From NCBI RefSeq assembly GCF_030463565.1, contig NC_134662.1, positions 2,046,001 to 2,110,000 on the forward strand: a DNA stretch of 64,000 nucleotides. Direction: 5' to 3'. This DNA is from Pelecanus crispus (taxonomy: Eukaryota; Chordata; Aves; Pelecaniformes; Pelecanidae). Position numbers and translations under genes: made by a program. Shown here in pieces: positions 1 through 64,000 of the stretch (positions are counted from its first letter, which is position 1; each line of letters starts with the position of its first letter). Below the pieces are notes generated by a model, which saw only the letters and a list, made by a program, of their open reading frames with translations, searched no databases and was not told the DNA's origin.

Positions 1-72
1 AGCCCGTTTGTAAGGCAAACCCAGCCGGTGGGGAAAGACGATCGCGGTATCCACCACTGTGCCATGGATAAG
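1..72 (-). CDS. REXO1: REXO1 coding exon 15, truncated by window edge
   Basis: Twenty-four codons are visible: [20 protein letters not shown] then YKRA. They follow a CCTCCAG acceptor at 73 and continue directly from exon 14 (human equivalent VIHSTVVDTSVLFPHRLGL). The exon runs off the left edge in phase 0. Confidence 0.93.
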
Positions 73-3000
73 CTGGAGGGAGGGAGCAGGAAAGAAACAT
101 GCTTATTTTCCCTCTCCCCCAGGGAAGGGCACTCCTTAGGATTAACCACACTAAAGCAATCTTCTGGTCAGCCTCTCGGGCTCTGTGTAATGCTGTTGCC
201 CAGCTCTAACCCAACCAGTCTTGCAAGAGGCTCTGGCTGAATCAAAGATTACTCCCCCTTGAAGGGTGCATGCACACAGGCTTCCCAGTGCCCTGCCAGC
301 CAACACACCTGCCCTCAAAGCCCTGCCTAACTGCACATTCAAAGCAGCAGAACTTCAGGGCTGATTCAGTTCATGTAACTCAAAGGACAGGACAGGTCAA
401 TCCTTAATACCCTGGCCTGGAGAAGCTGGCATACCTCTGAGAGTGTCTTTCACAACGAAAAACTAAGCCGAGGAACCAGCTGACCCCACAAAGCTTGTAA
501 CAGCCTTTCAACTGCTTCTCAAGATGTGAACGGAAGTGGGAAGGATGTGCAAGTCAAAACTGTACCTAATCCCTTGTACATCACAGTGCTTCTACAGAAA
601 AGGCCTAGCCTTCAAGATGCAAACCAACCTCAAAACCTCCAGTCTATCAGCAATGAGTCAACAGGAAGTTTTTAAACCAGCACCGGCTTAGCAAGGATGA
701 AATGGGACAAGGAGATCTTGTACTTCTGGGCATAAGGAACTACACAGTGGATGGGAGGGAGGCCCTGGCTGGTCCCATGTCTGGGTCAAAGTGCCTGGGC
801 ACACAGCAGAGGCAAGAGGTTTTCTGTCCTCTAGGTATGAAGTGTCATCACGCTGGAGGAACTGAGGATGCCGAACAGGTCAACGTGCTACCTACCCCGC
901 ACCAAGGGGCCCCGAGGAGGACCGCAAGGCCACATCTGACAGAGTCCATGAACACAGGGTAAGCTGGCTTTTTTAAAATACTAATTTCTTACTCTCAGCC
1001 TAAGACAAGATTAATCCTCTGTTGCCAAGAATACGTGTTCAGTGAGAGCTAAAGGAACGTGGATGAAGGCAGTCCCACATCTTGAGTACAGGAGTAAAAC
1101 ACAAGGTCTGAGAGATAAACCTGTGTGTCTGACCAAAACATGGCTCTGCAAGTCTCGACACAGGATGACTCAGACAGGACCCTGATAATCCAGTCTCCTC
1201 ATCTGCCTCGACTCTTCCTAGGCACCAGCTAATGTTGCATGACAATCCGCAACTTCATCATTAATAGTTTCATAGCCCAGCTCCGTAAATGCCTGAGAAC
1301 AGCTGCAGTTTAACAGAAACAACCTGCTACGCTCTTTGGAGTATAAAACTGCCAACATTATGGATAATCTCTCCTAGACTGCAGTCAAGTTTGGCATCCA
1401 CCCAGGCACAATGATAATTACTTATGTAGATCAGGAAGACTGAGGAAACAGGATAATACAGCTTTAAATAAAAATTGAAATGCTATCACCATTTGGAGCT
1501 TGCCACGGCCATTAGCGAGATGTCAACTTTACTGCCACAGCCTTCAGACATTACGACTTGACATGTCACTGCCTGTCACGCTCTGCTATATTGCTCTCGG
1601 GTTCGTTCTCTTGGCAGTGTCTGCGATGGTAAGAGAAAATCATGCCTCTAAGAGGCCAACGCAGTCATCTTGTGCTGATAAAACTGTAAATAATTTTTTT
1701 ATGATGATGATGAACTCTCTGAGATGCTGGGATAAAGGGTGCCATGGAGAGGTAAAGCGCTTTACAGGCATTAAAACCCCCTGCTTCCAAACCATCGCCG
1801 TGAGCTGGCAGCCACAGCTTCTTCATCAAAGCAGCTGCACGCTAAAGAATGGCTGGAGGAACTTCTTGCTTGTGAGCATAGACTAAAGACTCGGCTCCTG
1901 CTTGCCTGCCACACGCTTTCTTGGTGACCCGGGATGAGCCCCTGGGGATCTACGTTCAGAGTGCAAGGGGAGAGGACAGCCCTCCCTCGCAGGACAGCAG
2001 AGATGGCCAAGAGGTGTGCAGGCTGGACTGACGAGGGCCAGGCAGGAAACAAGACAGATAAAAGGTCAAAATAGCTTGATCAAAGTAACACCACAAATCA
2101 CAGCAAACCAGGCAGAGAACCTCACTCAAGAGAAAACAGACATTTTAACACTAGAAGAGAAACCATGAGAATTATCTCCAGTGGCAGAGACAACAAAGAG
2201 GCTTGTTCTGTTTCTAAAATAGTTACTGTGGACATCCAGAGGGCACAGGGGCCTCCAGTGCCTCCCCTGTTCACGCCCTGACCCTAGTTGAGCACATCTT
2301 CAAGCCAGTCAAAGGATGCCGATACCAAGGGAAGATTCTTGACTATATGGCAGGGGTGAAAGGCAAATGAATCAAGATCAGTTCTTCCAACCCGCTCTCC
2401 TCTAGTCAACCTCCCCAGAGGTCTGCCACCCCGGGCAGCTCCAGTCACTAAAAGCTGGGGTGACACCATGGGTGACACACAACTCACTCCCTTGCTCTTC
2501 CACCACAGACAGCTTCCCACTGGCTCAGAGACAAGACAGATCTACTGTGTCCTCCTGGTTCTTGGAAATAAACAGTTCCTAAATTTAAAAGACACGTATA
2601 ACACACACCAGGGTGGGAAAGAACCAGAGGGAGATGTAAACGCAAGACATGCAAGTTACCTTTAGTGCAAATAAGTCACTTTCCAAGCTATGCCCTATCA
2701 ATATGGTATCTGCACTGAACATGTTCAGTAGGACGGCTTGGACATCCCGCAGGGTGATACTAGTGTTCTCCAGGTCCTCTTCTGTCACACCTGAGAATCT
2801 GCAGAGCAAGAGCAGAAAGGAGGGCTTCCTTCACTAAAGGAACACCTCAAGGCCCAAAGCGTCTCAGCCAGTGGTGGTCAGTGGAGTTTCAACAACTGCT
2901 CCCAGCCGTTCCCCCCAAGTTCCCGATTCCGAGCACAGACCTCTGACCCAAGGAAGACTGTCCTTACCTGGTGTTATAGTCCACCACCTTGGTGTCCGGT

Positions 3001-6000
3001 TTGACGAAGGTGTCATATACCACTTTCAGGTCAGAGTTGATCACAGTTACTCTTGTCAGCTCCAGTCCTTGCTTAGTGTAGCACTGCAAGCAACAGAGCA
3101 GACATGAGGCCAAGTGCATGCCAACCACAGCGTGGTATCAATGGAGCCGTTCACCAAAGAGCTGCAGCTCCCAAAATGCAGCAGATCTAGCGCAGCAAGG
3201 CCAGCCAGCAAACACTGCTCAATATCGGCCAGCCAGCTACAGCTTTTCAAGGGTGCACGCAGTCCCCAAATGAAATGCACATTGCTAAAACTAATGAATA
3301 AGAGCTAATTTAAATGTACAGGACCAATATGATTTATAGTCCACAGCAGAAATGAAAGATGATGGTAAGGAAACAGAGCTTTCCTTCAGCCACTTGTATC
3401 ATGCCCTTGGCCTTCCCCAAAAAGCTTTATTTTGCTTGTGCGTTGCCCCTATCGTTAGGGACCCACCATTTCACAGTCTAACGCGTAGATTCCAGGGTAG
3501 CCATCAGTCGTCGGCAACTTCTCAAAAGTCTTCACAAAGCCATCAAGGCTCTCCTTTCGCCCATCGTGGACATGTTGCTTAAAGGAGAAGAAAAAGAAAA
3601 AAAGGACAATTGTTGATGGTAGGAACAAGAATCCAAAAAGTCCACTTCAACAGAACCTCCCACTTAAACAAAAAGATTTTTTTATCATTTCTAAAGGTTC
3701 TTGAGGTTAATGAGGAATAAGTTTTGCCTACCAGTCGGTCTGAGAAGTTCACCACAATAGCAAACACAGCTATGTGCAACCCCGATTCCAAAGCCAGATC
3801 AGGGCTAGTGGCATCGTATTGACAGCTCACGTAGGAGCAAGACATCACACATCTAGGGACAAGTAGCTTTCAACTTTCATTTTGGAGTAGAATTACTCAG
3901 AAAGGGTCACACCAAGGTCTTGCACTGATCTAACTCCAGCTGCTGGTTCCTGGTTTAGCTTGCGGCCAAGACATGCCCAGGTGCAGGACCCTAATCCCAG
4001 ACATCCCTGTTTGAGCATTAGCATCAGGTGTATCATAGCCCACAGACGGCATGAGAAACTGGTGTAATGAAGTACCAGAAAATGTCAATGTGTGCATACA
4101 AATAAAAGCCACTGTATTCCAAAACCAGACAGTTCGCAGACAAACAGGAGCTACTGCCTACCAGCACTTGAGGCAATAAATAGAGTATTTCCAACCACTC
4201 TTCATTATCCCCGGCTAAAGCTCTAGGGTCAACAAGATCCAGCACAGAAGAGCTCCCCGAGCTAGCAGGAAAACTCAGGGAGTGATTTCACAAGTGGCTT
4301 AAGCCAATGCAAGACTAAGCCGCTGTTGCAACAGGCACTCCCACTCTCCTCTCCTCCACAGCCACAGATCCCACCCTACTTGGTCAGCCTGAAAGCCTTC
4401 TTTGCAGGGGGAGTTTTAAACTGGGTTATTGCACTGATCCGGTTACCCGCGCCACTGCACCAGTGGGGAAGCAGGAACATGTAAACGAGGGCAAGGCAGA
4501 GGTCGCAACTGCCCTTTTGCCCACTAACATGATTTTAGGTCAAATTAAACTGCTGCACCACACCCAGAGGTGACGCTCTCCCTCCCTTATTCCCCAGTGG
4601 GGTTTTTTTGTTTTGTTTAAGTTTTGTCTATCCCTAAACCTCAATGTATTTGCACGCAATCACAGCAGCCTGCGTACAGCCCCCTTCATCGTGCTTCTCG
4701 TAGATCTCACCCTACAAGGAATCAAACTGTACTTGTTCATCTCAGGATAGAAAGGCTGGAAGGACGAGGAACTGAGGCACTTGTAAAGCTGAAACCTGTA
4801 GGCAGAGGGATAACCAAAGCAAGGATTTGCATATTCTCCTGCGCAGGTTATTACTGCAGGTGCAGCCAGAGTACAGTGACCTGCATCATTTGAAGTTACC
4901 GAGGCAGCTGGGCCAACACTGAATCCAATCTCTCCCTGTATCCAAAGCCAGCGCTGCTCAAAGGCCACATGGTTCGTTGCTTCCCAGGAACAAGAGGCCA
5001 CACTTGTCCATTCTGCGTCTATGCCCATAAACCTGACTGTTTTGCTAAAGAAATGGGTAGAGCAGATTACCAGCCCAACAGAGAGTGAACGTTTCTCTCC
5101 CTTGCAGCTTGATCCCTTCCCTCTCTCTGTAATACAATGTAGCTGGGCAGTGAAGGCAAGGGGAAAAAAAAAATTAGGTGTTTTTCTACACTAGTTGATG
5201 TTCTGCAACTGTCTAATTCTTTCTTGCTGAGAGGAGGGCAGAAAAGTTGCTTCTATTTTTCAGACCGGAGAAAGCAGCAGACTCAGTTATCACAAAGAAG
5301 AGCAGCTCCAGACTCCTTCGCTCCTGGGGAGCGGTAGGAGCACAGCTCCATCCTGCCATCTCCTGCCACACTGGCTAACTGCAGCATAGTCCAGACAGGC
5401 ACATCTCAAATGTATTTGGAAGGTAAAGACACAGATATGCTTTTCTAACCAGCTACAGATCTAGTTTCTTAGAACAGTTTCTTATTACAAATAGTTGCTG
5501 TTTTCAATACCCTCCTTCAAAGCTGAAAGATTCCGTGCTCCCCAGTAGCCCAAACATCCCAATATCTCATTGGGTACTCTCATCCTGAGCAGGCTCTGGA
5601 CTCCAACCTTGAATCTACCAAAGGATGCTGTGAAACTTGCTCATTTGGATGAGAAAACCAAGACAGCCAGAACATAGAGATCTATAGCAGCACAACTAGG
5701 AGGCAGATGCAAAAAGATGCCTGAGCCCTGGAGCACCGGTGGCATGCTTCGTTGAGTAAAAGGCTATTAGAGAGATTGTATGTTTCCTAAAAGGCCATGA
5801 GGTTTTATGGTCTACAACAGCCACACAAAAACATGCAGAGAAGTCATGTTTTTATAGGCCCATCAATTTCTCCTGACTTCCCTGCTGGATGTTTTTTGGA
5901 ACACTGATTAAAAAAGAGATCCTAATTTCACATGAAAAAGAAATAGGAGAAGTAGCAGCCTGCCTGATCCCATCCATGCTTCAGACTGTGCAGGGCAAGC

Positions 6001-9000
6001 TTTTAGGGTGCCCGTACAGACAATGCTTCCTATTTTAACAAGCCTTGAATTTTGCCCCAGAATTCACTTCCTAGCTCCAGCTTTTGGCCAGAACAAGAAG
6101 GGCACACACCTCTCCAGAACCTACAGCCAGCCTTGCTGGCCCTGTATCACTTGAGGTCTTTCACACAGTGGGACAAGAAGATGCTTTATAACAGACAGGC
6201 TCTGGGAGCCCCTTCCACTGGACACGACCCTTTTAGATCCCCTCTCACTTGGTTCTGCATCATGCTCCTCTCCCCTGCACGGCAGCTGCCAAATGTAAAA
6301 ATGCCACTGAAACAAGTGATGAGGAGCATCCCCAGAGACCAGAAGGAGAGGCAAAAGACCGATTGCTCCCTTCAGTCAATGGTTTGAGAGGATCAGTGAT
6401 GCCAGGCCAGGAAGCCAACTCTCCTGTTACCTGAGGAAAAAAAAAAGCACCTGTGCAAAGGTTCAGCTCTATCAAAGAGCCAAAACTCCATTGCTGAGCA
6501 GGTTTTTCATTCTGCTTTCTAGTGCTGGGATCTCTTCCCCCCCTCCCTCCTCAAGAGAAGTAATATTTATGAGTTACAACAGGCTCCTTGGGAAGGTTCC
6601 TCCCTTTAATACAACAAAGGGCATGCAGTAAACAGAAAACTAAGAAAAGATTTGGCCTACAGCAGAAAGTTACCTTAGCACGGGCATCTGGGAAAGGAAA
6701 AAAATGGTAAAAAGGTTTTGGCACACTTTTGTCAAGGCCCTGAGACTGCTCCTTAAAAGGAAATTCCTTATTTCTCACTTACTCAGTGTTTCCCTAAAGA
6801 AGTCTGTATCTGAGCTTTTGCTGGGCAGCGTAATCCACCAGCATTTGCTTAGAACAAATGAAACCACCTGACTCCAGACAGTTGAGTCTCCTCCTTCCTG
6901 CCAAACATTAAATTTTCCTACCTTTGCATAGCAAAAGATATTCAAGAAGTACTTGTTTCCCCCCCTTAAGGGAAGCCACCATTCTTCTAAACGCTTAAGC
7001 AATGATTACACAGCCATCACCACTGTAAGCAGAGGACAAATGTCATTGAGTATAAAAAGGTGTTGCTCAATAACTTACTTTAGCAACCTGGCAGCCTGGT
7101 GAACCCACAGCTCCTGAGCAGCAGCTATAATGAGTTTCCCATCCACCTGGCACTGAAAGAGCAAGAGGTAACAGTCAACAAGGACAGTCCTGTTAACAAG
7201 AGACCTAAACTTTAGCTCTCACATGCAGAGATACAGCAACACTAACATGTCAAACAAAGGGGAAAAATAAGTATGGATTCACACATTGCAATCTAAAGAG
7301 TTTAAGTCTCTCACATTCAGCCAGACAAACTCCAGAAGCCACCTGGATGCTCTGATGGAAAACCACAGCAGAGCGCAAACTAGGTTAGTGTCTTGCTGCA
7401 AATGAATTCAACCAAGACCAATAAACTCTCCTGGGCAGTGACAGATGTCTGGTGCTCCCAAGTCAACCTCCTAAAAAGACTGATTTTTTCAAAAGGCACA
7501 GGAAGGTTTGTTTTTTCTTTCACTTTTTTTTACACTGAAAGATGAACAACCTTTGCTCCAGCCCCAGTGTCACATTTTCGGGACCGCACCGCTACTTTCC
7601 AGCAGCTCTTTGCAAGGCTATTTCAGTAGCAGCAGGGCCACCCAGTGACAAAACTAGGAACTGTCACAACTCATGAGCGTGACAAGCCCCAAAAAGCCAC
7701 AAAATGTTCCACAGCAACTCAAACCCGAGGCAGACTCTGTGTTCGGAGCTAGAGCACAGCTAGCATGTGACTAAGCCCTCTTTGAAGAGATATACCTCTC
7801 TGCTTGCGTAGCCTTCCCCAATGATGGACACACTCCTCTTTGCGAATGCAGTTTCCGGAGGCTGAGACCATGTACTCAGTGCCACAGCGACAACAAATCC
7901 TGCAGGAGGCTTTAAGAGAAGAGGGAAGCAAGAGTCAGGTCACTAGAAATCCTTCACCTGTTAAATTTGGCCAGAGCACAAGTAAATCGGAATCATTCAA
8001 GCCCTAAACACTGGTGAAACAACTTTTCCTGTTAAAAAGGATTAAAAAGACATAGCAATCCCTCTGAAAATACAACCCTGTAGCATTTGTCCCCCAAACA
8101 CTTCTCAGAGGCAAACCTAAGACTCCCTAGTGTTTTTGGTGTGCAACATCAGCTCCAACACAGTTCACATCAGCATTTGCTGCATTGTTCCTCCATCCAC
8201 AGCAAATTACGTTGTACTCTAACAGTTATTTTAAGAAACAGGATAAATCACAGCAAATTACGCTGTACTCTAACACAGTTATTTTAAGAAACAGGATAAA
8301 TAAGTCATTCATTGGACATCAGAGGTAATGAAGCCTGGTTTCCAGGGGATCTGTGCCTCGTCACTTCTAAATGACATTCGAGTTCTTCCTGGGCACAGCT
8401 TTTCTGTAAGGATTCTCCAGCATCTAAAAACAGGAACAGCACAACCTGGCCCACTGAGGGGGCAGGTATGGACTTCTCCCTCCTGTCACCTGTGCTTGTA
8501 CTGCTCACAGTTCAGAGCAGGGAGATGCAAAAAGCCACAGTAAAGGAGCTGACTGTCATGCTTCTGATGTCCATGCAATTCCCTCAGTTCTAATGTGAGC
8601 ATTTAAGCTGCTAGCACATTCCCAGCTCTGCATAACACCAGTCTAGACCATTTTTGTCCACTGACCATAGTCGCAGCATTAACAGACCTAGCAATAGCTT
8701 TAGTTAAGTCAGAACAAACTCAAAGATTCTGCAACATCTGCAGGAAACTACAGAAACGGAACCAGGAACTCGATCTCAGAATCATATAAAGCAGCTTGCT
8801 GGTTAACTGGAGAAAAGGGCTTTAACAAATACAGTACTTGACAGTGTTAATGCAGGAGAGCTTTTGTACAGGTTACTTCAGCAAGCACAGGACAAATGTA
8901 GACACAAGGTGTTAACATGGATGAGCACTTAACACACTTCAGCAAGGTCTCTCCAAAGAGGTGCTCGGAGGAGCGCGGCAAGGCACCTCAAAGTATATCC

Positions 9001-12000
9001 TAAGTATGTTTTATCCCTGCTGCATCACAGCCTGCTCTGATCAGCATTTGAGAAGCATAAACCCTGCTACAGGAGTTCAGAAAACTCAGACAGAAGAGGA
9101 CCCCACCCTGTCCTGAGGAAACCTGGGGGATCATTTTGTCCAGTTGCAAAAAGGGCTTTTGGGAACTACTCGGCTCAGTGCTGTCAAGAGATCAAGCAGA
9201 AAACCCTGCAATCCAAACCAGTAAGCATGACCCACCGCAAAACCAGGCTGGCCCGATGTTGGAGCATATCACACCGTAACAGCAGTTCATATGCACAGAG
9301 AGACAAAAAAATCCTTCCCCTGGAAGAGGGGGCCATCGTCAGATGCTAAACAGGAGCCTCTCTCCAACCAATTCCCTTGCAACAGCAGCAGGCAGCCTCC
9401 AGGTTAGTGCAATGAAGTTGGAGTCAAAACCTGCACCGAGTGAGCGAGTGCAAAACATGCCCTCACAGGGGATGGCCGAAGGCAGCTTGTCCAGGGAGGC
9501 AACCTGACCAATTCATATTTGTTGGCAGCAATTAGAAACCTCCCTCAGCCTCACAGCCCCACATGCCACAGACTATAAACCCTGTGTCAAAAATAACATT
9601 CTCATGACATGCAAGCTGAAGAAATTCATCCTCTAGAAAGGCAGTGGACTTCTGCAGCCACGCTCCTCTCCTCCGCGACCAGCTGCCTGCAGACAGAGGT
9701 CACAGCCAAGGAGACACGTCACAACAGGAGCAAATGGCTCCACGCTGAGACCAGCAACATCTTTGTGCAAAAAGACCACTTGCAAGCAGGACAGGTGTCT
9801 CCAGTTGTAATGTATCTAGCAAACCTTGCAAAATGAACGAGCCAGCAGAGCTTACAGTCAGTCGTTTTCTTCTCCTCTGCAGTGAAGAGGACAGCACGGC
9901 CGGGCTTCTCTGGGTGAGGCATTGGGTAACCATTTTCCTTTAGCTGCTCCTCAGTCATGAGATACTCCTTTAGTCGCCGGTACAAGGCAGCTCCTGCACA
10001 CAAAGACAATGCTGAAGCCAGATCACTTAAGTAAGGACTGCTTCTCTTACTGTTTTTTGCTTTATCAAGCCTCCTGGCAGGGACTCCCACTATTTTAAAC
10101 TTGCTTCCACTGCCTTTGTTCAGGATTGACAGAGAAATAGGTGCCAGGGCAGTATTTTTTAAATCTGGTCATTGGTGCACAAGCCAATTTTTAACTTAGC
10201 ATTAAGTCTGGAAAACACAGCTGAAACAGAATTCCTGCAAAGGGCCCATCTTCAGGCCTTTTTGTTACCAATGTGACACTTCTCCCATTTTAATGTTTTA
10301 AATGCTTTAACTGATAACTTGTAACACAGCCCAAAGAATAGCTCTCAAAGGCCACCCACAGCTAGCTAAAAAATTCATTATCAGAAGCTTTCTTCCTGCT
10401 CTTGATTTCAGGCTGCTCATTTCATTTCACAGAATAATTATAACTTCTTGCACTCTGCTCAATATCTCTTCTTTGGCTGCTACGTTAAACCCTTCCAATA
10501 TTGCTGTGTACCCTTTGATGTTGCTTAGCTGAGCTATACAGGCTCTTTTAAGCTTTCTCCATGTCAATTCCTTCTGCTCTGTGGCCTCCCTGTCTCTTCT
10601 CTGATCTCCTTGACAATTTGCCTACATCTCTTGGCAACCAAAATACCCATAACCGATTTCAGCCAACATGGATAATGCTCGTGGCACAATCCTTTGGCTA
10701 CGATATGACCTTACTATGACATTCGTAAACACGGAAATCAGCCCTGCAGAGCAGATGGAGATATTTGTAAGTTTGCCTTTTAATCTGACAGGCACATTGT
10801 AAAGTACTGCTTCAGGGCAAGAAAGTTAAAGTAAAATCCAGACAGAAATAAAAGCCCAAAAGTCAGGAATACCCAAAACACAGGAGGCAGCTCTGAACAG
10901 CTACTGATGCTACATCAAAGCCACACGGACTTCATCAGTGAACTCACAGCCCAAAGCAGGGAAGTAAGGAACGCGCTGATCGGTGGTGCACCGTTCAGCG
11001 AGCAAGTCTGCAGCACTGTACTGCAGTTAGGAAATAACTCATAACACCGGCCCACAGATAAATCACAGCACTTCATGCATCAGCAAGATCCTGCTCTCCC
11101 CAGTCACAGCGTTATACCTCCAGCTATAATTTACAGGTTACAGCCTCGCAGGAGCAGGGTCTTACCTGTTAAATCCTCTGCTCTCAAGCTCCCTGACCGG
11201 TTTAGCGTAAAGCTTGTCTTAGCAGCAAGCTTCCCTCCCAGCACAGCTTCATGGGACACCACTTTCTTGTTACTTGCCTCTGCAGCGAGAAGAGGGAAGA
11301 AGCAAAACAGGACAGAGATCAGGTACCCAGCTGAGCAAGTGACTTCAGTCCTAGAGTTTGGGGCACTGCACACTGGCAAAAGGAGAGCTGCATCTTGAAT
11401 TCTTGCTCTGCTCCAGAAATTGGCACGTGTAAGGCGGTGGCCTAGCATTTTCATCCCAGCACTATGGGCACCTTTCTGTTTGCACTGTCAGCTCACAGCA
11501 ACTTTTTTAAGGGCAGCAAGAACGTTTTTACAGTTCCCCTGGAAACTCTGGTAGCTCGCTCTACCTGCTTACTCCGCACAGCAAGCCCTCCTCCTGACCA
11601 AAAGCAAGAGAGGACTAAGCACAGAAGCAACTCGACCTAGTCATGTGCTGCGTGGTGGCATCACCCACCCACAGCGAGCAGCTTTGTTGTTAGGTCCCTG
11701 CAGACCAGACTCCCACACTGAATCTTTCAACTTCCTTTAGAAAGGAGCTTCAGAGCTCTAGAATATGCTCAGCACATCGGATAATGGCAGATAGGTGCTT
11801 TTTACTAATCATTAACTGGCAGCCCTCTTCTAAAGACCAGCCTCCCAAGTTCAGCTGCTCTGACTAATGGCCATGAAGGTAATGAAGACAGAGGGGAGAA
11901 AAGGGAAGAGACCAGGAAAAAAAAATTCACAAGAACAGCACAAATTGATTGTTTAATGTACCCTCTCGAGAGCCAATAATGAAATGTCTTAACCCTCTTC

Positions 12001-15000
12001 GTTTCTCTCTTGAAGCTTAATGTGTGTAACAGATTTCTGCGGTGATGGACGAGTCTATCACTTTGAAGGCATCATGTGAAAGTTACTCCATTAGCGGGGC
12101 TTTTCATTTTAAAGAACTTGTGCTAAAAAAAAAAATCCATGTGGCATTATCTCCATTTAGGTTCAGACAGCCAACAAAGCATTGCAGGACTTGCCTCTTG
12201 AAGGCCCATTAAAGCTTGCCAGACTATAAAAAGCTAACTGGAGTTGTTTGCCTTTCAGCATAATGCTTCTGAGAAATGGGTCTGTCTTTTCAACAAGTTT
12301 CTCTCCGTGGCTTCTAATCCAAGCAGGGCTCCGATTATTAAACCACAAACGTGGTACGTACTGTTCGTACTGGACGGGGAATTGGGCACTAGGCTTCGGA
12401 GCTTCTTTAAGGTGTTCACTGCCACATTCAGGTAGATGTTGCGACTGGTGCTACGTTCATAAGCCACCTTCTCTTCTGACAGAGCCTGCAAACAATGCAA
12501 TTCATTACTACATACTGTCCTCCTGCTACCGCTTTTGGAGAAAAGAAACGTTTGGCTCTTAAAATACAGAATCCAAGTATGATAGCAAAAAAAATTGCCT
12601 GTCGAGGAATCGAGTAATAAAGTGGAACATGGCACAAATATATACTAGTTTTGAGGCCTGCTTAGGTGAGTAAGAGAAAAAAAAAAATAATTGTATTTTA
12701 AACAAAGTGCTGGAAGAAGCATTTTTGTGTGAAACCTTCCCTGACAGATTAACAAAGCAGTTCTGGAACTGCCTGTGAAAAGCTGTTTTCCCCACTTCAG
12801 TGGCAGTGCAAGATCTTAACTGGCAAGAAAAGGAAGTTTGGCAAACAGTCACTCCTTGGACGCAACAGGAACTTGCCCCCAGGGAGCTGTGAAGGTGAAA
12901 TCCCACAAAAGAAATCCTCGTGGCGTCTGCTTTGGTTACAAAATACACCACACAATGCCCCATATTTACCCAACTAACATTAATGGCCAAAGTTTTCCAA
13001 CAAAACGCATTACTTTCTCAACTCTGCTTTTGAAAATCCTACTACATTATTCCCTACTGCCAGAAGGCTCCTTAAAAGCCTCGCAGTTCATAAGCAGCAA
13101 GTTTTACCCATTTCATTTATCTCAAACACTTACCTCGGCTGAACACTTAGATTCCCGGAGGTGTTTGCTGCTGTACCAGAGCAAAAGGCCTTTTTGTCTG
13201 GCCTGACCACAATGCACATTCCCCTACATCCCTCTCCTAGTGTTATTAAAAAGATTGTGCCTGCTTTCCAAATGAAGGGAAAGATGGGATTTCCTACTGG
13301 AAACCCCCACTGGAATTACGCTTTCTGTTGTCCCATCTGGAATTATTTAATGCCAGTCTCCTCTACAGAACTGTATGTGGATAGGAGAGTCTTCTGGGTT
13401 TGCTGCAATTTTAGAAGGTTTTAGCCAAGGCAGACGACGTTATTCTCTGCTGCAGACTTTATTCATAAGAAGCAAGCATCAGTACAGACCTTGTCAAATG
13501 CTTCCTGGGAGGAGGAGCAGAATTTCAGGCACTCATCAATGAAGAGATTGAGATATCTTTGACGAATGTTTGTTGGGACTTTAGCACCAAATTCTGTGGG
13601 AATAACAGGCCTCTGTAAGCTGGCGCTCTAAAGATGAGACAGAGAGAGAGAGAAAGAGGCTATTCAGAGTTTAAGGAGTATGTTGCTTTGAGACTCCCAC
13701 ATTTCCTGCTATGTTATTAATAGCGGCATGACTTCCTTTCTGAAAATCTGCCCAAAGCTAAGCATAACATGCATTATTTTTGGTACTAAAAAGGCCACTT
13801 TAAGCTTTTGTGCCACCTTCAGTATTTGAACTACTTCAAAAAAAAACCATGTTTCCTTATGCAACTCATCCAGCAGCCAAGGACTCCCAGTGACATTAGT
13901 CACAACACTACATTTACACATACAACCATTCCAGACCATGAAAATGACGACATTTACATTAAGAGATTCAAGATTAGCATGGTACCAAGCACCACGCTTG
14001 GACTTGGAGACCTGAACACATGACACCAGTTATGTGCATGACAGACACTGTTTTCTTTTCAGTACTCTGACTGTGAAGAGAGAATGGGAGGCCCACTCCT
14101 GCCAGCCTGGCAGCCAGCTAAATCATCACACTTTCCATGGGATTCCTGTTACTTTACTGCATTGGGGTTTTTTCTTCCTTTTTAAATGCCAGTCATGATG
14201 CTCCTGAAAGGATTTCCCCCTTAAACTGAATGACATCATCTTTGAGTATAAAAACTGCATGTTGAACCAAGTTACAACCTACCACTGCAGTTTTCCGTTT
14301 ATCTGCCAAATCAACACAATTTGCCTCTTTTTTTGAGAAGAAACCATATGTTCATCTCTAAAGGACTCAATTTTTTTGTCAGTCTTTCTCCATCCCACCC
14401 AAGAGATATCCATGAACCAAACCTTCTGCTGCACTCTGTAATAAAACCAGCTCTACAGAAGATATAAGCATGTTCCAAGGGGAGCAATCGGTCCTATCTC
14501 ACGGGAAGAGCGCTCATTTTCCTCACAAGACTTCCACTTTGATGCCCCGTTCAAGGGGATTTCATCCTTTTCATTACATACATATTTTTTCTCAACCTCT
14601 AATATGATACCCTTAAGCACCTCTGTAACACTGGTAAACAGTTTATCCTTTCAGTTGTTTCTTTTGTTTTTAATCAGCTTCAAGTTACATGTTACTATGG
14701 TGGCTTTTTGGGTGGGGAAGGAAGAAAATTACTTTTCACTCCTACAGAAATAATCAGAGTATGTTGTGACATATCTTGACACAAGATATCATCAGTAAGG
14801 TATCTTTAATCAAGTCCTGGCACTAACCACATTCCTTGGCACCCGCTCCAGCAAACAGCTTCTTATGCCATCCACACGCTGCTACATGAGGAACTCTATT
14901 CTGAATTGTCTTAGCGAGTAGCATGTTCCCCAGTGCTCATGGGGAAAGGAGGGACTTCTTTGCTAAGGAACTCATAGCAAAAGTGCCCAAAGGCTGGGCA

Positions 15001-18000
15001 GGTATCCCGGGGAGGGCGGGGAAGGGGAAGAAGAAAAAAAAAAAAGAAAAAAGAAAGATATATTTTTCCCCAAATATTAACAGCAGCATGAAGTTTAAAT
15101 GATACCATTTTAACTATAAGGTCTCTGTGGGACATTGTTCATAACCACCTTCCTCATATGGCCCACAAAGCCTGCGAAGGGCATTAAGCAGCCGTGCCTT
15201 TTGAACACAAGAGGCTCCAAGTCCCTGACACAAGCAGCTACACACCTAGCCAGACAGCACAACAGAAGACTCAAACTGAAGATGAGCGATCAATATTCAA
15301 AGAGATCAGAGCAGCACTTAAGTATTTCTATCTTTTTAAGCTCCTACCCCTCAAGTGTTTGATTTTTTTATACAATGCTATCGAGAAAAACCACAGGAAG
15401 AAACAAACCCATTTAATCAACCTAATCAAAACACTGCTCTTCAGAGAGCACCAAGTTTGGAGCAGCATGGTTAAACATACCACCCTCAATGGGGAATGAC
15501 CAGAAAGATTTAAAATTTCTCTTACCTGTAGGGAGGGAACATGTGCTACCCTTTTGGGCACGATGGTGCTGGTGGTCTTTGAAGCCATCCCAGCTAAGGT
15601 GCAAGCTTTCAGAGAAAGGGTGGGTGCTTCAGAGTCATTGGAAGTTGTGACACTCCTGCCAGCAGCAGTTGTCTTACTACTCACGAGGCCTGCAAGAAAG
15701 AGAAAACATATTTAGGTAGAAATCCTACCACTGGGCTTCAAGTTGCCAGAATGAACTTACTATAAAAGGCCCATGCTGCAAGCTGTGATTTTTTCGAATG
15801 GAAGCCTCCAAAGGGATACAAATTGGGTAATTTTACCACCTTTCAGGCAAGGATGAAGGAACCTTCTGCCAGGAAACGTGCCTCATTTCTGTTTGTTTTG
15901 GGGTAACTGAGTCAGCAGAGTTTAAAGACGTAACCCGGACAGCTACAATGCCCTAACTGCCCATCACGTCAGCTCTGAGTCCTTCCAACTACAAAGGGCT
16001 ACCAATAAGCATTAATTAGTACTTCCCTCCTGTTCGTGCCACCTCTGAAGGCTTGAATGGAAGAGCGAATGAGGAGCAAACACACTCCAAGGAAGAAACA
16101 GAAAAAGAACAGGCCGAAGTGAGGGAGGCCGGGTGAGACAGACACGGGAACGGGGCTGTACGTCTGGTCCGTTGCTTTTCAGAACAGGACGGAGTTTCTC
16201 AGGGGAAAGACCTTCCACTGGTCACTAACAGCAAAGATTCAAGTCATGGCCAATGCCACACATCTCCTGATAGTTCCACATCTGCTCAGGAGAAGTTTAA
16301 ACAGAAGGCAGTGTCTTTTAACAGGGGGGAGGACAGGACAGCAATCACAAATAATGCTGCTGGCTTACTTTGTTTAGCTGCTGCAGAAAGGGCTACATTT
16401 GGCACGTGAGCAATCCTCTTCTTTTCTCCTGGCAAAGAAAGAGAGGCCTTTTGAACGGCCACAGCCAGCTGTGCCGCCTGCTGCTGAGCCAGCTGGATCC
16501 TCTGGTAACAGACCTCCTGAGCGGTGGGCGGACGGTACGGCCGGATTACGGGCTTGCTCGGGACCTCTGCCTGCACAGACAAGAAGTTTTAGAGCCGGCA
16601 TGCTCACCTGCTCGATCCCCACCCTCTGGCTTCCATTCACCCAAGAAAGATCTCTTTTCCTCCACCCTTCTTTGTTAGCAAATACAGGTTTTGAGATGAG
16701 ATGATCCCAACCATCTTCCAGAACAAAATATTTAGAGTCACCCACTAAAAACCATGGCATTAATGATTCACCCTCAGGCCAGGCCTCCCAGCACTCCGAC
16801 ATGTTCCTAAATTGGTAGGTGGTATTTGAACTGCTTGTTTAATGGCATGATGTTCCCCATCACTGTGCCTAACCCACTTCTGGATTCTGTCAATACTCTC
16901 AGCTCTACAGTTTTGTACTAGAAAACGAATCTAGCCCCGTGCTGCCTACTGCATGCTTCTTTAGTTTATATTGCAATGAAAATGTAACCAACTATTCTCC
17001 ATTCCCTTTTGCCACACGATGCTGAGTTTTACAGCTCGCTCCCTGTCTTTCCCATGCTGAAGAACCAGTGCCATCTACCCTCGCGTTACAGCACCTCCCT
17101 ACCTCTCAGCAGCCTTATTTCAGGTCTCTAGTTCCTGTAACTCCTCAGAAGTCTCACATATATGTATTTATGGCATTAGAGCACGACATAAACTGAGCTC
17201 TGAATTTTAAACAGGCTCTGTCCCTGCCTACTTCTGGAGGCATTTCACTGCTTCAGCCGTTACTAGCACAAACAAGTTACACATGCATTTTCTTTGATGT
17301 CTAAATTTAGGTTGCAGGAAAGGTGCCAGAAATTATGTCAGCAAAGAGAGAACTTTTCTAGCAGCAGAAGTACAAGAGAAGCAGCAGGAGTACAAACTTC
17401 TCCACAACACTTAATAACCTTTGAAATCTGTCCTTCCCTTCTGAAATTTCTTTAGAGAAGGGTGCGCTCGCACAGCCTTTGTGTAACATGGTGTTTCCGC
17501 GACCACAAATTGGGGGCAAGCTGGCACCTCCTGCATTCCTGGTCTCTGATGCTGACACCACCTTCTGGATACCAAACTGAGTGCAGGCAGCCATTAAATT
17601 GTAATTACAGACTTCCGAGCAGGACAGGACACTCATTTCTGCCTCACCTTCAATTCCTTTGGCCCACCATTTCCCCAGGCAACTAAACTCGAACTCAGCT
17701 CCCTCCACTTCTGCTTGCTCAGTCCTTGAGCTATAAATCACAAGCAAGGCTGAGCAAATATTCGACTTGGAGGGATACGGCAAAGCACGAGCCTCAGCTC
17801 TGTGCATAAAAGCAGCAGCTCAGGTCTTACGGCACCTCCTGAACAGACGTGGCAGCGGCACTGAGCTAAGATACTCCAGGAAAAGCACGTCCCAGTGCGT
17901 GCTCATGGCAGCTGCTGCTGAGCACACCAGATCGGCTCTGTTTGCCCATGCAATGGCTGTGCTGGGGCTCACATCTTTGGAAAGCATTTTGGGATCAGTT

Positions 18001-21000
18001 GTCACATTAAAAAAAAAGTATTTAAAGATTTGTACATGTCTAAAAGGCACCTATTTACAATAAATATTTGAGTTAATGAATTTCCAACCCATTTGCTTCA
18101 GTCTCTTATCTCTTCGCTTGGGAAGAAAGGGCCCTTATCAAAACACATGAACTGGCTGAAGATATGTAGTTAAATAAAATGCATTTTATTGACCTCAGGG
18201 CTTCAAATTATTAAAAGCAAAGAAACCTTTTCTAGGCAGAGAGGAAAGGAAGAACAATTAATTTGGACTACCCAGCTCAAATCAGTGCGTACGTCTCCAC
18301 TCTTACCCTGCTGGAACATAAAACTGACTAATCTGTGCTCCGCACCCGGAGGGAAACACATTAAACCCTCAGAGAAAACATGAATTAAAATCCCAGTGAG
18401 AAAGAAATTTAAAAAAATCAGAATGTCTTCCTTGCCTATTTTTTTAATTCTTCTCCTCTGTATTTAAAGTATTTTCACAATTGTGAAAGAAGAGTATCAA
18501 ACAAGATACTGTTGATCTCTTGGCTGATTCTGAACAGATATAAGGTAATGGGTTTAAACATCTGACTAAATTCCTACAGCTATCTTTTAGGTCCACAAGA
18601 CAAAGAAAAGTACCAGACACAGACTGACCTTGTGTCCAGCTAATTTTTATCTAAGTGATTGACTGAAGCTATACTGTAGAAAAATGAACATCTCAATCTA
18701 TCCCAATGAGTTACAAGGTGCAGAATCCATTTACTCTTCCACAGCTTACCCTTGGTTTTATGAAAGTTTATTAGAGTTTTGCTGCCATTTGTAACAGATG
18801 TCTAACCACTTTTTTCAGAAATCAGAAAGGGGAGGAAAGAAATCTGACATAGACAGATTCCAGCACAAACAACTCATACACTACTGCCTGAACCTGGGAC
18901 TGCATTATTTTCCAGTGTCATAACAGGACAGAAATCCTCACTTTAAAGAATCTAAACTTCTGTTTCTAAAAGCTGCACTTACATTTCCTTGTTTGACAAG
19001 ATGAGAGATCCTTCTCTTTTGGCCAGGAAACAAGGTAGTTAAATTATCTTCTGTCTTTTCTTCATTTCCTTCCTCTTTGGATAGCTGGAAAACAAAAGAA
19101 AACAAGCTTCCAAAATTGAACAGACTTGAAGATCCTGCCCAATAAGGAGATCTGAAAAGTCTCCTTTTGGGTTAACAGAAAGTCCTTGCAGGTGGCAGGT
19201 GAGAACAACATGTGGTCAGCTGCTGAACTACTAAAAAAAAACTTTGCTTTGAACCCAAGAGCCACTGATGAAGCCAGCGAACAGCAGCGTTACAGTTGGC
19301 ACCCAAGCAGTCGCTCCACGAGCTGTGAGCTAGGCACCATTGGCACGATGCAGGGCAGCCCTACCACGAGAAACCTGAACGCCCTTCTCCTGCCAGCCGC
19401 TCACACACCTCACCTTTCACGGCATTCTTAAAATCCAGGGGGGGTTGGGGTTTGTTTTTTTTTTTTTTTTTTTTGAAAGAACTTGTGAGCTGACTCATTT
19501 CTGCCCTCATAGAACATGCTGCCAGAGCAGGTCCTGAAAACCTGCTCGACACCAAAGCACGGTGCCCCCACTCCGCATTTAGGGAAACGTTTCTCTGTAG
19601 GTCTATCCGCAGCCATATCTGCAGAAGGAGTGCGGTGACAAATCCCCAGGTCACACACTTCTATGGCCAGAAACCCAGGAGGAAGTAACAGCACCTCTCC
19701 AGCTCAACTACTTCTGAGCTAACATCCCAGGCTTGCTGCTGCGGGGGGGAAACCACTTCAAAATCTGCCTTGAATTTGACTCGGATGTTCATTTATACAA
19801 AACACGCTTCACAAGTTTATTTTTCAAAACTCTAGCAGCTCTCCAGTCAATCTTGCTTTCAGTTTTCCAGCAAAACCGCTGGCAAAGCTCTGAGCAGAGA
19901 CGAGCCCGACAATCCCTTGGAAATTCAGCGACAGAGCTGAAGGCTGGATTTGGGGATGAGCGCAGCCTCCGCTCAGGCTGAGCTCACGATCCTCGCCACA
20001 AGGCCATTCCGGATGAGCACTTCGCAGTGAATCACTTCGCTCTCTAGGAACTCGGCAATTCTCTTAATTCAGTTACATCCCTAATAAACTCTCTCACAAA
20101 GCAATCCTTCGCAATGGAAAAGTACCGCACTGCCCACGCGTATCTTCCCTCCAGACTAGCACGTTACTGGGACCAAATGACATGGGCTCCATCGACGAAA
20201 TTATTCCATAAACAAATTCCCCGTGACCAATCCCACCTGCCAGAAATGCAGTGGGAAGCAGGTACCTACTTACAAACACCCATCTCGCAAAGGAGGACCC
20301 CTCTGCTGCAATGCTTGTTCCTTCCTTTCCAAAACAGGAGGAAATTAAAATAAAATTTTAGTGCAGGGATGTAAGGTAAAGCACACACAAAGGAAACACA
20401 CGTGGCTGCTGACAGCTGAACATTGCCACTCCATGCCAGAATTAACTGTTTGCAGTGAGTGGCAGCCCCTGGTTCAGCATTTTCTGAATTCAGTCCATTT
20501 TGAATCATCCCGTATTTGGAAAGCTCTAAACGGATTAGTATTTCCCACTATAGATTGCGTGCCCTTATACTATTTTCACTTAAACCAGGCAATTTGAAGA
20601 AACAAAGCCAAAAATAAAGCGCTCATTCCTAGCCGGGAATTACACTAAACACTGAAGAAAGCACGCTGAATTTTAAACAAGCAAAATCAAGTAATGCTTA
20701 ATAGGTCAGAAGAAAATCATTACATACAACTGCTTTATATAGTTTCTTCTACCCAGGCATTTCGTGCAAGTGTAGAAAAGGTCTTTACTTGTCAGCAACG
20801 CAGACGTCTCTCAGAACAGATCAGGGACGTTATTGCAACAGAGAATTCAGCAAAAAGCTTTAATAGTCCAGCTATTCTTTTCAAAAGATGAGCTCTCCTC
20901 CCCGTGCTGCAGATCCTGGCTCACTTTGTCCTCCACACACAGATTGTCATGAATAGAAGAATTTTATTCACGGCCGCTTCACCCACCCAACTAACAAAAG

Positions 21001-24000
21001 CCTGAAAACCAGCACCAATTCCTGATGCCATTTTTAGAGTAAAAGTCAACAACCAACCATACCAGGAGAAACTGGCTTTCTACCATGCAGCCGCATGGTT
21101 CCTGCTGCACCCACCCTGCCCCTCCTTCAGATCAGCAATTCCAAAGGGAGCTTTGCTGTGTTTGAAAGGGTCTAAACTGGGACACGCTGGAAGCCCTGAT
21201 GAAGTCCCAGTACCTCCACTACCTTTCAGACACAGGCTAGCTCTGCAGCTGAAGCCACTCAGTAATTCCTTGGATAGATGGACACAGCCTTGGACACCCC
21301 CTGCCCCCCCCGCCCCCAGAGGGCACCTGATTTTGTCACCTTGCCCCACTAAGCCTCCCAGGTAATACAGCTGACTCAGCAACCCCGATACCTCCGCACT
21401 GCAGCCAGATGTGCCAGATAATGCCAGAGACAGGTTTTAGGGTGTTTTCTCAATGTTGCCAAATGTGTCACCTTTTTCTTTTTTTAAAGCTCTTTCCAAT
21501 CCAATTCCCTGAACACCTGCTCTGTACGCAAGCAAAATCATCCCAACCAGAAAACCTGGGCGTGCTGGCTTGGACAGCAAGTCAAACAATCCTGCCCGTG
21601 CACAGGCAGCCGCTCCCGGATCAAGGGTTTGCTCTTGTTGCCCAGTTGAACTTGGATGTCGGAAGATGAAGGATGAGTTTTGTCTGCTCCTACTTCCCTG
21701 CCTCAGAGGCTGTCAGAGGATCACAGCCAGCAGCTGCTTTCTAGCCTTTTACACTTGCTCCGTTCTGTTGTAAGCTTGGAAAACAAGCGTCTTGCATCCT
21801 CTGGGGACCACCTCAAGTCACTGGCAGAAGCCTTTTTATGTAAATGCTGTCTTTTTACCCCCTTATTCTGAAACTCCTTGTACCTTTTGAAGAAATTTTA
21901 CCCTCCATTTCTTATTTGTGCCACCTACAAGGTATCCAGAGATCCTCGTAAAATACCTGCAGTATGCATTTAAAATAGGAAACAGTAATTTGGGGAGTCT
22001 CTGAAGTGTCCAGTGCGAACTACATTGACTTACTTGCACCAGCACACTGTCCTGGTTCTACCTGCCACTACATTCCTTAAACCATGCTGTAACAACAAGG
22101 CATTGCCCGGATTAGTGAACTTGGATTAGCTTTGAAACACCCACAACAAACTCTCTGAAGCCTTCTCTCCAGCCATCCAGGCCACCATGGTTCTTCGGCC
22201 AGATGGAGACAGAAGTACCCGATAACCCTGAAAGCTAAAGGCCTTCCACAGAAAAGGTAACTGAAGCCTTACATTTCACAGCAGCTTTCAATCCAGCAGG
22301 CAAATTCAGGTGCAAACTCTTCAAAGCACTCAGTCATTACAAGGATGAGATTCTTCCAACATATGGAGTCTCCCTCCATAGCCCTCTTCAGCTACACTGC
22401 GAAACTAAACCAGAATCCTTTCACATTTAGATGTGAGAGAACCAACCAACCCAAACCAGCATTACCTGTTTCCCCAGCCTTCCCTTGTCTTCAGTTTTCA
22501 CATCTGTAGATTCATTAAAAATCCTGAGACACTCTTCCATTGGATCTGACTCGAAGTCCAAGTCTTTCTCAAGGATGGAATAATCAATGTCATCGGATGT
22601 TGAGGAAGACGACGATGACTTTGACAATTTAGAGCGCTTCACTTTCTTTGTCGCTTCGTTTTCACTCTCAGAGTCTGAACCACAGTCATCACCATCCGAG
22701 TCCGAGCTCACGTCAAGTAACGTGGATGGCAAAGGCTGGCCTTTGTCATCGTCATCTCCACTCTCATCACCAAACAGGTCAACATGACTCAAACTCTGCT
22801 GCTTCCGACCCTTCTTTGGATCTCCTCTTTCTGTAGAGCCGACCTTTTCTTTCTTTCGCTCCTGTGCTGGAGTCTTGGTCCCTTTCTCTTTCTTTTTACG
22901 ATCACAGGTTTCCTTACCATTCTTCACATCAGCTGTTTTCAGCTTGGAGTCTTTCTTGCTGCTCCCCAGCTTCTCCGTACTAGAGCCTTTGATGACACCC
23001 TCACTCTTGCTTTTCCCTGAACTACTGCTAGTGGACTTGGATTTTTCTTTCTTAAGCCCGTCCATTTTTTCTGACTTTTGTTTTTCAGGTTTCTTTAAAT
23101 TCCCATCGGTTTTCACTTTGATACTTTTATCTTTGCAGTTTTTCTCTTCGTTTTTGGTTTTTAATTTTTCTTCTTTCTTGAGCACTTTGTCTTTTTCTGT
23201 ATTTTTACTTTTCTCCTTCTTACCAACCTCACTGAGGCCAGGTGTTTTACTAACATCTGATTTCTTCCTTTTTGTTTTGTCTTTTGAGTCTTTGTTTTTA
23301 TTTTCAATTTCCTGGTCATTCTTACCAGAACACAATTTTGCTGCTTTTGCATTCTTGTCTGGTAAGTTTTTGTCAAGACTTTTCTGTGAACTTGGAAGGT
23401 CTTCCACACCATATTGTGCCGCCACTTCTTTGCTATCCTGGGAAGTAAAGTCATCCAGTTTGGTGCTCTGTTCTTTGCTGGATAACCCGTCATTTGATTC
23501 ACTTTCAGAACCAGCCTTTGACTGCGAACTAACAGAAGTTGGCTTATATTCCACATCAGCCTCATCTTCAGAGGAAGAGAACCTGGCACACACTTCATAG
23601 TCATCGAGTAGTTCACAGACCTTCTTTCGCGATGGAGAATAAGATTCCTCATAACTAGACACCCTACCCCTTTTAGACCCCTTTGGCTCCTTTGTTGTGG
23701 CTTTGCTCAAAAGCCTGGCTGAGTAATTCGAAAGCGGGTCATATTCCAAGTCTGTAGAAGGCTTAGAGTCATCAATCACATATTTATTGTTAGTGACAGT
23801 GCTACTGTATTTTTTATTCTGTACTACAGCCTTGGGAACATATTCCAGTGAGCTACCTTTAGATCGGGATGTATCCAAAGTGTATTTACTTGACCGGCTA
23901 GCAGCTGCGAGAGGAGTAGGGTTGTAGTCCGAGTTATTATTAAAGTTGTAGCTACCTGGATTATATTCTAAGGAGGTAAATGAATCATTTTGTGTCCCAG

Positions 24001-27000
24001 CAGCTGACACAGGTGTATCTGAAATGAGCGAGGAGGCCTCTGAAGCACTGAACTCCTTTGTTGTTTCTAGCAGCTCCTCATACTTTTTCTGCTCTCTCTC
24101 AACTTCGTTTTTGACTGCCTCGATGGCCTTGTTGACCAGCTCCAGCTCCAGAATACCAGGTGTCACATCTGTAATGTCAGCCAGCGTGCCATCCTCTGCC
24201 TCCAGCGAGGGCCTCGGAAGCTCTGGGTTGTAGGGATCATAGCCTCGTTCTGTAAAAGAGAAGGAAAAAATAATTTACTGTGAGCAATTTAGGTAAAATT
24301 TTCTTTGGAGTAAAATGTAAAAAAGGTCTTTTTAAGGTCTGCTCTCATCAAAAGCCATACAGAAAGACACTACGAAAAGCCTTGCTCTCGTCACCACAGA
24401 AGAGACGTTTGATACCAAGCCACCCGTGACATTCTCTGGCCAGCAGCAGGTGTGTGGCTAGACTAGATTTTACAAACTATTCCTGGGCCTTAAGCACTAA
24501 AGATCTATTAACAAAGTGCTTTTATTACTCATGGAAAACCTCTATAAATTAAATAATCTTCAGGGCACCAAAGAATAATCACTGTATTAGGACCAAGAGG
24601 AGCTGAGTATGCGCACAATTATCTGCTTAACTCAATGAAACAACCAAGGAAGGAAAGAGGATTCTAGTAGGAAAAGTGTGGATTAGTTTCTCATTTCTCG
24701 ATGCCAATGCCTACAGCCCACTGAAAGCCTCCAATAGTCCTCAAAGCTCAGTATTTCTCACTGCAGCTGCAGGAAAACCAGTCTGATTTAGACTGACAAA
24801 CTGAGTGCTGCTAATACGAAAAAACTACAGATCCAAAGGCAACACAACTCAACCACACAGAACCACCACCAAGACAGGAACATTAAACACCCAGAACATT
24901 TTTCTGACATTTGTCCTTTCAGACAAGTCCCTTAGGTGGCCTCTCTTACACAGGCATTTCTAGGACTACAAACAGAGCACACGCCGTGACCTTGCTGCAT
25001 GGCTCTTCCGACCACAGCTCTACAGGAGAGCTTTTGGTGAGCGATGGTCCACAATACGGAACAATATGGAAATGCTAAAGCAACCCATTCAAGGGAGAAC
25101 TTACAACCGGTTCTTGTAACGTTCATGTTGAAAAGGACATGGGAGCAGTTGTCACAAGTATAAACACTCTCTACTTTCTGCCACGGTGTTCCAAGCTCTC
25201 CCACCTACCTTTCCAACTCATGGTGAAAAGGAAGGGAAAAGGACAGCATTCAGGTGCGTGTGCAGAGCGACAGGCACACTGCTTGCCAAAGAACAGGCAG
25301 GAAAAACTTCACCTTGAAAAATCAGACTAGCAATGGAGGAACCCAGCAATAAAGATGACTGCATTTAGCAAGCTAACAGAAGCTACAGGTAAGTTAATGG
25401 CTGCTTTTTTACTTTGAACAGTTTTCAGTCCTTGTTTTATCATAGTGCCTCTGGATGCTGCTATTCCAGAGGAACTTTCTGTTATTTCCTAGAAGGATAG
25501 TAGTAATACTGGCTTTCCAGCATGAATATGTAGAAGGATAAAACAATAAGCAGAGAGATAAAAGACAGGAAAAAAACCAACCTCTCAGGTCTAACAGGGA
25601 TGACAGAATTTCTTGTAACAGCCAGAAACAGTGTTTACAGGAGTCATTTCTACCATTCTCACAAGACTGAGGGGTTTTTTTCAGAGGATCCATGAATGCA
25701 CAGCTCCCTTTGGTAATAAGAAGAGAACCTGTCTAGCTGTTGGCAGAACTAGCCTCCAAGCAAGCAGAATAATAGAGACTGGATTAAAATAAAGGCAGTG
25801 GTTTCCTAAAACACTTTTTACCCCCTTGGGTTTGCAAAGTTTTCTTCCAAACCAATTAGCTCCTGATTGAGCGGGGACTCTGGGCAATTGCAGCATGATG
25901 TCACCATCTTCCAAAGAACAGTCTGAGCTGTGCTCAGGACCAGAAATGTGGGGAAAAAGGATCAAGGTGATATATTTCTATAACTAGCTGCCCCTCCACC
26001 TATTGCAAAGTGCTTTACAACCAAGACACAAAGAGCATTTCCAAAGCTAGTGTCTGCGCTTCCCCGTTACGATGCCCAGCACAGCTCAGGCCCTGGGGGG
26101 AGCGGGAGGGAGATGGCAAACCAGAGCAGCTCAGCGGATGGTGTACACCAGACAGACAGACTGATATCCACAGCCTCGTCAGAAAAAGAAACCATGAAGA
26201 AACGCAGGTAACTAGGAAAAAAACCAGGAGCAAACCTAGATGCAAAGTGTCATCATCAAGGCTAGTATATATAAACGGATTTTCAAAATAATTAGGTATA
26301 AATATTAGCCTCACAGCTGATAAAGAACAGAGCGCCCTCCATACCCACCACCTCCTTTCTCACCACCTCGCGAAACATCAGTTCCATAGTGGAAGAGAAG
26401 ACCTGTGCAGTGAAGCGTGGAGGAGTCAGCTATTACCCTCTAACTCAAGATAGAGACCTAAAATTTAGCACAAGCATTGTTAAGGGAACAGCTGAAAGCC
26501 CGGTAATTTGCGCAGAGATAAGTATTAGGTGGGCTATGAACAAACAGAGGCAAGAACACACAGTCTGGATCTGAAGACTTGCAAAAAAACCCCACTACCA
26601 CACCAAAAAAAACCCCAAACCCCAAACTACACAAAAGACATTTTGTCCATGCAGAAAAGCAAACTATTTTAAATATATCAGGATACAGAGAAAGTAGAAG
26701 ACGACCTAAGCACAGCCCCGGTGTCTGATTCTCTGCTGTTCATCTACAGTATAAAACTAATTTGCACATTTTCTTTCAATGGAATGACCAGATGTAAAAA
26801 TACATTACAATCTCCAAGAATGCCTGCAGGCTTTGAGATATCGTCATGAAAGAGCTCTTTTGTAGGTGTGTAGGAGGCCTGATGGATTACCCAAGTGCCG
26901 CTGATCAAAGGCTACCTTTTCCATGAAAGACACTTGTGTAAGTGGGCTCCGCGATCCTAATCGGGACCGTCACCTTTGGCCGTGATGCGTTTGCAGATAA

Positions 27001-30000
27001 TGTAGTGGAAACACAAGCAGAAGGGTGTTTTATTTTTATACATATATACACACACACACGGAGAGCCATATACACACAAGTCCTCAAAGTCAGAGAAATT
27101 AAATAACGCTGTCTGAAATCAGGCCAGCGTTTCAGATGCCCAGTTATACTCCTAGGAACCTAGGAGAGGATCTCTGCGCACCTGAGCCCAGTCCCACGCA
27201 GGCAGGCACCCAGCTACACCCACACACCCCTTCCTACACCTGGATACAGCATTCAAGGGAGTCTTATTCAGCTTTTGCATTTATTCCTCTCCATTTCAAA
27301 CACTAATATGAATACCGTGGTGTAAAGAAAGATTACTACAAGGTTAACTACACTGTTGTTGCTATTCTGATATACGAGGTGTCTGCAGTATTTCTGCTGA
27401 AGCAAAATGAGTGAGAGGCACCACGTAGTGAAGTAACTTTTTGGATGGATGTAAAATTGAAGGTCTACACTGTCCTTTGAGAATCATGAGATAATGAGAC
27501 TTGAGATGACAACTCCTCATAGGAATTGTGAACTCAACTACTATCAGGACACTCTTTAAAATACATTAATTTATTAAAATAGTTTGCACCTCAGACATAT
27601 GAAATAGTCCTTCTGAGACACAAAAAGGTGACGTTAACATCAACACTATACAAAACAAGTTATTAATAATTTACATAGGACCTCAGCGAACAATTTACTT
27701 AACCTAGAACTACTTTAGAATATACCAAAATGAACTGCACTTAAATCAGCCATTTCAGCACCAAATATTCAGAAGCGTAAAACAAGAGTCTTCAAAAAAA
27801 AAAAACCCAAGGTCGATCTTTTTTCCTGGTTACAGTCACATTGGTTCTGGGAAATGAGGCCTCAGTTCTGAGGTGGAGCAGTTTTATTACAGAGCTTGTA
27901 TAAGCCAGCAAGTCCTTGCTGTACACTGGTCCTTCTAGTTTTTGCAACAGGCAAAGGCAGTAAACAAAGGCTGACATTAAATGAATAATGGGAGTACAAG
28001 GTCACCTGCTTGATGTTAAAACTTATTTTACAGTGAATCATTCTGAAGAAAAAGATGTCTTTTTTTTTCCCAAGCACCCTACCAGAACACATACTTCAGA
28101 TGTTTTAAATACAGAAAAGCCCGAATGTATGACGGGTACTGGTCATTGTAAACATGCAGGTTTTGGAAGAGGAGTCAAGCTCTTGCACGCACGTGGGACA
28201 CAGATGACAACTACCTTCCTTCCAGATATAGCACAGAGTTGCTAAGCAGCAGCAGCTGCTGCTAAACAAAAGGGAGACAAAAATTAGAAACTTTCAAATT
28301 TACAGCAATTTGGATCTCAAAACAGAAGGGTTTGCTGGCCAAGCTGCAGGGCGACCAGCACAGGCCAAAAGACAGCAAACATTTTGAAGACCCACCGCTG
28401 CTGAAGTCACCCATTTTCCTGGGTCACCTGGAGCTGGTAACAAAAGGTGCATTCATCGGGAGATGGGGAAGGTGAAAGCTGTTGGGAGACCTCTTTGGAG
28501 GAAAAAAAAAAAAAAAAAAAGGCATTTTTATTTTAACGTCATCAGAACAAGTCTGTCAGCTTAACAGCTTGCCTGTGTTTACAGTGCTAGTACTTAGGCA
28601 AATGCACAACCTTTGCCATTACCGAAAAATTATCACCACTGGAAAATTATTTTAAGCTTTTCATTTAATGCTTCACAGAAGAGACAGTGGTTTCTCAAGA
28701 ACAAAATGTTTCAAAAAGGCTTTACCAGCAGGCTGAGCTTTGCTACTCTTCAGAATTAAACAGCGCAAAAGAAATGGCAGTTTTTGGCGCAGAACTCATT
28801 TGCGAGTACCCAAAGCAAATTTCCAACAATTAATTTAACAGTAATATCCAACCACTTGGAAATAATTAACACTGAGATTTAAAATAGCACATTTCAAATA
28901 ATTATCCAGAGTAAATGGGTTAGGAGGGCAGGTAAGAGGAGCTAAGAGAAATGATTCTTCCACTTTAAATATAACCCTAGTCCTAATGATCTTTTTTGCT
29001 CCTTCTTTCTCTTTTTAAATACTAAAATCAAGTATTGAAAGCACAGATAACCTTGTGCTGCTCTAAGAACGTAAGGGAAGCAAGGTCTGAGAGGTATTAC
29101 AGCCAGTCTAGTCCACAGCGGCGTCTCTCTACGCACCCCGCTCCTTGCATTTGTTACTCCGTGAGAGGTATTTGACACCATTGTCAAAGCACATCATGAA
29201 CCAACACAGTCATTTCTTTAGAGGAAAAAAGGAAGCAAATATGAGAAAAGAAAGTCTCATATTAGCAAGGCTGAAAAAAAGTTTGAACAGTCATCCATCA
29301 CAGTGCGGTATTTTTAAACCTGCTGTGACAAAGCCTGTTTAAGCTGGGGGCATGGTTTCACCAGATGTTGTCAGCCAACGCAAGTGCCCGGTGCCACCGA
29401 GGGACCGTCTCCGTGGGCTGACCTGCTTGACCAGGGGCTTCACCGGAGGGCGTCACAGCCAGCACGAGGAGGGGCGGATCGCGCCACGGGACAAGAGCAG
29501 CCAGAAATCATCCTCGTGCAAGCCATAAACCTCAGCCACCGACTGACGCGCTGCGGCCGGAGAGACACGGACCTGCCCGAGTGGATTCAATCCAGCAAGG
29601 GAGCAGCTCCAACATGGGCCGTGTCAATCCCGAGCAGGCGGCTGGGAATGACTCACCTGGGTAGGAAACTCACTTTGACAGGAGGACATTAGGGCACACC
29701 CCTCGAAGCAGCTCAGACAGCAACATGCAGGGAAACAGCACACACCTAATTTTATTCAAGAAAATGCAATTTTGTGCAGTTTTGCCTCTGGCGCAGCAGA
29801 AAAGGCATCTAAAAGGTCCTGAAGCCTACTAAATATGGTAGCTTCACCCTCTTGATAGCCTCACAGACAGCCCTGGAGGACAGCTGGGACCGCCACTGCT
29901 TCACACAGCAACACTAGTTAAATCCAAGGATGCAGAAGCCAGAACAAGACGGTCTGGCCCATGCAAGAGCCATCCTTCACATTCCTCTACTGCCACAGTG

Positions 30001-33000
30001 ATTTACAGTCTCATCCACTCTGGTGCTAAAACAACAGCAGTAGGCAAAGAGCATCAGAGGCATGTCAAGATCTGTGATAAATGTAATGTTTTCCCAAGGG
30101 GAAATCACACCATCAGTACATTTCTCCCGTAACCTAGGAGAAACATAACTGGTATATTTGCCAAGAGAGGGGCAGAAAGCCAAGGTCGGCACCCCGAATA
30201 TCACGACTGCTCCCCAGGCTGCTACCCCGACCCCACAGCCTGTCATCACGCAGGCTAGAAGGCATCTCACCGTTTTAAAATCGATGATACGTTAATCTGG
30301 ATATTCAATGTTAGGATTTTTTGGAGATCTTTCCATTCCCTCTCTCATTTTAGCTTTAAAGTTACTCCTCAATATACAAGAAAAGTTGAAATTCTGTTTG
30401 GGGGGGAAAAAAAAAAAAAATTAACGGAGACTTATTTTTTCTGTTTCCAAGAAAAAGACAGACCAGAAAACATTTCCACATCTCCTGCACAAGTGCTAGG
30501 TAAAACTAAGGATCTACTCCAAAACTTAATCAATAGAGCAAGTCGTCTTTTCAAAGAAGCAGAAGGGAAAAAAAAAAATAAATACTTCAAGTATTCTGGT
30601 GTCTTCTTTTCCCTCTATTCAACTCCACCTTGAAAACTTACTTTAACCAGCAAGGTTAAAAGCAGTAACACTACTCCTCACCCACCAGCCCCTTAATTTT
30701 CCAGCCTTTCTCTGGCTTGCTCAAGAGAAGTTATCTTCTCAACACCTGTCTTATTTCTTTAACTATTTCAGGTGAAGAATTCCCATTTAAGAAAAAGAAA
30801 ACCCGACAGTATTTCATTAGTCACAACTGGACACTTTGAAAAACAAAGTTAAAAATTAAAGAAAAGCACCTTTCAAGCTACATTACATCTAAAAACTTCA
30901 GCTATGACTTATGAAGGACTAAAACCAAAACTTAAACTGGTTTTAAAACTTGCCTGGCTTTAGTGAACTCAAAAAGTAGAATTAATACTTTGCAGCTCCT
31001 TTACGACTTGGACACCTGCAGCTCCGCGGACTCTTAACCAGCAAACCCAACACAGTTCACAGTTCTCAGCACGGATCCTCTCTTTAATAAAAAGGCTACA
31101 TCCTACATAGAAATTAAAATCTTAACTAAACCCTCCAAAGCAGAGCTGAGTTTTTTTGCATAGTCCATATATTTCAGACATAGATGCAACCCTGAGGACC
31201 AAAGTCTCACGCTAAATGAATGGCTAACACGTGAAAGCCTCTCCGGAGAAGGCACTTTTCTCGCAGCTGCTTCTTCACGTACTGCAACCCACACAAAAAC
31301 ACAAGTTCACTCCACAGTAAGTCAAAAACTTCAAATAATTACCTGAGTTTCCCGCGGTTAATAAATACTGCAGATATTTGTTCATGCTGTACTTGAGGCT
31401 TTTGGTACTAAGACACTCCGGAAAAGGCTCATGGCACAATACCGCTGACCATGTGCTGACACAGCACTTTCTGGGCTGCAGAGATAATTAGGGCAGGACT
31501 TACCAACCCAAAGTCCCGCCTTCACCCTCATTTACTCCCAAGTTGGACTGGGTGTCTGGACTCGAGTGTCTGCAGGGGCTTTCTGACTGTCGTCGTCTTT
31601 CCTAGCACTGCTACGGTCATCTTGGGGAATTTTTTGACATCGTACTTTCCCCACTGTACACGCTGCTTGTTACTTGATTTGAGCAACGCAAGTCGGCAAG
31701 CACAGCCGTTTCCCAAACGGCGATGCCCCCGTCCCGCCGGGCCCCCCCAGCAGCACGCTCCCCAGCCGGAGCCCAATGCCACCCCAATTCTCCAGCCCCA
31801 CGGCCCACGCTCAGCCCCAGCGGGGAAGGAGGCTGCAGGCAGGGCAGGGAGACGACGGGGCCCTGCCTGTCTGTGCGTGCCCGCCCGCGGCCCGGCGCTG
31901 CTGCCTCTCCGGCATTACGGGAGCCGGCACGCGGCCCCAGCGCCTCCGATCCACCTCGCCCAGCGCAGGGCAGCCCAGGGAAACTGCTTTGGGAAACCCC
32001 GGACTAGTGAATTGTGCCTTCCGCTTCTCCAGTGCTAACGCAGCACCGCAGTGTTTGACTACAGGGGGTAAAAAAGAAAACAATCAGAGGAAGTATTTAA
32101 ATGTCAGGTAAGAGATTGCATGCTGGAGAGAGAAATCCTGCAAGAGCAGCCAAAGGGCTCCTGTGGCGGGCAGAGGGGAGCCCGGGGAGCTCGCAAACGC
32201 CAGTGCCTCTGACACGAAAGCAGGTCACTGCACCTTTAGCCTTCAAAATCCTTCCGGCTCGACAGAGATTTGCTCCCACCTCCTGCTTTTCACCTATCTG
32301 TAACTGGAACAAGGAAGAGCCGCATGCAAGCTCAGGGCCGAGTCTCCCCACAGCCACACGCTTGCAGAAAGACCAAAAACGGGAAGTGCCCTGCCAGCCC
32401 ACGCTGAAATCCTGACACGTAAGGCAGCCGCACCTGCCCACCCACAGGAAAACTGCCATAACTGACAATTTAGTTAAATGACAAGAAATCCCTAACCGCT
32501 GGAAAGCCATGACATTAGTTTTCATGAAAAGACACGTCCTGACCTTACCATCAATTGGGTTTTCTATTCTTCATTTCAAAACTCAGTTAAAAAAACATCC
32601 ACCAGCGACATTTTGGTAATTACTGTCCTAAACACAAATGTAGGGGGGGAAAAAAAAAAGCAGTCTTAGCAATGCCCCCCCCCCCCCACAGTTCATGGAC
32701 TAGAGCACCCAGCACCTAACCACCCGATTTCCTCTCTTGGTGAAGAAATACCGACGGCAATTCATAAGTTTCCATTTCTGCTCATTCAAGTTCCCTGTAG
32801 CAAATACAATAATAAACGCTCTTTCCTACAAGAACCTCATCTTGCACGTCATCAACTACAGGAAGGAGAACACATCTGTTAAAGACTTCTTTTCATCCTT
32901 TCTACACACGGAGTGAACCTGCACTGCAATATAAGTAATGCAAAGGCAATCCCAGACAGCACATGGGGGCTGCTCCCACCAAACACCGCCGAGTTTAACG

Positions 33001-36000
33001 CGCAGCCCCTCAGCAACGTGCTGACAGGTGAAGACGACGATGGCCTCGATCCGATGGTGACGCATGGGCTGAGGATGATTAAAGTTGGGTTTTAACATTT
33101 AAAGGCCACTTTAGGTTTTACCAAGTATCATTTTGCACAGCATTTTATACAGAAGTAACAGCCATCCCAGCTTTTCGGCTGAAGACTTTGAAGAAGGGAG
33201 AGGTGAAGTGCCTTCCTGCATCGGGGACAGGATCAACAGAGTTAAAGCTGGGGAGATAAGCCCAAGGATTTCTCCGCACCCGACCTGGGCAAACAAGAAC
33301 CAAACAGCGTTACAGCGGCTTATCTGTGGGCTGAGTAGTGTAAACCACACAGAGGTGAAAAACTCAGTCGCTAGACGGTACCACACAAACCCATCCAGTC
33401 ACCTTTCGAAGATGCAATCTAGATCTAATCTGCAAAGCCTTGCCCAGCCAAATAGAAAATCCACACAGCAAGAAAACCGCTCCACAAGCTTTGGACCATA
33501 CCAGAAAACTGCTGAGCAACTGTCAGTACGCACCACTCTAGAAGAAAGTACTTCAAGGCAGGGTGCTGAAAGCCTTGCGCTAACACAAGGACCAGAGCAG
33601 ACAAAGAGGAACTCAGACCTCCAGGCCTGGATGCAGTTTTCTGCTCTGGGTTCAAAAAACATCCACCTCTTGAGCATCTCCTGACAGCTACTATCAAACC
33701 CAGTAAACCAAAGAGCTGGTTTCCTTAAGATATTTATGAAGAGATGTATTATGCTTCTTTTATGTCTTTTAGCATACTCAGGACCTAGACTTTAAAGAGA
33801 GACCTATTTTTCTCGTCTACAGCTCTTGAGGAGATGCTTTTAGGACTGAAGGCAGTTCTTCCCTCCTACTTACACAGCACGCTTTCAAAGCACTTCACAC
33901 ACATTCAATAATCTTTTCATCCTGCTCTGAAGCAGGTGGGTTTTAGTAATTTTGCAGATGGAAAAAGCACTTCAGCCAAGTCAGGACTAGAATTTGCAAT
34001 CTCCAGATTCCCAGTCCTGCACGGGCTCACATCCCATTTCTCAGCCCACCAACAGTGCCATGGAAATACCACATCGGTGCATGCTACCGCCCCAGCACCT
34101 CCCTCAGCTTTCAGCCAGCCCTGAATCTCCACAAGCCTCCAGGTAGCCACACTCTTTTACCACACAGGCAGATACTTGCAGTAAAGACTCTGGAATAGAT
34201 TTCCCACGCGAAGTATCAAACACGTTCTACGGACCAGACGCATCACGCCGGTTTCCTCCTCACCCGACAAGTTTGTATTTAGTGAGCTCCTTTCAGAGGG
34301 GAAGAAAAGGGAACGCCTGCCACATGCAAACAGCAGCAGACGGGAGAAAACTCAGTCCTGCTGCTGCTGCTGATCTCCTAACAAGTACAGAGGCCTCTCC
34401 AGCGCTGTCTCCCAGTGGTTGGGACCATAAGAGCACCGTACAAAAAGTAAGGATCATCTCTTGCGAACACCTGAACACTATGCTTCTCAGGAAGTTTGGA
34501 ACAGGGAGGAGGGCAAAGAAAAGAGGAACAGTGCTGCATCCCACTAATTCCTCTTTTCACCTTGTCGTGATTTAACCTCCTCTCTGCTCCATCTGGCACG
34601 TGTCCGTAGCCTCCTCCCCCCACGGCCTGGCAAGACCAGCTCCACTCCTCAGTTTTCAAAAGCTACTTTCAAGGCTACAAAAGATCTACTAAGAGTTTTG
34701 GGGTTACTGCCAGTCCTACGGTGATCCTCAAACATCAAAGTCAACATCAGCCTCAAATCAATACGCTTAGCAGGCTGGTTCTTTAGATGTTACCCTTTTT
34801 TCTAGGCACCATCCCAGAAAACACCAGCCTGCACTGTAGCTCTTTGGTGTAGGTACCCACCTGCTTCGGCAAAAAAAATTATGCTTTTAAAGCTTACTTA
34901 TCGAGTGACATGATTAAATAGGTCAAATACGCCCCAGTGCAGTGTTGTAAGGCTACTTTAAAACAAGACAGGCAGTTTCACTGACAGGGAGCAACTTAAG
35001 TCGGATCGAGAACCTGCTTTCAAGAAGATGGTTGCCTGGTTGCTAGCTAAACTACTACACCCTCTAGTGTAAATCTTAAATACATCCTTCCAGGCTAGAC
35101 GAGTTTCAGACAGACAGAGGAAAAGACAGGAGCACTTCAACCTACACCCTTCAGATGAAGCTAAGCAATAGCACTGCTTAAAAAAATAACTGCAAAAGCG
35201 TCTTCTGCTCCTGTGGAAATCAGGCACCTTACACAACCCCGCTGAAGTCCTTTCTAAGAGACAGCGTTTTGCAGCAGGTTCATCACTCATTTTCCATTTC
35301 TCAGTCGAAATCAACTTAGAAAAAATGGCTGAAGTCCAACACTAAGCTGAGGCAGAGTTTACAGATCCTTGGTTATGATAGCCGTGCCACGCGTGAGATG
35401 CCAGGAGTTTGGGGAAGAGGGCAGGAGCACGCGCTGAGCCGGCTGAGGGGAGTGGGAGGCAGTGGGCTGGAAGTTAAGCCTCAGGATCCTGCTTCTTTCA
35501 CAATGGCAGACACTTCACCTAGGAAAACTAGACCCACGCTTACAGCTTTTGTTTTACAAAGCCAGAGCTTCTCTAAGAGCCATGATACAGTAAGTAAACC
35601 ACTCTCACTCCCCAAAACACAAGCTTTCTCTCCTGGGTCACTAACACATGCAAGCCAGGCCTAACAAGATTAGCACTGGGATCATTTCTTTCTTGGCATT
35701 CACACTCAGTTCTTACATTAACACTTTTCAGTGTTTCAGCCAGTATCAGAAGCTGCGCACGCTTTCCAGGTGCACCAGGAGGTTTTACTAAAGACCAAAC
35801 TTCACTTCCCCATTTCGAAAATCAAAACCAGCACCAGCATTTATTTAGTACAGCAGCATCTGTTTCAGGTGGCAGACCAAAATGAGTAAGTCTAAAAAGT
35901 CTAAGTCCAAAACTGACACTCTACAGATATTTAAAAACAAACAGGAATAGTACCCTGAAAGCTAATTATAATATCAAGCATCTAGAGGACCATCCTAAAG

Positions 36001-37567
36001 GGTTCTAGGGAGCTTTTCAAATTCAAAAGAACACCGAAAGAGGCAAAACCTTTTGTCTTCCTAACAGGGTATCTGTCTGCTTGTGACAGCCCTGAGTATG
36101 CTTCCTTTATTTGAAACTAAACCACAGTTGTGGTAAGTTGACTTGGTAACCAAGAGACATGAAAAATTAATCATCTTCCAAACTTGTGAATAACCCAAAG
36201 TTAAGCAAGCACAGAAAAAAAACCACAGCAAGTTGTGCTTTATTTTGACAACTTCTGCTTCAGGCTGCTAGAGACCATACATTTTAGCAAGTATACCTAA
36301 CTGCAATAACAAAGCTCTAACAAAAATAAAGCAAGCAGCATTCTACTAGGGAGAAGAATGAAGGCTTTCTCTCCAAATAAAGTAAGCAGATCAGCAAATA
36401 ACGTCTGTAAGTAAAACAACAGCAGAATGGAAGAGCTTCTTGCTGGAAGAATGGAAGAGAACAATAGCTCACTATCTTTTTTGCAGCCAAGCTTCATTTG
36501 AGAAACCTGGCAGCACTCCATGCCTTACTCAAGTCCCTCAGCGGGAGGGGGCCCGGCTCACCGCAGCCCCCCTGCGACACCCCAGCAGCAGGACCTGCCT
36601 CGCAGCGCTGGAACGCATCACCTCCAGCTCACAAAACCCCGGAACCTCCGGAAGGGTTGAGAGGCACAGCAACTCTTAGCAGAGGTTTGAAAGGCTGCCC
36701 TGACACCTCACCGCCACTTGAGCTGGGTGCCTGGAGGGACAAAGAAAGGGATCAGAACAGAGCTGCCCTTCTGCAGCCTCCATCCCGGTGACGAGACAGG
36801 CTGTCCTCAGGCAATCGGACATTTTGGAAAGCTGCTCCCCACCACCCCTGTGTCAGACAGCAGCTGTGGGATCCAACCGACGACGGATCTCTCACTTGGT
36901 GGGGCAGAAAAGGCACCTCAGACCCTCCTTCAGAGGCAACACGAGGTGACAACCAAGGGCCCAAAACCTGGGCAGGGCTGAGCACAAGCAGACACAGGAG
37001 TTCAGGGGCGAGGGGGACCCACCTGCCCCGCCCGGATGGTGCTGGCAGACCCCCGGGGGGACATCCCACTCGAGAGGGGCCTGGGGGCGGGGGAGGGCAG
37101 TACCCGAGCCCCGGGAGCAGGCGGGGTTTAGCGGAGTCAGAGGCAGATTCAGGCCCCGAAGGCTGGGCAGGCGTGAGGAGGAGGAAGGGCACGGGCCTGT
37201 CCTTGCCAGCGGGAGGACACGCTGCTGCCGGCGGGCAGCGCCGGGCCGGGGGCGGCAGGGCCGGGGGGCGAGGGCGGCGCAGGGCCGGGAACAGCCACGC
37301 CCGGGGCAGGGAGAGAGCCGGGGAAAGGGGAAGGAGGTACCGCGACCCGGCGGGCCGCGCCGGGGCCGTACCTGCGCCGTGGCCGAGCGCGACCCCCGCG
37401 CCGGGGCCGCCGGAGGCTCCGCACCGCGCCGCCGCCGCCGCCGCCACCGGGGGGTGCCGGAAGTGGCAGTAGGGCCGGCGGCAGGGCGGGCCCCCGCCCG
37501 GCCCCGGCCCCCCGGCGCTGAGGAAGGGGCAGTCGATGCCGCGGAAGTAGCCGGTGGATCTCAGCAT
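1..37567 (-). CDS. REXO1: REXO1, RNA exonuclease 1 homolog (elongin A-binding protein 1), 3' end cut by window
   Basis: A DEDDh-type 3'-5' exonuclease family protein, nuclear, known to bind elongin A. Its substrates are poorly defined. Fifteen coding exons (37,372-37,567 down to 1-72) join in frame with GT-AG borders and match vertebrate REXO1 from end to end. Order: N-terminus [16 protein letters not shown] with a Cys/His group (residues 1-40); coiled [18 protein letters not shown] region (from about 98); Lys/Ser-rich disordered part (about 382-549); acidic [12 protein letters not shown] (556-567); elongin-A-binding region around [17 protein letters not shown]; a Cys/His cluster beginning [11 protein letters not shown]; then the exonuclease fold with Exo I DCE (D1084, E1086) and Exo II GHSLESD (D1167). 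Exo III and the stop codon lie left of base 1. Human REXO1 is 1,221 aa; 1,196 codons are visible here, so about 50 are missing. The start is the only ATG that gives the family N-terminus. Confidence 0.97.
73..2659 (-). other. REXO1: REXO1 intron 14
   Basis: This is a 2.6-kb intron. Its open frames are short and unsupported. No repeat family or RNA gene is recognised in it. The 169-nt intron 13 (2,799-2,967) and 383-nt intron 12 (3,084-3,466) also hold nothing notable. Confidence 0.85.
2660..2798 (-). CDS. REXO1: REXO1 coding exon 14 (Exo II motif)
   Basis: The exon is 139 nt. It encodes [30 protein letters not shown] and the Exo II motif GHSLESDL (D1167). This is the most conserved block of the gene in the window. 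Confidence 0.97.
2968..3083 (-). CDS. REXO1: REXO1 coding exon 13
   Basis: The exon is 116 nt. It encodes [20 protein letters not shown] and [13 protein letters not shown], beta strands of the exonuclease core. The acceptor is TTGCAG and the donor CCAG|GTAAGG. Confidence 0.95.
3467..3577 (-). CDS. REXO1: REXO1 coding exon 12 (Exo I motif)
   Basis: The exon is 37 codons, phase 0. It ends with GIYALDCEM, the Exo I motif whose Asp and Glu (residues 1084 and 1086) bind the catalytic metals in DEDD exonucleases. The donor is ATG|GTGGGT. Confidence 0.95.
3578..7078 (-). other. REXO1: REXO1 intron 11
   Basis: This is a 3.5-kb intron of ordinary composition. No exon is missing here, because the flanking exons join to give the family sequence GCQVAK-QHVHDG. 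I recognise no mobile element. Confidence 0.85.
7079..7152 (-). CDS. REXO1: REXO1 coding exon 11
   Basis: The exon is 74 nt and too short to show as a long open frame. It encodes [20 protein letters not shown] and VAK, continuing the Cys-rich cluster. The acceptor is TTTCAG and the donor AAA|GTAAGTT. Confidence 0.92.
7796..7909 (-). CDS. REXO1: REXO1 coding exon 10 (Cys/His cluster)
   Basis: The exon is 114 nt. It encodes [19 protein letters not shown] and [14 protein letters not shown]. This is a conserved, probably zinc-binding Cys/His cluster just before the exonuclease fold. The metal-binding role is inferred from the residue pattern. Confidence 0.94.
7910..9855 (-). other. REXO1: REXO1 intron 9
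   Basis: This is a 1.9-kb intron. Its only structure is a 51-bp direct tandem duplication at about 8,200-8,301, listed separately. The neighbouring introns 10 (7,153-7,795) and 8 (9,994-11,165) show nothing recognisable. Confidence 0.85.
8200..8301. repeat. 51-bp direct tandem duplication
   Basis: Two adjacent copies start at 8,200 and 8,251 with CAGCAAATTACG and end AAACAGGATAAAT. They differ by a T/C change and a 2-bp CA insertion in the second copy, which suggests a fairly recent duplication. Confidence 0.93.
9856..9993 (-). CDS. REXO1: REXO1 coding exon 9
   Basis: The exon is 138 nt, phase 1 in and out. It encodes [20 protein letters not shown] and FTAEEKK. The acceptor is GTGTGCAG and the donor ACT|GTAAGC. 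Confidence 0.95.
11166..11279 (-). CDS. REXO1: REXO1 coding exon 8
   Basis: The exon is 114 nt, phase 1 in and out. It encodes [20 protein letters not shown] and AEDLTG. The donor is ACAG|GTAAGACC. Confidence 0.94.
11280..12361 (-). other. REXO1: REXO1 intron 7
   Basis: This is a 1.1-kb intron. Several plus-strand open frames run across its border with exon 7, but they are antisense shadows. A stretch at about 12,000-12,080 has a TGATGGA-like word but no matching D box, so no snoRNA is called. Confidence 0.8.
12362..12485 (-). CDS. REXO1: REXO1 coding exon 7
   Basis: The exon is 41 codons plus 1 nt. It encodes [20 protein letters not shown] and NTLKKLR. Several GTAC donors lie close together near the 3' end. 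AACA|GTACGT is preferred because it keeps the frame and gives [12 protein letters not shown] across the junction. Confidence 0.9.
12486..13489 (-). other. REXO1: REXO1 intron 6
   Basis: This is a 1.0-kb intron. A 143-codon minus-strand open frame at 12,559-12,990 resembles nothing known to me. It overlaps the poly-purine tract near the exon 7 acceptor, and I consider it chance. Confidence 0.8.
13490..13627 (-). CDS. REXO1: REXO1 coding exon 6 (elongin A-binding region)
   Basis: The exon is 46 codons, phase 0. It encodes [20 protein letters not shown], the best conserved part of the elongin A-binding domain. The exon itself is not a long open frame. It was placed by homology plus the TTTAG acceptor and the AAG|GTCTGT donor. 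Confidence 0.93.
13628..15525 (-). other. REXO1: REXO1 intron 5
   Basis: This is a 1.9-kb AT-leaning intron with A-rich runs near 15,033-15,057. The 679-nt intron 4 (15,690-16,368) follows exon 4. No element is recognised in either. Confidence 0.8.
15526..15689 (-). CDS. REXO1: REXO1 coding exon 5
   Basis: The exon is 55 codons including the split first codon. It encodes [20 protein letters not shown], which matches the human segment GMASKTTTTIIPKRIAH. The acceptor is CTTGCAG and the donor CAG|GTAAGAG. Confidence 0.94.
16369..16570 (-). CDS. REXO1: REXO1 coding exon 4
   Basis: The exon is 67 codons plus 1 nt. It contains [20 protein letters not shown] and [12 protein letters not shown], both family-conserved. 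The acceptor is GTGCAG and the donor CAAA|GTAAGCC. A Gln/Ala-rich helix replaces a longer Ala/Ser stretch in the human protein. Confidence 0.94.
16571..18982 (-). other. REXO1: REXO1 intron 3
   Basis: This is a 2.4-kb intron. A 149-codon minus-strand open frame (17,358-17,807) ends in a poly-Leu run read from a GCAG-repeat-like stretch at about 17,360-17,400. I see no homology and no codon bias to support it. Confidence 0.8.
18983..19084 (-). CDS. REXO1: REXO1 coding exon 3
   Basis: The exon is 34 codons, phase 0 at both ends. It encodes the conserved [19 protein letters not shown] motif. The acceptor is TTTTCCAG and the donor AAT|GTAAGTGC. Confidence 0.93.
19085..22465 (-). other. REXO1: REXO1 intron 2
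   Basis: This is a 3.4-kb intron with a T-rich homopolymer run at 19,451-19,474. There is otherwise no recognisable repeat or exon. Confidence 0.85.
19449..19474. repeat. Poly(T) run
   Basis: An almost pure T tract of about 25 bases follows GGGGTTGGGGTTTG. It may be an A-tail remnant of a minus-strand insertion or simple slippage. No attached element is recognisable. Confidence 0.8.
22466..24249 (-). CDS. REXO1: REXO1 coding exon 2 (large, disordered region)
   Basis: The exon is 1,784 nt, residues 66-660. The acceptor at 24,250 (TTTTACAG) joins exon 1 in phase 1 to give [12 protein letters not shown]. It carries the helical [18 protein letters not shown] stretch, repeated short motifs such as LEYVPKAV and [12 protein letters not shown], a Lys-rich tract, an acidic DESGDDDD patch and a poly-Ser run before [15 protein letters not shown] long plus-strand open frame across it is the antisense shadow of the Lys-rich codons. 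Confidence 0.97.
29370..29690. other. GC-rich intronic island with a 102-codon plus-strand ORF
   Basis: A GC- and CpG-rich patch stands in an AT-leaning intron. A plus-strand frame is open at 29,384-29,692 but encodes nothing I recognise. A TGACTCA (AP-1-like) word lies near the right end. It could be an enhancer or the remnant of an insertion; no function is assigned. Confidence 0.4.
31680..31995. promoter_or_regulatory. Intronic CpG-rich island in REXO1 intron 1
   Basis: About 300 bp of strongly GC- and CpG-rich sequence stands alone about 5.6 kb inside the intron. It has the composition of a CpG island. It may be an alternative promoter or an enhancer. No TATA box and no splice donor joining it to exon 2 can be asserted. 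Confidence 0.4.
33880..34060 (+). repeat. Ancient MIR-like SINE remnant
   Basis: The order TTTCAAAGCACTTCACAC, then CAGATGGAAAAAGC, then AGGACTAGAATTTGCAATC follows the layout of the CORE/MIR consensus (AAAGCGCTTTACA, CAGATGGGGAAACTGAGG, AGGATTCGAACCC). It is heavily diverged. The family call is from memory of the consensus. Confidence 0.45.
36500..37150. other. Base-composition boundary
   Basis: Sequence left of about 36.5 kb is moderate in GC with many A/T runs. Sequence to the right is strongly GC-rich through about 53.6 kb. The boundary lies just downstream of REXO1 exon 1, so the first exon and promoter sit in the GC-rich domain and the rest of the gene in the lower-GC one. Confidence 0.7.
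37372..37567 (-). CDS. REXO1: REXO1 coding exon 1 (start codon)
   Basis: The exon holds 65 codons plus 1 nt. It begins at ATG 37,567-37,565 with [16 protein letters not shown] and includes the conserved [10 protein letters not shown] motif. It then becomes an Ala/Gly-rich low-complexity tail. The donor reads CAG|GTACGG. It lies wholly inside the CpG island. Confidence 0.95.
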
Positions 37568-37656
37568 CCCGCCGGCTGCGGGGCGGGGAGCGGGGCCGGG
37601 CGCGGGGGCCCGGGGAGGGGAAGAGGAGGCGCGGGCGGCGGCGACGCGCTCCCGCC

Positions 37657-37686
37657 TCACAGCGCCAACGCCGGCCCCGCCGCCAT
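37657..37686 (-). CDS. Possible 9-codon upstream ORF in REXO1 5'UTR
   Basis: The ATG inside the YY1 motif AAGATGGCGG opens a frame of nine codons that ends at TGA (37,659-37,657), 89 nt before the REXO1 start codon. It exists only if transcription starts to the right of 37,686, which the promoter motifs suggest. It would be a candidate modulator of REXO1 translation. Confidence 0.4.
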
Positions 37687-37860
37687 CTTGGAACCGCCAG
37701 GCCCGGCGGAGAGGCCCCCGCGACGCCGCTGCCCGCACAGGGCTGCCCGCCGCGCGCCTGAGCGGGGCCGGGGCGGGGCCAATGGGAGGGCGGGGGCAAG
37801 CGAGGGGCGGGGGCAAGGGAGAGGACGGGGCCAATGGGCGGTGTCAAGGGAGGGGGCGGG

Positions 37861-37883
37861 CGGAAGGGAGGAAAATGGCGGCC
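37861..37883 (+). promoter_or_regulatory. ETS + YY1 motif pair facing the plus strand
   Basis: CGGAAG (ETS) is followed within a few bases by AAAATGGCGGCC (YY1). Their orientation is opposite to the REXO1 YY1 site. The arrangement suggests a divergent plus-strand start site in the same CpG island. Confidence 0.45.
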
Positions 37884-37884
37884 G

Positions 37885-38690
37885 GAGGGAGGTGTCCGCG
37901 CTGAGGCGAGCCCGCCCCGCCGCTCCCCTCAGCCGCCTCCCTCAGGGCGCCGGGGCCTTCCTGGCATCTGTCCCGCGGCTGCCGGCCGGGGAGCGCGGGT
38001 TTCTCCCTCAGGAAGGGGCCTGGGGCGGTCCCGGGCCCCCACGGCCGCAGCCCCACGGCCCAGGGCTGGAGGATGTGTCGCCTGTCACCCTCCTGGAGCC
38101 ACAGCTGGCGTGTGACCCGCCTGTAGGAGATGCCGGCGAGAATATCTTCAGCTCAGCTGGTCTGGGGCACTGCCGGACCAGCTCCCCCCAGAACCCCGCA
38201 GAGCGAGGGGCAGAGGCCTGGCGGGGAGAGCGCAGGCCCCAGCGCCGCTGCCTCACGCCGGGCCGGCTCCGCTCCGCCCGAACACCGCCGGATTGCTCCT
38301 GCTGCGGCCGGGGGGCAGCCCCGGGCTCCTTGTGCGGCGGCCCACGGCCCCCAGCGCGGCCTTGGCCTTCTGGAGAGCAGCAGAACACCAGCCAGGTTTT
38401 GGCAGAGGGACGCGAGGCAGAAACAACTCACCTGAGGCCACGCAGAGGAGCAGAGTTGCTGTGCGCTGCCCCCCGCCATGAAGTCCCAGACCTCCCTCCT
38501 TTCCCCAGGCGATCGGCACACCCGTATTTACCGGTGGGGAGACTGAGGCAGGTGGTCACAGCCATTTGTCTGTGCCGAGCCGGAGCAGGGACTCAGGGCC
38601 AGCCCTGGAGGGGCTTTGAGCAGGCGAGGGGATCACCCAGCACTGCCCCTACCTTGAGTTTTCGGACAAGGGAGCCTCCATCCTCAGCAG
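37885..38690 (+). ncRNA. Hypothetical first exon of a divergent plus-strand transcript
   Basis: Between the plus-facing ETS/YY1 pair and a strong donor CAG|GTGAGG at 38,691 lies about 800 bp of GC-rich sequence. Open frames here reflect lack of stop codons in GC-rich DNA and match no family. A divergent noncoding transcript is an inference; no downstream acceptor was identified. Confidence 0.25.
38520..38625 (+). repeat. MIR-like SINE core fragment
   Basis: The word GTGGGGAGACTGAGGCAGG, followed by CAGGGACTCAGGGCC, resembles the conserved core of MIR/CORE-SINEs (GGGGAAACTGAGGC followed by GGGATTCGAACCC). It is short and diverged. Confidence 0.4.
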
Positions 38691-38959
38691 GTGAGGCCGT
38701 TTGGGGATGACAGCGAGTGACCAGGCCCTTTGAGGAGAAATCCCATTATGTGTAGTCAGAAGCCCCAGCCCAGAGGCAAGGGATGATCCAGGAAAGCCTC
38801 ATCACTTGTGAAAGGAGAGATGGGAGGGAGGGTGGGAAGCGCCGAGGTGGTGCAGGGAGCCAGCCATATGATGGAGAGGAAGGTGCGCGAGGAGGAGTCC
38901 TTGGCCCCAAGGAAGGACAAAGGGAAGATCACAAAAGTCATGTTTCACAGTAGTTTTAA

Positions 38960-39600
38960 AAAAAACCAAACTCACTTTATTTTCAGATAAAGCACCGAGA
39001 CAATAGGATGATCCTGCTCCTCCCTTCCCATCACTCCCCCATGGCATCCCAGCAGAGCGAGTCCAGGAGCTGAGAACAGCGGAAGAGGAGCCCGGCCAAG
39101 GCGCAGCGGGAGCAGGACACCAATGCCCTGGCACTGCCAAGGTTTGGGGGCGAGCAGCTGCTGGCCCCGGGAAACCTGAATAATTGATACAAAGCTTTTA
39201 AAAAGCAGGAAGCACCAGGAGATCAACAGCTTTCCCTCTGGCAGAAGCATGCCACCGACACAAGGTGCTTTACAAGGTACCCAGGGAGGGCTCGCGCTGA
39301 GCATCCCCACCCACGCTCCTGCCAGCCTGCTCCCTGCCTCCCATGAGTGCTAGAAAAGCAAGCTATTCTTTCCCCTCCAAAAGAAAACAGCTTTATTTTT
39401 ATGATATAGATAAATCTATTTTATATAACTTCAGCTGTAATAGAGAGGGCTCTGCAGAAATACCATGTGCACAGACGTGCTGAATAATGTTATTTCCCTT
39501 CCTTATAATTCTCGGCCTGTGCTTACTCAACTCACAAGCTGGCAAAATAGAATAAAATAATGTAAAATAAACTATTCATTTCTGTCCAGAGCTGGAGGAC
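38960..39600 (-). other. AT-rich 3'UTR-like block with two minus-strand poly(A) signals
   Basis: An AT-rich island stands alone in GC-rich DNA. On the minus strand AATAAA occurs at 39,397-39,392 and at 38,981-38,976, the latter followed by a GT/T-rich tract. This is the expected look of the 3' end of a minus-strand gene, and in human KLF16 sits here. No coding exon is visible upstream (39.6-45.6 kb), so the owner is unknown. Confidence 0.35.
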
Positions 39601-41085
39601 CCCACACGGAAAAACTTCCCAAAATCAATTCAGGCTGATCTTGGCTGTGCTTCCACTTCCCCCCCCATGGGAAGGGGCAGCTCGATTAACTGGGACGCCC
39701 ACTCAGCTCCCTGTTAGCAGCACTGGAAAAGGTCCCGAGGGTCCCTGCACACCCCAAGGCAGCCCCCCTGAGAACAGGGACCCCCAAATTCACACATCCT
39801 GGTGGATCCAACCCTGCCAAGGACCTGAACCTCCCACCGCAGCCTCCCGGATCAACTAATGGATCCCCAAACTGACCTCATCTCCCTCCCCCCAAAAGCT
39901 CCCGACCCCTCTGCAGGGAAATGAGGGGATTTCCCCAGCCGCTTGTCCCCGGGACACCCGGTTGATGCTCACTGTGCCTCCTGGCACAGCTCACACCCAA
40001 CGGCCACGTGTCACAGTTTAAGTTAAGGAGGGGAACAACCTTGGGACAGGTTTCGGTTGTCACAGCACCTCGGGTCCCCGTGTGGGACAAGGGGCAGCGC
40101 AGAGGGACATGTGCCAGCGCCCGTCCTTCCGCGTTTTTGGCTATCTCCTCCCTGGGGCGAGCCAGGTGGAGGGATGCCACCACATCTGGGCCAAACTCAT
40201 CCCCACCGCAGCCCGTTATTGCTGCTGGGTGACAACAGGCAGGGACCGAACGGAGGATGCGACCCAGAAAGGTGGCTCCAGACCTGACATGGGGGATGCT
40301 CTGGGTTTTCTCCCTGGGGCGGGAGGCTGGATCCAGCCCTGGGGTAGCTGGGGCTCGGAGGTGACCAGGGGGAAGGGGGTGTCCCCAAAACCTCACTCAT
40401 CAGCCCGGGCCCAGCCGCAGGTGAAGCATCTCCTGCAGAGATTGGGTCCCTGCCTCCCCGCAGCTGATCCTCACCCCGTGATAAGCCCACAGCCGGGTGA
40501 ATTGGGTCGAGTTTTTAGGGGGTAAAGAGGCAAAAAAAAAGGAAACCAACCGGAGATGTTTGTGTAGCGGGAGCCTCCTGCCTTGCAGACCTCCGCTCCC
40601 TGCTTGTTATTTTGTGTCACCGTAAAAAAGCACCTCCCAGGGAAAGTTTCTGCTCCCCACGGTGAGAGTTACAGATTTTCTCTGCATCCACACAGGAATT
40701 TTTCCATCATCCCAGCACAGCCCCGGCACGAGGTGCCAGCCAGGATTTTGCGAAGTTGGAGAAAGAAACGGGGCAGTGGGAGACCAGGGGCTTCCCCGGA
40801 GCTGCTGAAATGTCCTCACGCGGGGTCGTCTCTTCGCGGGATGGGCTCTTCGGTGCGCGGGACAACACCCATCCTGGTACCCCGGTACCCTGTCCTGGCA
40901 CTGCCCCACGTGTGTCCTGCCACGGTCCACGTATCCCATGGGAGACCCCTCCCCAGCCTGGCTGCAGCACCCTGCTCGCCCCCCAGCTCCCATGGCCGGG
41001 GTGCTCCCTGCACCCCATAACCCCACCCAAACCCTGCGGCGATGGCCCGGCCGCTGCACCCCCCCGGCCCAGCCCCAACCCACTG
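39601..41085. other. GC-rich intergenic stretch
   Basis: No exon with recognisable homology is visible. Numerous overlapping open frames on both strands result from low stop-codon frequency. There is an A run at 40,533-40,541. Confidence 0.6.
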
Positions 41086-41089
41086 TGTA

Positions 41090-41700
41090 TTGGCCACCCC
41101 AGCAGGACGCTCCAGCCCCCCAAGGGTGCTCCTGGCCTCCCAAGGGGATGCTCCAGCCCCCCAAGGGTGCTCCCGGCCCCCCCAGGTGCTTATGGCCCCC
41201 AAGAGGATGCTCTGGCCCCCCAAGGGGATGCTTCAGCCCCCCAAGGGTGCTCCCAGCCCCCCAGGTGTTTCTGGCCGTCAAGAGGATGCTCTGGCTCCCC
41301 CAAGGGTGCTCCTGACCCCCAAGGGGATACTCTGGCCCCCCAAGGGTGCTCCCAGCCCCCCAAGGGTGCTTCTGACCCCCCAAGGGTGCTCCCAGGCCCC
41401 CAAGGGGATGCTCTGGCCCCCCAAAGGTGCTCCTGACCCCACAAAGGTGCTCCTGGCCCCCCAAGGGGGTGCTCTGGCCCCCCAAGGGTGCTCCTGACCC
41501 CCCAAGGGTGCTCCCAGCCCCCCAAGGGTGCTTCTGACCCCCCAAGGGTGCTCCCAGGCCCCCAAGGGGATGCTCTGGCCCCCCAAAGGTGCTCCTGACC
41601 CCCCAAAGGTGCTCCTGGCCCCCCAAGGGGGTGCTCTGGCCCCCCAAAGGTGCTCCTGGCCCCCCAAGGGGGTGCTCTGGCCCCCCAAAGGCCCTCCCAG
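41090..41700. repeat. GC-rich minisatellite, about 20-bp unit with about 162-bp higher-order period
   Basis: About 30 variants of CCCCCCAAGGGTGCTCCTGG are arrayed head to tail. Subtypes (GGTGCTCC, GGGATGCTCTGG, GGGGGTGCTCTGG) recur in the same order: the block starting at 41,351 reappears at 41,513, giving a higher-order period of 162 bp. Both strands stay open over long distances, including a 346-codon minus-strand frame at 40,607-41,647, because the unit lacks stop triplets. This is not a gene. Confidence 0.95.
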
Positions 41701-42115
41701 CCCTCCCAGGACGCGAGCCCCAGCGCCGGGTGCGTGGTCCGGCGTGTGGTGTCCAGGCGACGTCACCGCGGGGCTGTGGCAGCCCGTGGGCCTCCCTTCA
41801 CCGTCCCAGCCTCCAGGCATCGCTCAGGCATAGGATGACAAAGGGAAGCTCACGGGGCGCAGGGGCCGCGGCCCCGCACTCCTCCGGCCGAGGGCTCCTG
41901 CGGACGGAGGGGAGATGTGAGCCAGGAGGGGAGGGCAGCGGGCAGGAGCCCGAGGGAGCAGGGGGATCCCCAGCCTGCGCCGTGGCTGCCACCGAGCCCA
42001 CGGAGCTCCGCGGTGCCCCGGTGCTGCTTCTCCCCCCGGGGACGCTTTGGGACGTGGCGGGCACGCAGGGTGTGAGCGGGGCCACGCGCTCGGGCAGCGC
42101 TGGCCGTCGCAGGGG
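41701..42115. other. GC-rich intergenic stretch
   Basis: There is no recognisable coding sequence. Open frames of 230-290 codons across 41.6-42.7 kb on both strands overlap each other and match nothing. Confidence 0.55.
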
Positions 42116-42117
42116 CC

Positions 42118-42470
42118 TTGTGGGTGAATGTGTGGGTTTGTGGGTGCAAACCCGAGGGGGCGAGGAGTGCGGCACCAAAAGGGCAGCGTGGGGGTGCGCG
42201 GGGGTTTGTGCACAGCCACGTGTGCGTGTGCACACATCTGTGCCGGGGTGCGCGCGCATGCGTGCACTGCTGCGCGTGTGGACGTGAATGCGCGTGCAAG
42301 CCTGCGCAGGCGTGCATGCGCAGGTCGCTGTGTGCGCGGGTGTCTGTGCAAGCGTGAATGCGTGCGTGTCCGCAGGCACATGCATCCATGTGTGCACGCG
42401 TGTCTGTGCACGTACATGTGTGCGGGTGTGCACACACATATGTGCACAGTGCAGAGCTGTGTGTGTCCAT
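42118..42470. repeat. Alternating purine/pyrimidine (GTGCGTGCA)n block, Z-DNA prone
   Basis: About 350 bp is dominated by TG, CG and CA steps such as GTGCGCGCGCATGCGTGCAC and GTGTGCACGCGTGTCTGTGC. This alternation favours left-handed DNA under supercoiling. It gives Cys/Ala/His-rich frames on both strands that are not proteins. Confidence 0.85.
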
Positions 42471-45400
42471 CCCGCGGTTGCCCGGCTCCCTTCCCAGGAC
42501 CCAACCCCGCACGGGGGAACCTCGGGCACCGCTGGGCACCCGCCACCCCTGTCCCCCCAGCCGGCAGCGCAGGGTGGTGGGTGCCTCCGCCGCCCCCCGC
42601 GCTCCCTCCTCCCCATGACGCGATGCCACGCGTGCCATCTCTTACCAAGGAGGTGCCGGCCGGTGCCTGCTCACAGCCGTGGGTGCGGCGCACTGCTCAC
42701 AGCGCCAGTGCTGCCGGGGGAGCCGGGGCAGACGGGCTCTGCTCCCCCAGACTTGCCGCCACCCCTGTCCCCAGCTGTCCCCTGCCAGCCCCAGGTCGCT
42801 GCCTCACTCACCTGCTGCCAGCGCATCCTCTCCGCTCCTTTTCTGTCCCCTTCCCTCCATCTTAGCCGGCGCCGCGCAGAGCCCCTCACCCTGGCATCCC
42901 TCCTCTGGCACCCTCCCCTCTCCCCGGCCCGACCACGGATGGGATCCTTCCCCTCTGCCCTTTTATACCGTCTTTGTTCATATGACAAGCACGTGAAAAA
43001 ACAAGAGCAGAGCTCGGAAAAAAGCTCCTTAAGATGCTTTAATTCAGTTTCCTGGATCCCATGACTGAGCTCGGCCTGTGAACGGGGTCTCATGACTGTG
43101 GCATGCAGGCCCCGGCCATCAAAAGCCTCATTTATGCCCCAAAAGAGACTTAAACCCCTCTTGGCCGGTCACCCGGTGAGCCCGATGTCCCCCATGCCCA
43201 GCCTCGGTCGCAGGCCCATCCGCACCGGCATCGCACCTCTGCCCAGGGCTCACCGCAGCGGGTATCCCGTCCTTTGCCCTGTGGGATCCCCGAGATGTCC
43301 TGTACGTCGTCCCCGCTCGCAGCCGGCACACGCGGGCACACGCGGGCACACGCAGACATCCCCAGCCCAGCCACGGGCCCATGACTCTGCCGCCGTGGGA
43401 GCAGGAGCCGCCTGTGCCCTGGCTTGTCTGGCTGGGGACTTCAAAACGAGCCGGGGGGCCGCCTGCCCTGGCCCCTCTCTGCTGCGGCTGCCGCAGGACT
43501 TTGGGGACACTCTGAGGCCTGACTCTGCCTTTCCCCTCCTCCACGCCCTGCTGAGGCCGCGGTTTCGGCAGAGTCCCCCTCCAGGCACCAAACCCTGTCC
43601 GGGACCAGCCCCAACCCAGCCCCTTTCCTTCCCCGTCCCCTCCTGGTGCTCCCAAACCGCGGCACCAGCGGCGGGGCCAGAAGTGCCGTCCCGGTGCCCA
43701 TGGCCCAGTTTGGCCCCACGGGTGGGGGACGCTGCGCCCAGCACCCCCAGGGCAGGTCTGGCTCCTGCCTTTTGGGGAGCCTGCAGCTCACGTCCGGGTT
43801 AGCGCTTCTCCCGCCCTCCTCGCTCCAGCTGCTCGTGCCCGGGCGAGGACGGAGCCCGAGCCTTCTCAGGCCAGGGGCAGTGAAGGATCCAGACCCAAAA
43901 AGCCCCGATCCCTCACAACGACGGATGCAGCCACTGCTCCCCATCATGGAGGCGGCAGCCAGCGATGTCCGGCTCACCAGGATACTGTATACCCGAGCTG
44001 GGTCTAAATTTTGGGAATTAGGCTGAACTTTTCTGTCCTTTTGCCTTTTTTTTTTTTTTTCTTTGAACTTAAACACAGTAAATACAAACTCAAGCCACTC
44101 CGCTGTCCCCCCGAATCTAACCACCGGCCCTGAGATGTCTTGCCAGCAATGCAGAGCTGCTCTAAAGCATCCGCAGTTCAACAGGAAACAGGCAGCAGTA
44201 AGAGGATAAAAATACCCTTGGTGCAAACAAAACGTCTCTGTGTCAGGCTTAGGGCACCGTGGGCTGCTCCAGCCCCGCTAATCGGGGCTGGGGCCGGTGG
44301 GGAGCGGGGCCGGGCGGCTGCGGTGGCTTTGGCTTCCAGCACCCATATGAGCTAAAGGCTCTAAAGTCACCCGGCAGCTGCGTGCGGCGAGCGGGGAAGG
44401 GAGGGGACGGCTGGGGGTGCGCAGGGAGAAGCTGGGCATCCCGGCTGCCAGACCCCAACGCCCCCCTGGAAAAGGGGGGAGACCACCCAGAGCCCCACCG
44501 TGCAAATCCTCCTCTAGCTCCCGCAGAGCCCCGGCACCAAGGAAGGGTCCCCCCTCCTCCGGAGCAGCCTGCCTCGGTCCTGGGGGGAGGCGAGGGATGT
44601 GTGGGGAGCAGGGGGTCCCGTGCCCCCCGCCCCGGCCCCCCCATGGCTCCCAGCCCCCAACAAGAGGTGCGTGTGAGTGCTCTGGGCGCGGGGCCGCGGC
44701 GAGGCCCCACCACGAGGCCCCCAAGCCCCTCCGAGAGCCGCCTAAGGAGATTATCGCTCCTCACATGAGCCCGCCGGCCCCACGGCCTCGGACCCGGGAG
44801 GGGACACGAGGGGGACAGGGACGGGGGGGAGAACCAGTGCCTGGGAGCCCCGCGAGGGTCCCCGTGGGGACGGGAAGGGGCAGAGCGGGGCTTTGCTGTT
44901 TGGGTTGGGGCGAGGGATACCCCGGGGGCAGGAAAAAACAGGGACGCTTTGACCAGCTCTTCCCCGGGTGACTGCAGAGCAGGCGCTGACCCAAAAAGCG
45001 CAAACCCGAGCGCTCTGCCTTTCTGCGGGGCAAAACACCCTACCTGCCGGTGGGAGGGCACAGCGGGGTGCCCCACGGCCTGCCTCCGTGCCCAGCACAT
45101 GCAGGGAACGACAAAGGCGCCTGTGAGCACAGCTGGGCAAGGAGCAGGTCAAAAAATCAGATTTGGTCCCTGCCAGGGCCACCCTGCCCGCTTGGGACCA
45201 CGCTGCGTCCCTCGCGACGCCGGCCCCGGTGCGCTGGCCGGCTGTGGGGACGTCGCCCTTCCCCTGCGGCACGGCCGAGCGCCCTGTGCCACAGCTCCTA
45301 GGGGGCTGGGGCCACCCTCCACCTCCGTGATCCCATGGGATTCCCTAAGGAAACAGGACAGGGGCTGGCATCGCCCCCACGGACCTTCGCAGCCCGGTCC

Positions 45401-45620
45401 TGGGGGGCCAGCAGCTCCTTCCCCGTCTGCCGGCACCTCGGGGCTGCCCAGTCCCCGGCGCAGGGGACAAGCATCGGGTCCGGCCAAGTGCAATTCAGCA
45501 GAGGCACCGGCCACGGGGAAAGCCAAGGGGCCGGACCCCACGGGGGGCTGGGGCTGGTCCCCCCGGCTGGGTCACAGGGAGGCAGCCCCAGGCATAGCTG
45601 GCAAAAGGGCGCACACGGGT
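42471..45620. other. GC-rich intergenic stretch with scattered AT-richer patches
   Basis: No exon is recognised. AT-richer islands at about 42,960-43,145 (with CACGTG and CATATG words) and 43,980-44,240 (with a 16-T run near 44,048) interrupt the GC-rich background and could be regulatory. A 10-bp motif GCACACGCGG is repeated about three times near 43,327-43,357. No C2H2 zinc finger is seen in any frame. Confidence 0.55.
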
Positions 45621-45624
45621 AAAA

Positions 45625-46380
45625 CGTTAAACCTCTGCTCTTTATTCAGTGCCTGGTTTCCTCGCCCCGTTTCCCGAGCGCGTGGCGAGCGAGCGGTACG
45701 GAGGGGGTTTTCCAGGGGTGACCTGAACACGGGGAGTGCTCCGAGAAGGCAGAGCAGGGCCAGGCTGGAGGGGGTGTGGGGCAGGGGGGCACCTCCTCCA
45801 TGCATCCCCAAACTCCCCCTGGGGACACGGCTCTGCCCCGGCTGCGGGGCAAACACCGGGCACCCCGCCACCACCGGTGCCGATCCCGGGAAAGCTCTGT
45901 CGAGAGCAGGAACTGCCACCTCCTCCGTCCCGCCCTGCAGCGACGCCGGGAGGGGGCTGGGCCCCCAGCCCCTCTCCAACTCGCCTTATTGCTATAGTCA
46001 GAGCAGCAGAGCGGCCAGGAGGAATTCAGGAGTTCGCTGCTTTAGGAGAGGGGACAAGGACATGTCCAAAGCCAAGGATACGCCATCAGGAGGGTGGGCT
46101 CTCATCTTTCTGGGGAAGGGGGAAGGAGGGAGCTGCCATCTCTTGCCAGCCCGGCCAGTGGTGCCAGCAGCGCCGGGGCTGACACCGGGAGGGAGGAGAG
46201 TTGTGCTCGTGTCCAGGAGGAAATGAATGCACTGTCTGCCCCAGGCCCTCCTGCCCTCTCCTGAGCCTGGAGCCGAGGCCGTACAAACTCATTGCACCTT
46301 CAGCAGCAGGGACTGGGGAGGGACACTGGGAGAACCGGAGAAACAGGCAGAAACCCCCTGCCCGTGCCCCCACCCCGCGG
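45625..46380 (-). other. ABHD17A: ABHD17A 3'UTR
   Basis: From the TAG stop at 46,381-46,383 the minus strand runs about 740 nt to AATAAA at 45,646-45,641. Cleavage is expected 15-25 nt further on. No miRNA site is claimed. Confidence 0.75.
45641..45646 (-). terminator. ABHD17A: ABHD17A poly(A) signal AATAAA
   Basis: A canonical AATAAA on the minus strand lies 735 nt past the stop codon. It is the first such signal downstream of the gene. Confidence 0.75.
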
Positions 46381-46606
46381 CTAGTTGCGTTGGCTGGCCA
46401 GCTCCTGGGAGATGAATTTCCGAAGGCGCTCGAGGTACTGGCTGTAGAGTTCAATGTCATTGTGCCCGGCCCCGTCCACCCACAGCGGCTCCACAGCCTT
46501 GGGGCAGCGTTCAAAGAGCGCCAGGCCATGGGAGAAGTCGATGACTTCATCCTCCGTGCCGTGGATGATGAGGACGGGAGAGGTGATTTTGGAGATCTTC
46601 TCAATG
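46381..46606 (-). CDS. ABHD17A: ABHD17A coding exon 4 (Asp and His of triad, stop)
   Basis: The exon is 226 nt including TAG. It contains [20 protein letters not shown] (D249) and [20 protein letters not shown] (H278), and ends QELASQRN. The acceptor is TTGGCAG. Confidence 0.95.
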
Positions 46607-49600
46607 CTGCCAAGAAGGTGGGTGGGGAAGAGAGGAGAGGCGGGGGGTAAGTGCAGAGATCAAGGCACTCCCGTTCCTCCTGCCCCCCAAAACACATCCC
46701 CTCGGGGAGAGGGACCAGGAAATGCTCTTTGACCACAGCAGAGCACGGGGACATGGAGCTTCTGCCAAGGATGAGCTCCAGGACAAGATCTGCCCGGCGT
46801 GACAGACGAGGACCAGACAGCGGTGACAACAGCCCCATGGGACCTAGGCAGGGCTGAGGGAAAGGGCTGCAGGACAGCGTGCGCCCAGGCCCTCCCCGCG
46901 CTGGGATCAGCCGTGCCAGGCTTTAAGGAGTGGAAGCACGGCTGTTCTCAGCCCGTCCCCAAAGGCCGCGCGAGGCCATCGGGATGCAGAGCGTGGGCTG
47001 GTGGCTCCCAGCCATCGCATCCGGCTTGGGGACTGTCCCTTGGGCCCCGCTGGCCTCGCTGCAAGCGAGAGGTGAAGCAAGAACTTGTCCCACCTCAGCG
47101 CTGCCTTTCCATGCTGCTGCCCCTGCCCTCTGCAGAGGGGTGGGTGAAGAAAAAGCCCCCAAAATTACCCTTGGGGGAGAGGGGGGTCCTGGGGACCCTC
47201 AGGACTTGTGATACCCGACAATGGGCTAGTGGCACAGCCCCAAAGCTGACAGGCAAAGACGCTGGGACAGGATGGCCAGGAGGCGATGCCACCGGGGGAC
47301 GTGGGGTGCACACACGGCCCTCAGGAGGGGGCACGGTGACCCCAAGGAGGGTTATGATCCCCCGCAGGGGACCAAAAGCAAGGCGGGAGGATCACGATGG
47401 GCGTGTTTAAGCCTATCGTGGGAAACAGGTCCACAATTCTCACCACAACCCCTCTGCGTGGCCGGGGCTGGCGCCCAGGACAGAGCTGGCCTGGGCACCA
47501 CCCCTCCAGCGCTGACCCTGTCCCCCATCCCCTCTCCTCAGGCCACTCACTTGGGGAAGGCATCGAACCAGTAGGTCTTCTTGGTCTCGGGGAAGGCGAC
47601 TCTCATGCCAGAGGTGAGTGGGGAGTGGAGTACAATGGCAGCACACTCATAGCGGGAGGCCAGATCAACCGTGGGCACCGTGCCGATGCTTTGTCCATAT
47701 AAAATAATGTTCTCCGGGCTGATTCCATACCTGGGAGAGGAGAGGGGAGCTCAGCACCCAGGCAGCAGAGTCACATCGCCAGGAGATAGAGCTCAGGGGG
47801 TCACCCTGCTCTGGCCACAGCCCCCTGCAAGGCTTTCTGGGGTGATGGGGGGAACGGGGCTCTGTGCCCCTGCCTTCCCGCAGCTCCTCACGGCTGGGCC
47901 CAAAGCAGCTGCCCTGCAGCCCCGGCAGGACCAGGAAGCAGCCAGGGCTGAGCTGCCGGATGAGTTGTGGGCGGGTGTCAAGGCTCACCCTTGCCAGAAG
48001 CAGGGTTATGGGTGGGTTCACGGACCCCGGATCGCAGCCGCATGGGGCAGCCCCCCGTTCCTGGGGCGGACTGCGAGCCCGGCCCGGCTGCCGGCAGGGC
48101 AGGGGAGGCAGAGCCCATCACGGGGCTGCACGTGGAGCCCGGCTGGGGAAGCGGGGCTGAGCACAGCCAGAGGAGAGCCTGGGAACAGCAAGATGGGGAG
48201 CGCAGCTCGTGCCAGCGTCCCCAGGCAAGGTCATACCCCCACAGCACCCCTGCCCCTCCGGGTCCCCTGGCCCGCTCCTCCTGCAGCTGCTTTCCGGCCA
48301 CCCCTTCCCGTTACGAGCGACCCGGGTTCCCTCTCCAGGAGATTTCCTGTTTTCCAGACTGCCGGCCTGCAGGGTTTTCCTGGACGTCTTCCCTTCCCCC
48401 TGCCAGGCGCCCCGCTCACCGCGTCCGCAGCGCCTGCCACGCGGCGTCGATGTCGGAGTAGAGGTTCCTCTCCGAGGGCTTGCCCGTGCTCACGCCGTAG
48501 CCCGAGTAGTCGTAGGAGAAGATGTTGCAGTTGATGCGGGTGCCCAGCCCGATGTAGAAGCTGCTCATCTGCCCCAGGTCCACGGCGTTGCCGTGCGAGA
48601 AGAGCACCGTGTACCTGCAGCACCGGGGAGAGATGGGCACGGCACGTTAATCGGGGACTCTGCCGCAGTGCCACCGCACTGCCCGGCCCCACCGGCGCCC
48701 CAGGGGCGGCCGTGCCTGCGCAGCGCCAGCCAGAACGTCCGCTTTGGAGGCCGGAAGCCAAACCCCAGGACGCAAAGGGCCAACGCCCCTCTGGCCACCA
48801 AGGAAGGTCCTTGCGACAGCCCCGCTCCAACCCCAGAGATGCTCAGACCCTCCTCACCACCCGGGGCCAGGGGCTCGCTCCCAGCAGAAACGGGCAGCCC
48901 GAAGGCAGGATGATTCTGTTAAAGTTCTTCAGTCTATTTTTGGTAAAAAGCTCAGGATTTGGGGCCGTTCGCCCAATGGGGATTTCAAGTAAGAATTCTG
49001 ACAGCGGATTTTTTTCTCCCCTGAGTCTGGCAAGACACCAGACGCTGGGAGAGAAGTGAATTGTGGGAGTGACAAGGCACAAGAAATTTCCACCATAAGG
49101 GGAAAAACAATGTTAATCATAAAAATTAACACTAATAGCACATTAGCACACAGCTTGGCTCTCTTCTGCCGGAGGGAGGGAGAGGGACCCGCTCCCTGCT
49201 GAGCCCCCACAGTTGGTTCAAGAGGCCTGCGGCCAGGCTGAGCCTCCATGTCCCAGCCTGGATGCCCCAGCAAGAAGGCAATGGCACGACGAGCTGTGGG
49301 TGGGACAGATGGACAGACAGCAAGTGAGACCTGATGCCCCCGAGGGGTTTAGGAGGGCCGGATCCCTGCTCAGTCCCAGCAGCCGGTGCCAAACGGCCGC
49401 TCCCGCGGGCCGGCCGGGGCACGGGCAGGCGGATGTGCAGGCAGAGCAATCCCGCCGCCGGTTTCCTCTCTCCAGGGACCTGCGACGCAGGCAGGGACAG
49501 AGCAGACGTCCCCACCAGGCAGCCCGCGGAGGCCTCCTGTAACGCAGCCCTCCAACCCCCGCGACAGCCACCCCGCCTCGCCCCGAGCCCGCCTGGTGGG

Positions 49601-50854
49601 TTTGAAGCCCTTGGCAAGCCGAGGGCAGATCCAGGACACGTTCCCCGGCACAGAGGTCTCTGCGGACGCCGTCCCTCGGAGGGAGCGTTGCTCCTGGGTG
49701 GATACCAGGGCGTGTGGTCAGCCGGGGTGCTGTAGGCTTTGGGACCTGACTTCCCTCTGCACCTGACCCCCCACGCCGTGCCACCGGCTCGGGGAGCAGC
49801 TGCCGAGTCCCCTCCTGTCCCTGCCATCCCCTCATGCCCAGCCGCTGGCAGCCGGGAGGTGGTCTCCGTCCCGCACCCCGGGCTGCCCTTCTCCAGCTTC
49901 CCAGTTTACAGACCCATGGGAGTGACCAGCAGCAGCTTGCACCTAAATCCCTCCCGGCTTTCACTCCCATTGCTCTTCTCCTTGAGGAATCAAACGTGCC
50001 AGTGAATTAGACTGACGCGCAGACCTGGATCACCGCAGGTGTCTCCTGGCCAGCGCAGGCTCTTGCCCATCCTGCGGTCACCGTGGGGCTGGGGACAGAG
50101 GGCGAGCAGCCGGCACAGACCCCCCCGGCGCTCACCGAGAGCCTCTCACAGACGCTCGGTTCACAACTGGAGCGTTACGTCACCTGCATGACATCAGGGG
50201 GAATCTGCGGGACAGCCTAGAGGATCCCTGCATCCCTATAGCCTCCAGCTTTGCCTCCACTCCGTGTTTAACCCCATTCCCAGCTGCAGCCACAAGCCAG
50301 ACCGGTCCTGGGAGCCAAGCCCGCCCGCCCCACAGGACGCCTCCAAACCCCGGTGGCGGTGGCGGGGCCGGCTCCCTCAGCAAGGCGCCGGGGCAGGCGG
50401 GGTCGTGGTGGCATTCGGCTGAAGGGGAGGAGGGGCAGGACGGCACTGTGCCCACCAGCACCGAACCAGCCTGGCGGTGAGCAGGCTGGGGTCAAACTGC
50501 CGGCAGCGGCGCCGGGCCGGCACCTCCACGGGCAACTCACCTGGCGCCTGGCACGCAGCGGACGTACATGCAGCCGACGCGGTTCCCTCGGCTGCTTTTG
50601 GTGACGAACACCTCGATGTTGTCCAGCTCCCGCTGAGAGTACTGGAAATCCGCCCGGTCCTTCAAGTGCAGCTTCCACCGCCCCGCGGTGCCGCCGCGTA
50701 GGGAGCCGGTGCTGGTGCTGCCCACGGGCTCCGGCTCGGGGACCACGGCGTAGGTGGGCTCCGGAGGCAGGAAGGCCAGTTTGGCGGCGATGCGGCTGGG
50801 GCAGGGAGGGCAGCAGAAGAGGCAGCAGAGTTGGCTGATCGACAGCCCATTCAT
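46381..50854 (-). CDS. ABHD17A: ABHD17A, alpha/beta-hydrolase 17A depalmitoylase, complete
   Basis: A serine hydrolase that removes S-palmitoyl groups from membrane proteins; N-Ras and PSD-95 are known substrates of the family. It acts at plasma and endosomal membranes. Four coding exons give 304 aa (human 310). The N-terminus [20 protein letters not shown] has the cysteine cluster (C10, C11, C14, C15, C18) that is itself palmitoylated and anchors the protein. The oxyanion strand is FSHGNAVD (110-117). The triad is S184 in GQSIG, D249 in GTEDE and H278 in GHND. All introns are phase 2. A variable Pro/Gly/Ser/Thr linker (about 36-56) separates anchor and fold. The start ATG has a GCCGCC context. 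ABHD17B and ABHD17C are excluded mainly by synteny with REXO1; the family assignment is certain. Confidence 0.96.
46607..47550 (-). other. ABHD17A: ABHD17A third coding-region intron
   Basis: This is a 944-nt GC-rich intron with nothing recognisable. The 689-nt intron at 47,731-48,419 is likewise featureless. Confidence 0.8.
47551..47730 (-). CDS. ABHD17A: ABHD17A coding exon 3 (nucleophile)
   Basis: The exon is 180 nt. It contains [19 protein letters not shown] with the nucleophile S184, and [20 protein letters not shown]. The acceptor is CTCCCAG and the donor CCAA|GTGAGT. Confidence 0.95.
48420..48614 (-). CDS. ABHD17A: ABHD17A coding exon 2
   Basis: The exon is 195 nt, from [20 protein letters not shown] to [11 protein letters not shown]. 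The acceptor is GCTGCAG and the donor CGCG|GTGAGC. It holds the HGNAVD strand-turn and the conserved [16 protein letters not shown] motif. Confidence 0.95.
48615..50540 (-). other. ABHD17A: ABHD17A first coding-region intron
   Basis: This is a 1.9-kb intron, mostly GC-rich, with an unusual AT-rich block at 48,905-49,145 that is listed separately. Open frames of more than 200 codons in it are GC-content artefacts. Confidence 0.8.
48905..49145. promoter_or_regulatory. AT-rich intronic block, candidate enhancer
   Basis: About 240 bp of AT-rich sequence sits inside a GC-rich intron. It carries inverted half-sites GTTAAT and ATTAAC seven bases apart (HNF1-like halves with wrong spacing) and several TTTTTGG/ATTTC words. 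Composition alone makes it a candidate conserved noncoding element; no factor is asserted. Confidence 0.35.
50541..50854 (-). CDS. ABHD17A: ABHD17A coding exon 1
   Basis: The exon is 104 codons plus 2 nt, from the ATG at 50,854 to VRCVPGA. The donor is CCAG|GTGAGT. A CGCAG acceptor at 50,878 would leave a 23-nt 5'UTR in this exon, so the transcript probably starts in an upstream noncoding exon. Confidence 0.95.
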
Positions 50855-52189
50855 GACGGCGGCAAGGCAAAAGGCAGCTGCGCCCGGAGCGAGGGAGGAT
50901 CCAAATCGGAGAGAGGCCGGGAACGACAACGGCCCGGAGAGGCCCCGTCCTCAGCTGGCCCTTGGCACGGCTGCCGCTGGCAGTCCACCGCGGGCCGGGG
51001 CGCTGGTCGGGGCTGGGGCGGCCGCCATCCGTCCGTCTGCGGGCAGCAGCGGTGGCCTGCGGGCAGGTCAGGCAGCAGTGAGGGCTCTGCAGCTGGCACC
51101 CCCCAGACACGCATGACCCACGGCCGGGGCCAAACACGCACCTCCCCGGCACATGCACGCGCTGGCAAACACGTGCACCGCACCCCCCGAGCCAAGGGGC
51201 GCGCCGTCCCCCCGCAACACACACCCACAGCGCGCACCCGCCGCTCACAGCTCCCACGCTCGCGCCGAACCCACGCACCCCCCAAAACCAAGCCTCCTCC
51301 AACGCTTCCCAGCCCACACAGCCCCACTCTACGCGCCGCAGCCCCCACGCACAGGCCCACGCCGGGGAGGCGAGGACGGTGGGCGCAGGATCGCGCGCAG
51401 GCACACGGCACAACAGCCGCACCGTCAGCGGTACAAAGGCCGCAGCCCCTCCAGGACAGCCCCTGGGCGCCGGCGCAGGCCTGGCCTCGCAGGCGTGCGG
51501 CGGGAGCGCCGAGCTCCTGAAGAAAAAGGGGAGGGGGGGAGAAAGAGGGGGGGAAAAAAAAAAAAAAAGCAACTATTTTCTGCAAGTTTGGGCACAGGCT
51601 TGCACTGAGGAATGTCAAACCAGCCCACACCCCAAGGAATTCGCTCCATCTGCTTCTGAAGGGCTGGGAAAGGGGAGGAAAGGGTGGAGGGGGGAGGCGG
51701 CCTGCCCAGCCAGGAGGGGAAGGCATGAGGCGCCAAAATATGCCCAAATATTCGGAGTGAAGGGATGCCCCATGCCCTAGCCCTGCCACAGGCCCTGCAC
51801 TTTGGGGGCTGGGGCTGAATTTGGGTCCCCCTAGGGCCGGTGGCCATCCACAGCGGTGCTGGGGCCGGCGTCACAGCTGGCACACGGCAGCCCCGGCGCT
51901 CCCTGGGTTTGGCACCCTGCGTGCCAGCCAGACCACGTGCAGCCGCGGCGGCCGAGGGTGTCCGGCGGCCGCACACCTGCACGGGCACGTCGGGGCGTGG
52001 GTCCACGCAGGCAGAGGCAGGCAGCGGCCGGCAGTGCAGGCGCTGCGTGTCACGCTCACGCCGTGTGTCATGCTCGCGCCGTGTGTCACGCTCGCGCCGG
52101 GCCAAACCCCGACACCGGCTGGGACAGGCAGCCCTGCCTGCCCGGCTGCCCTCGCCCCGCAGCCGTCACGGGGGGCAGATCCACACCAC

Positions 52190-52690
52190 ACCCCAACCCT
52201 GACCCCACACCCACTCACCCCATGCCTGGCGTGGGGGCTGGATCCACACCACACACAGGCACTGACCCCCCCAACACACACACACAGGGTGGGGGGATCC
52301 ACACGGCACCCACTCACCGACCCGAGTGGGACACACAGACACTGACCCACGTGGGACCCCCCACCCCACACTGACCCGCATGGGACCCCCCTCCACTGCC
52401 AGGCGTGGGACCCCCACCCCGCATACACTGACCGGTGTGGGCCTCTAACCCCCCACGGGCTGGTGGGGGGGGTCCCACACACACACTGACCTGCGTGGGC
52501 CCCCCCCCCGGCTGCTGCGGGCCTCCCTGCCCTACTGACTGCTGTGGGACCCCCGGACACACACTGACCCGCGTGGGACCGCCCCACTGACCGGTAGGCC
52601 CCCCACACACACACACTGACCGGGTGGGGCCCCCCCACCGATCGCCGTGGGCCTCACTCCCCCCACTGACCATAGTGGGACTGTGGGCCC
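52190..52690. repeat. Minisatellite, CACACTGACCCGCGTGGGAC-like unit
   Basis: Degenerate 20-40-bp units share CACTGACC(C/G)GYGTGGGACCCCC. Spacing is irregular. The sequence grades into the following GATCACT array, so both probably share one origin. Confidence 0.85.
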
Positions 52691-53240
52691 CCCCCCGATC
52701 ACTGTGGCACCCCCACGATCACTATGGGCCCCCTCCGATCAGTGTGGGCCCCCCCCCCCGATCACTGTGGCACCTCCACGATCACTGTGGGCCCCCCCAC
52801 GATCATTGTGAGCTGCTCCACGATCACTGTGGGCCCCCCCCATCACTGTGGCACCTCCACGATCACTATGGGCCCCCCCGATCACTGTGGGCCCCCCCCA
52901 CGATCACTCTGGGCCCCCCCATGATCACTGTGGGCCCCCCCCGATCATTGTGGCACCTCCACGATCACTCTGAGCCCCCCCCCGATCACTCTGGGCCCTC
53001 CCATGATGGCTGTAGGGCCCTCCCCGATCGCTGTGGCCCCCCCATGATCACTGTGGGCCCCCCCCGATCGCTGTGGGCCCCTCCCGATCGCCGTGGCACC
53101 CCCACGATCGCTGTAGGGCCCTCCACGATCACTCTGGGCCCCCCCACGATCACTCTGGGCCCCCCCACGATCACTCTGCCCCCCCCCCACGATCACCGTG
53201 CCCCCCTCCCCCCGATCACTCTGGGCCCCCCCCCCCCACT
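52690..53240. repeat. Minisatellite, CGATCACTGTGGGCCCCCC unit
   Basis: Roughly 25 copies of a 19-22-bp unit ACGATCACTGTGGGCCCCCC occur, with GTGGCACCTCC and CTCTGGG variants. The minus strand is a series of G7-G9 runs and has strong quadruplex potential. The array ends directly at the ABHD17A CpG island. Confidence 0.93.
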
Positions 53241-53249
53241 GACCGGTGC

Positions 53250-53620
53250 CCCCCCACCCCCCGCCGCGGGACCCGTCCTCCCGCAGGGGCCCCAGCACCC
53301 ACCCGTGCCTCCCCCCGGCCGAGGCGGGCCCGCGCCCCCCCGTACCCGGACATGCTCCGCCGCGGCCCGGCCCGGGCCCCCCGCGCTCGGGGCCGCCGAA
53401 GGGACGCGCGGCCGCTGCGGGGCCTCGGAGCGGGGCGGCGCTGCACAGCGGCCGCTTGGCCCCGCCCTCCCCCCGCCCGGAAGTGACGCCATCACGCCGC
53501 CCTCGTTGCTAGGGCAACGGCGCGGCCTGCTCGGCGGCTTCCCGCCTCTGGGGGCTGCCGGGCGGAGCGGGGCGGCGAGCCCACGCACCGCGGCCGCGAT
53601 ATTCCGGTCCCCCCCGAAAA
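53250..53620. promoter_or_regulatory. ABHD17A: CpG-island promoter of ABHD17A
   Basis: Dense CpG spans this stretch. It carries a CCGGAAGTGACG ETS/CRE composite at 53,478-53,488 and an X-box palindrome at 53,505-53,518. It is the only CpG island upstream of ABHD17A in the window, so it is the likely promoter. Confidence 0.75.
53505..53518. promoter_or_regulatory. RFX-type X-box
   Basis: GTTGCTAGGGCAAC matches the RFX-family X-box pattern (GTTRCC, short gap, RGYAAC) with both half-sites intact. It lies about 20 bp from the ETS/CRE composite in the CpG island. Confidence 0.6.
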
Positions 53621-53639
53621 AATCCAGATGTCAAACGCA

Positions 53640-53932
53640 GCCCGGCTTCCCTCAGGAAGCCCTCAGGCCTGGAGCACAAGTCGCGTGAGGAGCGGCTGAG
53701 GGAACGGAGCGCTTCCGAGCGTGGCCAGGGAAGGGCAGCGGAGCTGGGGAAGGGTCCGGAGCACGGGGCTGATGGGGGGCGGCTGAGGGAGCTGGGGGTG
53801 TTCAGCCTGGAGAAGGGGAGGCTGAGGGGAGAGGGGGGCACTTGGGGACATGGTTTAGTGGGCATGGGGGTGCTGGGTTGATGATTGGACTGATGATCTT
53901 AGAGGTCCTTTCCAATCTTAATGATTCCCAGA
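53640..53932 (+). mobile_element. CR1 LINE 3' fragment, internally deleted and rearranged
   Basis: CR1 3'-end words (CTGGAGCACAAGTC, GAGGAGCGGCTGAGGG, CAGCCTGGAGAAGGGGAGGC, GATGATCTTAGAGGTCCTTT) appear in order. About 200 bp of body is missing after CTGAGGGGAGA, compared with the copy at 54.1 kb. Confidence 0.85.
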
Positions 53933-53984
53933 TTTTACTTTCATTATAAATAATCCAGCCACCAAGCCAGGAAACATGAAATTG

Positions 53985-54094
53985 CTGCTCTACCCTTAAT
54001 TGGTTTAGTGGTGGACTTGGTAATGTTAGGTTAATGGTTGGGCTGGATGATCTTCAAGGGCTTTTCCAACCTGAACGATTCTATGATTCTATGA
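53985..54094 (+). mobile_element. CR1 LINE 3' terminus with ATTCTATG tail
   Basis: GGTTGGGCTGGATGATCTTC, then CTTTTCCAACCTGAACG, ends in two tandem ATTCTATG words. This is the characteristic CR1 3' microsatellite that replaces a poly(A) tail. Confidence 0.9.
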
Positions 54095-54466
54095 ACCAGG
54101 GTTGTTTGGTCTGGAGAAGAGGAGGCTGAGGGGAGACCTGATAGCTCTCTACAACCACCTGACAGGAGGGTGCAGCGAGGAGGGTGTTGGTCTCTTCTCC
54201 CAAGCAACCAGCGACAGGACGAGAGGAAATGGCCTCAAGTTGCGCCAGCGAAGGCTTAGATTGGATATTAGGAAAAATTTCCTCATGGAAAGAGCGGTCA
54301 AGCATTGGAACAGGCTGCCCAGAGAGGTGGGGGAGTCCCCATCCCTGGAAGTGTTCAAAAAACGGGCAGCGGTGGCACTCTGGGACGTGGTTTAGTGGGC
54401 ATGGGGGTGTTGGGCTGATGGTTGGGCTGATGATCTTAGAGATCCTTTCCAACCTTAATGATTCCT
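54095..54466 (+). mobile_element. CR1 LINE 3' fragment
   Basis: About 370 bp of CR1 3' region is present, from TTTGGTCTGGAGAAGAGGAG through AGACCTGATAGCTCTCTACA, AGGAAAAATTTCCTCATGGA and AGGCTGCCCAGAGAGGTGG to GATCCTTTCCAACCTTAATG. It is a 5'-truncated non-LTR insertion and no reverse transcriptase is present. Confidence 0.93.
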
Positions 54467-54654
54467 AGTTTTTACTTTCATTAAATATTCCAGCCACCAA
54501 GCCAGGAAACATGAAATTAATTATGACTCTACCCTTAATTGGTTTAGTAGTGGACTTGGTAGTCTTAGGTTAATGGTTCGACTGGATGATCTTAAAGGTC
54601 TTTTCCAACAAAACAATTTGATGATTCTATGAAAGTGGACACGCAGGGGAAGGG

Positions 54655-54724
54655 GGTTTGGGCCCAGGCCTAGGACCCGGGTGGGACGTAGGTCCCACCC
54701 GGGTCCTAGGCCTGGGCCCAAACC
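54655..54724. repeat. Perfect inverted repeat: 33-bp arms, 4-nt loop
   Basis: The arms at 54,655-54,687 and 54,692-54,724 are exact reverse complements around the loop GTAG. They contain nested palindromic words GGGCCC, CCTAGG and CCCGGG. It begins about 22 bp after the last CR1 tail. Complete identity over 33 GC-rich bases means a very recent origin, selection or an artefact. Confidence 0.97.
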
Positions 54725-54934
54725 ATCCCCCCGAGTCATGAGCACTGTGGGGTCCCACTTCAGCCCTGCAAACGTGGGTGGAGGATGCAGCTCCTCCACC
54801 AAGGGGGAATCTGGTACCCCTGGGCCTAGGGGGGCTGGATACGGCCCCAGGACACAGCCTAAGTACCGGGGTGGCTGGAAGAGAAATCGGGAGTCCGGGT
54901 GCCAGAAGTGAGGCACTTCTAACCCCCGCTAGCA

Positions 54935-55015
54935 CCGGGCACAATTATCCACGGGGAAACTGAGGCATGGAGCCCCACAGCTGCCCCAGAGGAGCCCAGA
55001 GCTGAGCAGGTGCCG
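54935..55015 (+). repeat. MIR-like SINE core fragment
   Basis: ATTATCCACGGGGAAACTGA then GGCATGGAG matches the MIR core (ATTATCCCCATTTTACAGATGGGGAAACTGAGGC) in shortened form. Confidence 0.4.
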
Positions 55016-55049
55016 GCATGCAACACATCCGTGCCCATAACAAACTATC

Positions 55050-57601
55050 CACAGCATCCAAGCAAACTAGACTGTATTAATATTTACACGTATGAAGAGG
55101 AAGGAGATAAAAGGAACAAGGTAGGTGGTGAAGCAGGCGGCTGCCCGCTTCCCATGTGGGCTTTCCCGTTGCATCCATGGGAGCTGCTTCCCCTCCCCAG
55201 GGGCTCACGACCTTTGTGCCAACGCAAGGTGAGGGCTGGTTGCAATTTCTTACAGCTTCCCCCCCTCCAAGAGTGACAGCTCGTTCTCAGCCAAAACCTC
55301 AACAGCAAAACCCAGGCTCACCCTGCACTGCCGGCACCGCGCTTACGGCCCAGGTGCATCCCGGCACTAAAACGTGCCGCCACTCGCATGCTCCGGCTGT
55401 GACGCCAACATCACCCAGAAGCAAAAACCTGAGGAAAAGGCTGGCAAGAGCCAACCTCCCTCACCTCTGCTCTGCACTGGCAGGCAATTTGCATCATTTT
55501 TGGAGGTCCAAATCCTCCCGGTAACACTGTACGATGGTAGCTGCCGCAGGGCACGCACCACTTTGGCTGAAATCAGATAGGAAAAACAAAACCTTCGCAA
55601 CAGTGCCCCTGCAATCAGTGGGGCAGAACTGCCATAAACAGGGGAGGAAGCCAACGCTTGGAAGAAGCTGCCCTGATTTCCCCCGGCTGCCGGTTCAGCC
55701 CCTGCGGCTCCGCTCTCCAACACCCTTGTACGAGCCGATGCTGAGGGAAATGCTTCCAAAGCGTGGGACGGCCAGAAGCGGGGCAGAGGCTGCTGCTTTT
55801 CCCCTGGGACCTGTCCGGGTTTCTCTGCCTGTGAGACCACGGGAGCCCCGTGGCCGCAGCCCCGCGGCCACAGCCCCGCTCCTGGCGTTCCCAGGGAGAG
55901 CTCCCTGCCAGGGTGCTCTGGGGCAGGCGCAGACCCTGCGCGGTGCGGAGGCGGCTTTCAGCACATCCCAGGAGCCTCCGCCTGCCTTTCGCTGCGTACC
56001 CAAGCCCCGCGTTTCCCTTTCTAACAGCCCCAGAGCCCTCCACGTGTTTTTCCTGGAGTGCCACCGAGCCCGGCATTTGGCTTTCCCTGCACCCCAGAGC
56101 CCTCCACATGCGTGTGTGAGTGTGCGCGCCCCAGAGCCTTCCAGGTGCCTTTTGGGGTGCTCGAGCCCTCTGAGAATGTTTAGTGTACCCCAAAGCTCTC
56201 CTTCTGCCTTCCCTTGCACTCCAGAGCCCTCCTTGAGTCTTCCAGGACCCCTAAAAACTCTACGGATCTTTCAGTTGGCCCAGAGCCCTCCAAGTGCCTC
56301 TCCCTGCTGCCCAGGGCTCGCCACGGGCTGTTCTGAAAGCCCCCTGCACTTCCAGGCACCCCAAGATCCTCCTTGTGACTTTTCAAGTGCCCTGCAGCCC
56401 TTCACGTGCCTTTCCCTACACCACAGATCCCTCTGTTCAGCTTTTGGAGCATCTCCTGGGGATCTGGCCCTGCCTTTTGTCCCACAGGGACGAGCAGCGA
56501 GGCAGGAGGGTTGGGTGGGCTTCCTGAGCCAACGTGCTCATAGAGGAGAATGGCTCTCACCCAGTATCAGCGAGGCCCACGAGGGAGGAAGGGTTCCCGC
56601 CATCCACCTGCGTGCAGGGACAGGAAAGGAGCGGAGGTTTGGCGATCTGAGCTTTGTGCACAACCCTGATGAGAAAGAATCGTGTAAGGCAGAAGGCGGG
56701 GAGCGGAGGGGAGAGGAGAGGCGCAGGCGCCGCTGTGTTACAACAAACCTCGCTCGGGAAGCGGCCAGCGGTTATTCAGGGGGTGTTGAAGCACGGGAGG
56801 CTGGAGCAAGGGTGTCCCGCAGCCCAGCCACGTCCCTGGACGCAGCAAGCCTGGCAGGCTGGCTCCCTCCCCATGGCGAGAGGTGTGAGGCAGCGAGCAG
56901 CACTTTCCTAAAGGTCCTGACCCGCGGCTGGAGCGTGTCTACGTCGCTTCAAGCCACAAAATAACTGTACTGTGCCAGTACTCTGCTGCTTAACCACGCC
57001 GGTGCTTCAACAACAGTGTCTCAAAAGAAGGGGAGGGGTATTTGGGGCATTAAAACTACAGAATCCTCTTTTCTGCATCTGAGACCAAACACCTCTCGGG
57101 GAGCAGAAGGCAGCCTTGCTGCCAAGATTCTCCAGCTCCCGGTTTTACATCCGCCACAAAGAGACGGTGGGGCAGAGGGAATGAAGTCCAGTGGCAGCTC
57201 ATGGGCTCCAGCCGCGAGTCCCAAGTGGTTCGCAGGACTCGGAGCTGCCGGCTGAAGGGAGAGGCCGCCCCGCAGAGCCCTGCTGCCCACGCCGTGCAAA
57301 CCACCCCAGCGGAAGACAAATCTGAAGGTCTCAGCACTGGAGCAGTGGGGCAGGATGGTCCCTCTTCCCTTGGGAAGCTGGTCAAGAACAGATCTGTGGC
57401 TGTTGTAGGGGCAGGAAGGAAGAGAAGGAACGCCAACTTTCTGCTGAAGAAGTGCGAAGAGTCTCCACGTCCGGGCGCTGGTTTGTGTGTGCTGCTGAAG
57501 TCCCCATCGCACCACCGACGGGTCTGGGAGGAAGAGGAAGGCTGGGAGGAAGGGGAGGAGCACCAGGCCACCTGGCTGCAGTTGGAGCTGCTCAGCCCCC
57601 T
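55050..57601 (-). other. Probable 3'UTR of the ZFAND5-like gene (end uncertain)
   Basis: About 2.5 kb downstream of the TGA stop holds no other recognised gene. No AATAAA was found on the minus strand. The variant signal AATACA in an AT-rich patch at about 55,070-55,085, followed by GT-rich sequence, is the best candidate end. The stretch includes a degenerate minisatellite at 56,030-56,440. A 476-codon plus-strand frame across it matches nothing. Confidence 0.35.
56028..56440. repeat. Degenerate about 30-bp minisatellite (CCCAGAGCCCTCCA)
   Basis: CAGAGCCCTCCA-like cores recur at about 56,032, 56,093, 56,132, 56,163, 56,191, 56,221 and 56,281, mostly 28-31 or 60-61 bp apart, with GTGCCTTTCCCTGCAC-like spacers. 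The divergence suggests an old array. Confidence 0.75.
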
Positions 57602-57750
57602 TCACAACTTCTGGATCTTCTCAGCAATAACGATGGGGTTCTCCTTACGGATCTTCTCCGCGGCTTCTGCCTTGTAGTCGTAGGGGCAGGCGTGCATGTC
57701 GGAGTACCGGTGAATGGCACAGAACAGGTTCCCACAGCGGCAGTCGAAGC
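57602..57750 (-). CDS. ZFAND5-like coding exon 5 (AN1 second half, stop)
   Basis: The exon is 149 nt including TGA at 57,604-57,602. It encodes [20 protein letters not shown] and onward to KIQKL. The acceptor is CTTTCAG. It is the best conserved exon of the gene. Confidence 0.96.
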
Positions 57751-60700
57751 CTGAAAGGAGGAGGAGCAGAGAGACAAAGCCACGTTAGTCCCCGGCCAGC
57801 CGGACAGGAAGGCAGCAGGGCCCCCTCTCTTTCCTGCCGGGCCAGGAAACTCCACTAATGCAGAAAGAGGGTCAGATGAGGGAGGGGGGGCCATTGTCCT
57901 TGACAGGCAAAAGGGAGTTTCAGTGTGGGGGAAGACCACGGGTTGTTCTTCAGTTTCCTCTGGCTTAGCTGATCCTGTGAGCGCACGCGTGCTCTGGGCA
58001 GCCCCAGCTGTCACGGCGGTGGGAAACGCTCTCAGAGCAGCTGCTCTCCGCGTTCCCCGGGGACAAGGGACATGCCGGGGACTGCAGAGTACCAGATTGC
58101 TAATCCAGACCAGGCTCCCCAGGCTGCAAGGAGGCAGCCTGCGCTGGAGCCGAGCCCTCCGAGCCAGCCTGGCTCCCCAAGCGTCACGCAGCAGCATCTG
58201 GACTGACCAGCAGTAAGCCAGCAAGCAGCAAAACCTTCACCTCGTTAGGATCACTTTTGAGCTATTTAGGTTTCAAAATTCATAATTTAGTCCCTTCACT
58301 TGGAGATAATGCTGTTCTGAAGTGCTACCGTTATCACAGCACATTGGGAAACTGAGGCACGGAGCAGGAAGGGAGTTTGCTGCAGGACAGCAGATCAGCT
58401 CCCCGTCGCGCTGGACTCGCACTCCTTGCTTTCACGAAAGGTTTCCAACTACAGGCTGTAAGGACCACAAACACCTTGCTACAAGGTGCCAGTTTACTCC
58501 TATTTGAGAAAACTCATTTTATCCCAAGTGCCCTGAATTCACAGGAGTTCTCTGCAAGTTGATTCCTAAAGGAGAGGAAACTTCTCACAGTTTGAAGCTC
58601 TTAAGGAAACATCCAGGAAAACAATCCCCCCTGCAGATCTGAAGGGTGGGCACAGAGAACCCTGCCCAGTCCTAGGCTCATAACCCCATGTTTATTTTAT
58701 GGCAGCGCCCTCAAAATCCAGGCAAGCCCGGGTTCCGCAGTGTCAGGCGCTGGGCAAACCTCCCAGGCCAGACCATGTCAAGCAGCTCACATCAATGAAA
58801 GCAGAAGCGTGTGTGCAGTGCCTGGCTGCTGAACGCACCGAGGAGGCTAAAGAGGCGAGCGCTCGGCTAGAACAGCGTGACCTGCATAGCTCTGGAGTTA
58901 ACTTTTTCCAGGGAAACACTAAATGCCAGAGTCAATTTAGGGGAATGATGTTTTTATTAACAAACCACAGCCAAGTTAATTGCTTCATGAATTGCCTTTC
59001 CAGGGGCAGTTTTCCCACTGATACCAGTCACCTGACACCGTCTCAGCTCTTCTCTCTCTTCAGCTTTACAGACTGAACACTGAGAGCCATCCTGCTCTCA
59101 GGAAGCTAACGGCACAAGTGAAGCAGCATTAACAAACAGGATGAGTCTTGGAGTGCGATTTTCAGTTTGGGTCTAACTCGGTTCGTGTCACTATTAGGAA
59201 AGCTTTACCGCTGCCTTGAATAGGAGCAGAATTAGATCCACAGCGAGTACTGCCCTTCCTTCTACAAGCAGCTTTTGCCAAGCAGCAGAAATAACCCGAG
59301 AGGCCAGGCTCCATCCAGCTCCACAATCCTGCATGCAAGGGCTGGCAGGGACCCTGAGGATGAGTGGCAGATTCCCTGAGCTCCTGCCTCGGCCAGTGCT
59401 GTTCGCGGGTCAGAGCTCCCCTCTCACCTCCCCTGCAGCACCACGTCTTGCGGATGTAAAGTACTTTTTGGAGGGGTACGTCCAACCACTGACCCACGCC
59501 AACCCTCTGAACCCAGGCACTCTCACAGCACAAGGAGATCTGTTTGCAGGGCTATGAAACCAGACTAGTCAGGCCACAGGCAAGCTTTCCCCACAGCCAG
59601 GGTCTTACCGGTTAGCCCTATCTTCTTCCGGCAAGTGAAGCAGCGATTCTTCTTCTGTTTCGGTTTTTCTGAAGCTGTCTTGCCCTCAGCTGTGTTCTGG
59701 GATATTTCAAGCAGGGTACCTGAAACAGAGGCAAGAGTTTTGCTACTCTTCTTGATAAACCAAGCAATGCATTCGGTTTATTACAGGAGCTGCTTGAGGC
59801 CCTACCGATTCTGGGTCTGTGCCAGACACCTCTTGTGCGCACGTCGCCCTGGCCGACATACCCCAAACTGTGAGATTTGCCTTGTTCCACAGACATCTAC
59901 ACCTCACACGGCCTCATGTTTTCTCGCTGTTTCAAATTCCTTAAGTCGAAGGCTCAGAAACACCAAGGAGATATTACGGTTTAGCTAAGGCATACGTAAG
60001 ATAATGTGATGCCATTTAGTTCCTGCTGAGAAAAAGTATTACTAAGTAGAACTACCTGGTGCTTGCCATAAGTATGCTTCTGGATAGCCACTACAGCTTA
60101 GCTGATGTACAGTAACTCAATTGCACAGCTGAGCCTAGAGTTAATCTTTGCAGGGAAAAAAAAAGTTAACCCCTCGTAAGTACTACTAATTATTTTTGCT
60201 CGCTCTTACATAAGTGTTCCTCATATGTAGGTCTCAGAATGCTTTACACAGATACTCATCACTGTCTCTAATCTACCAAAAGGAAAACTGAGCTCTGAAA
60301 GCCAGATTGTTAAAGGTCACTGATGCTTAGCAGGATTTCCTACAGTACCTAAGCAGGTTAGAGAAGTCAACAGGAGGGAGGAGCTCCAACTGCTAGCAGA
60401 TACACACCTGCAGTGCATGCTGTGCTGAAAATCAGGCTAAGGAGACAAACAGTCAGAGGCAGAGATCGCTTTGTGGATCTGACCCTAAACAGCTTTCTCA
60501 AAATCCCACAATCAGAAGAAAGGGGCAGGCTCTTCCAAGCCTCTCCTTCACCAAATATCTCTCACCTGCCTGTTCTAAACTGTCTCCTGGGCTTGCAGGC
60601 CAGGGATTACCAAATCCAAAATGCACGCTCATGTGACTAGAGCCTGGTTTTTTTAGCAACCAACGACTCCTGGGGGTTTTTTAGCTTTGAATGCAAGCAA

Positions 60701-63700
60701 ACTGTCAGTTGAACTAAAGGAGGGTGTCTCAAACGCAGTGTCACTTGGTTATGGCTCAGCACAATGGCTCACCCTGTTACTTGTCTGGAGGACAGACCCC
60801 GCTGGGCAACGACACCCGTGCCCCGCTATCACTTCAAGGTACCACTCTGCAAACAAAGCGACAGCATTAACGCTCCCCTCCGAGGGGCAGGTATGCCTCC
60901 CGTCGCACAGGATGGCAGCAGCCAGGCCAGCAGCTGGCCCTGGGCACCGCCACAAACACATTTCCTCTCTCCCAAGACTACTCTGGGTCCATCTCCTTCC
61001 CTCCCTCGAGAGATGCAGGGAACTGCAGCCAACAACAGCCATGCGGCAGGCTGTGGGACGCTCCGGGCTTTCTGCCATTCACTAGGATAGGCGTCATGGA
61101 AGATTATCCTCCTGCCAGCGAGTCGAGGGCTGGCAGCTACTCAGCCCTCAGCCCACAAAGCAGTATCTATCGGCCTGCCCTCAGGCACAACATTTTTCTC
61201 TCCTCCCTGTCTCAGCAACAGACAAACTGTTTTCTCCTTAGCTCTCTTGCCAGGTGTACCTTTCCTGACGGGAGGTAACAACTGTCCCCTGGAGCTAGTG
61301 GCCGGTATTGTACTTGCTGCTCAAACTGACTTGCGAGATCGGTGTCATTCAGACTCAGGCAAAGGCCAAACCATCTACCTGATGAGGAAGATGCTGAAGA
61401 GGCTTCTTCTGTCTTTATGAATTCTTCTGTCTCACTGCTGTTCTCTTCTCTGGATATGCTCATGGCCGTCATCTGATGGGTCACAGGAGTCTGAGCACTG
61501 GGAGCATTTGCAGCAAACAAACAAACAAACATAGAGCAACCACAAGTATTTTCTTTTGATGAACAGTTATGTGGGAGATATCTTCAGCCCATAAAGTTAA
61601 TTTTATGATACTCAGAGGTAGCTCAGCAGGCCAATTCCCTTTGAGATTTGGGATCAAAGTTCTTCATAGACACAAATGGAATGAATCTATGATGACTTCA
61701 GTTTCCTCTTTCACCCAATTATATCTCAAAGCCAAGACAACAGCCCGTCCAAACAAGTCCAGGGACAGGGAAACAGAGTCATGAGTCAGGACTGTAATGC
61801 CATGGTAGAGCTCAACGCAGTGCTACCTTCCTTCCTATCAAACATGACTGAGGTCCCTAACCCTGCTGTCGCAGCTTCCAGACTGCATCATCACCAGGTG
61901 CTTTCACTTAGGACTGAGCTGCAACCAACCAGTTTAATACAGCTAGTGACAGACAAGGTGCACTGGCTCCAAGAGAACCAGGATGCCACTTCATTTACTA
62001 CAGATTTTAATTTACTACCGACCCTCTGGTACCTGACTGCGCATCAGTCATCATCATCAGGGACATCTCGGTCTTCCAGACAAACCAGGGTCACAATGGA
62101 CAGCGACCCAGCCCGCTTTACAGATCCCCTTGGCCATATGAAGGACGAGAGCCTACCCCTTGTGTCCCAGGGCTGGTTTTTAGCAGGGCTGTAGATCCCC
62201 TTACCCTGTAGGCTATGCCCCTACCTGGCTTTCACATCCTCGGGCGTGGAGTCTCCCTCTGCACGCTGCCCTGCAATCGAGTCTGAAGCCATTGGGCTGC
62301 TGTTGGGACCGCTGGGAGCTACGAGACAAGATTACAGTCTTGGTAAACTCTTAAAAATGTCAGCAAGTTGCTCAGGTGCTTGACAGCCAAGGAGAAAGCA
62401 GGATGAGCACTTTCAGCAGGCTTTAACCTGCTGCTCCCTTCCAGGAGCCGGGAGGGCACACCCCAGCTGGGATCACTCCCAGATCCCTTATTCTTATACC
62501 CTCCCCTCCAAATCTGTGCATCCGTCTCTGTGGGGACAACACATCAGCGCTGGACGGACCTCACTGTGACCCAGTGCAGCTATTCTTACATTAGATCAGG
62601 AATGACTCCTCGTATCAGGATCATAACATCTTTCTGAAATTAGCTGCTCATCTTCCTGAGGACTGCAGGCCTCGTTTATGGAGACCTGTTCAGCTCCTCA
62701 GGATCTGCGAACTCCCTTTTGAGGGATGACAGTTTATTCGCAGGAGTTACGTGCTGAATGCCTTCCATTACTGTGTTTTTTAATGTCTGGTAAAATCTGA
62801 CTTCAGTCACCCATGACGCCTCCATCATTCTTTGATTCCCCTTCTTTTCCTCAAAATTGCAAAGCGAACTCCACATCAGCATAAATATTCTCCTGTCAGC
62901 ATAAATGAAAGTGCTGCACTTACTAATATACCTTGAACCCAACATTACTCTGCAACTTCTCCAACATGTAAGAACCAGATCCTCATCTGCTGAAAGGAAC
63001 TGGCTTCAACAGAAACACGTCTGTTTATGTCAGCCGAGATCTAAGTCAGGGTCTTTGGAAAACCCCTTTGTCAGGAAGAGCTGTATTTTGGGTGGGTAAT
63101 TCAAGGAAAGCCATTATTACGCTCAGGAACAAAACTGCAAAAGATCTCTGGAAGGCATTTCTAACCAGTATTGCAAAGCCTGTACATGGGGCATCTCTGA
63201 AAACTCTCAGCAAAAGAAAATCCTGCTAATGATGGAAAGAGCAACCTTCCCGTGCACCTAGCTGCCTCCCAGCTCGCTGATACAGCAGCTCTGTTTAGCT
63301 GCAAGAAACAAACCCTTTATTTCATCACTTTTGATTTTCACCACTGTTAAGATAAGAAAATTATGCAAGCCCAAAAGGCCAAATTCTTCCCAAATAAAAA
63401 GGCATTTCAGGCATCTGTTGTGATTCCCAGCAGCCAGCACATAACTCAGGGAGCAGGTAATAGCTAAAAATCTGGGCCACTGGTAGTGCAAGCGACGTTT
63501 TACAGTTTACTGGAAGGTGCTGACTGGGATGGGGCTTCACAAACAGCTGGGACTGGGAAGAAAACAGCTGACCCCCTTACAGGGAACAGAAACGCTCGAA
63601 GGCTCAGGTCTTTGATTTAGAGGCTTAGGTCTACACGAAAAGGGAACGACACGAGTTTTCCAGGATGGAATAAATCTGCTGGTGGCCAGTAGCAGTACCA

Positions 63701-63929
63701 CGCTCTATCCCAGTTGCTTAATACCGTTTGCACCCAGGCACCCATTTAAGACAGATTTCTCAGGCAAAAATCCTCTACCTGGGGGGCTTATCCGGTCACT
63801 GCTCTGCTGCCTCTGCAGAAACTCCTTATAGCAAACGGAACACATCCCATTAGTCCGGGGGCTGCCATAAAATCCACAGCCTGTGGTACAGAACAGGGGC
63901 ACCTGCGTTTGGTTTGTCTCCTGAGCCAT
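57602..63929 (-). CDS. ZFAND5-like A20/AN1 zinc-finger protein, complete
   Basis: A 207-aa protein of the ZFAND5/ZFAND6 family, whose members bind ubiquitin through the A20 finger and act with the proteasome or NF-kB signalling. Five coding exons join in frame. The A20 finger has C14, C18, C30 and C33 within [20 protein letters not shown] and [17 protein letters not shown] low-complexity linker follows, with [10 protein letters not shown] (91-100), close to ZFAND5. The AN1 finger has C148, C151, C162, C164, C169, H172, H178 and C180. The C-terminus is [19 protein letters not shown]. Human ZFAND5 is 213 aa and ZFAND6 208 aa. It shares features with both ([10 protein letters not shown] as ZFAND5; AAEKIRKEN as ZFAND6), so it is probably a third paralogue, and no official symbol is given. 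The start is the family MAQETN. An acceptor 23 nt upstream shows that a 5' noncoding exon lies outside the window. Confidence 0.95.
57751..59608 (-). other. ZFAND5-like intron between coding exons 4 and 5
   Basis: This is a 1.9-kb intron. It contains a MIR-like core at about 58,335-58,440 and is otherwise unremarkable. Confidence 0.8.
58335..58440 (+). repeat. MIR-like SINE core fragment
   Basis: ACATTGGGAAACTGAGGCAC then GGAGCAGGAAGGGAGTTTGC and GACTCGCACTCC follow the order of the MIR core (GGGGAAACTGAGGC, then the segment read as GGATTCGAACCC). Confidence 0.5.
59609..59719 (-). CDS. ZFAND5-like coding exon 4 (AN1 first half)
   Basis: The exon is 111 nt, encoding [20 protein letters not shown] then [16 protein letters not shown]. 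It contributes the first Cys pair of the AN1 finger. The acceptor is TTTCAG and the donor ACCG|GTAAGA. Confidence 0.94.
59720..61378 (-). other. ZFAND5-like intron between coding exons 3 and 4
   Basis: This is a 1.7-kb intron. The part at about 60,225-60,330 (TCTCAGAATGCTTTACACAG then AGGAAAACTGAGCTCTGAAA) resembles an old MIR/CORE-SINE. An unidentified interspersed repeat may continue to about 60,560. Confidence 0.65.
61379..61497 (-). CDS. ZFAND5-like coding exon 3
   Basis: The exon is 119 nt, encoding [20 protein letters not shown] followed by an acidic/Ser-rich stretch ending ASSASSSSG. The acceptor is CTCCCAG and the donor TCAG|GTAGAT. Confidence 0.92.
61498..62224 (-). other. ZFAND5-like intron between coding exons 2 and 3
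   Basis: This is a 727-nt intron. A (TTTG)4 tetranucleotide run (plus strand AAAC, 61,513-61,530) lies in the acceptor tract of exon 3. A 137-codon plus-strand frame at 61,781-62,194 is judged chance. Confidence 0.75.
62225..62318 (-). CDS. ZFAND5-like coding exon 2
   Basis: The exon is 94 nt, encoding [20 protein letters not shown] and [11 protein letters not shown]. It was placed by phase (1 in, 2 out), the TCTCGTAG acceptor and the CCAG|GTAGGG donor. It resembles the Ser/Pro-rich linker of ZFAND5. Confidence 0.88.
62319..63778 (-). other. ZFAND5-like first coding-region intron
   Basis: This is a 1.5-kb intron of moderate GC with no recognised repeat or RNA gene. Confidence 0.8.
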
Positions 63930-63952
63930 CCTCTCTCCTCCAAGGCGCCAAG
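63779..63952 (-). CDS. ZFAND5-like first coding exon (A20 finger) with 23-nt leader
   Basis: The coding part is 63,779-63,929 (50 codons plus 1 nt), ending RISPP. The donor is CCAG|GTAGAG. The acceptor after TTTTTATTCCTGTTTGTAG lies at 63,953, so 63,930-63,952 is 5'UTR. The whole A20 finger is in this exon. Confidence 0.95.
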
Positions 63953-64000
63953 CTACAAACAGGAATAAAAATGAGACAGCTGTTAGGGCCGGAGCGCTCG

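Follow-up and report, generated by a model that had tools for sequence, protein, structure and literature searches.

The window analyzed here is a 64-kb stretch of the Pelecanus crispus genome, and splicing of its minus strand indicated two intact genes between position 46381, the last base of one stop codon, and position 63929, the first base of the other start codon. The first gene is ABHD17A, which has four coding exons and encodes 304 aa. The second is an A20/AN1 zinc finger gene of five coding exons and 207 aa, which we refer to as the ZFAND third copy. All coding introns in the two genes begin with GT and end with AG, and neither reading frame is interrupted before its stop codon. The genes share a strand and are separated by 6.7 kb with ZFAND upstream, an arrangement that an earlier note had proposed from the unspliced sequence and that both spliced models bear out. 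Just beyond the window, ~1.8-2.1 kb 5' of the ZFAND start codon, is a CpG-rich stretch with a GC content of 0.82-0.84.

Coding exons of the two genes in the Pelecanus crispus window
Feature	Position	Strand	Basis or remark
ZFAND third copy coding exon 1 (start codon, A20 zinc finger)	63779..63929	-	151 nt, the length of exon 1 in P. crispus ZFAND5 and ZFAND6; zf-A20 match
ZFAND third copy coding exon 2 (linker)	62225..62318	-	End phase 2, as in ZFAND5/ZFAND6
ZFAND third copy coding exon 3 (linker, with a ZFAND5-like stretch of 15 residues)	61379..61497	-	End phase 1, as in ZFAND5/ZFAND6
ZFAND third copy coding exon 4 (AN1 finger, first half)	59609..59719	-	End phase 1, as in ZFAND5/ZFAND6
ZFAND third copy coding exon 5 (AN1 second half, C-terminal tail, stop)	57602..57750	-	149 nt, length as in ZFAND5/ZFAND6
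ABHD17A coding exon 1	50541..50854	-	Splicing of minus strand
ABHD17A coding exon 2	48420..48614	-	Splicing of minus strand
ABHD17A coding exon 3	47551..47730	-	Splicing of minus strand
ABHD17A coding exon 4, with stop codon	46381..46606	-	Splicing of minus strand

The predicted product of the ZFAND third copy matched the Pfam zf-A20 domain at 40.7 bits (cutoff, 21.6) and the zf-AN1 domain at 35.5 bits (cutoff, 27.9), and its top matches among solved structures were two ZFAND5 chains aligned over the full length (E values of 4e-70 and 7e-70). The N-terminal A20 finger carries four cysteines at positions 14, 18, 30, and 33, as in human ZFAND5, and the ligands of the C-terminal AN1 finger (C148, C151, C162, C164, C169, H172, H178, and C180) each lie 6 residues earlier than in human ZFAND5, such that the spacing of all 12 Cys/His residues of the two fingers matches that of the human protein. 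The linker between the fingers is far diverged, and some domain residues that are constant in all four ZFAND5/6 sequences compared are changed in the ZFAND third copy, including N23S and H37F in A20 and M150T and G170A in AN1. Because several conserved domain residues are changed, binding of ubiquitin or of an ATPase could differ. Diagnostic sites were defined as those with one residue in both P. crispus and human ZFAND5 and another in both P. crispus and human ZFAND6, the human ZFAND6 sequence being a provisional one. Of the 50 sites so defined, the ZFAND third copy matches ZFAND5 at 20 and ZFAND6 at 13, and it differs from both at the other 17, and thus the mixture of ZFAND5-like and ZFAND6-like positions suggested earlier is present. 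Two residues shared with ZFAND5, F168 and D183, were also found as F and D in the sequence of 1wfh, which we take to be a plant protein, when its alignment was read by eye. The two residues therefore look ancestral and by themselves do not pair the ZFAND third copy with ZFAND5.

Provisional probe sequences indicated that the gene order around the window is ATP8B-like, REXO1, ABHD17A, ZFAND, SCAMP, and CSNK1G, an order that presumably follows that of human 19p13.3. The same kind of probe gave no match around the window for KLF16 or ADAT3, both of which we would expect between REXO1 and CSNK1G. Two further arms of similar composition were found in the P. crispus genome. On C46, ZFAND5 (plus strand, 40,247,047-40,257,597) is followed after a gap of 118 kb by ABHD17B (plus strand, from 40,375,720), and on C7, ZFAND6 (plus strand, 9,968,116-9,980,078) is followed after 237 kb by ABHD17C (plus strand, from 10,217,249). 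The pairing of ABHD17B with ZFAND5 and of ABHD17C with ZFAND6, which had been anticipated from the human map, thus holds in this bird. With the window, which belongs to C20, the three arms agree in layout: the two genes share a strand, and ZFAND is upstream of ABHD17. ZFAND5, ZFAND6, and the ZFAND third copy each have five coding exons, and all four coding introns agree in position and phase (phases 1, 2, 1, and 1). Because the four coding introns keep their position and phase, we conclude that the ZFAND third copy is not a retrocopy.

The relationship of the three genes was examined in an unrooted tree of five sequences: the ZFAND third copy, P. crispus and human ZFAND5, and P. crispus and human ZFAND6, the last again provisional. 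The ZFAND third copy fell between the ZFAND5 and ZFAND6 clades. Grouping with ZFAND5 was rejected by the AU test over the two domains (P = 0.0013-0.0014) and over the full length (P = 0.0005), and was still rejected when the provisional human ZFAND6 sequence was omitted (P = 0.0006-0.001). Grouping with ZFAND6 was likewise rejected over the domains (P = 0.0036-0.0046) and the full length (P ≤ 3.3e-5), in both cases with the provisional sequence included. The more conservative SH test over the domains of all five sequences fell short of significance for both groupings (P = 0.06 for ZFAND5 and ~0.08 for ZFAND6) and gave P = 0.013 for ZFAND5 when the provisional sequence was left out. Nesting of the protein inside either ZFAND5 or ZFAND6, the outcome named in advance as damaging to an ancient origin, was rejected by the AU test (P < 0.005).

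The three ZFAND genes were also similarly distant from one another. Over the two domains, the ZFAND third copy was identical to P. crispus ZFAND5 at 95 of 119 residues and to P. crispus ZFAND6 at 92 of 119, and the domain arms measured 0.131 for the third copy, 0.097 for the ZFAND5 stem, and 0.113 for the ZFAND6 stem. ABHD17A, -B, and -C formed a similar star, with identities of 77-79% and arms of 0.152, 0.146, and 0.136. The two-domain dN of the ZFAND third copy was 0.12-0.13; dS was not computable, and only 8 of 30 fourfold sites were identical to ZFAND5 and 4 of 32 to ZFAND6. Synonymous sites of the ZFAND third copy are apparently saturated. Saturation and near-equal arms fit a duplication dated between the split from invertebrates and the gnathostome radiation.

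The most likely origin of the three arms is a single ZFAND-ABHD17 pair that predated the early vertebrate genome doublings. The doublings would then have generated three arms or more, one carrying ZFAND5 and ABHD17B, another ZFAND6 and ABHD17C, and a third the ZFAND third copy and ABHD17A. Both the tree position and the shared order and strand on three arms support the idea, put forward in the earlier note, that the locus is the third arm of a paralogon produced by vertebrate whole-genome duplication. A published analysis describes a paralogon on four chromosomes that dates from 1R/2R and has CSNK1G and TJP among its families, with quartets that are translocation-free in chicken (PMC13143021). 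The ZFAND-ABHD17 pair would add a linked family pair to that paralogon. We conclude that the ZFAND third copy is, with high probability, a third 2R ohnologue, located on the 19p13.3-like arm; its status as an ohnologue is well supported, and we infer the timing at 2R.

Other origins were considered. ZFAND might already have been double before the genome doublings, with different copies lost on different arms, a history that the unrooted ZFAND tree would allow. Such a history is improbable, as the layout of ZFAND and ABHD17 is the same on every arm and the domain arms of the three ZFAND genes are roughly as even in length as those of the three ABHD17 genes. If instead ZFAND5 or ZFAND6 had been duplicated within the lineage, a copy that came to lie beside ABHD17A and then evolved fast could explain the slightly greater domain identity to ZFAND5 and the exon 3 stretch that the two genes have in common. 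We consider it very unlikely: both groupings were rejected by the AU test, that with ZFAND5 also without the provisional sequence; at 8 domain sites, counted by hand, the ZFAND third copy agrees with ZFAND6 where both ZFAND5 sequences differ; and a duplicate would be unlikely to land by chance next to the third ABHD17 with matching order and strand. Moreover, P. crispus has a second copy of ZFAND5, on C45, with a single mismatch to the C46 copy across the 151 bases of exon 1 and with the same last 50 residues as human ZFAND5. Since the C45 copy is nearly unchanged where examined, a copy made within the lineage looks quite unlike the ZFAND third copy. We note that the genome lists of A20 and AN1 genes are incomplete, as the AN1 exons of the C45 copy were absent from the first AN1 list. 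Least probable of all is a nonfunctional copy, whether decaying or processed, given five exons with canonical splice sites, all coding introns, 207 open codons, a full set of zinc ligands, low dN beside apparently saturated synonymous sites, and the CpG-rich stretch upstream.

ABHD17A on human 19p13.3 is not known to have a ZFAND5/6 partner beside it. In the accessible text of one review, the mammalian table lists ZFAND3, 5, and 6 as the sole proteins that combine A20 with AN1. On the basis of that table and of the gene content known for 19p13.3, the ZFAND third copy is apparently missing in humans and other mammals. Retention had been proposed for this bird lineage, and the gene is indeed intact here; the restriction to one lineage may be too narrow, as a chicken gene (LOC426626) has a fitting name. 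According to the accessible text of one report, that gene, named as a third ZFAND5-like bird gene would be, is differentially expressed in embryo liver (PMC12111442). The chicken gene is likened to the ZFAND third copy by its name, and a W copy of ZFAND5 is an alternative identity for it. Zebrafish zfand5b does not look like the ZFAND third copy, because the reverse primer in the accessible text of one paper encodes a ZFAND5-type end, ADKIQRI-stop (PMC7035286), a weak indication read by hand. Two other names were false leads: "ZFAND5L" proved to be the text "ZFAND5low" (PMC9326020), and "ZFAND7" is, in the source text available, a name used for the unrelated IGHMBP2. In the openly licensed literature, no paper was found on ABHD17A together with ZFAND5, and the titles and abstract openings found, mostly not full texts, mentioned no third ZFAND5/6 gene.

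The conserved domains suggest that the ZFAND third copy most likely works like ZFAND5 and ZFAND6. The A20 finger would hold ubiquitin on a substrate, the flexible linker would span the distance, and the AN1 finger would dock on an AAA ATPase, for which the models would be Rpt5 of the 26S proteasome, as for ZFAND5, and Pex6, which needs both fingers, as for ZFAND6. For ZFAND5, the accessible text of one study reports that A20 binds ubiquitin and AN1 binds Rpt5 (PMC11799193). Judged from sequence, we lean slightly toward a proteasome or AAA-ATPase adaptor with a role close to that of ZFAND5. More broadly, a third ancestral ZFAND5/6-type gene, next to ABHD17A since the doublings and lost toward humans, probably gives birds, and perhaps other nonmammals, an extra ubiquitin-reading adaptor for the proteasome or an AAA ATPase. 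If so, mammalian studies would have had no chance of encountering the adaptor. Research on ZFAND5 and ZFAND6 in mammals concerns their regulation of proteasomal and peroxisomal turnover, and a third ohnologue would make the mammalian pair an incomplete set. Comparison of three arms rather than two would help separate ancestral from new functions, and the ZFAND third copy lends itself well to the question of when the copy beside ABHD17A was lost.

The ZFAND third copy resembles both of its relatives in some features and differs from each in others. Like ZFAND5 (ZNF216), it has A20 followed by AN1 and a five-exon coding plan with equal phases, shares 80% identity over the two domains, and has the exon 3 stretch in common. 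Unlike ZFAND5, it falls outside the ZFAND5 clade, carries ZFAND6 states at the eight hand-counted domain sites, ends in QKL rather than QRI, has a different linker, and adjoins ABHD17A rather than ABHD17B. Like ZFAND6 (AWP1), it has A20 followed by AN1 and an equal coding plan, with 77% identity over the two domains, and the two proteins have in common a stretch of 16 residues and the stretch AEKIRKENP. Unlike ZFAND6, it falls outside the ZFAND6 clade, lies by ABHD17A and not ABHD17C, and has an AN1 finger of a different 10-residue type where ZFAND6 has FECRCGNVYC.

The minus strand of the window (C20:2046001-2110000, from a 1.31-Gb genome in 310 contigs) carries the entire coding regions of two genes: ABHD17A, with four coding exons encoding 304 amino acids, and, upstream across a gap of 6.7 kb, a ZFAND gene with five coding exons encoding 207 amino acids. 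All coding introns of both genes are GT..AG, and both reading frames are open. In Pfam, the ZFAND protein scored above the cutoff for zf-A20 and zf-AN1 and ABHD17A matched alpha/beta-hydrolase families, and the best solved-structure matches to the ZFAND protein were full-length ZFAND5 chains. Moreover, the lengths of exon 1 (151 nt) and exon 5 (149 nt) and the phases of the four introns (1, 2, 1, and 1) were common to the window gene, ZFAND5, and ZFAND6; a retrocopy origin is therefore excluded. We conclude that the ZFAND gene beside ABHD17A is real and that the two lie on the same strand, as the earlier note had described.

Other ABHD17 family members were located by an ABHD17A search of the genome. 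ABHD17B lies 118 kb downstream of ZFAND5 on the same strand of contig C46 (86.8 Mb), and ABHD17C lies 237 kb downstream of ZFAND6 on the same strand of contig C7, which is the order and strand relation of the window pair. ZFAND5 on C46 was identical to human ZFAND5 over the last 50 residues, and ZFAND6 on C7 was 94% identical to a provisional human ZFAND6 sequence in the A20 exon and 96% identical in the last 50 residues. The pairings of ABHD17B with ZFAND5 and of ABHD17C with ZFAND6, proposed from the human map, were borne out within one genome. ABHD17A also has a coding intron (intron 1) after approximately residue 105, where the frame is continuous in ABHD17B (on C46 and C45) and ABHD17C; either ABHD17A acquired this intron or ABHD17B and ABHD17C lost it, a difference that could be of use in ordering the three arms.

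To place the window protein, 119 alignment columns covering A20 and AN1 were compared. The window protein was 79.8% identical to both pelican and human ZFAND5, 77.3% identical to pelican ZFAND6, and 78.2% identical to the provisional human ZFAND6, while pelican ZFAND5 and ZFAND6 were 79.8% identical to each other. The maximum-likelihood domain tree was a three-armed star (0.131 for the window protein, 0.097 for the ZFAND5 stem, and 0.113 for the ZFAND6 stem) with within-clade branches each ≤0.035, and full-length arms, with the linker poorly aligned, were 0.327, 0.313, and 0.400, respectively. In the domains, the AU test rejected grouping the window protein with pelican or human ZFAND5 (P = 0.0013 to 0.0014) or ZFAND6 (P = 0.0036 to 0.0046), but under the more conservative SH test these rejections were nonsignificant (0.06 to 0.08). 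At full length, nesting in either was rejected by both AU (P ≤ 0.0005) and SH (0.047 for ZFAND5 and 0.009 for ZFAND6). When the provisional human ZFAND6 was omitted, leaving four rows in which only the ZFAND5 grouping is testable, that grouping was rejected (AU, P = 0.0006 to 0.001; SH, P = 0.002 to 0.013). ABHD17A, -B, and -C formed a similar star at 77 to 79% identity, and near-equal arms in two adjacent families are as predicted by whole-block duplication. In the two domains dN was 0.12 to 0.13 and dS was not computable; fourfold sites matched at 8/30 (window gene versus ZFAND5), 4/32 (window gene versus ZFAND6), and 10/33 (ZFAND5 versus ZFAND6). The GC3 of the window gene, 0.71 versus 0.42 and 0.39 in the other two, is in keeping with the GC-rich region in which the gene lies, but such a bias also reduces the number of synonymous matches. 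We conclude that the window protein is not nested in ZFAND5 or ZFAND6, and that the proposed third arm of a paralogon, with shared order and strand and near-equal arms in both families, stands where testable.

A copy taken to have been made within this lineage served as a control, namely, exons 1, 4, and 5 of a second ZFAND5 on contig C45 (22.2 Mb). Where examined, the ZFAND5 and ABHD17B copies on C45 are nearly identical to those on C46: in ZFAND5, 1 of 151 bases differs in exon 1 and the last 50 residues equal human ZFAND5, although alignable sequence beyond the coding exons is only 68 to 76% identical to the C46 copy. The two contigs fit Z (C46) and W (C45), since the genes of human 9q21 sit on the Z chromosome in birds, and the C45 copies are probably W gametologues. 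On C45, the two genes are separated by 13.4 Mb, so that the pair is no longer intact on this probable W.

The surroundings of the window (199 kb; C20 2006001-2205000) were probed with 16 provisional human peptides at an E cutoff of 0.001. Four matched (ATP8B-like, REXO1, SCAMP, and CSNK1G), in what we take to be the human 19p13.3 order, and the ATP8B-type P4-ATPase gene found with its probe fits such an order. The other 12, including KLF16 and ADAT3, which were presumably to be expected between REXO1 and CSNK1G, had no match at that cutoff in the 199 kb. No KLF-type zinc finger was found with the KLF16 probe between REXO1 and ABHD17A, the position of KLF16 in human; loss, movement, or divergence is possible.

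Approximately 1.8 to 2.1 kb upstream of the window ZFAND start codon, just past the window end, lies a stretch with a GC content of 0.82 to 0.84 and a CpG ratio of 0.77 to 0.86. ZFAND5 has a larger CpG-rich stretch 1.8 to 4.5 kb upstream, and by the same rule ZFAND6 has none within 8.1 kb upstream. A noncoding first exon of the window gene would be plausible in its CpG-rich stretch. Two minisatellites lie in the GC-rich half of the window, and a further array, seen by eye, adjoins and partly overlaps the CpG-rich stretch.

Coordinates of features in the window and on contigs C20 (which carries the window) and C45
Feature	Coordinates	Detail
Second ZFAND5 copy	C45:14713501-14733052	Exons 1, 4, and 5 seen, open
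Second ABHD17B copy	C45:1334265-1351800	Protein 98.6% identical to C46 protein (283/287)
ATP8B-type P4-ATPase gene	C20 2021770-2024933	
ABHD17A intron 1	window 48615-50540	
Minisatellite	window 41109-41688	Units of ~20 bp and multiples
Minisatellite	window 52680-53261	Units of ~20 bp and multiples
Further minisatellite array	window numbering ~66090 to at least 66700 (C20 ~2112090-2112700)	

TJP, CSNK1G, and other families have been assigned to four chromosome regions that arose by 1R/2R, a quartet in which chicken, frog, coelacanth, and gar show no translocations (PMC13143021), and neither ZFAND nor ABHD17 occurs in the main text of that paper. The single ZFAND mention in PMC2682703 concerns local duplicates within human chromosome 9. 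In the available part of a review, the mammalian ZFAND table gives A20 plus AN1 only for ZFAND3, -5, and -6, which fits a probable absence of the third gene from mammals (PMC11799193). A library search for the chicken gene LOC426626 returned only PMC12111442; LOC426626 may be the chicken orthologue, in which case the gene model is already known and the history of the gene is not.

According to the same review, the ZFAND5 A20 finger binds ubiquitin around Thr55/Asp58, its AN1 finger binds Rpt5 with widening of the channel, and a flexible region separates the two, while the ZFAND6 A20 finger binds monoubiquitinated Pex5 and Pex6 needs both fingers (PMC11799193). Because the window protein keeps 12 of 12 zinc ligands and approximately 80% of both domains, our best guess from sequence is that its role would resemble that of ZFAND5 and ZFAND6. 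Changes at residues invariant in four ZFAND5/6 rows (e.g., N23S, H37F, M150T, and G170A) leave room for an altered partner.
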